Shown here in pieces: positions 1 to 64,000 of a stretch of DNA of 64,000 bases. The notes beneath the pieces were generated by a model that was not told the DNA's origin, did not search any database, and worked only from the letters and a program-made list of their open reading frames with translations. Both the position numbers and the translations under genes were made by a program. This DNA comes from Arthrobacter sp. AFG7.2. Lineage in GTDB: Bacteria > Actinomycetota > Actinomycetes > Actinomycetales > Micrococcaceae. Positions within the stretch are counted from its first letter, which is position 1. Each line of letters starts with the position of its first letter. The stretch lies in assembly GCF_002892835.1 (NCBI RefSeq), contig NZ_PJMB01000003.1, positions 1 to 64,000 on the forward strand, in the 5' to 3' direction.

Positions 1-849
1 AAAGACACCTCCGTCCAGGCGCTGGAGGTTGCAGTTGATCACGAAGTTCAGGTTGTCCAGGTTCTCGTTCGCGGCGAGCTGGAGCAGGCCGCGGGACTCG
101 GGCTCGTCCATTTCGCCGTCGCCGAGGAACGCCCAGACCTGCTGGTCGGAGGTGTCTTTCAGGCCGCGGTTGTGCAGGTACCGGTTGGACTGGGCCTGGT
201 AGATCGCGTTCATCGGCCCGATGCCCATGGACACGGTGGGGAATTCCCAGAACTGGGGCATCAGGCGCGGGTGCGGGTAGGAGGACAGGGCGTGGCCCTG
301 CTTGGACTTTTCCTGCCGGAACCCGTCCAGGTCCTCCTCGGAAAGCCGGCCTTCCATAAACGCCCTGGCGTACATGCCGGGGGAGGCGTGGCCCTGGAAG
401 AAGACCTGGTCCCCGCCGCCGGGGTGGTCCTTGCCGCGGAAGAAGTGGTTGAACCCGACCTCGTACAGGGTCGCAGCCCCGGCGTAGGTGGAGATGTGCC
501 CGCCCACCGCGATCTCAGCGCGCTGGGCCCGGTGGACCAGCACCGCGGCGTTCCACCGCATGTAGGCACGGTAGCGGCGCTCGTACTCCTCGTTGCCCGG
601 GAACTGTGCTTCCTGGTCCACCGGGATCGTGTTCACGTAATCGGTAGTGGTCACCATCGGCACCCCGACGCTCTGCGCGCCCGCACGCTGCAGCAGGCTC
701 CGCATGATGAATCGGGCACGCTCAGTGCCCTGTTCCCTGATCAACGAATCCAGGGACTCAACCCACTCGACAGTCTCTTCCGGATCACGATCAGGCAGCT
801 GGTTAGTCAACCCGCTGAGGATATGGGAGGTATCTTCTCCTGCAGCCAC
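1..849 (-). CDS. aceE: Pyruvate dehydrogenase E1 component, homodimeric type (AceE), 5' part only
   Basis: Thiamine-diphosphate E1 subunit that decarboxylates pyruvate and feeds the acetyl-CoA-forming complex. The N-terminal 283 residues are present; the gene runs off the left edge. Visible marks: N-terminal reading [14 protein letters not shown], the [12 protein letters not shown] segment and the ThDP/Mg motif [10 protein letters not shown] near residue 240, all typical of the single-chain actinobacterial/gammaproteobacterial AceE. I chose the GTG at 849 because an AAGAGG-like ribosome site lies just upstream and the protein then starts where relatives do. An in-frame ATG at 894 would add 15 residues. 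Transcribed away from the NCS1 operon, from its own promoter at 909-948. Confidence 0.95.
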
Positions 850-908
850 GGCAGCCTCTTTTCGTCTTTGAATGCTCGGCTCATGTTTTCGCATAACGAG
901 AAAACATT

Positions 909-960
909 CTTGCCAGACGAGATTAGCCAGCTCTGGCAAGCGGGTCAACCACAAGACCCG
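909..960 (-). promoter_or_regulatory. aceE promoter with overlapping inverted repeat (operator)
   Basis: Read on the minus strand: TTGACC (948-943), 17 nt, TAATCT (925-920), a near-consensus housekeeping promoter about 64 nt before the aceE GTG. A perfect 9-bp inverted repeat, CTTGCCAGA (909-917) and TCTGGCAAG (932-940), brackets the -10 box, so a dimeric regulator bound there would block or tune initiation. A second repeat, CGGGTC/GACCCG (941-946, 955-960), overlaps the -35. The identity of the regulator is not shown by the sequence. Confidence 0.7.
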
Positions 961-1161
961 CTGACGCCAGTATCGGGATCGTGTAGGGCCTGCCGACCGT
1001 TTGTGACTGCTTCAGCCCGCGATGCTCCTTGACCACGGGTGATCCAGGTCATACTCTTATTCCACTATTCAGTAACTACTTTTCGCAATGTGGAATTGCA
1101 TGTGGCCCAATAAGGCCCGGAATCCACCACCGAAATATTCATCCAGAAACCGGAGATCCCT
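961..1161. promoter_or_regulatory. Upstream region of NCS1 operon with a small inverted repeat
   Basis: Together with 850-960 this is the 312-nt divergent gap between aceE and the NCS1 operon. It holds a 5-bp inverted repeat, GCAAT-N5-ATTGC at 1085-1099, about 65 nt before the permease start. This could be an operator for a GntR- or IclR-like regulator. I see no clear -35/-10 pair for the rightward operon and no small gene. Confidence 0.3.
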
Positions 1162-2730
1162 ATGCAGACCCCTCCACCGGTCGGCGTCGAAAAGGCTCCT
1201 GACCTGACAGCGCCGTCAGACCCTTCAGCCCACTCCGCCACAAGCGTCGAAGCTCTTTGTGAATCAGCCAGCGCAGCATCAGGCCAAGCCATCAGTCCCA
1301 CCCTTTACAACATGGACCTTGCCCCTACCAAGCGTGCCGGACGCAAGTGGTCCGGCTACAGTATCTTCACCCTCTGGGCCAACGACGTGCACAGCCTCGG
1401 CAACTATGCGTTCGCTATCGGACTGTTCGCCCTGGGACTCGGCGGCTGGCAGATCCTGCTGGCCCTGGGCATCGGAGCAGCGCTGCTCTTTGGGCTCCTG
1501 AACCTGTCCGGATTCATGGGCGTCAAGACCGGCGTTCCCTTCCCCGTCATGAGCCGGATCAGCTTCGGCATCCGTGGCGCCCAGATCGCCAGCCTGCTCC
1601 GTGGCGCCGTCGCCGTCGCCTGGTTCGGCATCCAGACCTACCTCGCCTCCGTGGTCTTCCGCGTGATGCTTGTGGCAATGTTCCCAACCCTTGCGGAGCT
1701 GGACAAGGACTCCCTTCTCGGGCTGTCCACGCTCGGCTGGATCGCCTTCGTCATCCTGTGGATCGTGCAGCTGGTCATCGTGAGCTTCGGCATGGAGATG
1801 ATCCGCAAGTACGAGGCCTTCGCAGGCCCGATCATCCTCGTCACCATGGCTGCCATTGCTGTCTGGATCTTCATCGAGGCCGGCGGCGCCATCGCCTGGT
1901 CCTCGGACAATGCCCTCGAGGGGCCGCAGATGTGGCTCACCATCTTCGCCGGCGGCTCACTGTGGGTCTCCATCTATGGCACCTTCGTCCTGAACTTCTG
2001 CGACTTCACCCGTTCCGCCGTCTCAAAGAAGGCCGTGGTACGCGGAAACTTCTGGGGCATCCCCATCAACATGCTCGTCTTCGGAGCCATCGTCGTCGTC
2101 ATGGCAGGCGGGCAGTTCAAGATCAACGGCACCATCATCGAAAGCCCCTCAGACATCGTCCAGACCATCCCCAACACCCTGTTCCTGGTGCTGGCCTGCC
2201 TTGCCCTGCTGATCCTGACCATCGCGGTGAACCTGATGGCCAACTTCGTAGCACCGGTCTACGCCTTGACCAACCTGTTTCCCAAGCACCTGAACTTCCG
2301 CAAGGCAGCCATCGTCAGTGCCGTCATCGGCCTGGTCATCCTGCCCTGGAACCTCTACAACAACCCCTTGGTGATCGTGTACTTCCTGGGTGGCCTCGGT
2401 GCCCTGCTCGGCCCGCTGTTCGGTGTGGTGATGGCTGACTACTGGCTGATCCGGCGCGGCAGGGTCAACGTCCCTGAGTTGTATACCGCATCCCTTGCCG
2501 GAACCTATTACTACAAGAACGGCGTCAACCCCAGGGCCATCATCGCCATGGTGCCGGCCGCCGTATTGGCGCTCCTTATCGCCTTCGTCCCGGCACTGGC
2601 CGCAGCGGCACCGTTCGCCTGGTTCTTCGCCGCCGGCATCGCAGCCGTGGTGTATTTCTTCATCGCAGACCGCCACCAGCGGCTCGAAGACCGTGACGGC
2701 GAGACCATTGCCGTCGCCAGCACCCACTAA
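1162..2730 (+). CDS. NCS1-family nucleobase/hydantoin:cation symporter
   Basis: Polytopic transporter of the nucleobase:cation symporter-1 family, 522 aa, with about 12 hydrophobic segments from residue 75 on. Family marks are the N-terminal SGYSIFTLWANDVHSLGNYA stretch that opens the first helices, GVPFPVMSRISFGIRG, and the late MADYWLIRRG turn. These proteins import allantoin, hydantoins, uracil, cytosine or thiamine-like rings; the exact substrate cannot be read. The first 50 residues are a polar Ser/Ala/Pro-rich extension before the fold. The start ATG follows GGAGA. It is the first gene of an operon with a racemase-superfamily enzyme 10 nt downstream and an SDR, which suggests import and isomerisation or decarboxylation of a small acid or ureide. 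Confidence 0.9.
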   Translation: MQTPPPVGVEKAPDLTAPSDPSAHSATSVEALCESASAASGQAISPTLYNMDLAPTKRAGRKWSGYSIFTLWANDVHSLGNYAFAIGLFALGLGGWQILLALGIGAALLFGLLNLSGFMGVKTGVPFPVMSRISFGIRGAQIASLLRGAVAVAWFGIQTYLASVVFRVMLVAMFPTLAELDKDSLLGLSTLGWIAFVILWIVQLVIVSFGMEMIRKYEAFAGPIILVTMAAIAVWIFIEAGGAIAWSSDNALEGPQMWLTIFAGGSLWVSIYGTFVLNFCDFTRSAVSKKAVVRGNFWGIPINMLVFGAIVVVMAGGQFKINGTIIESPSDIVQTIPNTLFLVLACLALLILTIAVNLMANFVAPVYALTNLFPKHLNFRKAAIVSAVIGLVILPWNLYNNPLVIVYFLGGLGALLGPLFGVVMADYWLIRRGRVNVPELYTASLAGTYYYKNGVNPRAIIAMVPAAVLALLIAFVPALAAAAPFAWFFAAGIAAVVYFFIADRHQRLEDRDGETIAVASTH

Positions 2731-2740
2731 GGAGCCCCTG

Positions 2741-3484
2741 ATGCGCATTCTCGTAGCCAATGTGAACACCACCCGGTCCATGACGGACTCCATCGCTGCT
2801 TCGGCACGCAGCATCGCGGCCCCCGGGACGGAGATCGTCGGAATAACGCCCCGGTTCGGCGCTGATTCCTGTGAAGGGAACTTCGAAAGCTACCTGGCGG
2901 CAATCGCCGTGATGGACGCCGTCACGTCCTACCCGGAGCCGTTCGACGCCGTCGTGCAGGCAGGGTACGGCGAGCATGGACGTGAAGGCCTGCAGGAGCT
3001 CCTGGACGTTCCGGTGGTGGACATCACCGAGGCCGCCGCCAGCACCGCCATGTTCCTGGGCCACAAGTACTCCGTGGTCACCACTTTGGACCGGACCGTG
3101 CCGCTGATCGAGGACCGGCTCAAGCTCGCCGGCCTAGATGCCCGGTGCGCCTCCGTCCGGGCCAGCGGCATGGCTGTCCTGGAACTTGAGGAGGAACCGG
3201 AGCGCGCGGTGGAAGCCATCATCAATCAGGCAATGCTGGCGGTCACGCAGGACAAGGCCGAGGTCATCGTCCTCGGCTGTGGCGGCATGGCGGGCCTCGA
3301 CGAGCAGATCCGCCAGCGTGCGGGCGTGCCCGTAGTGGACGGTGTCGCCTCCGCCGTGGCCATTGCCGAATCCCTGGTGCGCATGCGCCTGTCCACTTCC
3401 AAGGTACGCACCTACGCTGCGCCGCGGCCCAAGACCGTCATAGGCTGGCCGCTGAACAGTACCGGTGTCCCGGCACCGCTTTAG
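2741..3484 (+). CDS. Asp/Glu/hydantoin racemase-superfamily protein with first catalytic Cys replaced by Gly
   Basis: A 247-residue member of the Asp/Glu/hydantoin racemase superfamily, beginning MRILVANVNTT, whose two half-domains normally each supply a catalytic Cys. The second is present (VLGCGGM, Cys180). At the first site hydantoin racemases have a CFGDPG-type motif; here it reads QAGYGEHG, so the position is Gly75. A Gly/Cys pair is the arrangement of arylmalonate decarboxylase (Gly74/Cys188 in the Bordetella enzyme), while racemases and maleate isomerase use two Cys. Two-base racemisation is therefore unlikely; a decarboxylase or other one-base reaction is an inference. AAGGAG precedes the ATG; the upstream permease stop is 10 nt away. 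Confidence 0.85.
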   Translation: MRILVANVNTTRSMTDSIAASARSIAAPGTEIVGITPRFGADSCEGNFESYLAAIAVMDAVTSYPEPFDAVVQAGYGEHGREGLQELLDVPVVDITEAAASTAMFLGHKYSVVTTLDRTVPLIEDRLKLAGLDARCASVRASGMAVLELEEEPERAVEAIINQAMLAVTQDKAEVIVLGCGGMAGLDEQIRQRAGVPVVDGVASAVAIAESLVRMRLSTSKVRTYAAPRPKTVIGWPLNSTGVPAPL

Positions 3485-3509
3485 CCCCCCACCTCCCCAG
3501 GAGAACAGC

Positions 3510-4271
3510 GTGAACAACCCCTCTTCCGCCCCGCGCGTCGCCGTCGTAACCGGAGCAGGTTCCGGCATCGGGCGGGAGGTGACCCGGCAGATGCTTGCCG
3601 AGGGCTACCGCGTCGTGCTGGCGGGCCGAAGGGAAGTGCAGCTGAAGGAGACGGGGGACAACCACCCCGAAGCGCTGGTGGTGACGTGCGATGTCACCCG
3701 GCCCGACGACGTCGAACGCCTTTTCGAGGCCGCACGGCAGCGCTGGGGCCGGGTGGATGTCCTGTTCAACAACGCCGGGGTGTTCGGTCCGGCTGCCGGC
3801 GTGGACGAAATCTCCCTGGCGGACTGGGACGCCACCATTGCGGTAAACCTGACAGGTTCCATGCTGTGCGCCGCGGCCGCTGTCCGTGCCATGAAGGCGC
3901 AGGAACCGCAGGGCGGGCGGATCATTAACAACGGCTCAATCTCCGCCCACTCGCCCCGGCCCCGGACGGTGGCTTATACGGTCACCAAGCATGCGATGAC
4001 CGGCCTGACGAAAAGCATTGAGCTGGACGGGCGGGCCTTCGGAATCACCTGCGGGCAGATCGACATCGGCAACACGGCCACAGACATCATGGACACCATC
4101 GGCGTTGGCGAGGGCGCCCTCCAGGCTGACGGCAGCCGACGCGTGGAACCAACTTTTCCTGTGGAGGATGCCGCCCGCGCCGTCCTGATGATGGCCACCA
4201 TGCCGCCGACGGCCAGTGTCGGCTCGGTGGTCATTACCGCGGCGGGCATGCCCTTCATCGGCCGCGGCTGA
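3510..4271 (+). CDS. Short-chain dehydrogenase/reductase (SDR)
   Basis: A 253-aa classical SDR oxidoreductase, NAD(P)-dependent. Seen: the TGAGSGIG nucleotide-binding loop (about residues 15-22), NNAG after strand 4, the catalytic Ser in NNGSISAHS, and YTVTK as the YxxxK pair. The C-terminus ITAAGMPFIGRG is the usual substrate-lid end. The start is GTG at 3510 with AGGAG 7 nt upstream; a start further upstream would overlap the previous gene. It is last in the NCS1/racemase-like operon, so it probably acts on the product of that pathway; the substrate is unknown. Confidence 0.88.
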   Translation: MNNPSSAPRVAVVTGAGSGIGREVTRQMLAEGYRVVLAGRREVQLKETGDNHPEALVVTCDVTRPDDVERLFEAARQRWGRVDVLFNNAGVFGPAAGVDEISLADWDATIAVNLTGSMLCAAAAVRAMKAQEPQGGRIINNGSISAHSPRPRTVAYTVTKHAMTGLTKSIELDGRAFGITCGQIDIGNTATDIMDTIGVGEGALQADGSRRVEPTFPVEDAARAVLMMATMPPTASVGSVVITAAGMPFIGRG

Positions 4272-4295
4272 CCCCGCCGGGCGTTTTTGCCAGGC

Positions 4296-4673
4296 TTAAA
4301 GCGGGAGCAGGGCCGAGAGGTCCGCCCGGAGGCCGGACGCTGCAACGCGGTGGGCGGCAACAGCCTCTGCCCAGCTCAGCTCTCCGGTCACCATCGCAAG
4401 CCAGGTGGCGGCGTCGCACTCAATGACGTTGGGCGGCGTCCCGCGTGTATGCCGGGGACCTTCCACGCACTGCGTCACGCCGAACGGCGGCACCCGCACC
4501 TCCACCGAATTCCCCGGTGCCCGCGCCGTTACTTCCTCGAGAGAGTAACGAACGGCAGTGGCCAGAATTGGCCGGGGAACAGGATCGGCCGACGGCGGCC
4601 CGGCAGCTTTCCGCCAGGCTTCCACCGCTGCGGCGCCTTCCTGCGGGTCGATGCGGCGACGGGCTACAGCCAT
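4296..4673 (-). CDS. Sterol-carrier-protein-like family protein
   Basis: A 125-aa cytosolic protein resembling the bacterial sterol-carrier-like family: an N-terminal RRRIDP stretch, a central two-sheet core with VEVRVPPFGVTQCVEG, then a WLAMVTG helix region and a Leu-rich end. Family members lie near purine genes in many actinomycetes; their ligand is not established. It converges with the SDR gene (24 nt apart). A GAGG-containing ribosome site lies about 8 nt before the ATG. Confidence 0.7.
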   Translation of the reverse strand: MAVARRRIDPQEGAAAVEAWRKAAGPPSADPVPRPILATAVRYSLEEVTARAPGNSVEVRVPPFGVTQCVEGPRHTRGTPPNVIECDAATWLAMVTGELSWAEAVAAHRVAASGLRADLSALLPL

Positions 4674-4797
4674 GGTCCGGGCCTCTTTCGTAGGGATGCA
4701 GCGGCAAAGGCCATCAGAGTACCGCGGACATTGGCCGGGAAGGAATCGGGCACGGGAGTACTATCGGTAGCACCCCGCCCACACCAAGGGAGCTACC

Positions 4798-5169
4798 GTG
4801 CAACTCGGCGCTTTTTCTGTCAGCCTCAACGTCAAGGACATTGCGGTATCTGCGGCTTTTTATGAAAAGCTCGGGTTCACGCGTTTCGCCGGTGACATCG
4901 CGCAGAACTGGCTGATCCTGAAAAACGGCGGGGCTGTGGTGGGGCTCTTCCAGGGAATGCTTGAGCGGAACGCCCTGACATTCAATCCCGGCTGGGACCA
5001 GAGCGCCCAGCCGCTGCAGTCCTTCACGGATGTCCGTGGCATCCAGCAGGAACTCAAGAGCCAGGGCGTCCCCTTCCTCGCCGAAGCGGAGGAAGGAAGC
5101 ACGGGCCCGGCCAGCTTCATTGTTGTTGACCCCGACGGCAACCCGATCATCGTCGACCAGCACGTCTGA
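4798..5169 (+). CDS. VOC-family (glyoxalase/bleomycin-resistance fold) protein
   Basis: A 123-aa single VOC-superfamily protein with two beta-alpha-beta-beta-beta modules: SLNVKDIAVSAAFYEKLGF at the start of module 1, and FIVVDPDGNPIIVDQH in module 2, where the last metal-ligand region normally lies. Such proteins bind metals and act as isomerases, dioxygenases or drug-binding proteins; nothing here fixes the reaction. The start is GTG at 4798 with AAGGGAG 5 nt upstream. Convergent with the asparaginase gene. Confidence 0.85.
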   Translation: MQLGAFSVSLNVKDIAVSAAFYEKLGFTRFAGDIAQNWLILKNGGAVVGLFQGMLERNALTFNPGWDQSAQPLQSFTDVRGIQQELKSQGVPFLAEAEEGSTGPASFIVVDPDGNPIIVDQHV

Positions 5170-5187
5170 GCCAACCGCTCCGCAGGA

Positions 5188-6204
5188 CTAGTCCAAAAGC
5201 GCCGAGACCGCAGGACCGAGCCGGATCTGTCCCACGGGGCGTCCGCCGCCGAGCACAGGGTCAACCACCCGCTCCAAAACGCTGGCAACCCCGGGGATGT
5301 CCACCGCACCGGCTGCTGCCAGGAGGGTCAAGGCCACCAGGGAGGTGGCACGTACGTTCCCGTCCAGGATCTTCACGGCCACGGAGACACCCTGGGCGGT
5401 GGCCATGGCCAGCACGCCTTCCGCCCCGATCTTGGCGATAATCTCCAGCTCATCCATGACCAGGGTGTTGGCCTCGCCGATGCCCTGGACAGCCCAAGGG
5501 TAGTCCAGCATGGAAGTGGCGATGGTGGCGGCACGCGCGCTGAAGCTCTGGTCGCCCGGTGCCTTGGCAAGGTGTGAATACCCCCGGGCAAGTCCCTTGA
5601 GGGACACCGCGGCTACGGGCGCACCGCATCCATCAATCCCAAGATGGGCAATCTTCTCGCCCGTGTATTCCTCGATGACCGTACGCACGCGCTGCTGGAG
5701 CGGGTGGTTGGGTTCAAGGTAGCTGTGGGTGTCCCAGCCGTTCTCCGTGCAGGCCCAGAGGAAGGCTGCATGCTTGCCCGAGCAATTGAACGCCAGCCTG
5801 GACTTCCCCCGTTCCGAACGGACCAGCCAGTTGCGGGCGGTCTCGTCCTGGGGCCAGGCCTCCGGACACTGGAGCTGGTCTTCACGGACTCCCGCAGCCT
5901 TGAGCATCCCGGCCACCACATCCATGTGGTCCAGGGAACCGGTGTGGCTTCCGCAGGCAATGGCCACTTGGGCTCCCCGGAGCGGGACGCCGGACTGCAT
6001 GGACGCCAGGGCCTGGAACGGCTTCAGGGCCGACCTGGCGAGGACGGGGGTGTTGATGTCGCCCAGCTCGGTAACCACCGACCCGTCCGCTGCCAGGAGG
6101 ACGGCCGACCCGATGTGCCTGGATTCAACAAAACCACTGCGTTCAACAACGGCCAGTTCCACGGCGGAGTCCACGGTAAAGGTGGCATGGGGGTTGTGGG
6201 GCAT
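5188..6204 (-). CDS. L-asparaginase, Rhizobium etli type (Asparaginase_II family)
   Basis: A 338-aa cytosolic asparaginase of the family represented by R. etli ReAV, not the E. coli AnsA/AnsB fold. Key residues known from ReAV are present: RSALK (Ser58, Lys61) for the first Ser-Lys pair, CGSHTGS for the second Ser, and NCSGKH plus DGCGAP giving the Cys-x2-Lys...Cys zinc site. The product would be aspartate plus ammonia. The ATG at 6204 has a TAGACT hexamer ending 6 nt before it and no Shine-Dalgarno, the leaderless pattern seen at other genes here. The molybdopterin oxidoreductase downstream (36 nt, same strand side) is transcribed toward it and may read through. Confidence 0.9.
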   Translation of the reverse strand: MPHNPHATFTVDSAVELAVVERSGFVESRHIGSAVLLAADGSVVTELGDINTPVLARSALKPFQALASMQSGVPLRGAQVAIACGSHTGSLDHMDVVAGMLKAAGVREDQLQCPEAWPQDETARNWLVRSERGKSRLAFNCSGKHAAFLWACTENGWDTHSYLEPNHPLQQRVRTVIEEYTGEKIAHLGIDGCGAPVAAVSLKGLARGYSHLAKAPGDQSFSARAATIATSMLDYPWAVQGIGEANTLVMDELEIIAKIGAEGVLAMATAQGVSVAVKILDGNVRATSLVALTLLAAAGAVDIPGVASVLERVVDPVLGGGRPVGQIRLGPAVSALLD

Positions 6205-6240
6205 GCTGCCAGTCTAGGCGCCGCCCCTCCTAAAGCCGTG

Positions 6241-7806
6241 TTATTCCACGGTGACCATCACGGACTGCCATCCGGATGCGCCGTCAGGAACGGGATCCGC
6301 GCGCTGGTCCGTTTGCACCTCTCCCGAGCCGTCTGTGGCCCGGACCTTGATGTAGTGCGGACCGGGAGCAGCGTCCCACTGGTAGGACCACTGCCGCCAG
6401 GTGACCAGTGACGCCTCGGTGGAAAGTTCAGCCTCAACCCAGTCCTCGTTGTCCACCTGGATCTCCACTTTCGTGATGCCGCGCGTCTGGGCCCAGGCGG
6501 TCCCGCCCACGGCAACCTTCCCTGCGGGAACCTTCGCGAAGGACTTGGGAACGTCCACGCGGGCCATCGTCTTGATGGGCCCGCGCTCGGACCAGCCTCG
6601 GTCAGTCCAGTACGCCGTGCTGTCAGCGAACCGGGTCACCTCAAGATCCACCACCCACTTGGTGGCGGAGACGAATCCGTACAGGCCCGGAACCACCATC
6701 CGCACCGGGTAGCCGTGCTCCAGGGGGAGCGGCTCGTCATTCATGCCGATCGCCAGCATTGCATCCCGGTCATCCTGCAGCACTTCAAGGGGTGTTGAGG
6801 CGCTGAAGCCGTCAACGGAGGTGGACAGCACCATGTCTGCGCCGTCCTTTGGCTTTGCCCGCTTCAGCACCTCGCGCAGGGGCAGGCCCAGCCACTTGGC
6901 ATTGCCGGCAAGGTTTCCGCCCACGGGGTTGGACACACAGGTGAGCGTCACGTGGGACTCGATCAGGTCGGCGTCGAGCAGGTCCTGGAAGGTGAGCCGG
7001 ACTTCCTCCTCAACCATTCCGTGGACGCGGAGCTCCCAGTCCGCAACATCGATCTCCGGCACGCTGAGGGCGGTGTCGATGCGGTAAAAATCGTCGTTGG
7101 GTGTCACCCACGGCGCCACTCCCGGCACCGGAGACTGGACACCGGCGGGAACAGCGGGCGCAGCCTTGGCCGGGGATGGCAGTTGGAGGGCATCCCGGGC
7201 CTGGAGGATATTGCTGCGGGCGGCGCCCAGCAGGCGGCCACCGGTTGCGGCCAAGCCGGCGGCGGCAGCGGTGATTCCGGCTGCGGCGAAAAAGCGGCGG
7301 CGGCTGGTGGCGGGGCGGGCCGGGTCACCGGCCGGTGCTTCCGGCCACGCCTTAAGGCCCTGCAACCTGTTGATCAGGAACCGCAGGGCCAGCAGGCCTG
7401 CGAAGGTCCCCACCACGGAAGGGACGGCATCGATGGCGCCGACGCCGGCGCGGGTCACCACGCTGGCCACGATCACGGCGCCCATGAACAGGACGCCCAG
7501 GACACCCAGTGCCCATTTGCGGTAGGCCACGACGCCCATGACGCACGCCAGCACGGCAATGGTCACGCCCATGCCTACGAAGAGCGCCACCTTGTCATTA
7601 GTGCCGAACGTGGCGATGGCGAAGTCCTTCAGCCACGACGGCGTGAAGTCGATGAAGGTCGATCCCAGCGCAATCAACGGTGTGGCGCGGGCGGTGAAGA
7701 AGGCCCCGAGCAGTTCGGCCACGGCAAGGACGACGGCGGCCGCTACTACGCCTGCCAGCGCCGCCATTGCAGTAGGTCCCTGGATCAAGTTCCTCAGCTT
7801 CTTCAT
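6241..7806 (-). CDS. Membrane-anchored molybdopterin-dependent oxidoreductase (sulfite-oxidase fold) with internal twin-arginine motif
   Basis: 521 aa. Residues 14-147 hold four predicted membrane helices. A soluble linker ends in SRRRFF (Arg169-171), followed by a fifth Ala/Gly-rich helix (172-190). The rest is an oxidoreductase molybdopterin domain (about 220-400, Mo-ligand Cys290 in TLTCVSNPVGG) and a Mo-cofactor dimerisation domain (about 400-521). Twin arginines before the last helix match the dual Sec/Tat-inserted actinobacterial membrane proteins, so the catalytic domain should fold in the cytoplasm with its cofactor and be exported by Tat. The electron donor is unknown. The start at 7806 avoids overlap with purD; the open frame extends further but only as its shadow. 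Confidence 0.88.
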   Translation of the reverse strand: MKKLRNLIQGPTAMAALAGVVAAAVVLAVAELLGAFFTARATPLIALGSTFIDFTPSWLKDFAIATFGTNDKVALFVGMGVTIAVLACVMGVVAYRKWALGVLGVLFMGAVIVASVVTRAGVGAIDAVPSVVGTFAGLLALRFLINRLQGLKAWPEAPAGDPARPATSRRRFFAAAGITAAAAGLAATGGRLLGAARSNILQARDALQLPSPAKAAPAVPAGVQSPVPGVAPWVTPNDDFYRIDTALSVPEIDVADWELRVHGMVEEEVRLTFQDLLDADLIESHVTLTCVSNPVGGNLAGNAKWLGLPLREVLKRAKPKDGADMVLSTSVDGFSASTPLEVLQDDRDAMLAIGMNDEPLPLEHGYPVRMVVPGLYGFVSATKWVVDLEVTRFADSTAYWTDRGWSERGPIKTMARVDVPKSFAKVPAGKVAVGGTAWAQTRGITKVEIQVDNEDWVEAELSTEASLVTWRQWSYQWDAAPGPHYIKVRATDGSGEVQTDQRADPVPDGASGWQSVMVTVE

Positions 7807-7915
7807 GATGGGGATTCGGAGCGGGCGCAGTCCCGGATTGTTGCAGGACGCCGGCACGTCCCGCCTCCGACACAGCTTAGGAGCGGGCAGGGTGCACAAA
7901 GTACCCTTGGAGACT

Positions 7916-9232
7916 GTGAAGGTACTCGTCATCGGCCCCGGAGGCCGCGAACACGCCATTGTCCGCTCCCTGCTCGCCGACCCCAACGTGTCCGAGGTCC
8001 ACGCAGCTCCCGGCAACGCCGGCATCAGCAAACTGGTCCCCACCCACAAGATCAATGCCAACGATCCCGACGCAGTCGCCGCCCTGGCCGCCAAGCTCAC
8101 CGTTGACCTGGTGGTGGTTGGCCCCGAGGCGCCGCTGGCAGCAGGCGTGGCCGACGCCGTCCGCGAAGCCGGCATCCCCGTCTTTGGCCCCGGCAAAGCC
8201 GCCGCCCAGCTTGAGGCTTCCAAGGCATTTGCCAAGGAAATCATGGCGGAGGCCGGGGTCCCTACGGCCATGGCCATGGTGGCTGCCAGCACTGAGGAAG
8301 CCGAGTCAGCCCTGGATACCTTCGGCGCACCCTACGTGGTCAAGGATGACGGCCTCGCGGCCGGCAAGGGCGTGGTGGTCACCAAGGACCGCGCGGAAGC
8401 CCTGGCCCACGCCCGGTCCTGTTTCGATGCGGGCGGCTCCGTGGTGATCGAGGAGTTCCTGGACGGTCCGGAGGTTTCACTCTTTGTCCTCTGCGACGGC
8501 CGCAACACCGTAGCGCTTTCACCGGCCCAGGACTTCAAACGCATTTATGACAATGATGAAGGTCCCAACACCGGCGGCATGGGTGCTTACACGCCGCTGG
8601 AATGGGCACCGCCAGGCCTCGTCCAGGAAGTCATTGAACGCGTCGCCCAACCCACCGTCAACGAGATGGCCAGGCGAGGCACGCCGTTTGTGGGCGTACT
8701 GTTCGTGGGGCTGGCCCTCACGTCACGCGGCACCCGCGTCATCGAATTCAATGTCCGCTTCGGCGATCCCGAAACCCAGGCCGTGCTGGCACGGCTCAAG
8801 ACCCCGCTCGGTGCCCTCCTGCTGGCAGCGGCCAAGGGCGAACTGGACAAGGCGGAAGAGTTGCGGTGGGCGAAGGAAACTGCCGTCGCCGTCGTCGTCG
8901 CATCCGAAAACTACCCTGACGCTCCCCGGACCGGGGACCGCATCCGCGGGCTCAAGAAGGTGGAGGAACTCGAGGGCGTCCACGTCATCCACGCCGGCAC
9001 CGCCTTCGACGAGGAAGGCAAAGTGGTTTCTGCCGGCGGGCGCGTGCTCGCCGTCGTCGCGCTCGGCACCGACCTGGTGGACGCGCGGGAAAAAGCGTAC
9101 GACGGCGTGGAGCTGGTCCAGCTCGAAGGCTCCCAGTTCCGCACCGACATTGGCGGCAAAGCCGCCCGCGGGGAAATCAAGGTCCCCTCCACTGCCAGCG
9201 CATCCCTCCACGGGACCAAGACGAAGGCCTAG
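7916..9232 (+). CDS. purD: Phosphoribosylamine-glycine ligase (GAR synthetase)
   Basis: ATP-grasp enzyme making glycinamide ribonucleotide, the second step of purine synthesis; 438 aa, normal length. Opens VKVLVIGPGGREHAI, then the GPEAPL, GPGKAAAQLEASK and KDDGLAAGKGV ATP-grasp segments and the NVRFGDPETQ metal/phosphate motif near residue 275. I chose the GTG at 7916 because the Rossmann strand begins at once; GGAGA precedes it by about 5 nt, and a TACCCT hexamer sits 9 nt upstream. Cotranscribed with purC, whose ATG begins 1 nt after the stop. Confidence 0.96.
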   Translation: MKVLVIGPGGREHAIVRSLLADPNVSEVHAAPGNAGISKLVPTHKINANDPDAVAALAAKLTVDLVVVGPEAPLAAGVADAVREAGIPVFGPGKAAAQLEASKAFAKEIMAEAGVPTAMAMVAASTEEAESALDTFGAPYVVKDDGLAAGKGVVVTKDRAEALAHARSCFDAGGSVVIEEFLDGPEVSLFVLCDGRNTVALSPAQDFKRIYDNDEGPNTGGMGAYTPLEWAPPGLVQEVIERVAQPTVNEMARRGTPFVGVLFVGLALTSRGTRVIEFNVRFGDPETQAVLARLKTPLGALLLAAAKGELDKAEELRWAKETAVAVVVASENYPDAPRTGDRIRGLKKVEELEGVHVIHAGTAFDEEGKVVSAGGRVLAVVALGTDLVDAREKAYDGVELVQLEGSQFRTDIGGKAARGEIKVPSTASASLHGTKTKA

Positions 9233-9233
9233 C

Positions 9234-10172
9234 ATGAGCAACGTTCCCGCATCCCGCGGCTTCAGCACCAAGACCCTGGACCTGCCCGGCTGGACGCACG
9301 TCTACTCCGGCAAAGTAAGGGACCTCTACGAGCCGGCTGACGAGGCCATCCTGCAGCGAGTGGGCCAGGACTGCGTGCTGGTGGTGGCCAGTGACCGGAT
9401 CAGTGCCTTTGACCATGTCCTGTCCAGCGAGATCCCGGACAAGGGCCGGATCCTGACCCAGCTGAGCCTGTGGTGGTTCGACCAGCTGGAGGTGGAACAC
9501 CATGTCCTGGGCTCCACGGTGGAAGACGGCGTCCCCGCAGAGGTGGAAGGCCGGGCCATGATCTGCAAGAAGCTGGACATGTTCCCGGTGGAGTGCATTG
9601 CCCGCGGCTACCTCACGGGTTCCGGCCTGCAAGAATACCGGGCCTCGGGAACAGTGTGCAGCATCCCGCTGCCGGAGGGACTGGTGGACGGATCGCGGCT
9701 GGACCACGCCATCTTCACGCCGTCGGCCAAGGCTGAGGTGGGCGAGCATGACGAGAACATCACCTACGACGCCGTGGTGGCGATGGTTGGTGACGACATT
9801 GCCGCACGACTGAGCGACCTCACGCTGAGGATCTACGCCACTGCCGAAGGAATTGCCCGCGAACGGGGCATTATCCTGGCCGACACCAAGGTCGAATTTG
9901 GCTACGACCCCGTTGCGGGTGCAATCACCCTGGGGGATGAGGTGCTGACGCCGGATTCCTCGCGCTTCTGGGATGCCGCCACGTACCAGCCGGGCCGTGC
10001 GCAGCCGTCCTACGACAAACAGTATGTTCGGGACTGGCTGACGTCTGCTGAATCAGGCTGGGACAGAACCTCGGATACGCCGCCACCGGCGCTGCCCAAC
10101 GAGGTTGTGGACCGTACCCGCAGCCGCTACGTCGAGGCCTACGAGAAAATTACGGGGAAATCCTTCGCCTGA
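9234..10172 (+). CDS. purC: Phosphoribosylaminoimidazole-succinocarboxamide synthase (SAICAR synthase)
   Basis: Couples aspartate to CAIR with ATP in purine synthesis; 312 aa, the longer actinobacterial/yeast-type form. Marks: YSGKVRDLY near the N-terminus, VLVVASDRISAFDHVL, the PVECIARGYLTGSG signature, ILADTKVEFG and DEVLTPDSSRFW. ATG immediately follows the purD stop (tag-c-atg), implying translational coupling. The next gene (XRE regulator) converges, 36 nt away. Confidence 0.96.
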   Translation: MSNVPASRGFSTKTLDLPGWTHVYSGKVRDLYEPADEAILQRVGQDCVLVVASDRISAFDHVLSSEIPDKGRILTQLSLWWFDQLEVEHHVLGSTVEDGVPAEVEGRAMICKKLDMFPVECIARGYLTGSGLQEYRASGTVCSIPLPEGLVDGSRLDHAIFTPSAKAEVGEHDENITYDAVVAMVGDDIAARLSDLTLRIYATAEGIARERGIILADTKVEFGYDPVAGAITLGDEVLTPDSSRFWDAATYQPGRAQPSYDKQYVRDWLTSAESGWDRTSDTPPPALPNEVVDRTRSRYVEAYEKITGKSFA

Positions 10173-10208
10173 CGGAGCCCCAGCGCTCCCGGCGGATGGT
10201 GTACTGCT

Positions 10209-11474
10209 CTAGCTGGCTTTTGAAGCGGCCGCGGCGCGCTTTTGGGCCAGCTTTATTTCCAGGACGGCGTCCATTGCCTGCTGGACGCGGTCAGCTGCTC
10301 CTGCTGCGCTGAAGGCCTTTTGGGCTTCCTCGAGGTGCACCAGGGCTTCCTCGGATTCACCTGCAGCCTTGAGCGACTTGCCCAGCAGCAGCGATACTTC
10401 ACCGGCGGTGTGCTTCGCCAGGCTGGTGCGCTCCGCATGAATTTCACGGAGCTTTTCGACGGCGGCAACAATGTCACCGGTCAGGTACAGCCACCGGGCA
10501 CGGATGAAGGCGACTTCGAGCTCATCACTCTTGGTTCCGCCGACGATGGAGAATGCCAGCTCCGCCCGCTCGATCGACGACAGTGTTTCCGGCTCAACAA
10601 TTCCTGACGAAAGTCGAACGGCCGCCGAGGCTTTGTTAAACCGGGCCCACAGCTCGATGTCATTGGCGGGGGAGAGCAACCGGGCTGCACGTTCATGGTG
10701 CTTGACCCCCTCTGTGTAGTCGTGACGCATAAAGGCAACATTTCCGACTACCCAGGCCACTTCCCCGGCAAGCTGGGACATTGACAGCTCGTCAACATGG
10801 TCAACCATGGCCTGGCAGTACTTCCAGGCTTCGTCCAGTCTGCCGCTTTCGGCCAACGCCCCGATCAGGGCCCGGTGGGCGCCAATGATGATCGTGGAGT
10901 TCTTGGGCAGCTGTGCAGAAAGCCGTACAGCTTCCATCGCGTGTTCCACCGCAACGCTTAGCTGGCCCTGTCCGTGGCACACAGCCGCAAGCATTTGGCG
11001 GGCCCTGACCCCGAGGCCGACAGACTCCGTCGCCATGGGATGTTCCAGCAGGTGCTGGATGATGCGCTGGCACTCCTTCAGGTTGCCCTGCTTCATCAGG
11101 CACTCGGCCTGCATATAGGTCATGTTCCACCAGGCACTCGTGTTCTTGCCGTCCAAGGCAATCTGAGCGGCTGTTGCAGCATGGCTGGCGGCCAGTTGGT
11201 AGTCCCTTAGGTCCCACGCCTGGCGGGCGTAGAGTCCGGCAAGGACGTATTCGGCGTCGCTGACTGTAATGGGCTGGCTCCAGGCCTCGAGTGCCTTCGG
11301 TGCCAGTTCCAGCCTGCGCGCCAGTTCCTCGATGACCTCCGCAGTGGGTTCCCTGCGGCCGGTCTCAAGTAGCGAAATATAGCTGGGGGAATACAGGTCT
11401 TTTCCCAGTTCTGCCTGTGTCAGCCCCCGTTCGAGACGCTCCGCACGGAGCTTCTCCCCGAATCCGTTGCCCAC
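10209..11474 (-). CDS. XRE-type HTH regulator with C-terminal TPR-like repeats, candidate peptide-pheromone receptor
   Basis: 421 aa. Residues about 3-57 form a Cro/C1-type helix-turn-helix (FGEKLRAERLERGLTQAELG, then SYISLLETGRREP). The remainder is all-helical with TPR-like pairs, for example AWWNMTYMQAECLMKQGNL, LAGEVAWVVGNVAFMRHDY and TAGEVSLLLGKSLKAAGES. HTH plus TPR is the architecture of RRNPP receptors (Rgg, NprR, PlcR, PrgX) that bind secreted peptides; NprR is about the same length. The GTG at 11474 follows a perfect AAAGGAGG at 7 nt. The gene is divergent from a 71-aa secreted peptide gene, with shared inverted repeats between them. Peptide binding is inferred; other XRE-TPR proteins respond to other ligands. 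Confidence 0.85.
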   Translation of the reverse strand: MGNGFGEKLRAERLERGLTQAELGKDLYSPSYISLLETGRREPTAEVIEELARRLELAPKALEAWSQPITVSDAEYVLAGLYARQAWDLRDYQLAASHAATAAQIALDGKNTSAWWNMTYMQAECLMKQGNLKECQRIIQHLLEHPMATESVGLGVRARQMLAAVCHGQGQLSVAVEHAMEAVRLSAQLPKNSTIIIGAHRALIGALAESGRLDEAWKYCQAMVDHVDELSMSQLAGEVAWVVGNVAFMRHDYTEGVKHHERAARLLSPANDIELWARFNKASAAVRLSSGIVEPETLSSIERAELAFSIVGGTKSDELEVAFIRARWLYLTGDIVAAVEKLREIHAERTSLAKHTAGEVSLLLGKSLKAAGESEEALVHLEEAQKAFSAAGAADRVQQAMDAVLEIKLAQKRAAAASKAS

Positions 11475-11607
11475 GGGTTTTCCTCCTTTTCCGGACGGTC
11501 TTCGTACAAAATGCTTGACAGTCCCTGTGGAAAACATTTTACAATGTATGTCAACAAGGACAGTGCTGGCTTTGTAACGAATCCGACTCGTATTGAGGAA
11601 CCTATAT
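11475..11607 (+). promoter_or_regulatory. Divergent control region of regulator and peptide gene
   Basis: Rightward promoter: TTGACA (11515-11520, full consensus) and TACAAT (11540-11545) at a slightly long 19-nt spacing. Symmetry elements: TTGACA (11515-11520) is mirrored by TGTCAA (11549-11554), so a pair of half-sites encloses the core promoter; ACATT-TTAC-AATGT (11534-11547) sits on the -10 box; AAAATG (11508-11513) is mirrored by CATTTT (11535-11540). These are candidate operators for the adjacent XRE regulator. A TTGAGGA ribosome site lies about 9 nt before the peptide ATG. Confidence 0.7.
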
Positions 11608-11823
11608 ATGTTGAAGAAGATCGCAACCGCGGCCGCACTGGCAGGCGCACTTGCCTTTTCTGCTGCGGCTCCAGCTGTCCTGTCTGCCGGTTCCCTCGCG
11701 GAATCCACCGGTACTTCGGTAGCCATAGGTAACTGGCCCGACCCCATGTCCAAGAAGACCAAGGACAAGGGTGCGGACACCACGTACACCACCTACATTG
11801 GCAACTGGCCTGACCCGATGTAA
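11608..11823 (+). CDS. Small secreted peptide precursor with duplicated IGNWPDPM, candidate pheromone
   Basis: 71 aa. Residues 1-27 are a Sec signal: MLKKI, a hydrophobic Ala/Leu core, and cleavage plausible after VLSA (27). The mature part has IGNWPDPM at 40-47 and again at 64-71, the second copy being the exact C-terminus. A polar Lys/Thr-rich spacer (SKKTKDKGADTTYTTY) separates them. The two copies differ at four codons, all synonymous, so the octapeptide itself is constrained. Own near-consensus promoter and strong terminator make it monocistronic. The divergent neighbour is an HTH-TPR regulator, so I infer an exported, processed signal peptide. Alternatives are a bacteriocin or cell-surface peptide. 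I recognise no described family. Confidence 0.8.
   Translation: MLKKIATAAALAGALAFSAAAPAVLSAGSLAESTGTSVAIGNWPDPMSKKTKDKGADTTYTTYIGNWPDPM
11725..11820 (+). repeat. Two in-frame copies of an 8-codon unit encoding IGNWPDPM
   Basis: Copy 1 at 11725-11748, copy 2 at 11797-11820, 48 nt apart. The Ile, Gly and both Pro codons differ between copies (ATA/ATT, GGT/GGC, CCC/CCT, CCC/CCG) with no amino-acid change. Tandem mature peptides inside one precursor are typical of processed signals. Confidence 0.9.
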
Positions 11824-11853
11824 ACAGCTTCCTCAGCATTTGGAGGCGAGGAG

Positions 11854-11890
11854 TGACCCCGGAGCGCAACCTCCGGGGTCATTCCTTTTA
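11854..11890 (+). terminator. Rho-independent terminator of the peptide gene
   Basis: GACCCCGGAG (11855-11864), 6-nt loop, CTCCGGGGTC (11871-11880), then ATTCCTTTT. The perfect 10-bp stem begins 31 nt after the peptide stop. Confidence 0.9.
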
Positions 11891-11957
11891 AACTGCGCAC
11901 TGTGGCGTATAACGATTTGGCATCTGCGGGGCTGCGCCAACCTGCTGCGGGAAACAC

Positions 11958-11989
11958 AAAAGAGGGCCTCCGCGTGGAGACCCTCTTTT
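11958..11989 (-). terminator. Terminator of the tRNA-Pro gene
   Basis: AAAAGAGGG (11958-11966) pairs with CCCTCTTTT (11981-11989). The minus-strand transcript leaving the tRNA ends in a stem followed by U residues. The symmetric A/T ends would also stop transcripts coming from the left. Confidence 0.85.
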
Positions 11990-11994
11990 CGTTA

Positions 11995-12071
<77 letters not shown>

Positions 12072-12146
12072 ATCCGCTGCAAAAGCAACTTTACAAGGAT
12101 AGCCGATGCCGGGGCCTGATGCGAAATCCCCGCCCGGACCTGCGGG

Positions 12147-13973
12147 CTAAACCAGTGAGTCCTTCCAGGCTCCATGCAGGTCCGCGAAGCGCCCGCCGCC
12201 GCCGATGAGGTCTGCGGGGCTGCCGTCCTCCACGATCCTGCCGTCGTGCACCACCAGCACCCTGTCAGCGGTCTCCACGGTGGACAGGCGGTGGGCGATG
12301 ATCAGGGCGGTCCTGCGGGCGGCCTCCGTGCCTGCCAGGAGCCGGGCCAGGCCCTGCTGCACCAGCCGTTCGGAGGGGATGTCCAGGGAGGAGGTGGCCT
12401 CGTCCAGGATCAGCACGGCCGGCCGCGCCAGGAAGGCCCGGGCGAAGCTGATGAGCTGCCGCTGCCCGGACGAGACACGTCCGCCACGCTTGTTGACATC
12501 GGTGTCGTACCCTTCCGGAAGTTCCATGATGAACTCGTGGGCGCCGACCGCTTTGCCCGCTTCCTCGATTTCCGGGCGGGACGCTTCCGGACGGCCCAGG
12601 GCGATGTTGTCCGCCACCGAGCCGCTGAACAGGAATGCCTCCTGGGTGACCATGACGATGTTCCGGCGCAGGTCCGTGGTGCTCAGGTTGCGGAGATCGA
12701 CGCCGTCCAGCGTGAGGGAACCGGAGGAGACGTCGTAGAAACGGGCGATCAGCTTGGCCAGCGTGGACTTCCCGGCCCCGGTCTGCCCCACCAGTGCAAC
12801 AGTTTGGCCCGCGGGAATGTGCAGGTTCAGGGTGGGGACGATGACCGGACCGTCACCGTAGCGGAACTCCACGTCATTGAAGTCGACCGTGCCCTTGGCG
12901 CTCTTCAGCGCGACGGGGTTCCTGGGCGGCCGGACGGTGGGTACCTCCTCCAGGAGTCCGGACACCTTCTCGAGGGCCGCCTGGGCACTCTGGAAGGAGT
13001 TGTAGAACATGGCCATCTGGTCCACGGGCTGGAAGAACCTCTTGGTGGAGAGGATGAGCGCCAGCAGCACGCCCACTTCCAGGTCGCCGCCGAGGACCCG
13101 GAACCCGCCGAAGAGGAGGACCACGGCCACGCAGACGTTGCCGATCAGGACCAGGCCCGGCTGGAAGACGCCGTTGAGGTTGATGGAGCGGACCGTGACC
13201 CGCCGGTAGTCTTCCGCGAGCTCTCCGTAACGGTCCGCGTTTTCGCGCTCCTTGCGGAAGGCCTTCACGGCGCGGATGCCGGTCATGGTTTCCACAAAGT
13301 GGACAATCAGCCGGGCGGAGACAACACGGGACTCGCGGAAAGCGATCTGCGAGTGCTTCTGGTACCAGCGGGCCAGGAAGTACATGGGCACGCCGGCTGC
13401 CAGCACCAGCAGTCCGCTCCGCCAGTCCAGGGCAAACACTGTGATGCCGGTGAAAATCATGAACAGCATGCCCGATGCCAGGGAGCTCACGCCGGAGTCC
13501 AGGAGCTCGCGGAGGGCCTCAAGGTCCGAGGTCTGGCGGGCAATGATGCGGCCCGAGGTGTACTTTTCGTGGAACTCCAGGCTCAGCCGTTGGGTGTGGC
13601 GGAAGACCCGGAGCCGCAAATCCAGCAGCATTGCCTGGCTCAGCCTTGCGGTGGAGGTGACGTACAAAGCCGTGAGCCCCGCCGTCGCGATGGCCGCCAG
13701 CAGGTAGGCAACCCCGGTGAACACCAAGGGCCCGTTATCTCCCGCCTGAAGGGCAGGCAGCGCGCGGTCGATGCCGAAGGCAATCAGCACAGGGCCGGCC
13801 ACGCGTGCCGCCTGCGAGAGGACCACCATGGCGATGGTCAGCCAGAACCGGAGCCGCACCGGCCGGATCAGCGACCGCAGCAGTGCCAGCGACCGCCGTC
13901 GTACCGCCCTGCTGTCACTCTTGCTGAGGTGGGCGTTGTCCTCATTGGCGGTGCCGAAGGATGCGGTGCTCAT
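12147..13973 (-). CDS. ABC exporter half-transporter B (TMD-NBD fusion)
   Basis: 608-aa membrane ATPase: six-helix type-I exporter domain (about 40-340) and nucleotide-binding domain with Walker [11 protein letters not shown]-loop VTQEAF, signature SSGQRQ, Walker [11 protein letters not shown] and H-loop IIAHRLS. Starts with ATGA overlapping the stop of the partner gene, with GGAGGT upstream, so the two are translationally coupled as a heterodimeric exporter. Its signature reads VSSGQRQ rather than LSGGQ, whereas the partner has LSGGQRQ, so the two ATP sites are probably not equivalent. The substrate is unknown (drug or lipid-like exporters are the usual relatives). Confidence 0.93.
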
Positions 13974-15790
13974 CGCGTGACCTCCGCTTTCTGGATGTCG
14001 GCTTCTACCTTGAGATCCGACAGCTCTGAGTCCAGGTCCCGGGGTTCCTGGTCCAGGCTGGCGATGACGTACCGGTAGTGGTCGTTGCCGGCCAGCAGCT
14101 CGGTGTGAGTTCCCACCGCCGCGATCCTGCCTTCCTCAAGCAGCGCCACCCGGTCCGCGAGGGCCACGGTGGAGGGCCTGTGGGCCACGATCAGGGTTGT
14201 GGTGTCCTTCAGGACGGCCCGGAGCCGCGTCTCCACGAGTTCCTCGGTGTGGACATCCAGTGCGGACAGGGGGTCATCCAGCACCAGCACCCGGGGGCGG
14301 GCAGCAATTGCGCGTGCCAGCGCGATCCGCTGGCGTTGCCCGCCGGACAGGCTAAGGCCTTCCTCCCCGATCAGGGTATCCAGGCCCTCGGGCAGGGAGT
14401 ACGCGAAGTGCGCCTGGGCCACGTCCAGGGCTTCCTCCAGGACGGCCTCGTTGCGGACCGGGGCGCCGAGCAGGACGTTGTCGCGGACGGAGTTGGAGAA
14501 CAGGGTGGTGTCCTCGAAGGCCACGGCCACGATGCGTCGGAGCTCTTCCACGTCGAAGTCCCGCAGGTCCACCCCGTCAATACTGATGGCACCGTCGGTG
14601 ACGTCGTACAGCCGGGGCACCAGCTGGATCAATGCGCTCTTGCCGCTGCCGGTGATCCCCACCAGAGCCATGGTTTCACCGGGCCGGACGTCCAGGTTGA
14701 TGTCCTTCAGGATCGGCTTGTCCGGAGCGTCCTCAAAGGCGAAGGTGGCGTTGTCGAAGCGGAGGGCTCCCGCCAGCTGGTGGGGCCGGCGCGGTTCCGG
14801 GGGACTGGTGATGGTGTTGGCGGAATCCATCACTTCGTAGTGGCGGTCGACGGCGGTCTTGGCAGTAAGTGCCATGGCCAGCAGCATTCCGGAGAATTCG
14901 ACAGGCGACGCAATAACGGCTGCGGTGGCAAAAAACGCCACCAGCGCGCCGATGCTCAGTTGGCCGCTGGCGCACAGCATGATGCCGGCCACCAGGCCCG
15001 CGCCGAGGGCGAGTTCCGGCAGCAGCGTGACCACCATGGTGAACATGGCCTGGTGGCGCGCCTTGTCAATCTCCGTTTGGCGCAGCTCTTCGGCTTGCTC
15101 TTCGAAATTCTCCAGCGCTTCACGGCTGCGGCCGAAGGCCTTGAGGACACGGATTCCGTGCACCGATTCCTCTACCGTGGTGGCCAGGTCGCCCGCCTGG
15201 TCCTGGCTGCGGCGGGCCACCTTGCTGAAGCGGGTGCGGAACCGGAAGCTGTAGGCCATGATGGGCACGGCTGCGGCCAGGAATATCAGGGCAAGCTGCC
15301 AGCTCATCGCGAACATCACGGCAATGCCGATGATCACGGTGAGGGTGGTGACCACCAGCATGATGGCCCCGAACGCCATCCAGCGGCGCAGGAAGTTCAG
15401 GTCCGTCATGGCCCGGGACAGGAGTTGGCCGGAGCCCCAGCGGTCATGGAAGGAAACCGTCAGGTCCTGCAGGTGGCCGTAGAGGGAAACGCGCATCCGG
15501 GTTTCCACTGTGGTGGCAGGGTTGATGACGAACTGCCGGCGGAGTGCTACCAGCCCGGCCTCGGCAATGCCCAGGACCAGGATGACCCCTGCCGACATCC
15601 AGATGGCTTCCGTAGCGCCGCCGGGTTTAAGGGACTCATTGATCAGTACCCGCAGGACCTGGGGGATGGCCAAGGCAACAACGCTGGCCAGCAGCGCGCA
15701 CAGCAGTCCCAGCAGGAGCCGTGGAATGATGGGCCGGACATGAGGATAGAGACGACTGATCGATCGAAAAAATGAAGTTTGCTTGGCCAT
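13970..15790 (-). CDS. ABC exporter half-transporter A (TMD-NBD fusion)
   Basis: 606-aa partner of the downstream half-transporter. Membrane domain about 25-320; NBD with Walker [10 protein letters not shown], signature LSLSGGQRQ, Walker [13 protein letters not shown] and H-loop VAHRPS. The residue following Walker B is Asp (DDP) rather than the catalytic Glu, so this half contributes the degenerate site of the heterodimer, as in BmrCD- or TM287/288-type exporters. An inverted repeat lies 28-48 nt before the ATG. Nothing marks it as a peptide exporter: no C39 peptidase domain. Confidence 0.93.
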
Positions 15791-15931
15791 GCCCGCTTCT
15801 CAAGCTCTAAAACGAATGTAGTTTCCCGTAGCAACTACCCTATGCCATGGCGTGATCCGATTCACAGGGATTCAGGCGCGGGAGAGAGCTTGCCCAGTTA
15901 TTGCGATCTGCAATGAACCGCGGGGCTGCAG
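15791..15931. promoter_or_regulatory. ABC exporter upstream region with inverted repeat
   Basis: GTAGTT (15818-15823) and AACTAC (15833-15838) form a 6-bp inverted repeat, 9-nt spacer, about 30-50 nt before the exporter ATG. The size and AT/GC mix suit a MarR- or TetR-type repressor, the usual controllers of such exporters, but no such regulator gene is adjacent. Confidence 0.35.
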
Positions 15932-16879
15932 TCAGTTTGGCGACGTCAGGGTGAGCAGCACGGCCTCGGGCTTGCAGGCAATCCTCACCGGGGCGAAACG
16001 CGAGGTGCCGATGCCGCCCGAAACGTTGACCGGCGTCGTCCGTCCGTCGCTCGTCCAGTCGTTAAGGCCCTTGGCGCGCCAGGTGGGAAGGTCGCAGTTG
16101 GCCACCAGTGCGCCGTACCCCGGAATGCAGAGCTGCCCGCCGTGTGTGTGGCCTGCAAGCAGCAGGTCCGCCCCGTCCTCTGTGAAATGGTCGAGCACCC
16201 GCTGGTAGGGCGCATGGATAACAGCCACCTTGAGGTGGTCTGCAGCGTCCTGGTTCACGGTGCCGCGGGGCCAGCCGGCATACCTTTCACGTTTCAAGTG
16301 GGGATCGTCCACACCCGAGAAGTCAAAGCGGATGCCCTTCAGGACCAGGGACTGGTGGCGGTTGGTCAGGTCCACCCAGCCACCCATCCCGAAACCGGAC
16401 CGCAGCCGCGGCCAGTCAAGCAACTTGGGCTTGGGCTTCACCTTGGACGGCCCGAGCAGGTACAACGCGGGATTCTTCAGGCTCGGCGCGAAGTAGTCGT
16501 TGGATCCCGGGACAAAGACCCCGGGGAACTCCATCAGCGGGCGCAGGGCGGCCAGGAGGGGGTCCACCGCTTTGGCCTGGCTGAGGTTGTCGCCTGTGTT
16601 GACCACCAGGTCGGGGCTGAGATCAGCCAGCGACTGCAGCCAGGCCGCCTTCTTCTTCTGGCTGGAAACAAAGTGGATATCGCTCAGGTGAAGGATGCGG
16701 AACGGGTCATGTCCCGGAGGCAGGATAGCCAGGGATTCCTCGCGGAGGACAAACTGGTCCTTTTCCCACAGGCCATATCCGAAGGCAGCCATTCCGGCGG
16801 CGGTTCCGGCTCCGGCGGTGACGGCAAAGCCGCGTCCGATGGTTCGGGCGCGGCTGGCCAACGTGCTGGTGGATGTCAT
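15932..16879 (-). CDS. Membrane-anchored metallophosphoesterase
   Basis: 315-aa calcineurin-like phosphoesterase. One N-terminal Ala/Gly-rich anchor helix (about 15-32), then the dinuclear-metal motifs in order: LSDIHF (DxH), VVNTGDN (GDN), GSNDYF (in place of the usual GNHD/E), and AGHTHGGQL (GHxH). The GSND variant is common in the actinobacterial YkuE-like group. ATG at 16879 begins 4 nt after the PBP stop, so the two are probably cotranscribed; a cell-envelope phosphoesterase role is plausible. A longer frame exists but has no better ribosome site. Confidence 0.88.
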   Translation of the reverse strand: MTSTSTLASRARTIGRGFAVTAGAGTAAGMAAFGYGLWEKDQFVLREESLAILPPGHDPFRILHLSDIHFVSSQKKKAAWLQSLADLSPDLVVNTGDNLSQAKAVDPLLAALRPLMEFPGVFVPGSNDYFAPSLKNPALYLLGPSKVKPKPKLLDWPRLRSGFGMGGWVDLTNRHQSLVLKGIRFDFSGVDDPHLKRERYAGWPRGTVNQDAADHLKVAVIHAPYQRVLDHFTEDGADLLLAGHTHGGQLCIPGYGALVANCDLPTWRAKGLNDWTSDGRTTPVNVSGGIGTSRFAPVRIACKPEAVLLTLTSPN

Positions 16880-16883
16880 CAGG

Positions 16884-19238
16884 CTAGCCGTTCCCGTTGC
16901 CGTTGCTGTTGCCGTTCCCATTGCCGTTGCTGCTCGGTTCCGGGGCCGGCTGAGGGGCGGCCGGAGCGGCCGGGGCCGACGGGGCAGGCGCCTGCGGGGC
17001 TTGCGGTGCCTGGGGTGCGCGCGGGGCCGTCGTTGCAGGGGTGCGGGTGTTGCCGCCGCCGCCGTTCAGCATGCTGCTGGGCGGGGCAGGGAACGGCTCG
17101 GTGCCGTAGGCGGGTGCGATCTGCGACATGAAGTTCGAGAACATCGGACCGGCGATCATGTAACCGTCAATTCCCTTGTAGAACTTCCCGTTGACGGTGA
17201 TGTTCTGGCCGGGACGGTCCTGGGCACCCAAGGGGTCACCGAACCAGGCGGCGGTGGCCAGGCCGGTGGTGTGGCCAACAACCCAGGTGGACTCGTTGTT
17301 GTTGGACGTACCGGTCTTCGCACCGATGGGGAAGTCGGTCCGGGTGGAAATCCGGGGCTGGATCAGTGCACCGGAGCCGCGGTTCAGGACTTCCTGGAGG
17401 GCGTAGTTCACGCCGCGGGCAACCTCGGGCTTGATGGCGTCGCGGCAATTGCTGGACTGTGCCGGCAGGGTGGCACCGGTCTGGTCAGTCACCGCTGTGA
17501 TGGCGATGGCCTCGCAGTACTTGCCGTCATTGGCGAACGTCGCGAAGGCGCTGGCCATGGTCAGTGGCGACGTCTGGGTGGAACCCAGCAGGTTGCTGAG
17601 AGTGGACATGTCGATCTTCGGGTTGGGCTCGCTGCCGTCCAGGGAGGGCAGGCCGCTGTGGAGGCCGACGGCGTCAACTATTTTCTGAATGCCGCAGAAG
17701 TCCACCTGCGCGGCAGAAGCGAAGGTGACGGTGTTGATGGAGTTGTAGAGGCCTTCAAGAACTGACAAGGGCCGGTACCACTGGGGCTCAGCATTCTGCA
17801 GGTCATCAGCTGTGCCCAGGCCCTGGTTCTTTTGCGCCGTGCTGTAGCCGCCGGTCACCTTCCCGCACGTGTGGCGCCACGGAAAGCTCAGGGGATAGAT
17901 GCGCTGGGCAGAATTCACCACAGTGTTCATGGCCTTGCCCTCGTTAAGCCACTGGGCGAACGTAAACGGCTTCATGGTGGAGCCGGGCTGCGCGCCGCCC
18001 AGGCCGTTGAGGTCGTTGCCGTCCTTGTCCAGCTTGTCCACATTGAAGTTCACCTGGGAGTCGAAGGCGCCTTCAGCGGGGAGGAATAAGGTGTTCTGGG
18101 CCATCGAGATGATTTTGCCGGAGTTGGGCTGCACGGAAACCATGGCGGCGCCCCATTTGTCCGGGTTGGCCCCGGCGGAGGCGTTGACCTGCTCCTGGGC
18201 GGCGACCTGGGCAGCCGGGTCAAGGGTGGTGGTGATGGTCAGGCCGCCGCCGTAGATGAGGCGCTTGCGCTCATCAAGGTCCGCACCGTATGCAGGATTG
18301 TTCTCCAGCAGGTGCAGCACGTAGTCACAGAAGTACGGAGCGGTGGATGCGTAGGCGCAACCCTGGCGCGCCGGGGTGACCTTGGTCTCCACGGGGGTGG
18401 CGACGGCAGCTTCGTAATCAACCTGAGTGATTTTGCCCTGGTCCCGCATCAGGGTCAGCACCAGGTCCCGGCGCTGCTTGGAGCTCTCCGGGTTGCTGAT
18501 GGGATCGAACGCAGAGGGGCTGTTGACCAATCCCGCCAGCAGTGCGGCCTGCGGAAGCGTGAGATCCTTGGCGGAGGTGCTGAAGAAGAACCTGGAGGCA
18601 GCCTCGACGCCATACGCGTCACGGTTGAAGAACACGATGTTCAGGTAACCCTCAAGGATCTGCTCCTTGCTGAATTCCTTCTCCAGGGCAATGGCGAGCT
18701 TCATCTCCCGGAGCTTGTCACCCACGCCCTTGTTGACGCCATTCAATTTGATGTCTTCGTCCCGGCCCTCGGCGGCGAGGTTGGAGTTCAGGACGTTGTT
18801 CACATACTGCTGGGTAACGGTGGAAGCGCCCTGCCTGTTGCCGCGTGCGGTGCTCACCAGGGCACGGAGGATGCCCGTGGTGTCCACACCGCCGTGCTCA
18901 TAGAAGCGGCTGTCCTCGACCGCGATGACGGCTTCCTTCATGAAGGGCGAAATCTGGTCCAGGGCAACCTTGGTCCGGTTCTCCGTGTAGACGCTGGCGA
19001 TCTCGCTGCCGTCCGCAGCCAGGATCCTGGTGGTCTGGTTGGGCGGGTCTACCTTGAGCTCGGCAGGGAGGGTGTCAAAGAACTCGATCGAACCGCTGGC
19101 TGCGCTGCCTGAGACGGCTGCCGCGGGGACCAGCAGCCCTGCTACCAGGACACCGCAAATTGCACTCACGCCAAGGAAGACTAGGATCTTTCCGAGGGTG
19201 GTGGCAGTGTCGAATAATGGGTTCGTACGAGTCGCCAT
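16884..19238 (-). CDS. Class A penicillin-binding protein (PonA2-like transglycosylase/transpeptidase)
   Basis: 784 aa. Short cytoplasmic tail, one anchor helix (about 15-38), GT51 glycosyltransferase (EDSRFYEHGGVD with catalytic Glu near 104, STVTQQYVNN), then the transpeptidase with SxxK in GSTMKP (Ser near 420), SIN near 500 and KTGT near 641. It polymerises and cross-links peptidoglycan. The C-terminus after about 715 is Pro/Ala-rich and ends in a Gly-Asn repeat (NGNGNGNSNGNGNG); no PASTA domain is evident, unlike mycobacterial PonA2. The ATG is preceded by TAAAGT with a 7-nt gap and no Shine-Dalgarno. Confidence 0.94.
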   Translation of the reverse strand: MATRTNPLFDTATTLGKILVFLGVSAICGVLVAGLLVPAAAVSGSAASGSIEFFDTLPAELKVDPPNQTTRILAADGSEIASVYTENRTKVALDQISPFMKEAVIAVEDSRFYEHGGVDTTGILRALVSTARGNRQGASTVTQQYVNNVLNSNLAAEGRDEDIKLNGVNKGVGDKLREMKLAIALEKEFSKEQILEGYLNIVFFNRDAYGVEAASRFFFSTSAKDLTLPQAALLAGLVNSPSAFDPISNPESSKQRRDLVLTLMRDQGKITQVDYEAAVATPVETKVTPARQGCAYASTAPYFCDYVLHLLENNPAYGADLDERKRLIYGGGLTITTTLDPAAQVAAQEQVNASAGANPDKWGAAMVSVQPNSGKIISMAQNTLFLPAEGAFDSQVNFNVDKLDKDGNDLNGLGGAQPGSTMKPFTFAQWLNEGKAMNTVVNSAQRIYPLSFPWRHTCGKVTGGYSTAQKNQGLGTADDLQNAEPQWYRPLSVLEGLYNSINTVTFASAAQVDFCGIQKIVDAVGLHSGLPSLDGSEPNPKIDMSTLSNLLGSTQTSPLTMASAFATFANDGKYCEAIAITAVTDQTGATLPAQSSNCRDAIKPEVARGVNYALQEVLNRGSGALIQPRISTRTDFPIGAKTGTSNNNESTWVVGHTTGLATAAWFGDPLGAQDRPGQNITVNGKFYKGIDGYMIAGPMFSNFMSQIAPAYGTEPFPAPPSSMLNGGGGNTRTPATTAPRAPQAPQAPQAPAPSAPAAPAAPQPAPEPSSNGNGNGNSNGNGNG

Positions 19239-19275
19239 GTTTTCCACTTTACCGGCAAGGACTAGTCTTTCTCTC

Positions 19276-19431
19276 ATGACCAAATGGGAGTACGCGACGA
19301 TTCCGCTCATTATTCACGCCACAAAGCAGATTCTCGACCAGTGGGGAGACGACGGCTGGGAGCTGGTTCAGGTGGTGCCCGGGCCGGACGGAAACGGCCT
19401 GGTTGCCTACCTCAAGAGGGAGAAGCAGTAG
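19276..19431 (+). CDS. DUF4177-like small protein
   Basis: 51 aa, MTKWEYATIPL then WGDDGWELVQVVPG, the pattern of the small DUF4177 alpha/beta proteins of unknown function, here in its usual actinobacterial place beside the class A PBP. The 37-nt divergent gap holds a TANNNT box for each gene: TAGTCT ends 7 nt before this ATG, so both messages may be leaderless. Its stop is 1 nt before the RidA ATG. Confidence 0.8.
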   Translation: MTKWEYATIPLIIHATKQILDQWGDDGWELVQVVPGPDGNGLVAYLKREKQ

Positions 19432-19432
19432 C

Positions 19433-19966
19433 ATGAGCATGTCCGCAGAGGCCCAGTCCGGCGCGGCCGCGGCCCCCGTTTCCGCTGTGGAGCAACGCCT
19501 TGCAGATCTCGGGCTCACCCTTCCGGAAGTGGCCGCGCCGGTGGCCGCATACGTACCTGCCGTGATCTCCGGCAGCCACGTGTACACGTCCGGTCAGCTG
19601 CCCTTCATTAACGGCAAACTCCCGGCGACAGGGAAGGTGTCCGCGGGGACCGAAGGCTTCGCCGATGAGCCAACCGTCTCGCCGGAAGACGCCCAGCGCT
19701 ACGCGGCCGTTTGTGCCGTCAACGCCCTTGCAGCCGTCAAAAGCGTCATCGGCGACCTTGACCGCATCACCCGCATTGTCAAAGTTGTGGGATTTGTCTC
19801 ATCCGACCCCTCCTTCACCGGGCAGCCCGGTGTCATCAACGGTGCGTCCGAACTGCTGGGACGTGTCCTCGGCGACGCCGGCCAGCACGCACGCTCCGCC
19901 GTCGGCGTCTCCGTGCTGCCCCTCGACTCTCCGGTCGAGGTCGAACTGATAGCGGAATTCAGCTAG
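19433..19966 (+). CDS. RidA/YjgF-family protein
   Basis: 177 aa, longer at the N-terminus than E. coli RidA. The fold is recognisable from SGSHVYTSGQLPF, AVCAVNALAAVKSVIGDL and the closing VEVELIAEF. Relatives deaminate reactive enamine/imine intermediates, but the usual active-site Arg region is not obviously conserved (GQHARSAVGV carries the candidate Arg). GGGAGAAG lies about 10 nt before the ATG; a second ATG 6 nt on is possible. Position next to DUF4177, Nudix and crp matches other actinobacteria. Confidence 0.88.
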   Translation: MSMSAEAQSGAAAAPVSAVEQRLADLGLTLPEVAAPVAAYVPAVISGSHVYTSGQLPFINGKLPATGKVSAGTEGFADEPTVSPEDAQRYAAVCAVNALAAVKSVIGDLDRITRIVKVVGFVSSDPSFTGQPGVINGASELLGRVLGDAGQHARSAVGVSVLPLDSPVEVELIAEFS

Positions 19967-19982
19967 GACCGGTCGGTTTCCC

Positions 19983-20894
19983 TTGCCACAACTCGCCCGA
20001 CGGCTCTTCGCACTTCCCCAGGACCTTGAAGGGGCGGCCCAGAGCTGGCTCGAACACGGCGAAAGAACCCCGCGGGCAGCGCGCCTTGCATCCTCGGTGG
20101 TGCTGCTGCGGGATTCCCCAACCGGCCTCGAAACCTGGCTTGCCTACCGGCCGGGATCCTCGCCGCTTGGCGTCCTGGCCTTTCCCGGCGGCTCGCTGGA
20201 CACGGCCGACGACGATCCCGTCGGCTGGCTGGGCCCCTCACCGCAGCATTGGGCTGAGCAGATGGGAACGTCCGACGTCGGGCTGGCGCGGCGCCACGTG
20301 CTGGGCGCCATCCGTGAGCTCTTCGAGGAAACCGGCCTGCTGCTCGCCGGTCCTGATATGGCCGGCACCGTCGAAGGAACCTCAACCCCGGAGTGGATGC
20401 GCGCCCGCGTTGCCGTCGCCGAGCAGGAAAGGACCTTCCCGGAGATCCTCGCCAAGCGGGGACTGTCCGTCCGGACTGACCTGCTCAAGTCCCTGGTCAA
20501 CTGGAGGAGCCCAGACTTTGCGCACCGCCGGTTCGACACCCGCTATTTTGCCGCCACTGTTCCTCTGAACCAGCATCCCACCCTGCTGGAGGAGAAGGGT
20601 GTGTGGGGCCGCTGGGTCAATGCTGCCGACGTCATCGCCGGGCGGCACACCACCGCACTGGGTGACGAAGTGGGCCAGGAGAACACGGTGGGCCGCACCC
20701 TGGGGGAGCTCCTGGTCCCCGGCTCCGAGATCATGCTGGAAAAGATGGCCGCCGCCAACGGCTGCATCGCGTACCTCAGCTATAAGCGCAAGGCCCACGT
20801 GTACCAGCCGGTCCTGGTTGAAGAAGACGGCAAGCTCATGCTCGAGGTGGAGGCCGCGAAGACTACGGCCGACGACCCGCAGCGCGAACGCTAG
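19983..20894 (+). CDS. Nudix hydrolase
   Basis: 303 aa. The Nudix box is complete: Gly in AFPGGSLD, then a long insert and REL-FEETGLL (RExxEExG, about residues 113-122). The insert between the Gly-rich strand and the box is longer than in small Nudix enzymes, as in the NUDT19/RNA-decapping-like group; the substrate is unknown. The start is uncertain: TTG at 19983 gives PQLARRLFALP and is the only start codon between the upstream stop and the fold; its ribosome site is poor, so coupling to ridA (16 nt) is likely. Overlaps the next, converging gene by 4 nt. Confidence 0.85.
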   Translation: MPQLARRLFALPQDLEGAAQSWLEHGERTPRAARLASSVVLLRDSPTGLETWLAYRPGSSPLGVLAFPGGSLDTADDDPVGWLGPSPQHWAEQMGTSDVGLARRHVLGAIRELFEETGLLLAGPDMAGTVEGTSTPEWMRARVAVAEQERTFPEILAKRGLSVRTDLLKSLVNWRSPDFAHRRFDTRYFAATVPLNQHPTLLEEKGVWGRWVNAADVIAGRHTTALGDEVGQENTVGRTLGELLVPGSEIMLEKMAAANGCIAYLSYKRKAHVYQPVLVEEDGKLMLEVEAAKTTADDPQRER

Positions 20895-21079
20895 ATCCTG
20901 CGGAGCGTGGCGTAAGGGCGGCTCGGAAGGGTGCCTGCGGTCCACGGCTGCACCGGGGGCTCCGGCGGTATCTCGCCACGGCCGTCACGGAGTACCAGGA
21001 CCACTGTCCCGGTTATGGCAGCCAAGGCCGCCAGGCCCAGCAGGATCAACAGGACAACCATCGCCACTGACATCGCCAT
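20891..21079 (-). CDS. Small single-helix membrane protein
   Basis: 62 aa: one strongly hydrophobic helix (about 3-30, MVVLLILLGLAALAAI...) and a short Pro-rich, cytoplasm-facing tail ending SRPYATLRRI. An AGGTG ribosome site sits 4-5 nt before the ATG. No function recognised. Composition and the ribosome site favour a real gene over chance. Confidence 0.6.
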   Translation of the reverse strand: MAMSVAMVVLLILLGLAALAAITGTVVLVLRDGRGEIPPEPPVQPWTAGTLPSRPYATLRRI

Positions 21080-21156
21080 GCACCTCGTATGCCAATTTTA
21101 CCGCTGTTCGCCTGCTAAAAGCTGTGGTTGACCCGCTCTACCGTGCCCGCCCAGCC

Positions 21157-21262
21157 GACGCTCCATCACTTTCCGGCGGGTTCTAAACGGACGCTCCATC
21201 ACTTTCCGTTCCTCCGTCTGACAGAGGGTTCTGTGGAAGGCTCACAGGATGTGATGGGGCGT
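21157..21262. repeat. Intergenic repeat: two direct and one inverted copy of an ACGCTCCATCAC-type unit
   Basis: A 19-bp unit, GACGCTCCATCACTTTCCG, occurs at 21157-21175 and again at 21190-21208 with no mismatch. An inverted, 11/12-matching core (GTGATGGGGCGT) is at 21251-21262, so copies 1-2 and 3 can fold back on one another. No gene fits here; the 236-nt gap otherwise holds only the crp terminator. It resembles a short dispersed intergenic repeat. Confidence 0.6.
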
Positions 21263-21277
21263 TTCCGGGTTAAAGGC

Positions 21278-21304
21278 AAAAGGCCGCCCCGGGGGGCGGC
21301 CTTT
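21278..21304 (-). terminator. Terminator of crp
   Basis: AAAGGCCGCC (21278-21287) pairs with GGCGGCCTTT (21295-21304). On the minus strand the stem is followed by TTTTGCCTTT, 12 nt after the crp stop. Confidence 0.85.
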
Positions 21305-21315
21305 GTCTTGTGCGT

Positions 21316-21993
21316 TTAGCGGGAGCGCTGGCGGAGGCGCTGCATGTCCAGGATGACGACGGCGCGGGCTTCGAGACGCAGCCAGCCGCGCTGGACGAAT
21401 TCGGCGAGGGCTTTGTTGACGGTTTCGCGGGAAGCGCCAACCAGCTGCGCGAGCTCTTCCTGGGTGAGTTCATGCGCTACCAGGACACCGTCCGTTGCGG
21501 GGCGGCCGAAGCGGTCGGCGAGGTCGAGGAGGGCCTTGGCCACCCGGCCGGGAACGTCGGAGAAGACAAGGTCGGAGAGTGAATCGTTGGTGCGGCGGAG
21601 CCGGCGTGCCAGTGCCTGCAGGAGTTGCGCAGAGACCTCGGGACGCGTGCGGAGCAGGGTGTTCAGGCTCTCGTTCTTGAGGCCGGCCAGCCGGGTCTCC
21701 GATACCGCGGTTGCGGTTGCGGTGCGCGGGCTGGGATCGAAGAGGGCCATCTCACCGAACAGCTCGCCGGGGCCCAGGATGGCCAGCAGGGATTCGCGGC
21801 CGTCAGGAGAGGTGCGGCCCAGCTTCACCTTGCCGGAGACGATGAAGTACAGCTGGTCTCCCTGGTCGCCCTCACGGAACACCGAAGCGCCGCGGGACAG
21901 GTCCACCTCGGTCAGCTCGTCCGTCAGCAGACGGAATGCGTCGTCGTCGAGCGTGGCGAAAAGGGGTGCTCGGCGCAGTACCTCGATGTCCAT
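21316..21993 (-). CDS. crp: cAMP receptor-type transcription regulator (Crp/GlxR)
   Basis: 225 aa, the length of corynebacterial GlxR and mycobacterial Crp. N-terminal cyclic-nucleotide domain with the phosphate-binding cassette GELFGEMALFDPSPRTATATA (about 71-91), dimer helix, then a winged HTH (LTQEELAQLVGASRETVNKAL, about 173-193). It should bind TGTGA-N6-TCACA sites; a 9/10 match lies in the acs promoter in this window. GGAGA lies 5-9 nt before the ATG at 21993. The upstream 250 nt to marP contain only a weak half-site match (TGTGACGAACTTGGCA), so autoregulation is unproven. Confidence 0.93.
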   Translation of the reverse strand: MDIEVLRRAPLFATLDDDAFRLLTDELTEVDLSRGASVFREGDQGDQLYFIVSGKVKLGRTSPDGRESLLAILGPGELFGEMALFDPSPRTATATAVSETRLAGLKNESLNTLLRTRPEVSAQLLQALARRLRRTNDSLSDLVFSDVPGRVAKALLDLADRFGRPATDGVLVAHELTQEELAQLVGASRETVNKALAEFVQRGWLRLEARAVVILDMQRLRQRSR

Positions 21994-22245
21994 GAAATCT
22001 CCTGAATAAAAGTGTCGGCTGTGGCGCTTGTGCCATTGTTTCAGAATTTTCAAGGTTCTGTGACGAACTTGGCAGGCGAAACGCCCTGATGGAGGGCCGC
22101 AAGGGCGCCACGGGACGCGTTACGGGACGCCGAAAAGCCGGTTCGGCAGGCTGCGGTGGGAAGCCCGTCAGCCCTCGGGAGCCGTCCAGAATATTGCCAG
22201 TATGCACCACTAGAATGAAAGTTCAACTGTTTATAAGGAGCCTTT

Positions 22246-23430
22246 GTGGTCGGCTTGACTGTCCTGGACCTGATCCTGATCCTGGCGCTGCTGTCCTATC
22301 TGGTGTACGGCCTGCGCAACGGTTTCCTGGTGACAGTGGGCGGCATTGCAGGGTTTGCTGCCGGCGCGGTGGCAGCCTTTTTCGCGGTTCCCCTGGTGAG
22401 CGGCTATGTGGAGGACACCGGCTGGAGGCTGACCGCTATTGTCGCGGCCGCCGTCGTGCTGGTGGTCCTGGGGCACGGCCTGGGGACGATGGTGGGACGG
22501 CACATCCGCGGCGCCGTCCGGATCCGGCCCCTGCGCGCGGTGGACCGCCTTGTTGGCGGCGCTGTGAACGTGGTGGTCTCCGCACTGGTGATGTCCATGC
22601 TGGCCTTCAGCGTCAGCTCACTCGGTGTGCCGTTCGTGTCCCAGAGGCTGGCCGAGTCCAAAGTCATCCGCTTCATTGACGGGCTGACACCGGACCCCGT
22701 CAAGGCAACCATGGCGCAGCTGCGCTCCACGGTGATCGGCAACGGCATACCCACGCTGTTGGAGGGGCTGGAAGCCGGCCCCACTGTGCCGGCACCCAAC
22801 GCCAGCACGAACACCCCTGCCTTGAACCGGGCCGCCGAGTCAGTGCTCAGGATTGCCGGGACTGCCTATCAATGCGGCCAAAACCAGACGGGCACAGGGT
22901 TTGTGGTGTCCCGGGAACGGGTGGTCACCAACGCGCATGTGGTGGCGGGCGTGTCGCAGCCGGTGGTGGAGATGCCGGATGGGGGAGCGATGCCGGGACA
23001 GGTGGTGTATTTCGACACAAAACATGACCTGGCGGTACTGGCCGTGGAGGACCTTTCCGCCGCCCCGCTGGCGTTGAGCCAGGACCTTCCGGGTGGCAGC
23101 CCTGCCGCTTTCGCGGGCTACCCCCATGGCGGGCCCTTCCAGTCGAAGCCCGCTACGGTGCAGGACATCACCACTGTGCTGGTGCCGGATATCTACGGCA
23201 ACAACGCATCGCCGGAGGAGATCTACCGGCTGGCCGGGGATGTGCAGCCGGGAAACTCGGGCGGCCCGCTTTTGACCATGGAGGGGCAGGTGGCAGGAGT
23301 GATTTTCGCCAAGGCGACGGCGGATACCGCAATGGGTTTCGCCATCACCATGGATGACCTGACGCCCGTGGCAGCGCAGGCATCAGCCCTGTCTGCCCCC
23401 GTGTCCTCCGGGCAGTGCATCCAGAAGTAG
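22246..23430 (+). CDS. marP: MarP-type membrane serine protease
   Basis: 394 aa. Four N-terminal CvpA-like membrane helices (about 4-130) and a periplasmic trypsin-like protease with His231 (TNAHVV), Asp261 (KHDLAVL) and Ser338 (GNSGGP). Cys210 and Cys391 match the two cysteines whose disulfide controls mycobacterial MarP, an acid-resistance protease acting on cell-wall hydrolases. GTG start with AAGGAG 5 nt upstream. Divergent from crp, as expected of this conserved block. Confidence 0.93.
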   Translation: MVGLTVLDLILILALLSYLVYGLRNGFLVTVGGIAGFAAGAVAAFFAVPLVSGYVEDTGWRLTAIVAAAVVLVVLGHGLGTMVGRHIRGAVRIRPLRAVDRLVGGAVNVVVSALVMSMLAFSVSSLGVPFVSQRLAESKVIRFIDGLTPDPVKATMAQLRSTVIGNGIPTLLEGLEAGPTVPAPNASTNTPALNRAAESVLRIAGTAYQCGQNQTGTGFVVSRERVVTNAHVVAGVSQPVVEMPDGGAMPGQVVYFDTKHDLAVLAVEDLSAAPLALSQDLPGGSPAAFAGYPHGGPFQSKPATVQDITTVLVPDIYGNNASPEEIYRLAGDVQPGNSGGPLLTMEGQVAGVIFAKATADTAMGFAITMDDLTPVAAQASALSAPVSSGQCIQK

Positions 23431-23439
23431 GCAGGACTG

Positions 23440-23898
23440 CTAGAGGACTTCGGCGAGGTAATCGATGGCCAGCCGGTACCCGAAAACACCTGCGCCCACA
23501 ATAACCGCAGAGCATACCGGCGAGAGGTAGGAGTGGTGCCGGAACTCCTCCCGCTGGTGCACATTGGTGATGTGGACCTCGACGGCGGCAACCTGGACGG
23601 CAGCGAGGGCATCGCGCAGCGCAACGGAAGTGTGCGTGAACGCGCCTGCATTGATGACGATGCCCTTGGCGTTGCTCCGGGCCGCGTGGATCGTGTCCAG
23701 CAGGACGCCCTCGTGGTTTGACTGGACACACTCGGCCACGAAGCCGTGGGCTTCTGCGGTCCGGGCGGCAAGTTCCTCGACGTCAGCCAGGGTGGACGTG
23801 CCGTACTTTTCCGGTTCCCGGGTGCCCAGCAGGTTCAGGTTGGGCCCGTTGATTACCAGGATGATGCCGCGGCTGGCGGATGAAGAGGGTTCGGTCAT
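23440..23898 (-). CDS. aroQ: Type II 3-dehydroquinate dehydratase
   Basis: 152 aa, third step of the shikimate pathway. Seen: [19 protein letters not shown] with catalytic Arg and Tyr of the flexible lid, [32 protein letters not shown] with catalytic His. The ATG has TAGATT ending 7 nt upstream and no Shine-Dalgarno. It sits alone between marP and the galactoside block, not with other aro genes. Confidence 0.95.
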
Positions 23899-23988
23899 GC
23901 GAGTAAATCTATCGCCTGGGACGGACTGCCGCGCATTCTTACAGCGAAGAGCGCGCGGCAGCCAAAGGCCGGCAGTGCGGGCAAACTG

Positions 23989-26181
23989 CTAGAGGGCCGT
24001 GAACTTCAGCAGCAGTGCGTGCTCGGGGTTGAGGATGGGCATGGGCACGCCCACTTCGGCAAGGAAGCGGCCGCTCGCCACTGCCCCGCCGTCCAGCCAG
24101 GCCGGGGGCTGGGCCTGGCTGAAGGTATGGGCGTAGCCCGGGTCACCGGTGGCCGGCGCAATCGCTTCCATCCGGTAGGTCCTGTCCGCTTCAAGGCCGG
24201 GGATGGCGAGCCTGCCGGGCTGCTCAGCGTAGCCGGTGCGCAGGCTCACCACGGCAAACAGCGCCGCCGTCGTTCCTGCCTCGGGTGGCACTGCGGCTAC
24301 CGTGCCGTGCAGCATCAGCGACTCGTCCGGAACATCGGCACGGACCATCCGGCCGCCGTGCAGAAGGTCCCGGTGTTCCTTGAACAGGGCGATGAACCGT
24401 TTGAGCTCCTCCCGCCCGGCACCGGTGACCTTCCGGACGTCCCACTCCATGCCGAAGTGCCCGAAGAGGGCCGTGATGGCCCGGAAGGACAGGTCATGGG
24501 TGCGTGCAGTGGTGTGCGAGGTGGTGGGGCCGATGTGGCTGCCCATCAGCTCCGGCGGAACCACCAGTCCGGTCCAGCGCTGGATGGTCTGCCGCTCCAG
24601 GGCGTCGTTGCAGTCGGAGGCCCAGATCCGGTCTGTCCGCTCCAGGATTCCCAGGTCCACGCGGGCGCCTCCGGAGGAGCAGCTTTCAATTTCGACGCCG
24701 GGATGGGCCTTGCGGAGCTCGTCGAACAGGCGATAGGCGGCGAGGGTCTGCTGGTGGACCGAGGAACTGCCGGCGTGCCCGTGTTCCAGGAGGTCCCGGT
24801 TCTGGTCCCATTTGAGGTAGCTGATGTTGTTCCCCCCGAGGAGGGCATCAATGCGGTCGTAGATATATTTCCACGCCTCAGGGTTAACCAGGTCGATGAC
24901 GTGCTGGTTGCGCCACTCCAGCGGCAGCCGGCCGCCGTCCTTGTGGGAGCGTGCTGCCGGGCCAACGATCCAGTCCGGATGCGCCCTTGCGATGTCTGAG
25001 TCCAGGTTGACCATCTCTGGCTCCACCCACAGCCCGAACTCCATGCCACGGGACGATACTGCTTCGATAAGCGGTGCCAGGCCGTTGGGCCACAGGGACT
25101 CGTCCACGTACCAGTCACCGAGCCCGGCGTTGTCGCCGCGGCGTCCGCGGAACCAGCCGTCGTCGAGCACGAAGCGCTCCACGCCCAGGTCGGCGGCGGA
25201 CTTGGCCAGTTCGATCAGGGTCTCCAGGTTGTGGTCAAAGTAGACCGCTTCCCAGGTGTTCAGCACCACCGGGCGCGGCTTGCCCGCGGGCAGGCCGGTG
25301 GACGCGGCGGGGAGTACGTGGTGGGGGCGGGACCGGAACCAGCTGTAGAACGCTTCGCTGATGCCGTCCAGGCCCCGGTCCGAGTAGGCGGCGAACAGGC
25401 CGGGTGTGGTGTAACTGCCGCCGGGCTCGAGGATGACTTCGGCGGGGCCCAGCAGCTCAGAGCCGCCAATCATGGTCCTGCCGTCACCGATGGTGTCCGC
25501 GAACTGCTCGTGGTTGCCGCTCCAGGCCAGGTGCGTAGCCCAGACTTTGCCGTGCCGGTTGCCGAATCCGGCGGTGCCCGCGGCGAAGAGGAGGGAAGAG
25601 TCATGTCCGGTACGGCCGTGCCGGCCGGTCCTGACCCAGGTGCCCTGCTGGATGGGGCGGCGCTGCGGGTGCCGTTCGCGGCACCAGCGGCCGGTCAGGT
25701 CCAGAAGTTCGACGGCGTCCGGCGCCACCGGGAGGACGGTTGCCAGTTCGTCGACTTGGAAGGGGGTGGTGCCGTCATTGGTAACGGTATGCCGCAGTTC
25801 CAGCAGGCCGCCGTCGTGAAGCGTCAGGGCGGACTGGACGGAGAGTCCGGCGTCCGGATCGGCTTGCTCGATCAATGCCGTGGTGCCCTCAACGCGTGCT
25901 GCCAGGACGCGGAGGCGGGCAGAGAAATCAAGCCCGGAAACGCCGCCGGCAATGCGGGAGCCGCGCAGGGCGGGCCGTCCGCGCCAGGCAGATGACGCCT
26001 GGGGGAGGAGTCCGGCGGGTACGCGGGCGCCGATGGAGGAGTGGGGAACCGGTTCGGTGAGGATGGCCAGGTCCGGCAACGTGCCGCCCAGGTCGGCACC
26101 CCAATGGACCACCTCCGCCTCGCCGCTGTCGAAGCTGATCAGCAGGCTGGTGCCGGCGGAACGGAGATGCAGGGGATCCAT
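23989..26181 (-). CDS. Alpha-galactosidase, GH36
   Basis: 730 aa, full length for family GH36. N-terminal beta-sandwich to about 300, (beta/alpha)8 barrel with LNTWEAVYFDHN, FVLDDGWFRGRRGD, nucleophile Asp in YLKWDQNRD (near 457), and acid/base Asp in IWASDCNDALERQ (near 522), then a C-terminal sheet domain. It releases alpha-linked galactose from raffinose, melibiose or galactomannan fragments. No signal peptide, so it acts on imported oligosaccharides. Last gene of the sugar operon, 131 nt beyond the binding-protein gene with a large hairpin between. Confidence 0.94.
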   Translation of the reverse strand: MDPLHLRSAGTSLLISFDSGEAEVVHWGADLGGTLPDLAILTEPVPHSSIGARVPAGLLPQASSAWRGRPALRGSRIAGGVSGLDFSARLRVLAARVEGTTALIEQADPDAGLSVQSALTLHDGGLLELRHTVTNDGTTPFQVDELATVLPVAPDAVELLDLTGRWCRERHPQRRPIQQGTWVRTGRHGRTGHDSSLLFAAGTAGFGNRHGKVWATHLAWSGNHEQFADTIGDGRTMIGGSELLGPAEVILEPGGSYTTPGLFAAYSDRGLDGISEAFYSWFRSRPHHVLPAASTGLPAGKPRPVVLNTWEAVYFDHNLETLIELAKSAADLGVERFVLDDGWFRGRRGDNAGLGDWYVDESLWPNGLAPLIEAVSSRGMEFGLWVEPEMVNLDSDIARAHPDWIVGPAARSHKDGGRLPLEWRNQHVIDLVNPEAWKYIYDRIDALLGGNNISYLKWDQNRDLLEHGHAGSSSVHQQTLAAYRLFDELRKAHPGVEIESCSSGGARVDLGILERTDRIWASDCNDALERQTIQRWTGLVVPPELMGSHIGPTTSHTTARTHDLSFRAITALFGHFGMEWDVRKVTGAGREELKRFIALFKEHRDLLHGGRMVRADVPDESLMLHGTVAAVPPEAGTTAALFAVVSLRTGYAEQPGRLAIPGLEADRTYRMEAIAPATGDPGYAHTFSQAQPPAWLDGGAVASGRFLAEVGVPMPILNPEHALLLKFTAL

Positions 26182-26233
26182 AGATGGAAACTCCTTGGAT
26201 AGTCACAGGGCGTTCATGGTCAGGTCAAGCAGG

Positions 26234-26272
26234 AGGCCACTGCCTCCACCGTTGCGGCGGAGGCAGTGGCCT
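26234..26272 (-). other. Strong hairpin after the sugar-binding-protein gene
   Basis: A perfect 14-bp stem, AGGCCACTGCCTCC (26234-26247) with GGAGGCAGTGGCCT (26259-26272), 11-nt loop. No U-tract follows on either strand. Placed directly after the binding-protein stop and before the alpha-galactosidase start, it is more likely an mRNA-stabilising or partial-termination element than a full terminator. Confidence 0.8.
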
Positions 26273-26312
26273 GACTGGTCAGGACGTCATGCTCTGACGA
26301 TAGTTGCGGCAG

Positions 26313-27647
26313 CTATTCCTTGACAGGGATTGACTGGGATTTAAGTGAATCGATGGTCTTCTTTTCGCCGTTCTCCAGCGCGTCCAGAAGGGTGCCGTTG
26401 CCGCCCGCGGCCTTGCCGAACCCATCGGAGACGTCGGTGTAGGTCTGGGTCATGGTCGGGCCCCAGGTGAAGTTGGGGTCCACGTTGGAGGAGGCCTCAG
26501 CGAAGACTTCGTAGATCTTCTGGCCGCCAAAGTAGTCAACGCCGCCGGCGAACGCATCAAGGTCGGTGGCCGATTTCGCTGCGGGGTAGAGCCCGCCCAG
26601 TTCATTGGCCAGGGCCAGTGCTTCGGGGTCCGTGTTCAGCCACAGGGCAAACTTCGATGCCTCGTAGGGGTGCTTGGAGCCCTTGAGTACGGCGGTGGAG
26701 GATCCGCCCCAGTTACCGGCTGCCTTTCCGCCGTCTTCCCACTGCGGCATGGGGGCCACGGCCCATTTGCCGGCGGTGTCGGGAGCGCCGCTGGCCAGGG
26801 TGGAAGCACCCCAGACCGCTGAAACCCAGGTCCACTGCTGACCGGTGTTGAAGGAAGCGTTCCACTCGTCGGAGAAGGACGGCAGGGTTGATACCTGGCC
26901 CTTGCCCAGCAGGTCCTGCCAGTAGTTCGCGACCTTCGCAGACTCGTCGCCCGTCAGGTTCACCTCCCACTGGTCATTGGCACTCGAGAACCACTGCCCG
27001 CCGGCCTGCCACACGTTGCCTGCGAACCAGTTGACGTCACTGCGCGGGAAATTGGTGATGTATGAGCCCCGGGCCTTGATCTGCTCGGCGGCGGCAGCAT
27101 ATTCGTCCCAGGTGGTGGGCACCTCAATGCCGGCCTCCTTGAACAGGTCCGCACGGTAGAACATTGCCATCGGTCCGCTGTCCTGGGGGACTGCGTAGAC
27201 GGCACCCTCCTCACCGAACGTGACCTGGCCCCAGGTCCAGTCAACGAACTTGTCCTGTGCATCGGCCACTCCTTCGCAGGCGGCGATGTTCTCGAGGCCG
27301 TCCTGGACGCGGAAGTTGGGCAGGGCGTCGTATTCGATCTGGCCGACGTCCGGAGCGTTGCCGGCCTGCAGCTGGTTGAAGAAGTTCTGGTACGTGCCGG
27401 AGTTTCCGTTGGGGCCCGTCTGTACCTTGACCTTGATGTTCTCGTTTTCCTTGTTCCAGAGGTCAACCACCTTGTCCATGCCTGGAACCCAAGTGGTGAA
27501 GGTCAGCTCGACCGGGCCTGACGCCGGTTCGCAGGAGGTTGCAGAAGCTTCAGTCTCTGAAGCGCCTCCGCCGCCTGAACAGCCGGCAAGGGCCAGCGCT
27601 GAAACAATGGCAAAGGCTGCGGTGGCTTTTCCGTAATGCGCGCGCAT
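26313..27647 (-). CDS. ABC sugar transporter, extracellular binding lipoprotein
   Basis: 444 aa. Lipoprotein signal with lipobox LALAGC (Cys near 23), then a Gly/Ser/Glu-rich linker and a family-1 solute-binding fold: VELTFTTWVPGMDKVVDLWNKEN, QAGNAPDVGQIEYDALP, and YAVPQDSGPMAMFYRADLFKEAGI. It captures galactosides (inferred from the flanking galactosidases) for the two permeases encoded just upstream. No ATPase gene is in the operon, so a shared MsmK-like ATPase elsewhere is likely. Confidence 0.93.
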   Translation of the reverse strand: MRAHYGKATAAFAIVSALALAGCSGGGGASETEASATSCEPASGPVELTFTTWVPGMDKVVDLWNKENENIKVKVQTGPNGNSGTYQNFFNQLQAGNAPDVGQIEYDALPNFRVQDGLENIAACEGVADAQDKFVDWTWGQVTFGEEGAVYAVPQDSGPMAMFYRADLFKEAGIEVPTTWDEYAAAAEQIKARGSYITNFPRSDVNWFAGNVWQAGGQWFSSANDQWEVNLTGDESAKVANYWQDLLGKGQVSTLPSFSDEWNASFNTGQQWTWVSAVWGASTLASGAPDTAGKWAVAPMPQWEDGGKAAGNWGGSSTAVLKGSKHPYEASKFALWLNTDPEALALANELGGLYPAAKSATDLDAFAGGVDYFGGQKIYEVFAEASSNVDPNFTWGPTMTQTYTDVSDGFGKAAGGNGTLLDALENGEKKTIDSLKSQSIPVKE

Positions 27648-27710
27648 TTCTATTCCTATCAGTGGGGTGCTGTACCGGGGCGGGAGCCGCGGAACGGTTT
27701 GGTGGGGGAG

Positions 27711-28625
27711 TTATTTGACGCTTCCGGCGCCCAGTCCGCTGCTCCAGAATCGTTGGAGTGCAAGGAAGGTTCCGATCAGCGGGAGGATTGAAACCAGCGC
27801 CCCGACGATCACCAGGACGCGGAGCTCGGGAATCTGGCTGATCTGGCTGTTCCAGGCGTACAGTCCGAGCGTGACGGGGAACAGCACCTGGTCGCGGAGC
27901 ATGATCAGGGGCAGGAAGAAGTTGTTCCAAATGGCCACGAACTGGAACAGGAAGATGGTCACCAGAGCCGGCGCCATGAGGCGTGTGGACACCGTGAAGA
28001 ACGTCCGGACTTCCGAGGACCCGTCGAGGCGGGCAGCCTCCAGGAGCTCGGTGGGGACGCTTGCGGCGGCATAGATCCGGGCAAGGTAGACGCCGAAGGG
28101 GCTGACCAGGCTCGGGAGGAAGACTGCCCACAACGTGTTGGTCAGTTTCACTTCGCTGAAGATCAGGAACAGTGGAAGCGCCAGTGCTGTTGCGGGGACC
28201 AGCACGCCGCTGAGCACGATATTGAAGATGGCTTCCCGGCCGCGGAATTCGTACTTTGCCAGCGCGTATCCGCACATGGCCGCGATGACAGTGCCCAGGA
28301 GGGCACCCAGCCCGGCGTAGAGCGCGCTGTTCAAAAGCCAGCGGCCGAAGACGCCGTCACTGTAGGTGAAGAGATTGCCAAGGTTGGCCAGGAACGTGGG
28401 AACGGATTCCAAGGTGAACCACAGCGGTGCGGTGCCGGTGATTTGCCCGCCGGTCTTGGTGGACGAGACCAGCAGCCACCAGATGGGGGTGAGGAAGTAG
28501 AGCGTAAAGACGCCCATGATGAGCATCGCGGCGCTGCGGGACATGATGCTGTGACGTGGTCCGCGGGGGTTGGCCGCTCCGGGGGCGGACGCGCTTTTTG
28601 CTGCCGTGGCCGTTGCTGCACTCAC
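27711..28625 (-). CDS. ABC sugar transporter permease (MalG type)
   Basis: 304 aa, six predicted helices. The coupling-helix motif EAARLDGSSEVRTFFTVSTRLMAP (EAA loop, about 202-225) marks it as the MalG-type partner. The chosen GTG at 28625 overlaps the stop of the preceding permease (GTGA), so the two are coupled; longer starts would run deep into that gene. Followed after 63 nt by the binding-protein gene. Confidence 0.92.
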   Translation of the reverse strand: MSAATATAAKSASAPGAANPRGPRHSIMSRSAAMLIMGVFTLYFLTPIWWLLVSSTKTGGQITGTAPLWFTLESVPTFLANLGNLFTYSDGVFGRWLLNSALYAGLGALLGTVIAAMCGYALAKYEFRGREAIFNIVLSGVLVPATALALPLFLIFSEVKLTNTLWAVFLPSLVSPFGVYLARIYAAASVPTELLEAARLDGSSEVRTFFTVSTRLMAPALVTIFLFQFVAIWNNFFLPLIMLRDQVLFPVTLGLYAWNSQISQIPELRVLVIVGALVSILPLIGTFLALQRFWSSGLGAGSVK

Positions 28626-29560
28626 TGGGAGACCTTCCTCTGGGTTGCCTTCAGGAAGACGAAGGAAAGAACAAACGTTGCCAGCGCCAGCACCACCGAG
28701 AATGCTGCAGCCAGGTTGTAGTTGGGGACGGATGCTGTTGTGTACACCGCGAGGTTCGGGGTGAAGGTGCTGCTGATGGCGGAGCTGAAGCTTCTCAGGG
28801 TCTGGGGTTCCGCGAGCAGCTGGAGAGTGCCGATGATGGAGAACACTCCCGTAAGGATGATGGCCGGAACCACCAGCGGAATCTTGATCCGCCAGGCGAT
28901 CTGGAGGTTGCTGGCTCCGTCCAGCCGGGCTGCCTCGTAAATTTCCGTGGGGATGGCCAGCAGGGACGAATAGATGATCAGCATGTTGTAGCCGACGTAC
29001 ACCCAGGTGACGATGTTTGCGATGGCCCACAGCACAAGCTCAGCCGACAGGAAGTTCACCTCGGACGTGACGGCATCAAAGGGGGACAGCGATGGCGAGT
29101 AGAGAAAGCCCCACATGATGGCCGCGATGACACCGGGGACGGCGTAGGGAGCAAAGAATGCGAGCCGGAAGAACTTCTTGCCCCTGAGCAGGGGCGAGTC
29201 GAGCAGGAGGGCAAACAGCAGGGCCAGGCCAAGCATCACCGGTACCTGGACCGCTCCGAAGAGGAGCACCCGTCCCACCGACTCCCAGAACTCGGTGTTC
29301 TGGAACACCTGCTGGTATTGGACGAAGCCGCCGAAGACCTGGCGGGGAGGGCCGAAGGTCCCTTTGCGCTCTACCGTGAGCAGGGACTGCACCACCGCGA
29401 AAATGATCGGTACAGCGTAGAAGGCAAGGAACAGGACGCCGAACGGCGCAACGAACAGGAACACGGCGCGGCGCTGGGCGCCAGTGGTTTTGGCTTTCCG
29501 GGTCTTCGGCGCCCCCAGGGCCGGGGCCGGAGCGGTGGTTGATCTAGTCACTTTCATCAT
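28622..29560 (-). CDS. ABC sugar transporter permease (MalF type)
   Basis: 312 aa, six predicted helices after a basic N-terminus (TRKAKTTGAQRR). EAA loop: YEAARLDGASNLQIAWRIKIPLV. The start region ATGATGA overlaps the beta-galactosidase stop at 29557-29559, so translation is coupled; either of the two ATGs could be used. Confidence 0.92.
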   Translation of the reverse strand: MMKVTRSTTAPAPALGAPKTRKAKTTGAQRRAVFLFVAPFGVLFLAFYAVPIIFAVVQSLLTVERKGTFGPPRQVFGGFVQYQQVFQNTEFWESVGRVLLFGAVQVPVMLGLALLFALLLDSPLLRGKKFFRLAFFAPYAVPGVIAAIMWGFLYSPSLSPFDAVTSEVNFLSAELVLWAIANIVTWVYVGYNMLIIYSSLLAIPTEIYEAARLDGASNLQIAWRIKIPLVVPAIILTGVFSIIGTLQLLAEPQTLRSFSSAISSTFTPNLAVYTTASVPNYNLAAAFSVVLALATFVLSFVFLKATQRKVSQ

Positions 29561-31608
29561 CCTTTTGGCCCGGTGCTGAGGCCAGTGGTGTGGGGTACAG
29601 GGTTTGGAGTGCGGACGACGCGCACGGCGCCCGCAGGAATGACGACGGCGTGGGAGACGTCCTCACCCACGATCAGTTCGTGGCCGTGGGCCGCGTACTT
29701 GTGCTCTTCATCAGAGTGGTTAATGAGGAAGACGTAGTTGCTGTCCGCCCCGGAGCGGACCACGACTTCAAGGCCGTGCGGGGAAGCCAGGACAGTGATC
29801 CCTGACGCGCGGGCTGCCTCGGTGACGACTTCCCGCAGCCCGGCCGGGTCAAGGACCGTGCCGACATACCAGGCGTCGCCGGCACCATGACGGTTGCGGG
29901 TGACGGCGGCAGTCCCGGCCAGGTGGCCCTCTGTAAAGGTTGCCATTGCTTCCGCGCCTTCAAGGCGCATCGCCTCCGTCCAGAGTGAAGCGGTGGAACC
30001 ATTATCAAGGGTGAGGCTTTGTCCCGGCGGCAGGGGGTAAAACTCTTCAGAACGGATACCGAGCACGCTTCGGAATGCGCCGGGATAGCCGCCGGTGAGC
30101 ACCTTTTCGTTCTCATCAACGATGCCGCTGAAATACGTGACGACGGCGGTGCCCCCCTTTGTGACGTAATTGGCCAGGACAGCGGACTCGCTTTCCCGGA
30201 CGAGGTACAGGCCGGGGACGACGGCCAGCTTGTAGCCGGAAAGATCGGCCCCCGGGGCAACGATGTCCACGGTGATCCCGGCCTGCCAGAGGGCGGCGTA
30301 CATGGCGTGAACCTGATCGAGGTACCGCACATCAGAAGACGGGTGGGATTCCTGGTCGTGGGCCCACCAGGCCTCCCAGCTGAAGACCAGGGCGGCCTCG
30401 GCCTGCACTGTGGTGCCGGCAACTTCGGCGAGTGTTTCCAGGATGCCGCCGAGTTCCAGGACCTCCCGCCAAATGCGCGAATCCGTTCCTGCATGGGGAA
30501 GCATTGCCGAGTGGAATTTTTCGCTGCCCTGGACAGAAGCCCGCCACTGGAAGAAGCAGAGTCCGTCCGCTCCGCGGGCAACGTGGGCCAGGGAGTTGCG
30601 GAGCATTTCGCCGGGTCGCTTGGCAATGTTGCGGGGCTGCCAGTTCACAGCCGAGGTTGAATGTTCCATCAGCAGCCAGGGCAGGCCCTGCGCCAGCCCC
30701 CGGGTGGCGTCCGCGGCGAAAGCCAGCTCGGTGGTGGGGGCATCAAGCCGGTGGTCGAGGTAGTGGTCATTTGCGATCACATCCATATGCGGTGCCCAGG
30801 ACCAGTAGTCGAGATTGCGGATGTGGGCGGTCACCATGAAGTTGGTGGTGACCGGAACGGTGCTCTGCTGACGGAGTACGTCCGCCTCGGCCTGGTAGTA
30901 GCCGAGCAGTTCATCCGAGCTGAAGCGGTGGAAGTCGAGCACCTGGGTGGGGTTGTTCGTGGAGATGGTGGTCCTCGGCGGAAGGATCTGCTCCCAGGCG
31001 GAGTAGCGCTGCGACCAGAACGTGGTGCCCCAGGCCTGGTTAAGTGAATCGAGGGTGCCGTACCGCGCGACCAGCCAGCCACGGAAGGCGGCTGCGGAGA
31101 CATCGCAGTAGCACAGGGCGTTGTGGCAGCCGAGCTCATTGGAGACATGCCATAACCGGACGGCGGGGTGGGCGCCGTAGCGCCGGACCATCTCGTCCAC
31201 CAGCCGAAGGGCGTGTTCCCTGTACTGGGGGGAGCTGGGGCACCAGGCCTGGCGGCCGCCCGGCCAGGCGCGGGTACCGGACGCGGACTGGGGAAGGATT
31301 TCCGGGTACAGGGTGGTGAGCCAGGCAGGGGTGGATGACGTGCCGGTACCGAGGTTCACCCCGATGTTGTTGGCGTGCAGCAGGTCCAAAATCTCGTCCA
31401 GGCGGTCAAACGAGTACTCTCCCGGGGAGCCCTCAAGTTCAGCCCAGCCGAAGATGTTGATAGCGACAAGGTTGACGCCGGCCTGCTTCATCAGGCGGAC
31501 GTCCTCCTGCCAGGTGCCGCTGTCCCACTGTTCGGGGTTGTAATCGCAGCCGTAGACGAGCTTTCCGTTTCCGGACAGTTCCTTGACCGGCGTTCTGCTG
31601 GGGCTCAA
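29557..31608 (-). CDS. Beta-galactosidase, GH42
   Basis: 683 aa. YGCDYNPEQWDSGTW opens the barrel; acid/base Glu in HVSNELGCHN (near 158), nucleophile Glu in LLMEHSTSAVNW (near 314). Cys residues around CHNALCYCD match the GH42 zinc cluster; trimer-forming and beta-sandwich domains follow. Cytosolic. The start is a TTG at 31608, chosen because AAGGAG lies exactly 5 nt upstream; an earlier ATG at 31731 would lie within the upstream operator. First gene of the operon, transcribed from the region with paired LacI operators. Confidence 0.93.
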   Translation of the reverse strand: MSPSRTPVKELSGNGKLVYGCDYNPEQWDSGTWQEDVRLMKQAGVNLVAINIFGWAELEGSPGEYSFDRLDEILDLLHANNIGVNLGTGTSSTPAWLTTLYPEILPQSASGTRAWPGGRQAWCPSSPQYREHALRLVDEMVRRYGAHPAVRLWHVSNELGCHNALCYCDVSAAAFRGWLVARYGTLDSLNQAWGTTFWSQRYSAWEQILPPRTTISTNNPTQVLDFHRFSSDELLGYYQAEADVLRQQSTVPVTTNFMVTAHIRNLDYWSWAPHMDVIANDHYLDHRLDAPTTELAFAADATRGLAQGLPWLLMEHSTSAVNWQPRNIAKRPGEMLRNSLAHVARGADGLCFFQWRASVQGSEKFHSAMLPHAGTDSRIWREVLELGGILETLAEVAGTTVQAEAALVFSWEAWWAHDQESHPSSDVRYLDQVHAMYAALWQAGITVDIVAPGADLSGYKLAVVPGLYLVRESESAVLANYVTKGGTAVVTYFSGIVDENEKVLTGGYPGAFRSVLGIRSEEFYPLPPGQSLTLDNGSTASLWTEAMRLEGAEAMATFTEGHLAGTAAVTRNRHGAGDAWYVGTVLDPAGLREVVTEAARASGITVLASPHGLEVVVRSGADSNYVFLINHSDEEHKYAAHGHELIVGEDVSHAVVIPAGAVRVVRTPNPVPHTTGLSTGPKG

Positions 31609-31685
31609 CCCTGCTCCTTCGACGTGCAGCAGACGTGCAAGCCGGGGCAGTACACCGTGGCGTTGGACGCTGTTGTCTTGATGGT

Positions 31686-31748
31686 TCTGTGAACGTTCCC
31701 AGAATGACGCATAAAAAGTGATGCACATCATCTGGGAACGTTCACAGA
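31686..31748. promoter_or_regulatory. Paired LacI-type operators between beta-galactosidase and lacI genes
   Basis: TCTGTGAACGTTCCCAGA (31686-31703) and TCTGGGAACGTTCACAGA (31731-31748) are exact reverse complements of each other, each centred on AACGTT, with centres 45 bp apart (about 4.3 helical turns). This is the form of operator bound by LacI/GalR proteins, and the spacing would allow cooperative binding or a small loop. Both divergent genes would be controlled, including lacI itself. Confidence 0.88.
31717..31732. promoter_or_regulatory. Weak CRP-like site between the LacI operators
   Basis: AGTGATGCACATCATC matches 7 of the 10 conserved bases of TGTGA-N6-TCACA and includes the palindrome TGATG-CA-CATCA. 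Its position between the operators suits catabolite control, but the match is modest. Confidence 0.3.
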
Positions 31749-31822
31749 CTATCCTCGTCGTCAGAGACTGTCAACGCGATTGCAGAGCCGGACCTGCCCG
31801 TTGGCTCCGCTACAGTACAGAT

Positions 31823-32839
31823 ATGTCCCTGACACGCACCCGTGCCCGCCGCGCCACCATCAACGATGTGGCGGACGCTGCCGGCCTGTCCCGGGGAACC
31901 GTTTCAAGGGTGGTCAACGGGGAAAAATATGTCTCCGAGGAGGCCCGGCAGGCAGTGGAAGAAGCCATTGCCCGGGTGGGCTATGTCCGCAACAGTGCCG
32001 CCCGGAACCTCGTCACTCAGGAGTCCAAGGCGATCGGCCTGATCATTCACGAACCCCACTCGCTGCTCTTCGAGGACCCCAACATCGGCTCGATCCTGCT
32101 GGGGGCCAATGAGGTGCTCTCAAAGGCGGATTACCAACTGGTATCGCTCATTATTGATTCCGACAGGGACAGCCGCCGGGTTGCCGATTACCTGCGAGGC
32201 GGCCTCGTTGACGGCGCAGTCATCATCTCCGCGCGGGCCTCGGACCCCATCGCAGCTGCCGTGGCTGACATCGGGCTGCCCGCGGCTTTTGTGGGCCACC
32301 CCGACGGCAACCCGGACCTGCCGTACGCCGCCATCGATAATGTGGAGGCAGCACGCAGCATCACCAGCAGGCTCCTGGACACCGGGCGGCAACGCGTGGG
32401 CATGATCGCAAGTGCGCTGGACCGGGACTCCGGCCAGGACCGCCTTGCCGGCTTCCGCGCGGCGATGGGGGAGAGATTCGACCCCCAAATGGTGGTGGAA
32501 TACCCGCTGTATACCTATGCCGCGGGACTGGAAGGGATGCAGGAACTGCTCCGCCGCGCCCCCGGTATCGATGGCGTCTTCGCCGCCTCCGACGCTGTAG
32601 CCGCCGGAGCAATGACGGCGCTCCAGGAAGCCGGCCGGAGGGTGCCCGAAGACGTAGGCATCGTGGGCTTCGACGACAGCAGCTGGGCGCTGCGCTGCAG
32701 GCCCCAGCTCTCTACGGTGAGGCAGCCCGCGGATCTTCTGGGGAGCACGGCCGCCGAACTCGTTTTGGCGCAGCTGAAGGGCCAGCCCAGCCAGCCGCGG
32801 GTGCTGGAGACTGCCATTATGTGGCGCGGCTCCGCCTAG
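31823..32839 (+). CDS. LacI/GalR-family repressor of the galactoside operon
   Basis: 338 aa. N-terminal HTH (ATINDVADAAGLSRGTVSRVVNG, about 11-33), hinge helix through VRNSAARNLVT, then a periplasmic-binding-like effector domain (SKAIGLIIHEPHS onward, DGVFAASDAVAAGAM, DVGIVGFDDSSWA). It would respond to a galactoside or galactose. Divergent from the beta-galactosidase operon with its probable operators 75-137 nt upstream. TACAGT ends 6 nt before the ATG, with no Shine-Dalgarno. Its stop overlaps that of the converging DeoR gene by 4 nt. Confidence 0.92.
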   Translation: MSLTRTRARRATINDVADAAGLSRGTVSRVVNGEKYVSEEARQAVEEAIARVGYVRNSAARNLVTQESKAIGLIIHEPHSLLFEDPNIGSILLGANEVLSKADYQLVSLIIDSDRDSRRVADYLRGGLVDGAVIISARASDPIAAAVADIGLPAAFVGHPDGNPDLPYAAIDNVEAARSITSRLLDTGRQRVGMIASALDRDSGQDRLAGFRAAMGERFDPQMVVEYPLYTYAAGLEGMQELLRRAPGIDGVFAASDAVAAGAMTALQEAGRRVPEDVGIVGFDDSSWALRCRPQLSTVRQPADLLGSTAAELVLAQLKGQPSQPRVLETAIMWRGSA

Positions 32840-33633
32840 GGAGCAACCTGGACAGGCACTACCCGGAGAGTCGTGTTGTCCCTGATTTGCCGCTGCGCTT
32901 CGGGGCCGAGCCCGGAATCGGTGATAACTTCGTCCACGTCGTCCAGGGACGCAATGGAACTCATGCCCAGCATGCCCCACTTCGTGTGGTCAGCCAGCAC
33001 CACTGTCTTCCGCGCGGCCGCCACAAAGGCCCGGTCTGTCTCGGCTTCGAGCAGGTTGGGCGTGGTGAAACCGGCATGGGCATCCATCCCATGGACGCCC
33101 AGAAACAGCACGTCCAGATGCAGCTGCTTTAGCGCGCCGGTGGCGATGGGACCCACAAGGGCATCAGACGGAGTTCGCTCGCCGCCAATCAGGATCACTG
33201 TGGAGCTGTACCGGGCGGAGCCTGCGGACGCAGCATGGTGGAAGAGGTCGGCGATGCGGACCGAATTGGTGACGACAGTGATCTGCGGGCCGTTGACCAG
33301 TTCCTTGGCCAGCGCCCAGGTGGTGGTTCCGGCGCTAAGGCCCACGGCCATGCCTTCCTGGACCAACGATGCCGCCTCCACCGCGATGGCGCGCTTCTCC
33401 GCCGTCAGCTGCGTGGACTTGAGGTCAAAGCCCGGCTCGTGCGTGCTCGTGTCGCCCGGAATTTTCGCGCCGCCGTGGATGCGCTCCAGGCGGCCGCCTT
33501 CCTCCAGTACTTCAATGTCGCGGCGCACAGTCATGAGGGACACGCCAAGCTGTTGGGCCAAATCCGAGACCCGGACCACCCGCTCCCGCTGTACGGCGTC
33601 CAGAATGGCCTGATGGCGGGCAACGGGAAGCAT
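32836..33633 (-). CDS. DeoR/GlpR-family transcription regulator
   Basis: 265 aa. N-terminal DeoR HTH (RVSDLAQQLGVSLMTVRRDIEVLEEGGRLERIHGGA, about 20-55) and a sugar-phosphate sensor domain with GLSAGTTTWALA, VVTNSVRIA and DHTKWG. Such proteins sense phosphorylated sugars. Its place beside the galactoside block suggests control of galactose or a related pathway whose genes are not in this window. Convergent with lacI; 198 nt separate its start from the acs end, where I see nothing notable. Confidence 0.9.
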   Translation of the reverse strand: MLPVARHQAILDAVQRERVVRVSDLAQQLGVSLMTVRRDIEVLEEGGRLERIHGGAKIPGDTSTHEPGFDLKSTQLTAEKRAIAVEAASLVQEGMAVGLSAGTTTWALAKELVNGPQITVVTNSVRIADLFHHAASAGSARYSSTVILIGGERTPSDALVGPIATGALKQLHLDVLFLGVHGMDAHAGFTTPNLLEAETDRAFVAAARKTVVLADHTKWGMLGMSSIASLDDVDEVITDSGLGPEAQRQIRDNTTLRVVPVQVAP

Positions 33634-33831
33634 CTGGGCGGAATCCTTTGGGCAGGGGGCAGGGCTGCTCCCAGTCTAGGCTTTCGCCACGCTGGCGCGT
33701 GGGAGTCATCCTCCGCGTGCTGCTCGTTCCTCGCTTTGACGCACGCTTCCGGATAACCCCCACGCATCAGCTTGTGTGTTGGTCCCGATCAGGAGCGACA
33801 CCCGTCCTGCCGGCGGTCGCCCGATGTTCCC

Positions 33832-35856
33832 TCATTTACGCAGGGAAGCCGCGATCTGCTGCATGATGGTCGGATCCGAGAGGGTGGTGGCGTCACCCGG
33901 ATCGCGGCCTTCGGCGACGTCCTTCAGCAGGCGGCGCATGATCTTGCCGGAGCGCGTCTTGGGCAGTTCCGGGACCACCAGGATTGCCTTCGGCTTGGCG
34001 ATGGGGCCGATTTCCTTGCCCACGTGATTCCGGAGTTCCTGGACGATGTCGTCTCCGGAGTCCACTGCGTCGCCGCGGAGGATGACGAACGCGACGACGG
34101 CCTGCCCGGTGGTTTCGTCCGCAGCACCAACGACGGCGGCCTCCGCAACGGCGGGGTGGGAGACCAGGGCGGACTCGATCTCGGTGGTCGAGAGCCGGTG
34201 CCCCGAGACGTTCATGACGTCATCCACGCGGCCCAGGAGCCAAACATCTCCGTCCTCGTCCTTCTTGGCACCGTCCCCGGCGAAATACATGGTTTCGAAG
34301 CGGGACCAGTAGGTGTCCTTAAAGCGTTCCGGGTCTCCCCAGATGCCGCGGAGCATGGCGGGCCAGGGTTCCCGGATCACCAGGAAACCGCCGTGTCCGT
34401 TGGGCACGGATTCGCCCATCTCGTCGACGACGTCCACGGCGATGCCGGGCAGCGGGACCTGGGCGGAGCCCGGCTTGGTGGCGGTCACGCCGGGCAGCGG
34501 CGCGATCATTTGCGCGCCGGTCTCTGTTTGCCACCAGGTATCGACGATCGGGGTCTTGTCCCCGCCGATGACCTTCCGGTACCACATCCAGGCTTCGGGG
34601 TTGATGGGCTCGCCCACGGAGCCCAGCACGCGCAGGGAGGTCAGGTCGTACTTGTCCGGAATCTCCCGGCCCCACTTCATGAACGTCCGGATCGCGGTGG
34701 GCGCGGTGTAAAGGATGGAGACCTTGTACTTCTCCACGATTTCCCACCAGCGGCCCTGGTGCGGGGAGTCCGGCGTGCCCTCATACATCACCTGGGTGGC
34801 GCCGTTGATGAGCGGCGCATAGGCGACGTAGGAGTGGCCGGTGACCCATCCGACGTCGGCCGTGCACCAGTAGACGTCTGTCTCAGGGTGCAGGTCGAAC
34901 ACTGCCCGGTGGGTGTAGGCAGTCTGGGTGAGGTATCCGCCGGTGGTGTGGAGGATGCCCTTGGGCTTGCCGGTGGTGCCGGAGGTGTAAAGGATGAACA
35001 GCGGGTGCTCGGAATCGTGGCCCACGGCGGTGTGCTCGGACGAGGCGGCCTCGACGGTGTCTGCCCACCAGTGGTCGCGGCCTTCGTGCCAGTCCACGTC
35101 CTGTCCGTTGCGCTTGACCACCACGACGTTCTGTACGGTGTGGCCCTCCTTGGCCAAGGCGTCATCGACGGCGGGCTTCAGGGCGCTCGGCTTGCCGCGC
35201 CGGTACGTGCCGTCCGCGGTGACTACCAGCTTGGCCTCGGCGTCATCGATCCGGGAACGCAGCGCGTCGGCGGAGAAGCCGCCAAACACCACCGAGTGCA
35301 CGGCTCCGATCCGGGCGCAGGCCAGCAGGGTGATGACGGCCTCGGGGATCATCGGCAGGTACACCGCAACCCTGTCGCCCTTGGCAACTCCAAGGGATTC
35401 GAAGGCGTTGGCCGCCTTCTTCACTTCCTCCGTCAGCTGGGCGTATGTATAAGTGCTGGTGTCCCCGGGCTCACCCTCGAAATGGATGGCCACCCGGTCG
35501 CCCAGCCCGTTCTCCACATGGCGGTCCAGGGCGTTATAGGCTGCGTTGACCTCACCGCCCACGAACCACTTGGCGAACGGCGGGTTGGACCAGTCCAGCG
35601 CCTGGTCAAAATCCTTGCTCCAGGTCAGCAGCTCACGGGCCTTCTTTGCCCAGAATGCGGGGCGGTCGGCGTCGGCTTCCGCATACTCCCCGGCGGTGAC
35701 GACGGCGTCAGCAACGAACTCGGGCGTGGGCGGAAAGGCGCGCGTCTCATGAAGCAGGTTTTCGAAGGCATCGCCCTGCCCTGCACCGCCGTGGGGCGCC
35801 TGCTGCCCTGCGCTTCCGGAAGCGGCTGCTACGGCGCTTGTAGTGTCCTGGGACAT
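33832..35856 (-). CDS. acs: Acetyl-CoA synthetase
   Basis: 674 aa AMP-forming ligase making acetyl-CoA from acetate. Seen: [14 protein letters not shown]-loop-like motif, WWQTETG, YFAGDGA, and the C-terminal [10 protein letters not shown] with the Lys that is acetylated in other bacteria. AcuC, a candidate deacetylase, is encoded at 61293. I use ATG 35856 (MSQDTTS) with GAGG 8 nt upstream; an ATG at 35874 adds six residues. The promoter region carries a strong CRP-type site. Confidence 0.95.
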
Positions 35857-36267
35857 GTGAACCTCATCATTCATCGATCTTTGCTGGGCGGGATCCCCGC
35901 CGCCCGCCGGCTCCGCCGCCTGGTCGACGTCGGGCACACCGGCTGGTCACGGACATTCCGCAAAGAGCTGTTCCGAAATCAAGACTAATGCTTGGCCGCG
36001 GCAGATGTGTGCGGTGTCACAGAGCAGCCCGTGAACGGCATTTATTAAGCGGTGAATGGTCTGCGGGAGGCCCTGGCCACGTCCCGGCGCTGCCTGCCCA
36101 GCTAGTGATCAGACCGGGTGTTGACTAGGCTGAGATGGAATTGTGACTTCACTTCGGACCGCTTCGGCCAGGCATCACAAGGGCTTTGGCCAAGCCGGAA
36201 CCGCTGTTAAGACGGCACGATGTCGGGACCATACAGGGCCCGGTGCCGCCACGCTAAGGAGAGCAGA
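35857..36267. promoter_or_regulatory. Divergent acs control region with CRP/GlxR-type site
   Basis: 411 nt without a gene. TGTGTGCGGTGTCACA at 36006-36021 matches 9 of 10 conserved bases of the CRP consensus. On the acs strand a TAGTCT box (35987-35982) lies such that the site centre falls about 38-41 nt before the likely start of transcription, and no good -35 is present. This is the layout of a class II CRP-activated promoter. For the rightward gene, TTGACT at 36121-36126 is a possible -35 without a clear -10. Confidence 0.7.
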
Positions 36268-37659
36268 ATGAACCAGCAAAGCTTCGGCCAGAAAACCGGC
36301 CCCGACACCGCAGGGGCCGGCAGCAGCACCGGAACCCTTGATGGGCCAGGTTTCCAGGCCTCCTCGGGCAAAGCTCCCACGGGGGGCAACGCTCCGAAGG
36401 CCAATGAGGCAGTGCTGGGTCCGTTCACCATCCGGGATGTGGCCGTGTTCGGAGGCACCCTGGTACTTTTCGTTGCCTCCCTGCTGCCGGTCTTTGGCGC
36501 GCGGTACAACCTGTGGAACCTCAACAACCTTTTCTTCCTGGGGCTGGGCATCGTCCTGCCCCTGGTTGTGAGTGCACTCTTCGCGGCGCGCAGGCTGGCC
36601 CCGGCCACGAAGATCCGGATCGGGTCCCTGTCCATTGACCAGTTCGCGTCCGTGGTTGCCTCCTTTGCGGTGGCCTTCTTTTTCCTCTCCGTGGCAGCCG
36701 CCTACGTGCCCAGCCTCATGGTGGGGCTCGTCGGCTCGCTGATTCTCTTTGCGGTGACTGTCCTGGGACGCTTCCTGCCGTATGTTTCCGGCGATTTCCA
36801 GGGCCGGGCCGAAGTTCCTGCCCACGTGGTGGCCCGCGAACCCGTTGTTCCGGTTCGCAAGCCACGTGCCCCCAAGGAAGTAAAAACTGAGACGGCGCCC
36901 CGCTCCAAAGAGTCGAAGTTGGGTGCGAAGGTTCTGTCCGGGGGAGGGTTGTTCGGCGGCGCCGGCGCAGGATCCTCGGCGGTCCAGCCGGGGTCTGAGG
37001 GACACCACGCTCCAGCCGGCCAGCCGGGTTCGCCCGCGCAGTCCAGTCCCGCCGGACAAACCCCTGCAGGCCATGCCCCCGCTACGGCAGCCGTTCCCAC
37101 TGCAGCTGCGCCGGTATCGACCGCCCCTGAGGTCTCCGACTGGACGCCCGCAGGCGACCCTGGTCCTGCAACCCAGGCAGCCGACGTCGTCCGCCCGTCC
37201 TCGACGCCTGCCGCCGAGGAAACCCAGCGGGGCGACATCCCGGCTGCCGGCAGCGGCAGTTCCCCCGTTTCCGCTTCCCATGGCGACGGCGGCGAGCAGC
37301 CGGGCGCCACGTCCGGCCACGGTGCCGCGTCCTCCGGCCAGGGCGGGCAAATCGGCTGGGAGCCGCCGGCGGCCACCGCGGTACATCAGCAGATCCGTAC
37401 TGAGGAGCCCATCGGCGCCACGGTTGATCCTTCAAGCCGCCCTGAAGAATCAGAGGAACAGCCCATCCATGAGGCCTTCTGGTTCGCCGTCGCGCAGCAC
37501 CGTACCGCCTACGACCCCCGGACCGGGGCTCCTGCGTTCGTCGTCGAACCGGGCGGCTGGGTCCTGGCCCTCGAGGACCGGGGCCATGAGTTCCTGGTTC
37601 AGCACACTGACGGGCGGCTGGGCGTCCTGCGGGACCTCAGCAACATCGAGCGCGGCTGA
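36268..37659 (+). CDS. Four-helix membrane protein with long disordered linker and conserved-looking C-terminal domain
   Basis: 463 aa, no function recognised. A polar N-terminus (1-50) is followed by four membrane helices (about 55-75, 88-112, 118-145, 148-170). Next comes about 210 residues of Pro/Ala/Ser/Gly-rich, low-complexity sequence. The ordered C-terminus of about 65 residues ([16 protein letters not shown]..., [29 protein letters not shown]) looks like a small beta domain. AAGGAGAG precedes the ATG. The stop is 5 nt before nth, so the two are probably cotranscribed. Confidence 0.75.
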
Positions 37660-37664
37660 CCCCC

Positions 37665-38522
37665 ATGGCCGGGGCCAGGGCTCGGAAGGCCGGCGGAGCG
37701 CAGGCCTCAGCCGGCCAGTCTGCAGGAATGCCCGTCGTCTCCGCCGAATCAGTGCTGGCACTGAAACGGCGGGCACGCCGGATCAACCGTGCCCTGGCCG
37801 GGAAGTACCCCTACGCCCACGCGGAACTTGATTTCCGCAATCCGTTCGAACTGCTCGTGGCCACGGTCCTTTCGGCCCAGACCACCGACGTCACCGTGAA
37901 CCAGGTCACCCGAGTACTGTTTGCCCGCTATTCGGACGCGCGTTCCCTCGCAGAGGCGGATCCTGATGACCTGGAGACGATTCTCAAGCCCACCGGGTTC
38001 TTCCGGGCCAAGTCCAGGAACGTCATCGCCCTGTGCACCCGGCTGGTGGACGAATACAACGGTGAAGTGCCGGGGCGGCTGGAGGACCTGGTCACGCTGC
38101 CCGGCGTCGGGCGCAAGACGGCCAACGTGGTGCTGGGCAATGGCTTCGGGATTCCCGGTATCTCGGTGGACACCCACTTCGCCCGGCTCGCCAACCGCTT
38201 TGGCTGGACCAGGTCCGATGACCCGGTCCAGATTGAACAGGATGTGGCTGAACTGTTCGACCGGAAGGACTGGACCATGGTGTCCCACCGGGTGATCTTC
38301 CATGGCAGGCGGGTATGCCATGCCCGCAAGCCGGCATGCGGGGCCTGCCCGGTAGCCACCTGGTGCCCCAGCTTCGGGTTGGGCGAAACGGACCCTGCCA
38401 AGGCTGCGAAACTGCTTAAATACGAGCTCGCGCCGGGCAGCGAAGCCTTGCTGGAGCAGCTTCTCGCCGAGACCCACCGGGCCGCCGAAATCCGGATGGA
38501 ATCCCAAAAGAGGACAACGTGA
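37665..38522 (+). CDS. nth: Endonuclease III
   Basis: 285-aa base-excision-repair glycosylase/AP lyase. Helix-hairpin-helix [14 protein letters not shown] with catalytic Lys, catalytic Asp in VDTHFAR, and the iron-sulfur ligand set Cys-x6-Cys-x2-Cys-x5-Cys ([17 protein letters not shown]). About 45 extra residues precede the usual fold, so the start may be the internal [11 protein letters not shown] (37728). The stop overlaps the GTG of the Nudix gene. Confidence 0.95.
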
Positions 38523-39196
38523 GCGCGCGCGAAGACCTGCTCAACCTTGCCCGCCAGGCTGAATCGGGAACAGCTGCCGCACCCGATCCGCTCTGGGCGG
38601 CCCTCACCGTGGATGCCGAACAGGCCAGGCGTGCGGCCGTCCTGATGCTCTTTGGCGTCCTTGATGACGTTCCGGCCGCTTCCGGCAAGCCGCTGGCACC
38701 GGCTGATCTTGACGTCCTCCTCCTGGAGCGCGCCCATACCCTGGGCTCCCACCCGGGGCAGATGGCGTTTCCGGGCGGCGCCATTGACGCCCGGGAAACG
38801 CCTGTTCAGGCAGCATTGCGTGAGGCCGAAGAGGAAACCGGCCTCAATTCAAGCGGTGTGGAAGTCCTGGGCACCCTGCAGGAGCTTGGCCTGGCCCACA
38901 GCAACTTCCTGGTGACCCCCGTGCTGGGCTGGTGGCATTCGCCGTCGCCCGTCCGGGTAGTGGACTACGCCGAGTCAGCTCAGGTCTTCCGGGTTCCGGT
39001 CCGGGACCTGCTGGACCCGGACAACCGCGTCATGGCAACGGTCCGCCGGGCCGGACACACCTTCGACAGCCCCGCCTTCACCGTGAACGGCGTGGTGGTC
39101 TGGGGGTTTACCGGGATTGTCCTGAACGGACTGTTCGAGCAGCTTGGGTGGGCGGTCCCGTGGGACCGGAGCCGCCTTCACCCGATGGGCGTCTAG
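38519..39196 (+). CDS. Nudix hydrolase, CoA-pyrophosphatase type
   Basis: 225 aa. It has [24 protein letters not shown] with the Nudix Gly, then REAEEETGL (box complete), the pattern of the CoA diphosphatase (NudL-like) group next to nth in many actinobacteria. GTG overlaps the nth stop as GTGA, with AGAGGA upstream. Converges with the DUF1508 gene 3 nt away. Confidence 0.9.
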
Positions 39197-39199
39197 TTT

Positions 39200-39391
39200 T
39201 CAGGCCTGCTGCTGCCGGAGATCCACCACAATTGCGGTGGCTGCGTTCTCCCGGACTGCCTTGATCCCCTCAAGCAATGTGTTGAGGGACTTGAACTTGG
39301 GTGATACGGCAACGGTGTTGCCCTCTGCATCTGTGAGCCGCAACTTGTACGACTCGTCGCCTACTCGATGAATTTCGAACCTGCCCGCCAT
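39200..39391 (-). CDS. DUF1508 (YegP-like) small protein
   Basis: 63 aa: one DUF1508 unit, FEIHRVGDESYKLRLTDAEGN then SPKFKSLNTLLEGIKAVRENA, a small beta-beta-beta-alpha fold of unknown role. GGGAGG lies 9-14 nt before the ATG. Confidence 0.82.
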   Translation of the reverse strand: MAGRFEIHRVGDESYKLRLTDAEGNTVAVSPKFKSLNTLLEGIKAVRENAATAIVVDLRQQQA

Positions 39392-39547
39392 AAGCCGGGA
39401 CCTCCCCTGGTATGCGTCTTTGCATCAGCCTTTGACCGATCTGCCTCAGTCATTCCGTCGACTGTAGCCCGCGTCACGCAGCCTGGCGAACTACTCCCGG
39501 GTAGGTTACTTCCGGGGTCACAGCGGGCAGGCGCCCCGGCCGGGGAA

Positions 39548-41266
39548 CTATTTGGCGTTGTCGTACGAGTCAACCACCGCAACACTGACGGGAAATTCCA
39601 CGGGGATGGGCCCGAACAGGAGCTCCTTGGCAGCCCTGGCGGCGTCTTCGATGGCGGCAATGCATGCTTCCACCGCCTCTGAAGGAGCGTGGACCATCAC
39701 CTCATCGTGCAGGAAGAAAACGAGTTCAGCGTTAACCTGGCCGTCTGTCCGCAGGGTGCGCAGCCGCCGTCGTAATTCCGCCAGCCAGCATGCCGCCCAG
39801 TCCGCGGCCGAACCCTGGACAACGAAATTGCGGGTAAAGCGTCCCCGCGAGCGGGCAATCGACTCCGCCCGGCGCTGCTCCTCGGCAGTGGCGGACCGCT
39901 GGCTTTGGAACCATCGTTCAGAGGGCGGGGGGCTGCTCCGGCCAAGCCGCGTGGTCACTGTTCCGCCGGCTTCGCCGGTGCGGGCGGCCTGCTCCACGAA
40001 GTCCACGGCCCTCGGATACGTCTTCGCGAGTTGCGGCATAAGGCGGCCGGCCTCGCCGGAGGTGGCACCGTACATGGCGCCCAGCAATGCCATTTTCGCT
40101 TTCGCACGGTCCCCGCCGAATCCCCTGGCAGCGACACCGGCATAAAGGTCCTGGTCCCGGGCAGCCTCGGCCATGGCTGGATCGCGGGCCAGGGCCACCA
40201 GGACCCGCGGTTCCAGCTGGGACGCATCCGCAACGATGAGCTTGCAGCCGGGGTCGGCGTGGACTGCGCCGCGAATCTGGCGCGGAATCTGGAGCGCACC
40301 GCCGCCTCGTGATGCCCAGCGGCCGGAAACCACTCCGCCCACCACGTACTCGGGGCGGAACCTGCCGTTGTCCACCCAGGCGTCCAGCCATGCCCATCCG
40401 TTGGCGGCGTGAAGGCGGGACAACCGCTTATAGGCCAGCAGCGGTTCGATGGCCGGGTGGCTGGACTCGCTGAGCTCCCACTTGCGGGTGCTCTTGACCT
40501 CGATCCCGTTGCGGTGCAGGGCCCGCATCAGGTCCTGGGGGGAATCCGGATTGAGCGTGGATGAATTCAGGAGCCCCCGCAGCTCCTGGTTCAGGGCCTC
40601 AAGCTTGGCCGGCCGGTGCCCCATGGGCGGGCGGGGACCGAGGTGGCCGGCGAGAATCTCCTCATGCAGGTCTTTGCGCCACGGGACACCGGCGTGCTGC
40701 ATTTCGGCGGCAATCATGGCAGCGGCGGATTCTGCGGCCAGGAGGAGCTGGAGCCGGTTCCGCTGGTTCTCCTCCTGGCTGACGGCAGCCAGTGCCACCT
40801 GCTGGGCGGCGTATTCCGCGCGCAGCTCTTCCGCTGTGTGGCGGCTTTCCGGCCCGGCGGCGGGATCCTCGAACAGTGCACCCTGGTCCGCGGGGGGAGG
40901 CGGCGGCTGCAGCACCCTGGGCGGCAGCAGCGGGTCCTCGACCGGTGTCCGCCCGGCATTCATCGCATAGTCCGTATCCGCGGTGAACCGGGAAAAAGCC
41001 AAAATGTTGCCGCACAGGTTCAGGTCGTAGCACCGTTCCAGTTCGATGCCGGCTGCCAGCAGGGCCGGGTACCAGTCCTGCGTGCGGTGCCAGATCCACC
41101 GGGGCGGCTGCCCGTCCGGCCGGCGGTGTTCCAGCTCCTGTACGACGCCGGGCAGGTCACCTGTGCTGACCAGCCTGGGTTCCGGCGCGGATGGCCGGGG
41201 CTGTCCCGCCTGGGTGAGTTCCTGCAGGACCACGCCCTGGGGGTGGGCGGCGAGCAGCAGGTACAT
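39548..41266 (-). CDS. Actinobacterial PolA-like DNA polymerase (3'-5' exonuclease/polymerase type, no 5' nuclease)
   Basis: 572 aa. The C-terminal half is a family A polymerase: motif A VADASQLEPRVL, motif B RAKAKMALLGAMYG with the fingers Arg/Lys, and motif C LHDEVMVHAP, catalytic Asp residues retained. Motif A reads SQLEPR where Pol I has SQIELR. The N-terminal half corresponds to the exonuclease-like region but I cannot find clear DxE exonuclease motifs, so proofreading is doubtful. No 5' nuclease domain, so it is not the main Pol I. ATG at 41266 gives MYLLLAAHPQG, the natural first strand. Divergent from the Tad operon, 133 nt apart. Confidence 0.85.
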   Translation of the reverse strand: MYLLLAAHPQGVVLQELTQAGQPRPSAPEPRLVSTGDLPGVVQELEHRRPDGQPPRWIWHRTQDWYPALLAAGIELERCYDLNLCGNILAFSRFTADTDYAMNAGRTPVEDPLLPPRVLQPPPPPADQGALFEDPAAGPESRHTAEELRAEYAAQQVALAAVSQEENQRNRLQLLLAAESAAAMIAAEMQHAGVPWRKDLHEEILAGHLGPRPPMGHRPAKLEALNQELRGLLNSSTLNPDSPQDLMRALHRNGIEVKSTRKWELSESSHPAIEPLLAYKRLSRLHAANGWAWLDAWVDNGRFRPEYVVGGVVSGRWASRGGGALQIPRQIRGAVHADPGCKLIVADASQLEPRVLVALARDPAMAEAARDQDLYAGVAARGFGGDRAKAKMALLGAMYGATSGEAGRLMPQLAKTYPRAVDFVEQAARTGEAGGTVTTRLGRSSPPPSERWFQSQRSATAEEQRRAESIARSRGRFTRNFVVQGSAADWAACWLAELRRRLRTLRTDGQVNAELVFFLHDEVMVHAPSEAVEACIAAIEDAARAAKELLFGPIPVEFPVSVAVVDSYDNAK

Positions 41267-41399
41267 GGTCCCATTCTGCCTTGTGTCCGTCACTGCAATC
41301 GCACGGGGTCGTCGCGGCATGCGTGGGGGTGGGACGTGCTTTTCCACATACGGCCCTGCAGCCCTTACCGGTCTTCCTGCCGGAGTGGAGAGTGGCTTC

Positions 41400-42596
41400 A
41401 TGAGCAGGCATCAGTTGAGTCCCTCCCACCCTGAACCGGGCCGTTCCGGTACCCATGGCAGGGCAGCAGGGACAGGCGCGCCAGGACGCTCCCGCACAGC
41501 CGGCGCTGCGGCAGCTGATGGGGACGCGTGGCTGCCGGAGGGCGGGGACGAGGTCCTGCTGGTGACATCCTCCGCGGTTCTCCGGGGTGAGGTAGAGCGG
41601 ATCGTTGCCGCAGCGGGAGCCCAGCTTCGCATTGCTGCCAATGCCGCGGAGGGAGGCAGGCACTGGGATGGAGCGGCAGCGGTTTTAGTGGGAAGCGACA
41701 TCCGTGAGCTGCCTCCACGCCGGCGGGCACCGGCGGTCCTGGTGGGTCTTGACGGCGAAGGCGACAGCCTTTGGCATCTTGCGGCTGTTCTTGGAGCAGA
41801 ACGGGTAGCGGTGCTTCCCGACGCTGCCGCGTGGCTCGCCGATCACCTCAGCCGGTCCCGTTCGCCGGGTCCGGGGGGTCTTATCCTCGGTGTGACCGGA
41901 GGGTGCGGCGGAGCTGGAGCCACCACGGCAGCAGCGTGGATTGCGCAGGCGGCGGCCGGGCTCGGAGCCCGGGTGCTGCTGGTGGACGGTGATCCGTGGG
42001 GCGGCGGATTGGAACTGGCCCTTGCCGCCGAAGAACAAGCCGGATTGCGCTGGCCGGACCTTTCCGAGGCCAGGGGCAGCATCGATCCCGTCCAGCTGGC
42101 CGACTCCCTGCCTGTCGCGGGCGGGTTCTCATTCCTGTCCTGGCCCGCCAGCCGTGAGCAGCCCGTGCCGGTTGCCGCCGCTACCACTGCCGGGGTCCTC
42201 GACGCTGCCCGCAGGGGGTATGAGCTGGTTGTGGTGGACATTGGCCGGGGGACGGACCCCATCCATACATTCGCCTGGGACTGCGACCGCATCACCGTGG
42301 TGGTGCCGGCACAACTGAAGGCTGCTGTCGCTGCGGTGCGGCTGCTCCAGGAGTTTCCACCGGTGGAGGCAGCCCTCCTGGTCCGCGGCAGGCCTGGTGC
42401 CGCGCTGGACGCCACCCTCCTCGCCGACGCCATCGGACTTCCGGTGCAGGGGCGGGTGCCGGAGTTGCGCGGACTGGCCGCGGCCGTGGAAGCGGGCCGC
42501 CTGCTTGATCTGGGTAAACGCAGGAGCGTCCGGCATTTCGCTGCTTCCGTCCTCGATTTCCTTGGCGACGACCTCCCCGCGGGGGAACTGCAATGA
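41400..42596 (+). CDS. ssd: Septum-site-determining-like / CpaE-TadZ-like P-loop ATPase (Ssd)
   Basis: 398 aa. A polar N-terminal tail, a receiver-like domain without phosphorylation Asp (VLLVTSSAVLRGEVERIVAAAG), then a MinD/ParA fold with a deviant Walker A VTGGCGGAGATTAAAW, VLLVDGDPWGGGLE and VVVDIGRGTDP. Such proteins place the Tad pilus machine; the mycobacterial relative is called Ssd. First gene of the Tad operon; the tadA ATG overlaps its stop. A GGAGAG lies about 8-13 nt before the ATG. Confidence 0.88.
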   Translation: MSRHQLSPSHPEPGRSGTHGRAAGTGAPGRSRTAGAAAADGDAWLPEGGDEVLLVTSSAVLRGEVERIVAAAGAQLRIAANAAEGGRHWDGAAAVLVGSDIRELPPRRRAPAVLVGLDGEGDSLWHLAAVLGAERVAVLPDAAAWLADHLSRSRSPGPGGLILGVTGGCGGAGATTAAAWIAQAAAGLGARVLLVDGDPWGGGLELALAAEEQAGLRWPDLSEARGSIDPVQLADSLPVAGGFSFLSWPASREQPVPVAAATTAGVLDAARRGYELVVVDIGRGTDPIHTFAWDCDRITVVVPAQLKAAVAAVRLLQEFPPVEAALLVRGRPGAALDATLLADAIGLPVQGRVPELRGLAAAVEAGRLLDLGKRRSVRHFAASVLDFLGDDLPAGELQ

Positions 42597-43828
42597 ACCA
42601 GCACGCCGTCCCTGGCGGACCCGGACCCAGTGACTGGCGCAGGCGCGAACGCCGCGCGGGGGCCCGCCAGGCAGTGGATGCAGGGCTTCTCGAGTCGGTG
42701 CGCGAGTCCATGATGGCCGATGCGGCGGCAGTGACACCCTCGCGGGTCGCGGCGGCAGTGCAGGCCACAGGGAAACTGTTAGGCACTGCAGGTTCACTTG
42801 CCGCCGTCGAACGGATCAGCGCGGAGCTGAATGGCCTGGGGCCGTTGCAGGGCCTTACACGTGACCCGGCAGTTACAGACATCTTTGTCAATGCCCCGGA
42901 CTCCGTGTGGGTGGACAGGGGCCGGGGGATCGAGCGGGTCCCGGTGGCCTTTGAGAATGAAGTCCAGCTACGGGCGCTGGCCTGCAGGCTGGTGGCAGCA
43001 GGGGGCAGGCGCCTCGATGACGGTTCGCCCTGCGTGGACGTACGGCTGGCCGGCGGGTACCGCGTCCATGCCGTGCTGCCGCCCGTGTCCACGGCCGGTT
43101 CATTGCTCAGTATCCGAATCCGCCGTGAACGCGTCTTCACCATGGATGAGCTCCGGGAAGGCGGTATGTTCGGCACCGGACTCCAGACTGTCCTCGAGCG
43201 GGTGGTGGAGCACCGGCTGAGCTTCTTAATCAGCGGCGCTACCGGGTCCGGAAAGACCACTTTGCTCTCCACCCTGCTCGGCCTGTGCTCCCCAGCGGAG
43301 CGGTTGGTCCTGATCGAGGACGCGTCGGAACTGAATCCTGTGCATCCGCATATCGTGTCCCTGGAATCCCGCCATGGAAACCTGGAGGGCGGCGGTGAAG
43401 TGGACCTGGGGAACCTGGTGCGGCAGGCCCTGCGCATGCGGCCGGACAGGCTGGTGGTGGGTGAATGCCGCGGTGCCGAAGTCCGCGAGCTGCTCACAGC
43501 CATGAACACCGGCCACAGCGGTGGAGGCGGAACCATCCATGCGAATACTGCCACTGCTGTGCCGGCCCGGCTTACAGCACTCGGTGCGCTCGCAGGACTT
43601 GACCCTGATGGCGTCAGGCTTCAGGCCGCGAGCGCCCTGGACGTCGTCATCCATGTGGACAGGGCAGCCCGGGGCCGGGAAGTGGCGTGCGTGGGAACCA
43701 TGGTGGACGGGCCGCGCGGGCTCACCGTCCTGCCGGCTTTGGAGAGTGTTAACGGTGCGGTAACCGCCGGTCCGGGCTGGCCGGCACTGGCGGAACGGTT
43801 GGGACTGGGACCGGGGGAGCCCGGATGA
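42593..43828 (+). CDS. tadA: Tad pilus assembly/secretion ATPase
   Basis: 411-aa hexameric traffic ATPase of the CpaF/TadA family. N-terminal helical domain, then Walker A GATGSGKTT (about 215-223), an Asp box (LIEDASELNP), Walker B RLVVGECRG and the His-box NTGHSGGGGTIHANT. It powers pilin assembly at the inner membrane with TadB/TadC. Starts and ends in ATGA overlaps with both neighbours. Confidence 0.95.
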   Translation: MNQHAVPGGPGPSDWRRRERRAGARQAVDAGLLESVRESMMADAAAVTPSRVAAAVQATGKLLGTAGSLAAVERISAELNGLGPLQGLTRDPAVTDIFVNAPDSVWVDRGRGIERVPVAFENEVQLRALACRLVAAGGRRLDDGSPCVDVRLAGGYRVHAVLPPVSTAGSLLSIRIRRERVFTMDELREGGMFGTGLQTVLERVVEHRLSFLISGATGSGKTTLLSTLLGLCSPAERLVLIEDASELNPVHPHIVSLESRHGNLEGGGEVDLGNLVRQALRMRPDRLVVGECRGAEVRELLTAMNTGHSGGGGTIHANTATAVPARLTALGALAGLDPDGVRLQAASALDVVIHVDRAARGREVACVGTMVDGPRGLTVLPALESVNGAVTAGPGWPALAERLGLGPGEPG

Positions 43829-44604
43829 TCCTTCTCCTTGCCATGGTCCTGGGACTGGCCGCGGTGCTGCTTGTCCGCCCGCCACTTGGTACTCCTGCCC
43901 GGTTGCGCCGTGCCGCGGGTACCCGCTTCACCCCGGCCGTCCGTGCACAGGCACGGGGCATGTTCGCAAGGAAACGGCGTGGCGCCGGAAGAGGAGCGGG
44001 GCGGGCGCGGTCTGCCCTCCCGCTGAATCTCGTCGTGCAGCAGTTGGCGGCACTGCTCAAGGGTGGCCGCAGCCCGGCCCGGCTTTGGGAGGAGATCTGG
44101 GAGGTTTACGGTTCCTCCGCTTCCCGGACGGAGGGTCTGTGCGAGGGATCCAACGCCATGCTGGCTTCGGCGCGCGCTGCGGCGGCCCGTGGCACTCCTG
44201 TTTCGGAGGCCATCCGACGGGCATTGCCGTCCGCCTTTCCCCGCCCGGACAGGCAAGCCCGCATCTGGTCGGAGCTTGCCGCCTGCTTTGACATTGCCGA
44301 GGCAAGCGGCTGTCCGCTGGCGGACGTGCTCTCAAGGTTCGCCGCGCAGCTTGAAGTGGAGGATGATGCGGACGCGGCCCGGGAGACTGCCTTGGCTGGA
44401 CCCAAGGCCACTGTCAGCCTCCTCACCTGGTTGCCGCTGATGGGGCTTGGCCTGGGAATTGCGCTCGGCGTTGACCCCCTGGCCATCCTCCTGGGGACGC
44501 CCTGGGGACTGGCGGCGCTCGCAGCCGGAACCGGCCTGACGGTGGCCGGAAGGGTGTGGTCGGCAAAGCTGGTGGCTGTGGCGGCGGGTGCTGGAGTGCC
44601 ATGA
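43825..44604 (+). CDS. tadB: Tad inner-membrane platform protein TadB (type II secretion F fold)
   Basis: 259 aa. One N-terminal helix, a cytosolic GspF-type helical domain (LVVQQLAALLKGGRSPARLW, ASGCPLADVLSRFAAQLEVEDDAD), and two C-terminal helices. It forms the platform with TadC. Shorter than classical TadB, as usual for the mycobacterial-type locus. Overlaps both neighbours by 4 nt. Confidence 0.9.
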   Translation: MILLLAMVLGLAAVLLVRPPLGTPARLRRAAGTRFTPAVRAQARGMFARKRRGAGRGAGRARSALPLNLVVQQLAALLKGGRSPARLWEEIWEVYGSSASRTEGLCEGSNAMLASARAAAARGTPVSEAIRRALPSAFPRPDRQARIWSELAACFDIAEASGCPLADVLSRFAAQLEVEDDADAARETALAGPKATVSLLTWLPLMGLGLGIALGVDPLAILLGTPWGLAALAAGTGLTVAGRVWSAKLVAVAAGAGVP

Positions 44605-45218
44605 CCACGCTCTCCCTGCCAACTCTCGCCCTCTTCGTTGTGCTGGCCGCAGCAGCCGCCCTGGCCGGGGCCGGCCGGGGCAGGCCAAGGAAGAGGCTGC
44701 TCTCCTCGCTCTCCACCACTGCGGGCCGCGACTCAGAGGCCTCCGCAGGCCACCAGGGCCGTCCACCTGCACGGGGACCCGATGGGCTATGGGACACCGC
44801 CATGATGCTGGAACTTGTGGCTGCCATGCTGGACGCCGGGTCGGGCATAGGCCGCTCACTTGAACTGGTCGCAGCCTCTGCATCCGGTAGGTACAGCAAT
44901 GCTCTCAAACCGGTCGTGGCGGCCCTCGCCATCGGGGCCGACTGGGACACGGCATGGCGCAGCAGCGCGGTCCGCCTGCCGGAGGTCCTGGAACTTCGTG
45001 ACGCCCTGGGGTTCGCGGCACTCACCGGTGCCCCCTCATCAGCGATTCTTTATGCACAGGCCGCCAGGATCCGTCGGGAGCGGTTCCGTGCGGCAGAAAA
45101 ACGCGCGGCATCATTGGGCGTGAAGCTGGTGGTTCCGCTCGGCCTCTGTTCCCTCCCCGCCTTCATCTGCCTGGGCGTCGTTCCAGTGCTGCTTGCCTTG
45201 GTGCCCTCCGGCTCCTAG
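44601..45218 (+). CDS. tadC: Tad inner-membrane platform protein TadC (type II secretion F fold)
   Basis: 205 aa. One N-terminal helix, GspF-like domain (MMLELVAAMLDAGSGIGRSLELVA, RDALGFAALTGAPSSAIL), and a C-terminal helix pair (LVVPLGLCSLPAFICLGVVPVLLAL). Partner of TadB. The last gene before a 142-nt gap with a hairpin and the pilin gene. Confidence 0.9.
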   Translation: MTTLSLPTLALFVVLAAAAALAGAGRGRPRKRLLSSLSTTAGRDSEASAGHQGRPPARGPDGLWDTAMMLELVAAMLDAGSGIGRSLELVAASASGRYSNALKPVVAALAIGADWDTAWRSSAVRLPEVLELRDALGFAALTGAPSSAILYAQAARIRRERFRAAEKRAASLGVKLVVPLGLCSLPAFICLGVVPVLLALVPSGS

Positions 45219-45279
45219 TGCACTCCAGCTTCTTCTCCTCCACAGGGGAGAACCGATGAGCTTTTCCACTTAGGAACCC

Positions 45280-45309
45280 CCGGGGCTTACCGCTTCAGGC
45301 AAGCCCCGG
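45280..45309 (+). other. Hairpin between tadC and the pilin gene
   Basis: CCGGGGCTT (45280-45288) pairs with AAGCCCCGG (45301-45309), 12-nt loop, no U-tract. It stands in the only large gap of an otherwise overlapping operon, just before the pilin gene. It could raise pilin mRNA level through processing or stop upstream transcripts partially. Confidence 0.6.
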
Positions 45310-45360
45310 AAGAGTCGAGACAGCCGGTAACACCACCGGCCCAAAGGAAGGAAACACCAC

Positions 45361-45708
45361 ATGTCCTCTCATTACCGCCGCCACTATGCTGGCGGGGCTG
45401 CAGCCGCCACCGCTGCACGCTCAGATTTCAGGGAGCACCGCAGCACAGGCCACCACAGCGGCAGCACCGGTGGAAACACGGCCCTGCCCGCCAACGTCGT
45501 GGAACTTTACCCGGGCGCCGGCTCACCACTCACCCTCAAAGCACGTGTCCGGCTCATGGGGACCGAAGCTGGAATGGCAACGGCGGAGTACGCCATCGCC
45601 ACGCTCGCTGCCGTGGGCTTTGCAGGATTGCTGGTCTTCATCCTCCGCAGCGAGGAGGTCCGTGGCTTCCTCCTCAACCTGATCCGCACCGCGCTGGCCC
45701 TGCCATGA
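45361..45708 (+). CDS. Flp-type pilin (DUF4244)
   Basis: 115 aa. Around residue 71 is the Flp prepilin signal: Gly71, then MATAEY with Glu at +5 and Tyr at +6 and a 20-residue hydrophobic helix (AIATLAAVGFAGLLVFIL). The mature pilin would be 44 aa. The leader of 71 residues is far longer than normal. The start here has a good AAGGAAGGA site, whereas the internal ATG (Met66, 45556), giving a 6-residue leader, has none. The needed prepilin peptidase is not in the window. Confidence 0.85.
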   Translation: MSSHYRRHYAGGAAAATAARSDFREHRSTGHHSGSTGGNTALPANVVELYPGAGSPLTLKARVRLMGTEAGMATAEYAIATLAAVGFAGLLVFILRSEEVRGFLLNLIRTALALP

Positions 45709-46151
45709 CCAGTGCGCCGGCCGTGCTCCGTGCTGTAAGTCCACTCGCCACCGCTCGTGCCGACGGGGCTGGGGGATGGCCTTGCATCACCTCCGGAGGA
45801 CCCAGGGCAGGGGATTCGCGCGGTGCCGTAACGGCTGAATTTGCCGTTACGCTGCCTGCGGTCCTGCTGTTGCTGGCCATGCTGCTGACGGGTGCCTCTG
45901 CCGGGATCACGCAGCTGCGCCTGGAGGAGGGAGCACGTGCCGGCGCCCGCGCACTTGCACGCGGCGACGATACCGCCGCTGTGGAAAGAATCGTGCAGAC
46001 CATGTCGGGAGGTTCAGCGGCTGCGGCAGTATCTGCTGAGGGCGGGTGGATCACCGTCACCGTCACCGACCGGGTGGGCGGCCCCCTCGGTTTGTCCATT
46101 CCCTGGCTCCTGACCGCGCGGGCCTCTACCCGGAGCGAGACTGCGGGATGA
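45705..46151 (+). CDS. tadE: TadE-like minor pilin
   Basis: 148 aa. DSRG-AVTAEFAVTLPAVLLLLAMLL: a Gly followed by Glu at +5 and Phe at +6, a prepilin-type site at about residue 40, then the hydrophobic helix and a soluble C-terminal domain of about 90 residues. The ATG overlaps the pilin stop (ATGA), and its own stop overlaps the next gene. Confidence 0.88.
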   Translation: MTSAPAVLRAVSPLATARADGAGGWPCITSGGPRAGDSRGAVTAEFAVTLPAVLLLLAMLLTGASAGITQLRLEEGARAGARALARGDDTAAVERIVQTMSGGSAAAAVSAEGGWITVTVTDRVGGPLGLSIPWLLTARASTRSETAG

Positions 46152-46579
46152 GCTGTTCCAGTCATCGGGAGGAACGGACGGGCGCCGCCGGGGACCCGCC
46201 AAGGGGTGCTGATGCAATCCCGCGCGGTCATGCCGCAGGCAACCGGGAACGCGGTTCGGGGACTGTCCTGGCGGCCGGCCTGGCCCTGGTGGTGATGATG
46301 GCCCTGGCCCTGCTGCTGTTGCTGGCGCAGTCAGCCGTCCTGGCCGGCAGGGCGGCAACTGCTGCTGACCTTGCAGCGCTGGCCGCAGCAGACGCCCTGC
46401 GAGGAGTTACGGACGGGGAACCCTGCACCGCAGCAGCGGAGGTGGCTGCCCGTCACGGGGCCACAGTCGTGAGCTGTATCGAGGGAACAGGGCAAAGCAT
46501 GGAGGTGAGGACGGAACTCGACGAGCGGACCGTTTTAGGCGCCGCAACCGGACGTGCCCGCGCAGGTCCTCCACCATAG
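46148..46579 (+). CDS. Rv3654c-type TadE-like protein
   Basis: 143 aa. After a polar 35-residue start comes ERGSGTVLAAGLALVVMMALALLLLLAQS, a pilin-like helix in which the +5 Glu is absent, then ATAADLAALAAADAL and a short soluble tail with two Cys. This is the pattern of the Rv3654c family that closes the actinobacterial Tad locus. It may be a pseudopilin or a membrane assembly factor. End of operon; converges with the helicase gene 9 nt on. Confidence 0.85.
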   Translation: MSCSSHREERTGAAGDPPRGADAIPRGHAAGNRERGSGTVLAAGLALVVMMALALLLLLAQSAVLAGRAATAADLAALAAADALRGVTDGEPCTAAAEVAARHGATVVSCIEGTGQSMEVRTELDERTVLGAATGRARAGPPP

Positions 46580-46588
46580 TTGCCCCGG

Positions 46589-48964
46589 TCAGCGCTGCGC
46601 TTCCAGGCTCAGGGTGCCGGCTTCGGTGGCGTTTTGGAGCAGGACATCGAGGAGGGTCACCGCCGCGGCCTTGTCCAGCGGGTTGTTTTTGTTGCCGCAC
46701 TTGGGTGACTGGACGCAGGAGGGGCACCCGGAGTCGCACTCGCAGGCCTTGATGGCGTCGCGGGTAGCTGTCAGCCAGACCTTCGCCTTGTCGAAACCGC
46801 GCTCGGCAAAACCCGCACCACCGGGATGCCCGTCATAGACAAAAATGGTGGGCACGCCGGTATCCGCATGCAGGGCGGTGGACACCCCGCCGATGTCCCA
46901 CCGGTCGCTCGACGCAACCAGCGGCAGCAACCCGATGGCTGCGTGCTCAGCAGCGTGCAGGGCGCCGGGGAACTGGGCTTCAATAAGTCCCGCAGTGCTG
47001 AGGGAGCGGTTGTCCACCACAAACCAGACGGCCTTGGTAAAGAGCTCGCGGGCTCCCAGCTCCAGCGGTTCCTCCCCGAGGATCTCGTTGGAGATCAGGG
47101 CCTTGCGCTGAAAGGAGACCACCTGGGTAGTGACTTTGACGTCCCCGAAGTGAACCGAAACATCACCCCACTGCACCGTCCGCTGGGTCTCCAGCACCTC
47201 AATCTGGGTGACGTCCCTGGCGGTGGTGTAGTAATCAGGGTTGGCCCGGCGGACCATGACGCAATGGTCGTCTTCGTTCAGGTCATCCACCACGTAGCTG
47301 TCTCCCTGGTGGATGTAAACAGCACCTGTGTGGGCCTGGTAGTGGGTCTGGGGGGAGTCCATCGTGCCAAGGAGGGAACCGGTCTCGGCGTCCACGATGC
47401 TGACCGGCCCGCCGCCGTCCGCCCGGAGGTTCACCATGGCCGCAGCGCTCTGCGAATGGGTCCAGAACCAGCCCGCGGGCCGCCGGCGGAGGTAGCCCTG
47501 GGAAACCAGGCGGTCCAGGAGTGCTTCGGCCGTGGCGCCGAACAGGTCGAGTTCGCCCGGCCCAAGAGGGAGTTCCGCAGCAGCGGCACACAGGTGCGGC
47601 CCCAGAACGTACGGGTTGGAGGGATCGAAGACTGTTGCTTCCACTGATACGTCAAAGATCGCCTCGGGATGGTTGACCAGGAAGGTGTCCAGGGGATCGT
47701 CGCTGGCAACGAAGGCCGCGATGGCATCCTGGCCTGCCCTTCCAGCCCGTCCGATCTGCTGGAACAGGGAAGCGCGCGTGCCGGGCCAGCCCGCTACCAG
47801 GACGGCGTCCAGCCCGGAGATGTCGATTCCCAGTTCCAGGGCTGAGGTACTTGAGACGCCCAGGAGCTGACCGGAGCGCAGGGCTCTTTCCACTGCCCGG
47901 CGTTCCTCCGGCAGGTACCCGGAACGGTACGCGGCCACTCGCTGCGGCAGGCTGGGGTCCACTTCATCCAGGAGGCGTTTGGTGATCGAAGAGATGGTTT
48001 CCGCGCCCCGCCGGGATTTGATGAACGCGATGGTCCGGATCCGGGCTGACACCAGGTTCGCCAGCAGGTCAGCGGTTTCGGCAACAGCCGTCCGCCGTTC
48101 TTTTGCACCGTTCTCACCCCGCACCTCGGTCAGTGCAGGTTCCCAGAACGCTACCGTCGTGGCACCGTGCGGGGAGCCGTCGCGGGACACGGCTTTGACC
48201 GGCGCGCCGATCAGCCGGGCGAAGGAGGCGTCAGGCTCGGAGGAGGTGGCGGACGCCGCAATGAAGACCGGCTCCGGATAGGCGGTACCGGCGCCGTAGT
48301 AGGCGCAGATCCTGCGCAGCCGGCGCATCAGGTTGGCCACGTGGGAGCCGAACACGCCGCGATAGCTGTGGGCTTCGTCGATGATCACGTAGCGCAGGCG
48401 GCGGAAGAACCCGGCCCACCAGGCATGGTTGGGAAGGATCCCGAAGTGCAGCATGTCCGGGTTGGCCAGGATGAAGTTGGCATGGTCCCTGATCCAGCGG
48501 CGGGACGCAGGGTCGGTGTCGCCGTCGTAGGTTTCCGCACGGACGGTGGGCAGCTTCAGGGCGCGGATGGCATTGAGCTGGTCTGCGGCAAGGGCTTTGG
48601 TGGGGGAGAGGTAGAGCGTCACGGCACCGTCGTCGTGGATTTTCCCGGGCTCGGCCAGGACCCGCAGTTCGGAGCGATGGATGGCGTCCAGGGCCGGCAG
48701 TTGGTAGGCCAAGGACTTGCCCGACGCCGTTCCGGTAGCCACCACAACGTGTTCGCCGCCGTGGGCGATGCTCGCTGCTTCCACCTGGTGGCGGTAGGGC
48801 TCCTGGATGCCCAGCGCCCCGTAAGCGGCAACCACGTCCCCGTGCACCCATAACGGCCATGCCTCATGCTCTGCTTCGCGCGCCGGGATGGTGCGGACAT
48901 GACGGAGCTGTTCCGGGTCCGGGCCGCGACCCAGCAAGGGAATCAGGGAGTCATGGGGGTTCAC
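46589..48964 (-). CDS. DEAD/DEAH-box helicase with DUF1998 and Cys cluster (MrfA/Rv3649-like)
   Basis: 791-aa superfamily 2 helicase. Walker A ATGTASGKS, motif II IIDEAHSYRG, SAT motif AASATSS, helicase C with QQIGRAGRAGQ, then a long DUF1998 region ending in CECDSGCPSCVQSPKC, the metal-binding cysteines. Bacillus MrfA of this family repairs mitomycin C damage, and the mycobacterial orthologue occupies the same place beside the Tad locus. GTG start at 48964; no clear Shine-Dalgarno. Confidence 0.92.
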   Translation of the reverse strand: MNPHDSLIPLLGRGPDPEQLRHVRTIPAREAEHEAWPLWVHGDVVAAYGALGIQEPYRHQVEAASIAHGGEHVVVATGTASGKSLAYQLPALDAIHRSELRVLAEPGKIHDDGAVTLYLSPTKALAADQLNAIRALKLPTVRAETYDGDTDPASRRWIRDHANFILANPDMLHFGILPNHAWWAGFFRRLRYVIIDEAHSYRGVFGSHVANLMRRLRRICAYYGAGTAYPEPVFIAASATSSEPDASFARLIGAPVKAVSRDGSPHGATTVAFWEPALTEVRGENGAKERRTAVAETADLLANLVSARIRTIAFIKSRRGAETISSITKRLLDEVDPSLPQRVAAYRSGYLPEERRAVERALRSGQLLGVSSTSALELGIDISGLDAVLVAGWPGTRASLFQQIGRAGRAGQDAIAAFVASDDPLDTFLVNHPEAIFDVSVEATVFDPSNPYVLGPHLCAAAAELPLGPGELDLFGATAEALLDRLVSQGYLRRRPAGWFWTHSQSAAAMVNLRADGGGPVSIVDAETGSLLGTMDSPQTHYQAHTGAVYIHQGDSYVVDDLNEDDHCVMVRRANPDYYTTARDVTQIEVLETQRTVQWGDVSVHFGDVKVTTQVVSFQRKALISNEILGEEPLELGARELFTKAVWFVVDNRSLSTAGLIEAQFPGALHAAEHAAIGLLPLVASSDRWDIGGVSTALHADTGVPTIFVYDGHPGGAGFAERGFDKAKVWLTATRDAIKACECDSGCPSCVQSPKCGNKNNPLDKAAAVTLLDVLLQNATEAGTLSLEAQR

Positions 48965-49028
48965 CCCAACATTGTTTCACCCGGCGGGGTTTTGCAGGCC
49001 CCGGTTCGCCATCGGGGTAACGGGACGC

Positions 49029-49721
49029 TTAGCTGAGGGAAAGGTCCGAGCCGTCATGGGAAGCGGACAGCATCAGCACCTGGGAGACGGTGGTCCAGCC
49101 CAGGTGGGAATACAGTTTCTGGCCATCAGCCGATGCCAGCAGAAGGCCTTCCTGCACATCGTGCCCGAAGGCTTGGGCGGCGAGGGCCCGCATGATAAAA
49201 CTCCCCAGGCCTCGGCGCTGGAAAGCAGGTTCGGTGATGATCCTGTCAAACACCGCGGTTTCTCCCACCACAAAAACCCGTCCGCTTGCCGCCAGCGTGT
49301 CACCGGACCGGACCTCGGCGTAGTGGACGCCGTTCTGCTCCCACGTCGAAAAAGTGAGATCGTCGTCGGACAGCCAGGGATCCTCAGCATCCTGGGTTTC
49401 CATATCCACGATCATCATGGCCTGCGAGTCAGAGGTCACGTTCAGTCCATGCCTCACCGCCAAAGAGCTGTACCGGGCGATGTCGTTGGTCAGGATGGTA
49501 AGGACCCTCGCCGGGGCACTCGCGGTCTTGTCGGCCAGGGCGGCGAACTCCTCGTCGGTGGGCTCGGAGGCGAAGAATTCCCACTCGCCGCTGGTGTCGG
49601 CCCGGAGCGCAGCAGGGAAGCGGCCCTCAGTGGATGTCCTGTAGCCGCGACACCCCGCCCAACCCGCCACCCACACTTCAAGAAGGCCAGTGATGTCTTC
49701 AATCATGGTTTCCGGACTCAT
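49029..49721 (-). CDS. GNAT-family N-acetyltransferase
   Basis: 230 aa. The C-terminal half is a GNAT domain: VFDRIITEPAFQRRGLGSFIMRALAAQAF contains the acetyl-CoA loop (QRRGLGS), followed by LLASADGQKLYSHLGWTTVS. The N-terminal 100 residues are a separate or degenerate GNAT half. The substrate is unknown. The ATG has TAGTGT ending 7 nt upstream and no Shine-Dalgarno. A longer open frame runs back through trhO but only antisense to it. Confidence 0.86.
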   Translation of the reverse strand: MSPETMIEDITGLLEVWVAGWAGCRGYRTSTEGRFPAALRADTSGEWEFFASEPTDEEFAALADKTASAPARVLTILTNDIARYSSLAVRHGLNVTSDSQAMMIVDMETQDAEDPWLSDDDLTFSTWEQNGVHYAEVRSGDTLAASGRVFVVGETAVFDRIITEPAFQRRGLGSFIMRALAAQAFGHDVQEGLLLASADGQKLYSHLGWTTVSQVLMLSASHDGSDLSLS

Positions 49722-49847
49722 GGCAAGAACACTATTCCAGCCCGAACACAAGCAACAGGGGGTGGCAGAGAGCTTATGCAATTGTGATGAGGCGCAAGCT
49801 CCGGCGGAGCCAAAAAAGCGCCTGACCGTGGCGGTACCCTTAAATAC

Positions 49848-50741
49848 GTGTCTTTGAACCGAATTGTGCTTTTCTACGGCTTTACCCCGATCGCCGACCC
49901 CGAGGCGGTACGGCTCTGGCAGCGTGCGCTCTGCGAGAAGCTCGGGTTGACGGGCCGCATCCTGATCTCCAAGGACGGCATTAACGCCACCGTGGGCGGT
50001 GAGATCGGCGCTGCTAAGCAGTACGTCAAAACCACGCGTGAGTATCCGGGTTTCCGCGGCATCGACGTGAAATGGTCCGATGGCGGTGCGGAGGATTTTC
50101 CACGGCTCAGCGTCAAGGTCCGCGACGAAATCGTCTCCTTCGGTGCCCCCGGTGAACTGAAGGTTGATGCCAACGGCGTTGTGGGCGGCGGCAAACACCT
50201 GAAGCCTGAGGAACTGCACCAGCTTGTTGACGCCAGGAAACAGGCCGGGGAGGATGTGGTCTTCTTCGATGGCCGGAACGCTTTTGAAGCCCAGATCGGC
50301 CGGTTCAAAGATGCTGTCGTCCCGGACGTCGCCACTACCCATGACTTCATCAAGGAGCTTGAGTCCGGAAAGTACGACGAACTTAAGGACAAGCCAGTGG
50401 TGACCTACTGCACCGGGGGCATCCGTTGCGAGGTGCTGTCCAGCCTCATGGTGAACCGGGGTTTCAAAGAGGTCTACCAGCTTGACGGCGGCATAGTCCG
50501 GTACGGCGAAACCTTCAAGGACCAGGGACTCTGGGAGGGCTCGCTGTACGTGTTCGACAAGCGCATGCACCTCGAGTTCAGCGACGAAGCCAGGACCATC
50601 GGCAAGTGCACCCGTTGTGCAGCGCCCACGAGCAAGTTCGAGAACTGTTCCAACCCCAGCTGCCGTACCCTGACCCTGTACTGCGCCGGATGCGCATCCA
50701 GCCCGGAAACCCTGCGGTGCCCCGAGGGCTGCGCGGCCTGA
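49848..50741 (+). CDS. trhO: tRNA uridine hydroxylase, rhodanese fold (TrhO)
   Basis: 297 aa, UPF0176/YceA family, which makes 5-hydroxyuridine at tRNA position 34 in other bacteria. N-terminal acylphosphatase-like part ([16 protein letters not shown]), a rhodanese domain with catalytic-loop Cys in [10 protein letters not shown] (near 186), and a C-terminal Cys-rich zinc-like region ([23 protein letters not shown]). GTG start with TACCCT ending 7 nt upstream: a leaderless pattern. Converges with the lipoprotein gene, 10 nt. Confidence 0.92.
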
Positions 50742-50751
50742 CTGACGGTCA

Positions 50752-51345
50752 CTACAGGAGCCGGAGCCGGTAGGCGTAATTCGCGGCGGTGCTTGCCTCC
50801 ACTTTGATGCTGAGGGCTGTTTCCGACGAGAGGTAGATGACGTTCTCCCGGTTGATCCCGCACCGGAGCCCCAGATCCACGAGCGTGAGTGATTCGCTGC
50901 GGACGGTGAAGGTCACGCGCCGCTGGCTCCGGCACGCCAGGGCCAGCGCGTAGGTTCCGCTTCCCAGCACGGGCGTGGTTTCGGTCCGGACCTCCCCTGC
51001 TGCCACCAGGCCAGCCCCGGAACCGGCCACCGGGTGACCGGTGTCGGGCAGGGTGCGGGCTGCCCAGGCACCAAGGTCGGCCTCGCTGACGGGGTCCCTC
51101 TGCAGGGGGTCCCGGGTGAATACCGGCCCGGGAAGGGGAGTCGCCTCGACCGGCCCTGCCAGGTTTCCGCCGTCGTCGTACGTATATTCGCAGCCGCCCA
51201 GCATCGTCCCGGCGGCCAGCACAGCAACGGCGACGGCGGCGCCCCGCGTCGGTGCGGTGTGCACCGGCGCCGCCCGCAGTGTAGCCATCCGCACTGGCAC
51301 CGTCCGGCGGTTATAGTGCGCGGAGACTTTCCGCACGCGGGGCAT
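50752..51345 (-). CDS. Putative lipoprotein, first of a tandem related pair
   Basis: 197 aa. A long basic N-terminus precedes a hydrophobic signal with lipobox MLGGC (Cys near 53); the mature chain of about 145 residues ends EASTAANYAYRLRLL. The neighbour's C-terminus (SSVDSPLIYAYRLASGE) has the same YAYRL end, and both carry two spaced Cys, so the two are probably paralogues with a beta-sandwich domain. I prefer ATG 51345 because TACAGT ends exactly 6 nt before it; ATG 51288 would give 178 aa with a more usual signal length. Function unknown. Confidence 0.72.
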   Translation of the reverse strand: MPRVRKVSAHYNRRTVPVRMATLRAAPVHTAPTRGAAVAVAVLAAGTMLGGCEYTYDDGGNLAGPVEATPLPGPVFTRDPLQRDPVSEADLGAWAARTLPDTGHPVAGSGAGLVAAGEVRTETTPVLGSGTYALALACRSQRRVTFTVRSESLTLVDLGLRCGINRENVIYLSSETALSIKVEASTAANYAYRLRLL

Positions 51346-51395
51346 AGTCAGACTGTATGCCTGCAGGCACCGTCCGGCCAGAGCCTGGCAAGCGG

Positions 51396-51878
51396 TTATT
51401 CTCCGGATGCCAGCCGGTAGGCATAGATGAGGGGTGAGTCCACGCTGGACGCGCTGATCTCCACGGTGCCGGCGGCAGGCAAGGTGATTTTGGTTGTCTC
51501 CCGGCTGCCATTGCAGGCGGCTCCGGCGTCGGCCAGCATCTCCCCGTCCAGGGATACGGCGAAGAAGGCCTTGCCGCCGCCGTCGCATGTTGCGGTGAGG
51601 ACGTAGTGGCCCGCCGGCACATCCGCGGCCTCCCTGATGATCCGGTCCCGGTTGAGGATTTTGCCGGCATCCTGATTGACTGCTCCTGGCGCCGAAGGCA
51701 GGGCGGTGGCCTGCCACTGCGGCACGTCTGCGTTCTCAATGGAGACGACGGGGGAGCAACCGGCAAGGCCCAGGGCAAGTGCCGCCATCCCCGCGGCAGC
51801 ACCGGACCGGGGCAGCAGGCGGAAGCGCCCTGCCGGCCGGAACGGGGCGCGCGGAAGGAGGGAAGTGCGGAAAGGCAT
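51396..51878 (-). CDS. Putative lipoprotein, second of a tandem related pair
   Basis: 160 aa. Arg-rich start, hydrophobic core, lipobox LGLAGC (Cys near 41), then SPVVSIENADVPQW and a beta-rich domain ending SSVDSPLIYAYRLASGE, the YAYRL end shared with the next gene. The ATG has both GGAGGC directly before it and a TAGCGT box 6 nt upstream. Divergent from the methyltransferase gene with a 65-nt gap. Function unknown. Confidence 0.75.
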   Translation of the reverse strand: MPFRTSLLPRAPFRPAGRFRLLPRSGAAAGMAALALGLAGCSPVVSIENADVPQWQATALPSAPGAVNQDAGKILNRDRIIREAADVPAGHYVLTATCDGGGKAFFAVSLDGEMLADAGAACNGSRETTKITLPAAGTVEISASSVDSPLIYAYRLASGE

Positions 51879-51943
51879 GCCTCCACGCTACCCGGTGGAG
51901 GCAGGGGGCGGGCCCGGACGCCGGCCCGGACTAAACTTGGGCG

Positions 51944-53593
51944 GTGCCTAAATCCCCATACGAGTTCACCGCAGGGAACACCCTGGACACACCCCGCAGC
52001 GACCTTCCGGAACTGATGGCCGCGCTGGCCGCTGATGTGCGCCGGCTGGACTACACGCCCGACGGCGTCGCCCGCCTCCTGGGCCCAGCCGCCTCCGCTG
52101 CACTGAGCCGGGACCAGATCATCCCCGCCCTGCTGGCAGCCGACCGGGCTGTGCGGCGGAACGAAGCGAACGCGGCGCTCGCCGCCGTCGTCCGCCTGTG
52201 GCTCCTTGCAGAACCGCAGCCGAAGGAAACGCTCGACGCCGCCCTTCCGGGCCTTGGTGCCGATGGGCTCCTCGAGTTGAGGCTGGTGGAGTCCGTTCCC
52301 GGATCAGGGCTGCTGGCAGCTAAGTCGGATTTCCGGCCGTACGGCTGGGACGCCAACGAGGACGGCAGCGGCGGGGCGGAACTCTGGGTGGCCAGCGACC
52401 TCGCGGCGCACCAGCAGGAGGGCGTATTGCGGCACGATCACGTGCTCGGTATCGGCCAGGCTTCCACCACCCTGGTACAGACCACCATCCGCCGTCACAC
52501 CGAACGCGCCCTTGACCTGGGGACGGGATGCGGGATCCAGACCTTCCACCTGCTGCACCATTGCGAACACGTCACGGCAACTGACATCTCGGCACGCGCC
52601 CTGGCCTTTACGCGCTTCAACATCCTGCTTAATGCTGAGGCGCTCTCTGTTGACCCGGACCGGCTCGAGGACCGGGTCAGCCTGCGGCGTGGATCGCTCC
52701 TGGACCCGGTGGCCGGCGAGGAGTTTGGCCTGGTGGTCTCCAACCCGCCGTTCGTGATCACGCCGCGGAGCGCCGGCGAGGACGTCTCCGGCCAGTTCAC
52801 CTATCGCGACGGCGGCCTTCCGGGCGACGACATCGTGGCCTCCCTGGTTGCCGGCTTGCCGGGCGTCCTGGCCCCGGGTGGCACCGCGCAGATGCTCGGA
52901 AACTGGGAAGTGGCCGCCGGCGCTCAATGGCAGGAGCGTCCGAGCGCCTGGGTACGGCCGGGAACTGATGCCTGGTTCATCCAGCGTGAGCAGGTAGGGC
53001 CGGAGCAGTACGCGGAAACGTGGCTGCAGGATGCCTCCGAGGGCCGGGACCGGCAGCACTACAGGCAGGCCTACGCCGCATACCTCGCTGACTTTGAGTC
53101 CCGGAACGTGGAAGGCATCGGATTCGGGATGGTCTGGCTCCGCCGGCCGCAACGTCCCGGGCAGGAGACGGTCAGCCGGTTCGAGGAAATTGGGTACCCC
53201 ATTGAACAGCCCGTCGGCCCCCACCTGGGCGCCGCCGTCGAACGTATGGACTGGCTGGCCGCCCACAGCCTGGAGGATGCGCACCTGCTCGTGGCGGAGG
53301 ACGTCACCGAGGAACGCCACCAGCGGCCGGGTGCTGAGCACCCGGGCGTGATCCTGCTGCGCCAGGGTGCGGGCCTGCGCCGGACCAACCTGCTGAGCAC
53401 AGAACTCGCGGGCTTCGTTTCAGCCTGCGACGGAGACCTGACCGCCGGCCAGATTGCGGGTGCGCTGGAGGCCCTGCTGGGCGGCGGAATGGCAGGGGAG
53501 GACGGGTTCGACGCCGGTTCCTTCCGGGGCGGGCTGCTCACCGACGTGGCCAATCTGGTCCGTGACGGCTTCCTGATCCCTGCTGCCGGATAA
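51944..53593 (+). CDS. Class I SAM-dependent methyltransferase with N- and C-terminal extensions
   Basis: 549 aa. Residues about 1-170 are a helical domain; the methyltransferase core has ALDLGTGCGIQTFHLL (motif I), VTATDISARALAF and VVSNPPFVI (NPPF, the amide/N6-type catalytic loop). A further domain of about 200 residues follows, including a winged-helix-like end. NPPF enzymes methylate glutamine side chains or adenine/guanine bases; the target is not readable. GTG start with TAAACT ending 6 nt upstream (leaderless pattern), no Shine-Dalgarno. Confidence 0.88.
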   Translation: MPKSPYEFTAGNTLDTPRSDLPELMAALAADVRRLDYTPDGVARLLGPAASAALSRDQIIPALLAADRAVRRNEANAALAAVVRLWLLAEPQPKETLDAALPGLGADGLLELRLVESVPGSGLLAAKSDFRPYGWDANEDGSGGAELWVASDLAAHQQEGVLRHDHVLGIGQASTTLVQTTIRRHTERALDLGTGCGIQTFHLLHHCEHVTATDISARALAFTRFNILLNAEALSVDPDRLEDRVSLRRGSLLDPVAGEEFGLVVSNPPFVITPRSAGEDVSGQFTYRDGGLPGDDIVASLVAGLPGVLAPGGTAQMLGNWEVAAGAQWQERPSAWVRPGTDAWFIQREQVGPEQYAETWLQDASEGRDRQHYRQAYAAYLADFESRNVEGIGFGMVWLRRPQRPGQETVSRFEEIGYPIEQPVGPHLGAAVERMDWLAAHSLEDAHLLVAEDVTEERHQRPGAEHPGVILLRQGAGLRRTNLLSTELAGFVSACDGDLTAGQIAGALEALLGGGMAGEDGFDAGSFRGGLLTDVANLVRDGFLIPAAG

Positions 53594-53717
53594 GGCGCGG
53601 AACCTCTTCCGTGCAACCCCCTTCTTTTCCACATGGATGCGCACATTTCGCCAAAATATGGTGAACTAGGCCAGTATGGGCGCATCTGCCCGAGCAACCT
53701 TTTTCTGTAGGAGCACC

Positions 53718-56447
53718 GTGCCAAGCAAGGCCAAAACCGGCAAGAAACTCGTGATTGTGGAGTCTCCGGCCAAGAGCAAGACCATCGCCAAGTACCTTGG
53801 CGAAGGCTTCATCGTCGAGGCCTCAATTGGTCACATCCGCGACCTGCCGCAGCCGTCCGAACTCCCCGCAGAGCTGAAGAAAACGTCGGTGGGCAAGTTC
53901 GCCGTCGACATTGAAAACGACTTCAAGCCCTACTACGTGGTGTCCGCGGACAAAAAGAAAAAGGTGACCGAGCTCAAGGCCGCGCTCAAGGACGCCGACG
54001 AACTTTACCTCGCAACCGATGGGGACCGCGAGGGCGAGGCCATCGCGTGGCACCTGCTGGAAGTGCTCAAGCCCAAGGTCCCGGTGTACCGGATGACCTT
54101 CGGCGAAATCACCAAGGAAGCCATCCAGCGCGCCATGGGCAACCTGCGCGATGTGGACACGGCGCTGGTGGATGCCCAGGAAACGCGGCGCGTCCTGGAC
54201 CGGCTGTACGGCTACGAAATTTCCCCCGTGCTGTGGCGCAAGGTGGCCCGCGGCCTGTCCGCCGGCCGGGTGCAGTCCGTGGTAACCCGCATGGTGGTGG
54301 ACCGCGAGCGCGAGCGGATGGCGTTCAAGGCGGCCTCGTACTGGGACCTCACCGGCCAGTTCGGCGCCGACGCCGGATCCTTCAAGGCCAAGCTTGCCGC
54401 CGTGGACGGCGCCAAGGTGGCCAGCGGCCGGGACTTCAACGACGACGGCGTCCTGACGTCGAAGAACGTCGCGCACCTGAACCAGGAACTGGCTACGTCC
54501 CTGGCGGCTGGGCTGCAGAGCGCCGAGTTCCGCGTCCGCTCTGTAGACACCAAGCCGTACACCCGGCGTCCGGCTGCCCCCTTCACCACGTCCACCCTGC
54601 AGCAGGAGGCGGGCCGCAAGCTGCGGTTCTCCTCCAAGAGCACCATGCAGGTGGCCCAGCGGCTGTACGAAAACGGCTACATCACCTACATGCGTACGGA
54701 CTCCTCCGCGCTGAGCGACGAGGCCGTCACCGCGGCCCGCCGCCAGGCCTCCGAGCTGTACGGTCCCGAGTACATCCCGCAGTCGCCCCGCGTGTACACC
54801 GGCAAGGCAGCCAATGCCCAGGAAGCCCACGAGGCCATCCGCCCCGCCGGCGACTCGTTCCGCACCCCGGCGCAGGTGGCCAAGCAGCTCTCCGGCGACG
54901 AGTTCCGCCTTTACGAGCTTATTTGGAAGCGCACCGTGGCGTCCCAGATGGCTGACGCCAAGGGTTCGACGGCGACCATCCGGCTCGGTGCTGTCGCTGC
55001 TGACGGGCGCGACGCCGAGTTCTCGGCCTCCGGCACAGTGATCACGTTCCCCGGTTTCCTCGCCGCCTACGAGGAAGGCAAGGACGAAACCCGCGGAGAC
55101 GATGACTCCGACGAAGCCCGCCGGCTGCCCAACGTGGCCAAGGGGGACGCCCTCAAGGGATCCGAAATCGTTGCAGTGGGCCACGAAACCTCGCCGCCGC
55201 CGCGCTACACCGAAGCCTCGCTGACGGCAGAGCTGGAAAAGAAGGGCATCGGACGCCCGTCCACATATGCCTCCACCATTTCCACCATCCAGGACCGCGG
55301 CTACGTCCGGAAACAGGGCTCAGCCCTGGTTCCGAGCTGGATCGCCTTCTCGGTGATCCGCCTGCTGGAGCAGCACTTCAGCGACTACGTGGATTACGAG
55401 TTCACCGCGGACATGGAAGGCGACCTGGACAAGATCGCCAACGGCCAGGCCGTTGGTGCCTCGTGGCTCCGGCACTTCTACTTCGGGGAAGACTCGGATC
55501 CGGGCCTGTTGAGCATCGTCAACAACCTGGGCGAGATCGACGCCCGCGAAATCAACTCCATCCCCATCACCGATGAGATCACGCTTCGGGTGGGCAAGTT
55601 CGGTCCGTACCTGGAAAGCTCCGCCGCCACCGTCGACCCAAAAACCGGCGAGATCGTGGAATCGGCGCGCGCCAACGTGCCGGAGGACCTGGCACCGGAT
55701 GAACTGACGGCCGCCAAGGCCGTTGAGCTCATGGAAACGGCGGCGCCGGAGGAACGCGTCCTGGGCGCGGATCCGCACACCGGGCACACCGTCGTCGCCA
55801 AGAACGGCCGCTACGGCGCCTATGTCACCGAGATCATCCCTGAGATGACCGAGGAACAAATCGCCAACCAGCCGGTGGAGTACTACAAGAACGGCAAGCC
55901 CAAACCGCCCAAAAAGCCGGTCAAGGCCAAGCCGCGTACGGGCTCGCTCTTCAAATCGATGACTGTTGAGTCAGTCACCCTCGACGAGGCGCTGCAGCTG
56001 ATGAGCCTGCCCCGCGTGCTCGGTGAGGACGCCGAAGGCAACCTCATCACCGTGCAAAACGGCCGGTTTGGCCCGTACCTGAAAAAAGGAACGGACTCCC
56101 GGTCCATTGGCTCCGAGGAGGAAATCTTCACCATCACGCTGGAGCAGGCGCTGGAGATCTACTCCCAGCCCAAACAGCGTGGTGCCCGTGCCGCAGTCCC
56201 GCCGCTGGCGGAGTTTGGTCCGGACCCGGTATCCGAGAAGAACATCGTGGTGAAGGAAGGCCGCTTCGGCCCCTACATCACGGACGGGATTACCAACATC
56301 ACCGTTCCGCGTGCCACCGCCCTGGAGGAACTGACCCGCGAACAGGCTGTTGAGCTGCTCGCCGAGAAGCGCGCCAAGGGCCCGGTCAAGCGCACCACCA
56401 CCGCCCGGAAGGCTCCGGCCAAGAAGAAGGCCACCGCGAAGAAGTAG
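53718..56447 (+). CDS. topA: DNA topoisomerase I
   Basis: 909-aa type IA topoisomerase relaxing negative supercoils. TOPRIM domain at the N-terminus (KKLVIVESPAKSKTIAKYLG; DGDREGEAIAWHLL), catalytic Tyr near 324 in ITYMRTDSSAL, then several GRFGPY-type C-terminal repeats in place of zinc fingers, and a Lys/Ala-rich tail (RKAPAKKKATAKK) as in mycobacterial TopA. GTG at 53718 with GTAGGAG upstream; an earlier in-frame start at 53676 lacks support. Confidence 0.96.
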   Translation: MPSKAKTGKKLVIVESPAKSKTIAKYLGEGFIVEASIGHIRDLPQPSELPAELKKTSVGKFAVDIENDFKPYYVVSADKKKKVTELKAALKDADELYLATDGDREGEAIAWHLLEVLKPKVPVYRMTFGEITKEAIQRAMGNLRDVDTALVDAQETRRVLDRLYGYEISPVLWRKVARGLSAGRVQSVVTRMVVDRERERMAFKAASYWDLTGQFGADAGSFKAKLAAVDGAKVASGRDFNDDGVLTSKNVAHLNQELATSLAAGLQSAEFRVRSVDTKPYTRRPAAPFTTSTLQQEAGRKLRFSSKSTMQVAQRLYENGYITYMRTDSSALSDEAVTAARRQASELYGPEYIPQSPRVYTGKAANAQEAHEAIRPAGDSFRTPAQVAKQLSGDEFRLYELIWKRTVASQMADAKGSTATIRLGAVAADGRDAEFSASGTVITFPGFLAAYEEGKDETRGDDDSDEARRLPNVAKGDALKGSEIVAVGHETSPPPRYTEASLTAELEKKGIGRPSTYASTISTIQDRGYVRKQGSALVPSWIAFSVIRLLEQHFSDYVDYEFTADMEGDLDKIANGQAVGASWLRHFYFGEDSDPGLLSIVNNLGEIDAREINSIPITDEITLRVGKFGPYLESSAATVDPKTGEIVESARANVPEDLAPDELTAAKAVELMETAAPEERVLGADPHTGHTVVAKNGRYGAYVTEIIPEMTEEQIANQPVEYYKNGKPKPPKKPVKAKPRTGSLFKSMTVESVTLDEALQLMSLPRVLGEDAEGNLITVQNGRFGPYLKKGTDSRSIGSEEEIFTITLEQALEIYSQPKQRGARAAVPPLAEFGPDPVSEKNIVVKEGRFGPYITDGITNITVPRATALEELTREQAVELLAEKRAKGPVKRTTTARKAPAKKKATAKK

Positions 56448-56457
56448 CGGATGCGGC

Positions 56458-56486
56458 CCTCATGCAGCACGTATGTTTGCATGAGG
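56458..56486 (+). other. Hairpin after topA
   Basis: CCTCATGCA (56458-56466) pairs with TGCATGAGG (56478-56486), 11-nt loop, no U-tract. It lies between the topA stop and the SseB-like start (64 nt apart). Confidence 0.5.
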
Positions 56487-56511
56487 CACCGGATCGTGAT
56501 CGGGTAGAAGG

Positions 56512-56931
56512 ATGACTGAACAGCCCGGAATTGATGACACCACTCCACTCAACGACCTCGAGGAAAAGCTGGCCCAGGGCGGAAAGCCCGATGCCAGTCC
56601 CGTGGACGTCATCCTGTCCTTCCTGAACAGCGAGGTCTACATCATCAGCTCGGACGGCATCGAGGGCGAGGACTCCCAAGTGGAGCCGCTGGTCCTGGGA
56701 AATGCCGACGGCGACCCCGTCCTGGCCGTCTTCTCGCACCCGAGCCGTGTGGACCAGCAGTACCTGGAGGCAGCACCCAACGTGCTGGGAACCCAGGGCG
56801 CAGCCATCATCGCCAACATCGGTGATGAGCTCGGAATGGTCATCAACCCGGGCGCAGCCTATGGTTTCGAGATCAACCCGGAGGGCGTCGCCAACATCAA
56901 ACGCGACTTCAAGCGGGCTGACGAGGAATAA
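56512..56931 (+). CDS. SseB-family protein
   Basis: 139 aa, one SseB N-terminal-type domain: VDVILSFLNSEVYI, GDPVLAVFSHPSRV and VINPGAAYGFEINPEGV. The function of this family is poorly known. The ATG follows AGAAGG at 2-3 nt, unusually close. The stop lies 7 nt before the ppx ATG. Confidence 0.85.
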   Translation: MTEQPGIDDTTPLNDLEEKLAQGGKPDASPVDVILSFLNSEVYIISSDGIEGEDSQVEPLVLGNADGDPVLAVFSHPSRVDQQYLEAAPNVLGTQGAAIIANIGDELGMVINPGAAYGFEINPEGVANIKRDFKRADEE

Positions 56932-56938
56932 TGGCAGC

Positions 56939-57928
56939 ATGCGGCTAGGCGTCCTCGATATCGGGTCCAATACTGTCCATCTCCTCCTGGTGGATGCCCA
57001 CCCCGGCGCGCGCCCGGTTCCCTTCGCGTCGCACAAACGGCCGCTGTCCCTGGTCCAGTACCTGGAGCCGGACGGCAGCATCAACGACGCAGGCCAGCAC
57101 GAGCTCACCGAGTTCGTCCTCGAAGCCTGGGAATTCGCTGCCAGGCACAAGGCAGAGGACCTCCTGGCCTTCTGTACATCGGCGATCCGCGAGGCCACCA
57201 ACGGTCCCGAGGTTTTGGCCCGGGTCAAGCACGAAACCACCGTCACACTGCAGGAGCTCACCGGCAGCGAAGAAGCATCCATGACGTTCTTCGCCGTCCG
57301 GCGCTGGCACGGTTGGGGTGCCGGGCCGATCCTGAACCTCGACATCGGCGGCGGCTCCTTCGAGATGGCCTTCGGCCAGGACGAGCTCCCGGAAGTGGCC
57401 ACCTCCGTACCGCTGGGTGCCAGCCGGCTCACGCGGGACTGGCTCGCCGAAGACCCGCCCTCGGCTAAGAGCGTTAAGGAGCTGCGGCGGTACATCCGCG
57501 CCACCCTCAAGCCTGCCGTCCGGGAATTCGACGGACTGGGCCGGGCCAACGTGGTCGCCGGAACGTCAAAGACTTTCCGCTCCCTGGCCCGGATCGCCGG
57601 CGCTGCCCCCAGCGCGGAAGGCCCCTACATTAAGCGGGAACTGCATGCTTCCGACCTGGGGATCTGGGCCCAGCGCATTTCGGCGATGAAGGCCGAGGAC
57701 CGGCTTCACCTGCCCGGCGTCTCCGAGGCGCGCGCCCACCAGCTGCTGGCCGGAGCCCTCGTCGCGGAGGCCGCCCTGGAACTGTTCAAATTCAAAAAGC
57801 TTCGGATCTGCCCCTGGGCCCTGCGTGAAGGTCTCATTCTGCGCCGGCTGGACCAGTTGGTGTTTTCCGGGCCGCTGGAACTGGCACCCCACGTGGCGCC
57901 GCGGCAGGCTGTCGAAGCCGCGGTTTAG
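56939..57928 (+). CDS. ppx: Ppx/GppA-family exopolyphosphatase
   Basis: 329 aa, the short form without the C-terminal HD domain. ASKHA-fold motifs: LGVLDIGSNTVHLLLVD, FCTSAIREATN, LDIGGGSFEMAFG and VVAGTSKTFRSLARI. It hydrolyses polyphosphate or pppGpp; the short actinobacterial forms vary in activity. ATG at 56939 begins with the first strand. Confidence 0.92.
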   Translation: MRLGVLDIGSNTVHLLLVDAHPGARPVPFASHKRPLSLVQYLEPDGSINDAGQHELTEFVLEAWEFAARHKAEDLLAFCTSAIREATNGPEVLARVKHETTVTLQELTGSEEASMTFFAVRRWHGWGAGPILNLDIGGGSFEMAFGQDELPEVATSVPLGASRLTRDWLAEDPPSAKSVKELRRYIRATLKPAVREFDGLGRANVVAGTSKTFRSLARIAGAAPSAEGPYIKRELHASDLGIWAQRISAMKAEDRLHLPGVSEARAHQLLAGALVAEAALELFKFKKLRICPWALREGLILRRLDQLVFSGPLELAPHVAPRQAVEAAV

Positions 57929-58223
57929 CGCACCGCCGCAACGCCCGCCGGGAGGCTTAAAAGCGGAAGCACCGGCGCCGGCACCAGGAAAATGGGGGAA
58001 AACCCGGTGCCGCCTGCCGGTGCCCTGGCAGGGATCCCCATCCCTGCCGCATCACTCGCACCCTCAATGAGGTACTCACTACGTTAGGGCTCCAAGTTGT
58101 GAGGTACCTGCACCAAACATGTGAGCCAGCTGGGAAGGCGATTTCGGCAGTTCCCGGGACTTTCCAGGTTCACCCGGGTCATCGATTTCTGCGGCGGCCG
58201 GGACAAGCTGTAATGATGGAGCC
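57929..58223. other. 295-nt intergenic region with nested hairpins and a repeated GAGGTAC
   Basis: No gene seen. An outer GCACCGGC/GCCGGTGC pair (57969-57976, 58016-58023) encloses GGCACC/GGTGCC (57980-57985, 58006-58011). Directly after comes GGCAGGGAT-CCCC-ATCCCTGCC (58027-58048), a likely ppx terminator lacking a U-tract. TGAGGTAC then occurs twice, about 31 nt apart (near 58068 and 58099), upstream of proC, possibly regulator half-sites. Confidence 0.5.
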
Positions 58224-59057
58224 ATGAGCAACCGAATCGCATTCCTTGGCTGTGGATCCATGAACGAAGCAATTCTGAGTGGCCTGCTGGAAGCCGGGAC
58301 GGATCCGGCGGATGTCGTGGCAACTGTCCGCCGTGCAGAGCGCGCTGCGGAACTGGCCGAACGGCACCACGGCATCACCGCAATCGCCGGTGAGGAGGAG
58401 CCGGACAACAATAAACAGGCAACCAAGGGATCCGGCGTGGTGATCCTTGGCGTCAAACCGGTTGGCATCACGGACCTTGCCCGGGAGATCAGTAGCTCCC
58501 TCTCGCCCGGCACGGTGGTGGTCAGCGTGGCCGCGGCCGTGTCCATTGCCCAGCTTGAAGCGGCACTGCCGGCCGGACAGCCGGTCATCCGCTCCATGCC
58601 CAATACGCCGGCGAAGCTGGGCCGCGGCGTCGTGTCAGTCTCACCCGGCACCAACTGCACCCCGGAGCAGCTTCAGAAGGTCAAAGGCGTCCTGCGCAGC
58701 GCGGGAACCGTGGTGGAGGTTCCCGAGGAGCAGGTAGACGCGCTCTCGGCGATCAGCGGCTCAGGCCCCGCCTACGCCTTCTACCTGGCGGAGGCCATGG
58801 CAGCAGCCGGCCGGGAACTGGGCCTGGACCCTGACCTCTCCCTTCTCCTGGCCCGGGAGACCGTGGCAGGAGCGGGTTTCATGCTCGCTGAGCCCGGCGC
58901 CGATCCAACCGCACTGCGCAAGGCGGTGACAAGCCCGAACGGCACCACAGAACGCGCCATCGCCACCTTCGATGAGCGCGGCCTGCCGGCCATCATCGCG
59001 GCCGGCGCCCGGGCCGCCGCGGACCGGGCAGCGGAGATCACCAAGCAGCTCGGCTAG
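58224..59057 (+). CDS. proC: Pyrroline-5-carboxylate reductase
   Basis: 277 aa, last step of proline synthesis, NAD(P)H-dependent. IAFLGCGSMNEAIL Rossmann loop, ILGVKP, SMPNTPAKLGRGV, and the signature ALSAISGSGPAYAFYLAEAM, then TVAGAGFML. GGAG lies close (3 nt) to the ATG. Convergent with the potassium-transport gene. Confidence 0.95.
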   Translation: MSNRIAFLGCGSMNEAILSGLLEAGTDPADVVATVRRAERAAELAERHHGITAIAGEEEPDNNKQATKGSGVVILGVKPVGITDLAREISSSLSPGTVVVSVAAAVSIAQLEAALPAGQPVIRSMPNTPAKLGRGVVSVSPGTNCTPEQLQKVKGVLRSAGTVVEVPEEQVDALSAISGSGPAYAFYLAEAMAAAGRELGLDPDLSLLLARETVAGAGFMLAEPGADPTALRKAVTSPNGTTERAIATFDERGLPAIIAAGARAAADRAAEITKQLG

Positions 59058-59075
59058 CGTGGGCGGACGCCGCCG

Positions 59076-59762
59076 TCAGGGCCGGGCGGCGAACCGTTCC
59101 AGCAGGTCCACATGGCCGGACACGATCAGCATGTCCCGGGAGGACACCTTGGTCTCCGGCCGGGCGTACGTGAAGTCTTCACCGGGGGACTTCACCCCGA
59201 CGATCGTCACACCGTACTTTGAGCGGACCTTGGACTCGTCCAGCGTGAAACCCACTGTTTCCCGCGGCGGATACATCTTCACAATGGCGAAGTCGTCGTC
59301 GAACTCGATGAAGTCCAGCATCCGGCCGGAGACCAGGTGCGCGGCGCGGACGCCGGCGTCGGCTTCCGGGTAGATCACATGGTTGGCGCCGATGCGGGTG
59401 AGGATCTTGCCATGCGAGGGCGTGATGGCCTTGACCCACAGGTGCTCGATGCCCAGGTCCACCAGGTTGACGGTGATCAGCACCGAGGACTCGATGGACG
59501 TGCCCACGCCTACGACGGCGGAGCTGAACTCCTGCGCGCCCAGCTGGCGGAGCGCGTCGATGTTCGTGGCGTCGGCCTCCACCACGTGGGTCAGCAGCGG
59601 CGCCCACTTCTGCACCAGGGTCCGGTCGCGTTCGATCGCAAGGACCTCCCTGCCCTGCTTGACCAGCTGTTCCGCCGTGGAGGATCCGAAGCGGCCCAGC
59701 CCGATCACCAGCACCGGAGCGTTGTGCGCGGGACGCCGGGGGGCGTCTGGGGAACTAGCCAA
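59076..59762 (-). CDS. ktrA: Potassium channel regulatory subunit (KtrA/TrkA RCK type)
   Basis: 228 aa. RCK-N with the Rossmann loop VLVIGLGRFGSSTAEQL, VEADATNIDALRQLG and VWVKAITPSH-like stretch, then RCK-C (IVKMYPPRETVGFTLDESKV onward). It gates the membrane subunit in response to nucleotides. The start is TTG at 59762, overlapping the ktrB stop by 8 nt; no ATG or GTG lies before the Rossmann strand apart from an internal GTG, so coupling to ktrB translation is likely. Confidence 0.9.
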   Translation of the reverse strand: MASSPDAPRRPAHNAPVLVIGLGRFGSSTAEQLVKQGREVLAIERDRTLVQKWAPLLTHVVEADATNIDALRQLGAQEFSSAVVGVGTSIESSVLITVNLVDLGIEHLWVKAITPSHGKILTRIGANHVIYPEADAGVRAAHLVSGRMLDFIEFDDDFAIVKMYPPRETVGFTLDESKVRSKYGVTIVGVKSPGEDFTYARPETKVSSRDMLIVSGHVDLLERFAARP

Positions 59763-61188
59763 TGATGGGCCTCTCTTCGGGATAGTGGTACAACTGGCTG
59801 CGCTGGCGCAGTGCCAGTGCAGCGGCGAGGGTTACAGTGCCTACACGGCCAGCAAACATCAGTGCCGTCAGAACGTAAACGCCCGACGGCGGGACCTCGG
59901 CGCTGAGGTTTGTGCTGAGTCCGCAGGTGGCGAAGGCTGAAATGGTTTCGAACAGCACCCGGTCCAGGGAGGCACCACTGATATGCAGCAGGAGGAACGC
60001 TGAGACCGAAACCAGGGTGGCGCCGGCGACAATCACTGAGATGGCCACCCGCATAGTGCCCTCCGGGATGGTCCTGCCATAGACCTTGACGTCGGCGTCG
60101 CCGCGCGCTTCGGCGATGATCGCCAGGAACATCACGGCGATGGTGGTCACTTTGATGCCGCCCGCCGTCGAGGCTGAACCGCCACCGGCGAACATCAGGG
60201 CGTCCGTCAACAGCATGGTGGTGGATTCCATCTGGTTCTGGTCCACCAGGTTGAAGCCGCCGGACCGCATCATGACGGAGGCAAAGAGCGAGTGCGTAAT
60301 CTTGTCACCAAAGTCCATGGAGCCAATGGTCCGCGAGTTCTCCCACTCCATCAGCCCCCACAGGAACGTGCCGGAGAACAGGAGGATGAAGGAGACCTGG
60401 ATGGTGAGCTTGGTGTGCAGGTTCCACTTTTTGTAGTTCAGCCCGTTTTGCTGGAGGACCATCACCACGGGAAAACCGAGGCTGCCCAGGAAGACACCCA
60501 GCATGAGGGGAATGAGGATCCACAGATCGGTTTCGTAGGGCACGATGCCGTCCGAATGCGGGGTGAAGCCTGCATTGTTGAAGGATGAGATGGCATAGAA
60601 GATGCCGTGCCAGACGGACTGCCAGAACGGCTCACCCAGCGTGAGGAACCGGGGGATCAGGGCCAGCGCGAGGATCCCTTCGATGACCACTGAGGTTGTG
60701 ATGACGATCCGCAGCAGGGTACCCACCTCGCCGAGGCGCCCTGCGTTGTTCATTGATTCCGCTGCAATGATCTTGCCGCGCACCCCGAGTCGCTTGCTCA
60801 CCATCAGCGCCAGGAGGGATGCCAGGGTCAGGGTCCCGAGTCCGCCGATGAAGATGCCCGTCAGGATTACCAGTTGGCCAAAGAAGGACCAGTGGACCGC
60901 CGTCGAAACGACTGTCAGCCCTGTCACGCACACGGCCGAAACGGCTGTGAACAGAGCCTGGTGGGGTGGCGTGACAGTACCGGTGGCAGAGGAGATGGGC
61001 AGGGACAGCAGGAGCGTGAACACCAGACAGACCCCGGCGAACGCGCTGAGTGCCAGCCGGGCCGGCGAGGTGTTCGCAATGTCGTCGACGAAGTCGCGAA
61101 GACGCGTCAGTATCCAGAGGCCTTCCCGCTCCTGGGTTGCGGGATGCCAGTTGGCCGGGGTCCGGGGCCTCGACTGGCTTTGCGTCAT
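59755..61188 (-). CDS. ktrB: Potassium transporter membrane subunit (KtrB/TrkH family)
   Basis: 477 aa with four channel-like M1-P-M2 repeats. Filter loops near SAVCVTGLTVV, SSFNNAGFTP, MMRSGGFNLV and FATCGLSTNL, each with the conserved Gly. Imports potassium with Na or H coupling under control of KtrA. ATG at 61188 with a GAGGAAAAG site about 9-17 nt upstream. Confidence 0.92.
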   Translation of the reverse strand: MTQSQSRPRTPANWHPATQEREGLWILTRLRDFVDDIANTSPARLALSAFAGVCLVFTLLLSLPISSATGTVTPPHQALFTAVSAVCVTGLTVVSTAVHWSFFGQLVILTGIFIGGLGTLTLASLLALMVSKRLGVRGKIIAAESMNNAGRLGEVGTLLRIVITTSVVIEGILALALIPRFLTLGEPFWQSVWHGIFYAISSFNNAGFTPHSDGIVPYETDLWILIPLMLGVFLGSLGFPVVMVLQQNGLNYKKWNLHTKLTIQVSFILLFSGTFLWGLMEWENSRTIGSMDFGDKITHSLFASVMMRSGGFNLVDQNQMESTTMLLTDALMFAGGGSASTAGGIKVTTIAVMFLAIIAEARGDADVKVYGRTIPEGTMRVAISVIVAGATLVSVSAFLLLHISGASLDRVLFETISAFATCGLSTNLSAEVPPSGVYVLTALMFAGRVGTVTLAAALALRQRSQLYHYPEERPIIG

Positions 61189-61292
61189 GTGTGGCTTTTC
61201 CTCGGTTGAAACTGCTTCCTTGAGTAGTAAACCACTAATGCATGCGTAATGACCGGGCAGGAGGGGCGTCCGGCTCAGGTAGCCTGTGATTG

Positions 61293-62504
61293 ATGACATA
61301 CCTCCCGGGTCTCAGCCAGCCCGCGCCCCCAACGGTGGTGGCGTGGAGTTCTGACATGACCGCGTACAACTTCGGACCCGGCCATCCCATGGCACCGGAG
61401 CGGATGGACCTGACGGCCCGGTTGGCGGACAGCCTGGGCCTGTTCGACCTGGACCACGTTGCGGTGGAGGCACCGGAGGTCGCGGACGACGCGGCCCTTG
61501 AGTCCGTGCATTCCCCGGAGTTTGTTGCGGCAGTCAGGAGGGTCAGCGAGAATCCCGGCCAGCCTGATGAAGCGCGTGGCCTGGGCACCGAGGATGATCC
61601 TGCCTTTGCAGGCATGCACGAGGCCGCTGCCCGCCTTGCGGGTGCTTCGTTGCTGTCCGCGTCAAGGATCCTGGACGGCTCAGCCTTGCGTGCCATTAAT
61701 TTTGGCGGCGGCATGCACCACGCAGCCCGGGAACGGGCCAGCGGATTCTGCATTTACAACGACGCCGCACTGGCTGTGCAGAAACTGCTCGACGGCGGCA
61801 TCCGCAGGGTGGCGTACATCGACGTCGACGCGCATCACGGCGACGGGACGGAAAGTATCTTCTGGGATGACCCCCGCGTACTCACGGTTTCGCTGCATGA
61901 GAGCGGCATGACGCTTTTCCCGGGCACGGGGTTCGCCAACGAAATCGGCGGGCCGCAGGCAGAGGGGACAGCGGTCAACGTGGCCCTGCCCTCAGGGACG
62001 GGCGATGCCGGCTGGCTGCGCGCGTTCCACGCGGTGGTGCCGCAGCTGGTGGCGGCTTTCCAGCCGGAAGTGATCGTCAGCCAGCACGGGTGCGACTCCC
62101 ACCGCGCGGATCCGCTGACCCACCTCAACCTCAGTGTTGACGGGCAGCGGGAGGCCGCCTCCGCCGTCGGATATCTTGCCGCCCGGCACTGCGACAACCG
62201 GTGGATCGCCACCGGAGGCGGAGGGTACAACGTCCTCCAGGTGGTCCCGCGGTCCTGGAGCCACCTGATCGGCATCGCGGCCGGCAGGCCTGTTCCCCTG
62301 CGTACCCCGGTCCCGCAGGACTGGCGGATGTATGTCGAGGAGAAATTCGGCTCCGCGGCACCGGTGATGATGAGTGACGACGTGGAGCTGTGGTGGCGGT
62401 CCTGGGAGGTCGGGTTCGACCCCAACGACGCCGTGGACCGCACGGTCATGGCCACCCGCAAGGCTGTCTTTCCGCTTCACGGACTGGACCCCTGGTTCGA
62501 CTGA
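61293..62504 (+). CDS. acuC: Acetoin-utilisation-type histone deacetylase family protein (AcuC)
   Basis: 403 aa class I deacetylase fold. Zinc and charge-relay motifs: NFGGGMHHAARERASGFCIYND, YIDVDAHHGDGTESIFW, SLHESG, VSQHGCDSHRADPL and TGGGGYN. In Bacillus, AcuC removes the acetyl group from acetyl-CoA synthetase; acs is in the same window. ATG 61293 chosen: TAGCCT ends 7 nt upstream, no Shine-Dalgarno. Divergent from ktrB. Confidence 0.92.
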   Translation: MTYLPGLSQPAPPTVVAWSSDMTAYNFGPGHPMAPERMDLTARLADSLGLFDLDHVAVEAPEVADDAALESVHSPEFVAAVRRVSENPGQPDEARGLGTEDDPAFAGMHEAAARLAGASLLSASRILDGSALRAINFGGGMHHAARERASGFCIYNDAALAVQKLLDGGIRRVAYIDVDAHHGDGTESIFWDDPRVLTVSLHESGMTLFPGTGFANEIGGPQAEGTAVNVALPSGTGDAGWLRAFHAVVPQLVAAFQPEVIVSQHGCDSHRADPLTHLNLSVDGQREAASAVGYLAARHCDNRWIATGGGGYNVLQVVPRSWSHLIGIAAGRPVPLRTPVPQDWRMYVEEKFGSAAPVMMSDDVELWWRSWEVGFDPNDAVDRTVMATRKAVFPLHGLDPWFD

Positions 62505-62563
62505 AGGCCCGTGCTGCTGCCGCCTTCCCAAACCCCCGCACCGCCGAAATAGTTGATGCCTTT

Positions 62564-62577
62564 CGACGTATATGTCG
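62564..62577. promoter_or_regulatory. Palindrome before the ArsR-type gene
   Basis: CGACGTATATGTCG: CGAC/GTCG arms around an AT-rich centre, about 15-28 nt before the ATG and directly upstream of the TAGGGT box (62579-62584). A self-regulatory operator for the encoded regulator is plausible. Confidence 0.5.
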
Positions 62578-62591
62578 CTAGGGTGGGAGGC

Positions 62592-63203
62592 ATGGTGACA
62601 GACGACGTATTTGCCGTCATAGCGGAATCGACCCGGCGGGACATCCTGCTCTCCCTCCGTTCAGGGGACAAGGCCGTGGGCGAGCTGGTGGAGGAATTGG
62701 CTGCAAGCCAGCCCACCATTTCCAAGCACCTCAAAGTCCTTCGCGAAGCCCAGCTGGTGAGCATGCGGGCACAGGGCCAGAAGCGCTACTACGCACTGAA
62801 CCGCAAACCCCTCGAAGGCATCGCCAGCTGGCTTGAAACCCTCGACGTGGGGGCGGCCGCCCCCGCGGCAGCACAGCCCGCTCCGGCCGCCCGTGCCCAC
62901 GCCGCTGCCGCAGAAACCGACGAGGCGCGGCAGCCTTCATCAAGCCCACGCAAGCCCGCGACCCCCCACAAGGAGGCAGCCACTGCCGGTGCCGTTGCGG
63001 CGGATGCCGTGTCCGCCGGTGTGCTGGTGCCGGACGGCGCCGAGCTGAGCCCCGCCGTCGTACTGCCCGGCGGAACTGCAGCGCCACTGAGCGACGACAC
63101 CGTGCCCCAGCAGATCGGCAGGACGGTGGGCCGGGCCGCCACCAAGGCCGCGGACCTCCTGGCCAGCCTCCCCAACCTGCCGAAGTTTGGACGCAAGAAG
63201 TAG
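62592..63203 (+). CDS. ArsR-type winged-helix regulator with long Ala/Pro-rich C-terminal tail
   Basis: 203 aa. Residues 1-85 form an ArsR-family HTH (FAVIAESTRRDILLSLRSG, LVEELAASQPTISKHLKVLREAQLV, RYYALNRKPLEGIASWLETL). No metal-binding Cys motif is seen. Residues about 90-175 are Ala/Pro-rich and probably disordered, and the last 30 (TVGRAATKAADLLASLPNLP, then KFGRKK) form an amphipathic, basic end that might contact DNA or membrane. ATG 62592 with GGGAGG upstream and TAGGGT 7 nt before it. Confidence 0.85.
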   Translation: MVTDDVFAVIAESTRRDILLSLRSGDKAVGELVEELAASQPTISKHLKVLREAQLVSMRAQGQKRYYALNRKPLEGIASWLETLDVGAAAPAAAQPAPAARAHAAAAETDEARQPSSSPRKPATPHKEAATAGAVAADAVSAGVLVPDGAELSPAVVLPGGTAAPLSDDTVPQQIGRTVGRAATKAADLLASLPNLPKFGRKK

Positions 63204-63211
63204 CCCTTAAG

Positions 63212-63254
63212 CACGTAAGCAGCCTCCATGACCGGCATGGAGGCTGCTTACGTG
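63212..63254. terminator. Bidirectional hairpin between converging genes
   Basis: CACGTAAGCAGCCTCCATG (63212-63230) pairs perfectly with 63236-63254 around a 5-nt loop, a 19-bp stem. It stands between the ends of the ArsR-type and lactate-dehydrogenase genes. No U-tract, but it should block transcripts from both sides. Confidence 0.8.
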
Positions 63255-63263
63255 TGCGGCGAC

Positions 63264-64000
63264 CTACTTGTTGAGCAGGCGCACGTGGTCCGGGGTCAGC
63301 TCGGAGATGCTGCTGACGCCCAGCAGGGCCATGGTGCGGGCCATGTCCTTTTCGAGGATCTGGATGGTGCGGTCAACGCCGGCGCGGCCGCCGGCCATCA
63401 GGCCGTACAGGTAAGCGCGGCCAATCAGGGTGAAGTCTGCGCCTAGGGCCAGGGCAGCCACGATGTCCGCACCGCTCATGATGCCTGTGTCCAGAATGAT
63501 GGCTGCGTCGGTGCCGTCAGCGGTGAAGGCCTGCTTGACCTCGGGGAGCAGGTGGAACGGGATGGGCGCCCGGTCCAGCTGGCGGCCGCCGTGGTTGGAG
63601 AGGATCACGCCGTCGGCTCCGTGATCGACGACGCGCCGGGCGTCCTCCACTGTCTGGATGCCCTTGACCACCAGCTTGCCCTTCCAGGTTTCGCGCAGCC
63701 AGTCCAGGTCCTCGAACGTCAGGGTGGGATCGAACATGGAGTTGATCAGGTCGGCCACGGTGCCCGTGTAGCGTGACAGCGAGGCGAACGTGAGCGGCTC
63801 GTGGGTGAGGAAGTTGAACCACCAGGCGGGGCGGTAGGAGGCATCAAGGACGGTCTTGATGGTCAGTGCCGGCGGGATGGTCATGCCGTTACGGACGTCA
63901 CGGAGGCGGGCGCCTGCCACGGCGGTGTCCACGGTGACCATCAGCGTGTCGTTGCCGGCCTTCGCTGCGCGGTCGATGAGTTCCAGGGAGCGGTCCCGGT
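63264..64000 (-). CDS. lldD: FMN-dependent alpha-hydroxy-acid (L-lactate) dehydrogenase, 3' part only
   Basis: The C-terminal 245 residues of an LldD/glycolate-oxidase-type flavoenzyme; the frame stays open to the window edge, so the N-terminus is missing. Seen: [35 protein letters not shown] (FMN-phosphate Lys), [16 protein letters not shown] with catalytic His and Arg, and [35 protein letters not shown]. Probably oxidises L-lactate to pyruvate and passes electrons to quinone. Confidence 0.92.

Follow-up and report, generated by a model that had tools for sequence, protein, structure and literature searches.

The closest described counterparts of the locus reported here are the RRNPP (or RRNPPA) systems of Bacillota, namely Rap-Phr, NprR-NprX, PlcR-PapR, Rgg-SHP, PrgX, and AimR-AimP, whose mature peptides are 5–10 residues long and often C-terminal. 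In the accessible parts of the literature, RRNPP surveys place such systems in Bacillota, Actinomycetota are described as typically using small molecules (PMC10075063), a receptor followed by its peptide in one operon is called a hallmark of many RRNPP members (PMC7425212), and RRNPP peptides are said to evolve fast (PMC9765709). The locus studied here lies in a 64,000-nucleotide stretch of DNA from Arthrobacter sp. AFG7.2 (the window), where an original prediction had proposed an RRNPP-like actinobacterial circuit. Its features are as follows.

10209–11474, minus strand: HTH-TPR regulator and proposed peptide receptor, 421 aa from a GTG start at 11474 (translation, Pfam)
11283–11462, minus strand: XRE-type helix-turn-helix domain, residues 5–64 (Pfam HTH_31 match)
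10215–11267, minus strand: TPR solenoid, residues ~70–420, with the proposed peptide groove (helix pairs of the model, structure matches)
11514–11559, plus strand: conserved operator-like/promoter box of 46 nt, with TTGACA at 11515–11520, TACAAT at 11540–11545, and TGTCAA at 11549–11554 (no binding data)
11534–11547, no strand assigned: inner palindrome ACATTTTACAATGT spanning the -10 element (read from sequence, alignment)
11608–11823, plus strand: multi-copy peptide precursor gene, predicted secreted, 71 aa (translation; tblastn in genus genomes)
11608–11691, plus strand: signal-peptide-like N-terminus, residues 1–28, approximate (inspection only)
11725–11748, plus strand: IGNWPDPM copy 1, residues 40–47 (translation)
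11797–11820, plus strand: IGNWPDPM copy 2, residues 64–71, the exact C-terminus (translation)
11848–11888, plus strand: intrinsic terminator of the precursor gene (inverted repeat, fold)
11995–12071, minus strand: tRNA-Pro(CGG), a landmark of the equivalent chromosomal position in relatives (ARAGORN)

The two genes are as first described. The regulator lies on the strand opposite to the precursor, with 133 nt between the start codons, and the 71-aa precursor carries two IGNWPDPM copies whose 24-nt coding units show four base differences, each of them silent (ATA/ATT, GGT/GGC, CCC/CCT, and CCC/CCG). The regulator matches HTH_31 (E 9.9e-12), HTH_3 (E 3.3e-11), and TPR_12 (E 8.6e-9) above the Pfam cut-offs and was aligned with 45 relatives at 81–93% identity. 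Two receptor models (pLDDT 79.5 for the window regulator, with low confidence in the HTH region, and 93.3) are both all-helical TPR solenoids, and a cytosolic location of the receptors is inferred from the absence of an export signal. The claim that the precursor is Sec-targeted remains a reading by eye: a K-rich start is followed by a hydrophobic core and then small residues, but nothing beyond inspection supports it. Outside the motif, this N-terminus (residues ~1–28) holds the best-conserved columns of the precursor alignment.

The promoter, the symmetric repeat over its -10 element, and the terminator attributed to the precursor gene were all recovered from sequence and fold. The terminator hairpin folds at -33.3 kcal/mol (z -6.9 against shuffles). 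TTGACA and TACAAT are 19 nt apart, and a promoter scanner reports nothing here because it allows only 16–18 nt. A looser form of the box was found at 55/55 genus loci (one site fetched twice) and a strict form at 69/80 named loci, and in other genera it is recognisable at all 19 HTH-TPR loci scanned, L193 aside. As the box core occurs only once in the strain's own genome, at this locus, in a search allowing up to three mismatches, no regulon beyond the gene pair was seen. The box was absent from the 28 TPR-only loci scanned (see below) and from the leaderless loci of two scans (13 and 9), and the idea that it is common to either class was rejected. The same tRNA-Pro was present at 23 of 28 hand-chosen loci, and five genus groups have the pair at a site close to tRNA-Pro. 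By eye, without a family scan, the neighbouring translations resemble ABC transporter proteins and enzymes of purine synthesis, and the tRNA lies between them.

A lack of conserved pairing in relatives had been named as one outcome that would refute the prediction, and this outcome was not met. A search with the regulator found 138 relatives, of which 80 named loci, all from Micrococcaceae, were kept; Bacillota genomes were outside the search. Each of these receptor-picked loci (80/80) carries a divergent precursor with an xGxWPxPx motif at 124–146 nt. The pair was also retained, with diverged peptides, at the 20/20 loci read from other Micrococcaceae genera, and at one further locus of another genus VGNWPDRFYSVTPA occurs five times beside the receptor. 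The search used did not recognise a precursor at three more distant HTH-TPR relatives (L199, L205, and L206), and loci L002, L003, L044, and L067 were left out of the precursor sets. By tblastn, the precursor matched in 179/179 genus genomes at E<=1 and in 178/179 below 1e-6, with a stop codon inside the matched stretch in three of them (G175, G143, and G120). Sequence comparison thus confirms that the pair is kept across Micrococcaceae and that the observation belongs to a larger pattern.

Outside the family, we found no convincing counterpart. A tandem-motif search of 396 genomes of the order gave ten genomes with a match, distributed as 5/10 in the genus, 4/25 in the rest of the family (one of which, G307, looks like chance), and 1/361 in the rest of the order. 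In this last genome (G533), the copies are 21 nt apart, and its locus L173 showed neither a receptor match nor a small signal-peptide-like WP ORF. The pattern limits the gap, so that widely spaced copies, the window's own among them, were missed. The only matches in 296 genomes of the phylum were in G002, from the genus, and in G809, where the match is a short DNA repeat. Within the reach of this gap-limited pattern, spread beyond the family was rejected. A phage origin was likewise dismissed, the regulator having no match in 50,697 phage records. Plasmid matches to the regulator were all below 60% identity (24–28% in the best 15 of 37).

Precursors contain one to four copies in the genus and up to six in other genera. 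Across 54 distinct genus precursor genes, identical genes being entered once, the octapeptides were identical in 80/83 within-gene copy pairs, and the codon differences between copies were silent in 205 cases and replacing in 3, where random change would be expected to be silent 17% of the time. The first copy equals the last in 49 of 50 multi-copy genes, against a mean of 14.3 and a maximum of 26 in 10,000 shuffles. Among the named loci, unlike copies were seen in 7/76 multi-copy genes. When the motif varies, as in GNWPDPA, GNWPNPM, and GIWPDPM, all copies of the gene have changed together, and the octapeptides are almost invariant, in contrast to the variable linkers. These comparisons show strong purifying selection on the identity of the encoded peptide. 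A DNA-level repeat without protein function was rejected, as the copy differences are almost all silent, and so was a chance repeat: the GNWPDP codon pattern was found in 172/179 genus genomes, with copies frequently lying close together among the matches listed, and a reversed control matched once in all 179. Such near-identical copies recall the multi-copy precursor of yeast alpha-factor. The conserved core is five to eight residues long; outside the genus, copies share the core only, and L167 and L168 each have copies within a single gene that end in different residues. The exact C-terminal position of the last copy is typical of the genus (52/54 genes; 77/80 named loci) but cannot be extended to the whole family, since only 2/14 loci of genus g60 have it. 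No receptor residue co-varied with the Met/Ala variant of the peptide, and co-variation with other variants was set aside as not separable from relatedness.

The pairing of peptide and receptor proved wider than the original prediction had claimed, extending to a second type of receptor and to peptide ORFs without a leader. A TPR receptor lacking the HTH is present in 28/38 genus genomes checked. Each genome checked has one HTH-TPR system and optionally a TPR-only one. In 33/34 cases examined, the TPR-only receptor is divergent from a signal-peptide-like ORF that ends in or repeats a WP motif, and in this genus the partner peptides are of the GWWPN or VNWWPN type. At L238, no precursor was found within 800 nt, and WWPN repeats lie ~1.7 kb away. 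In a quick tree, a single branch (SH-aLRT 96) separates the two receptor types. The match between peptide type and receptor type has exceptions, as a TPR-only receptor of genus g84 (L171) adjoins KVGNWPD copies; IGFWPDF or IGYWPDF occurs alongside an IGWWPN system in G065 and G096.

Leaderless mini-proteins with the same peptide were found in 19/37 genomes, G097 being left out of the count because its matches were incompletely listed; they occur in 19/28 genomes with a TPR-only receptor and in 0/9 without, relatedness being uncorrected. In some, the motif is the exact C-terminus (MTVIGNWPDPM, MNRIGNWPDPM, MQNHIHSIGNWPDPM, and a class of 81–87 aa); in others it forms two to four internal copies; start codons are partly guessed. 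The leaderless and secreted-type peptides can differ, V replacing I in G065 and a final L replacing M in G150, G084, and G164. In 18 of the 37 fully listed genomes, the exact GNWPDP pattern revealed no leaderless form, and single matches in G050 (C16), G060 (C9), and one in G097 were taken as chance. Pfam assigned no family to four X proteins of the class-B loci.

The gene pair is probably a module for peptide signalling with an RRNPP-like mode of action. The 80/80 pairing, the selection on the peptide, the box shared across genera, and the TPR-only receptors with their own precursors support the circuit first proposed; this support is comparative and not biochemical, as secretion, processing, import, and binding are untested. 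Pairing, divergence, copy number, purifying selection, architecture, operator conservation, and the two receptor types are established at the sequence level, whereas secretion, maturation, re-import, binding, the direction of regulation, and the regulated trait are inferred. The small gene would encode a Sec-exported pro-peptide in which one short signal is repeated several times; this signal would be IGNWPDPM in the present strain and, family-wide, a GNWPD-like core whose ends vary. Extracellular proteases would release the copies, and an oligopeptide permease would re-import them. The genome encodes nine SBP_bac_5 peptide-binding proteins, but this is weak support for import because 11/14 control genomes also have this family. 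Once inside the cell, the peptide would dock in the concave groove formed by the TPR repeats of the HTH-TPR regulator, which is itself inferred to be cytosolic, and alter the regulator's hold on the palindromic box between the divergent genes. The circuit would thereby regulate the gene for its own signal, and possibly other targets whose sites are weaker. The HTH-less receptor may read a second, related peptide, perhaps by binding a partner protein in the manner of Rap proteins.

The leaderless ORFs would yield ligand in the cell with no export step, a feature unaccounted for by plain quorum sensing. One could tentatively imagine, although we would sooner bet against it, a two-channel peptide code, with HTH-TPR receptors for the GNWPD type and optional TPR-only receptors for the WWP type, in which leaderless cytosolic mini-proteins carry one or both ligands and set the receptors internally, independent of neighbouring cells. 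Such a code would add a level of pheromone mimicry from within the cell, for which we found no RRNPP description in the literature searched.

The same ORFs leave room for a different, rather unlikely reading, in which the WP motif docks in the TPR groove in the cytosol and export of the precursor removes the ligand; the regulator would then gauge export efficiency, with the leaderless ORFs as a non-exportable ligand supply. That the motif is C-terminal or internal in these ORFs, their restriction to genomes with a TPR-only receptor (with relatedness, again, uncorrected), and the binding of short C-terminal motifs by TPR domains of other systems all favour it. However, multi-copy arrays, variable linkers, and a signal peptide suit a processed secreted pro-peptide better, the motif is not terminal in 12/14 g60 precursors, and the exported form is nearly universal in the genus while the exact leaderless form is missing from about half of the fully listed genomes.

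It seems very improbable that the locus makes an antimicrobial or RiPP-like secreted peptide under a local regulator, even though a short, repeated, predicted secreted peptide adjoins a regulator: by eye, the neighbours look like purine-synthesis and ABC transporter genes, no modification or immunity gene was seen by eye near the pair, the site near tRNA-Pro recurs in five genus groups, and a peptide core near-constant in the genus is unlike typical bacteriocins. Strong conservation and near-universal presence in the genus would also fit a small structural or wall-associated protein with a housekeeping XRE regulator, the repeat serving in binding or folding rather than signalling. We give this equally little credence, given linkers that vary around almost unchanging octapeptides, a copy number spanning one to six, and TPR-only relatives of the receptor paired with related peptides.

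If the signalling interpretation is true, a synthetic octapeptide could be used to test cell-cell communication in Arthrobacter and relatives directly, through a system that is of a type previously reported from another phylum and that was matched in 178/179 genomes of a genus group common in soil. A signal common to several species would allow cross-species talk, and the leaderless strings make it possible to study whether bacterial cells supply their own pheromone receptors internally.

Membership in RRNPP is not demonstrated, and the modelled fold is a generic TPR solenoid. For the window regulator and five further receptors, no RRNPP-named Pfam model (such names include RNPP_C and Rgg_C) appeared among the hits at E<=1, although the presence of these models in the library was unchecked, and a PDB sequence search matched PlcR in the HTH only (E 0.007). 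In VIA-align, the window regulator resembles NprR (5dbk; Z 21.2, rmsd 5.0 over 318) and RapI (4i1a; Z 20.9, rmsd 5.0 over 331), but its best matches are eukaryotic LGN/Pins (LGN 6hc2; Z 28.5, rmsd 4.9 over 342), and the TPR-only receptor gives the same picture. The fold likeness to Rap and NprR does not exceed that to unrelated TPR proteins.

We found no description of a WP-motif peptide/receptor system in a literature search. HTH-TPR regulators of actinobacterial plasmids, mostly from Streptomyces, have the same domain order over 78–95% of their length (best 15 of 37); the two neighbourhoods read contain no annotated WP-motif gene, and one has a divergent 74-aa gene annotated only as hypothetical. 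Like RRNPP systems, the Arthrobacter-family pair combines a TPR receptor with an adjacent small pro-peptide gene, receptors occur with and without an HTH, and the likely ligand is a short linear peptide. Unlike them, it belongs to Actinomycetota, its genes are divergent and not in the operon order reported in the available part of PMC7425212, leaderless peptide ORFs exist, and the peptide core is near-fixed across the genus, a puzzle beside the fast evolution described, as far as the source is accessible, in PMC9765709. The Rap3T-Phr3T and Rap105-Phr105 systems of Bacillus phages also have several pheromone copies per pro-peptide, processed extracellularly; according to the available portion of PMC11343458, these yield several mature pheromones of varying affinities, whereas the copies here are nearly always identical within the genus. 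The Alo systems of Paenibacillus are likewise lineage-wide pairs of TPR receptor and secreted pro-peptide from genome mining, but they are receptor-peptide operons with at least 16 systems in one strain (PMC7425212, in the part available), whereas here the genes are divergent and one HTH-TPR system is joined by an optional TPR-only one.

The proposed peptide sensor and its putative secreted precursor are encoded as two adjacent genes:

10209-11474, minus strand: regulator gene, a 421-aa XRE-HTH plus TPR protein, divergent from the precursor
11608-11823, plus strand: precursor gene, 71 residues by translation

The architecture described in the original prediction was borne out. The translated 71-aa precursor contains two copies of IGNWPDPM, the second being its C-terminus, all four base changes between the 24-nt copies leave the residues unaltered, the divergent genes are separated by 133 nt, and the precursor has its own strong terminator 3' of the gene (-33.3 kcal/mol, z -6.9), after which the next gene found is a tRNA-Pro(CGG). 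TTGACA and TACAAT, spaced by 19 nt, lie in the 133-nt gap together with a TGTCAA arm. The K-rich and hydrophobic N-terminus of the precursor resembles a signal peptide. A Pfam scan of the precursor gave no family match, and NCBIfam listed one entry only, covering residues 1-26 at E 0.056, far under its cut-off. Within its own genome the regulator is the one receptor match at E<=1e-20, and the codon pattern for GNWPDP finds only the two copies of this locus.

The conserved pairing that the original prediction proposed to look for in relatives was found at all the named loci kept. A receptor profile built from the window protein and 45 relatives, each 81-93% identical to it, retrieved 138 relatives from the named genome collection, and we kept 80, which bear the names Arthrobacter, Pseudarthrobacter or Paenarthrobacter, one being a Micrococcaceae MAG. 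At each of the 80 loci, a precursor containing xGxWPxPx lies 124-146 nt from the start of the divergently oriented receptor gene, and in 77 the motif is the exact end of the precursor. With the precursor as tblastn query, all 179 genus genomes match at E<=1 and 178 below 1e-6, the exception (G155) being an assembly in 730 contigs; none of 118 same-order genomes gave a match below 0.002. The GNWPDP codon pattern occurs in 172 of the 179 genus genomes (1 to 12 matches each), against a single match for its reversed control. A stop codon breaks the matched precursor stretch in three genomes (G175, locus L065; G120, locus L066; and G143); the precursors of L065 and L066 each retain a single copy of the peptide, and not at the C-terminus.

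Judged from sequence comparison alone, the putative peptide is what selection acts on in the precursor. Among 54 distinct genus genes, from loci partly picked by precursor similarity, 41 have two copies, 4 have three, 5 have four and 4 have one. Copy pairs within a gene are identical in 80 of 83 cases, and codon differences between copies are silent 205 times and replacing 3 times, where random change would be silent in about 17%. First and last copies agree in 49 of the 50 multi-copy genes, compared with a mean of 14.3, and never more than 26, in 10,000 shuffles. The linkers vary in length and sequence. Between genes the peptide differs, with the types IGNWPDPM, VGNWPDPM, TGNWPDPM, GNWPDPA, GNWPNPM and GIWPDPM. 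In the 80 loci picked by the receptor search, copies are identical in 69 of 76 multi-copy genes.

The pair extends beyond the genus. The precursor profile (E<=0.01) matched 47 of 245 Micrococcaceae genomes, 29 of them outside the genus, and a homologous receptor adjoins the precursor in all 20 loci read from 20 of these 29. Of these loci, 14 belong to another genus group of the family (g60), whose precursors have one to six IGNWPDPM copies, 12 of the 14 not ending in the motif. In the other precursors, which read as follows, copies have a common core and not always a common tail:

Precursor copies at loci of other genera
L157, L167, L168: VGNWPDP followed by S, A, T or F
L169: PGNWPD, three copies
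L171: KVGNWPD, three copies, with a final VGNWPD
L172: AVGIWPNS, two copies

At a twenty-first locus (genome G310), five copies of VGNWPDRFYSVTPA adjoin a 388-aa HTH protein matching the regulator. The tRNA-Pro(CGG) is present in 23 of 28 loci checked, from five genus groups, which suggests that the site is old and vertically inherited. Among 119 genomes of the order searched for the receptor, seven gave matches below 1e-20, 4 from the genus and 3 from the family, and none came from another family. No small precursor was recognised beside three more distant HTH-TPR relatives of the same family (L199, L205, L206), which may have other ligands. Two Streptomyces plasmids (L281, L282) encode HTH-TPR regulators that share about 26% identity with the window protein; L282 has ATP-grasp genes near and a 74-aa hypothetical gene divergent from the regulator.

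All 55 genus loci, with one site counted twice, have an operator-like box, CTTGACA-N28-TGTCAACAnGG, and 69 of the 80 named loci have a stricter form of it. In other genera, TTGACA, a TTTAC core and TGTCAA lie between receptor and precursor at all 19 HTH-TPR loci (L153-L170, L172; the arm is CGTCAA in L162), with weaker scores of 15.7-42.5 of 89.9. The scan found no box at L171, L193, 28 loci of receptor relatives lacking the HTH (TPR-only) or 9 loci of peptide ORFs lacking a signal peptide (leaderless), the best score there being -11.5. Allowing <=3 mismatches, a search of the window's own genome finds the core a single time. By inference from sequence, the arms are compatible with an operator that binds an XRE dimer and overlaps both divergent promoters.

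The TPR-only receptors, of about 340-355 aa, appear to have peptides of their own. In 38 genus genomes, chosen since their GNWPDP pattern matches were among those listed, the HTH-TPR receptor is present in all and a TPR-only receptor additionally in 28. A divergent, signal-peptide-like small ORF with a WP motif stands beside 33 of 34 TPR-only receptors examined; at the remaining one (L238), WWPN repeats lie about 1.7 kb away. Their peptides are IGWWPN/D, VGWWPH, IGSWPN, TGWWPN (x4-6), IGWWPN (x4), GGWWPH/N (x3) and VNWWPN/D in the genus and VGYWPF, VNNWPG, VNWWPN, IDNWPN and KVGNWPD in other genera. In a quick tree, which has some long branches, one branch (SH-aLRT 96) separates the two receptor types. 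L171 has two tandem TPR-only receptors with their own divergent precursors (KVGNWPD copies; IDNWPN) in one 6.5-kb stretch.

The same octapeptide also occurs in leaderless ORFs, whose starts are partly guessed, in many of the same genomes. Those of class B string together 2-4 copies, some with WWP-type copies interspersed, and lie downstream of the gene for protein X, which is Pro/Ala-rich, looks secreted and mostly ends in FDPGSSPD; others are about 11-34 aa. A class of 81-87 aa (MKIPRSELPVITAAVN..., exact end IGNWPDPM) is found at L036, L248, L264, L265 and, with masked bases, L256; the one scanned had no family match. Counting the exact GNWPDP pattern only, in 37 genomes with complete match lists, leaderless ORFs are present in 19 of the 28 genomes that have a TPR-only receptor and in none of the 9 that lack one (Fisher p 4e-4, uncorrected for relatedness). 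At residue 1 (I or V), the leaderless and the secreted octapeptide are alike in 12 of 13 genomes compared among these 19; in three of these the last residue is L in the leaderless form and M in the secreted form. In G020 (IGWWPD), G115 and G158 (both IGWWPN), the WWP copies of class B are of the same type as the TPR-only precursor of that genome, but in G065 and G096 they are not (IGFWPDF and IGYWPDF vs IGWWPN). The X proteins (L033, L034, L041, L043, L045, L047, L049, L052, L058, L254, L257, L261) differ widely, yet all end in PGSSPD; four scanned against Pfam gave no match. Being so fixed, the tail may also be a peptide that is released. Several X genes are separated from the class B ORF by a hairpin-like GCAGG repeat.

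AlphaFold models of the regulator and a TPR-only protein are TPR solenoids, with LGN/Pins as the best structural matches (Z 28.5 and 27.7, respectively). The regulator also matches NprR (Z 21.2, rmsd 5.0, 318 aligned) and RapI (Z 20.9, rmsd 5.0, 331 aligned), and the TPR-only protein RapI (Z 20.1), NprR (20.0), RapH (18.6) and pLS20 Rap (18.5). These matches to predicted models show the fold, and neither function nor membership of RRNPP, the intracellular peptide-sensing receptors of Bacillota.

In open-licence papers, we found no mention of GNWPDP and no paper combining four of the six terms WWPN, NWPD, Arthrobacter, Micrococcaceae, pheromone and signal peptide, and no actinobacterial RRNPP-like system was recognised from titles and abstract starts among the matches listed. 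Actinomycetota signals are typically small molecules (PMC10075063), and Arthrobacter is named for LuxR-type regulators and quorum-sensing inhibition (PMC4748050); PMC9765709, PMC12700828, PMC7425212, PMC12849477 and PMC11343458 were also consulted. We think it probable that the pair works like RRNPP, with secretion, import and binding of the peptide, and are more confident that the paired TPR receptor has this peptide as its ligand. RRNPP membership is not shown, and we do not file the pair there because no RRNPP-named model was found among the Pfam hits of the receptors scanned, the structural matches are those of TPR proteins in general, and the range described for RRNPP does not include this lineage.
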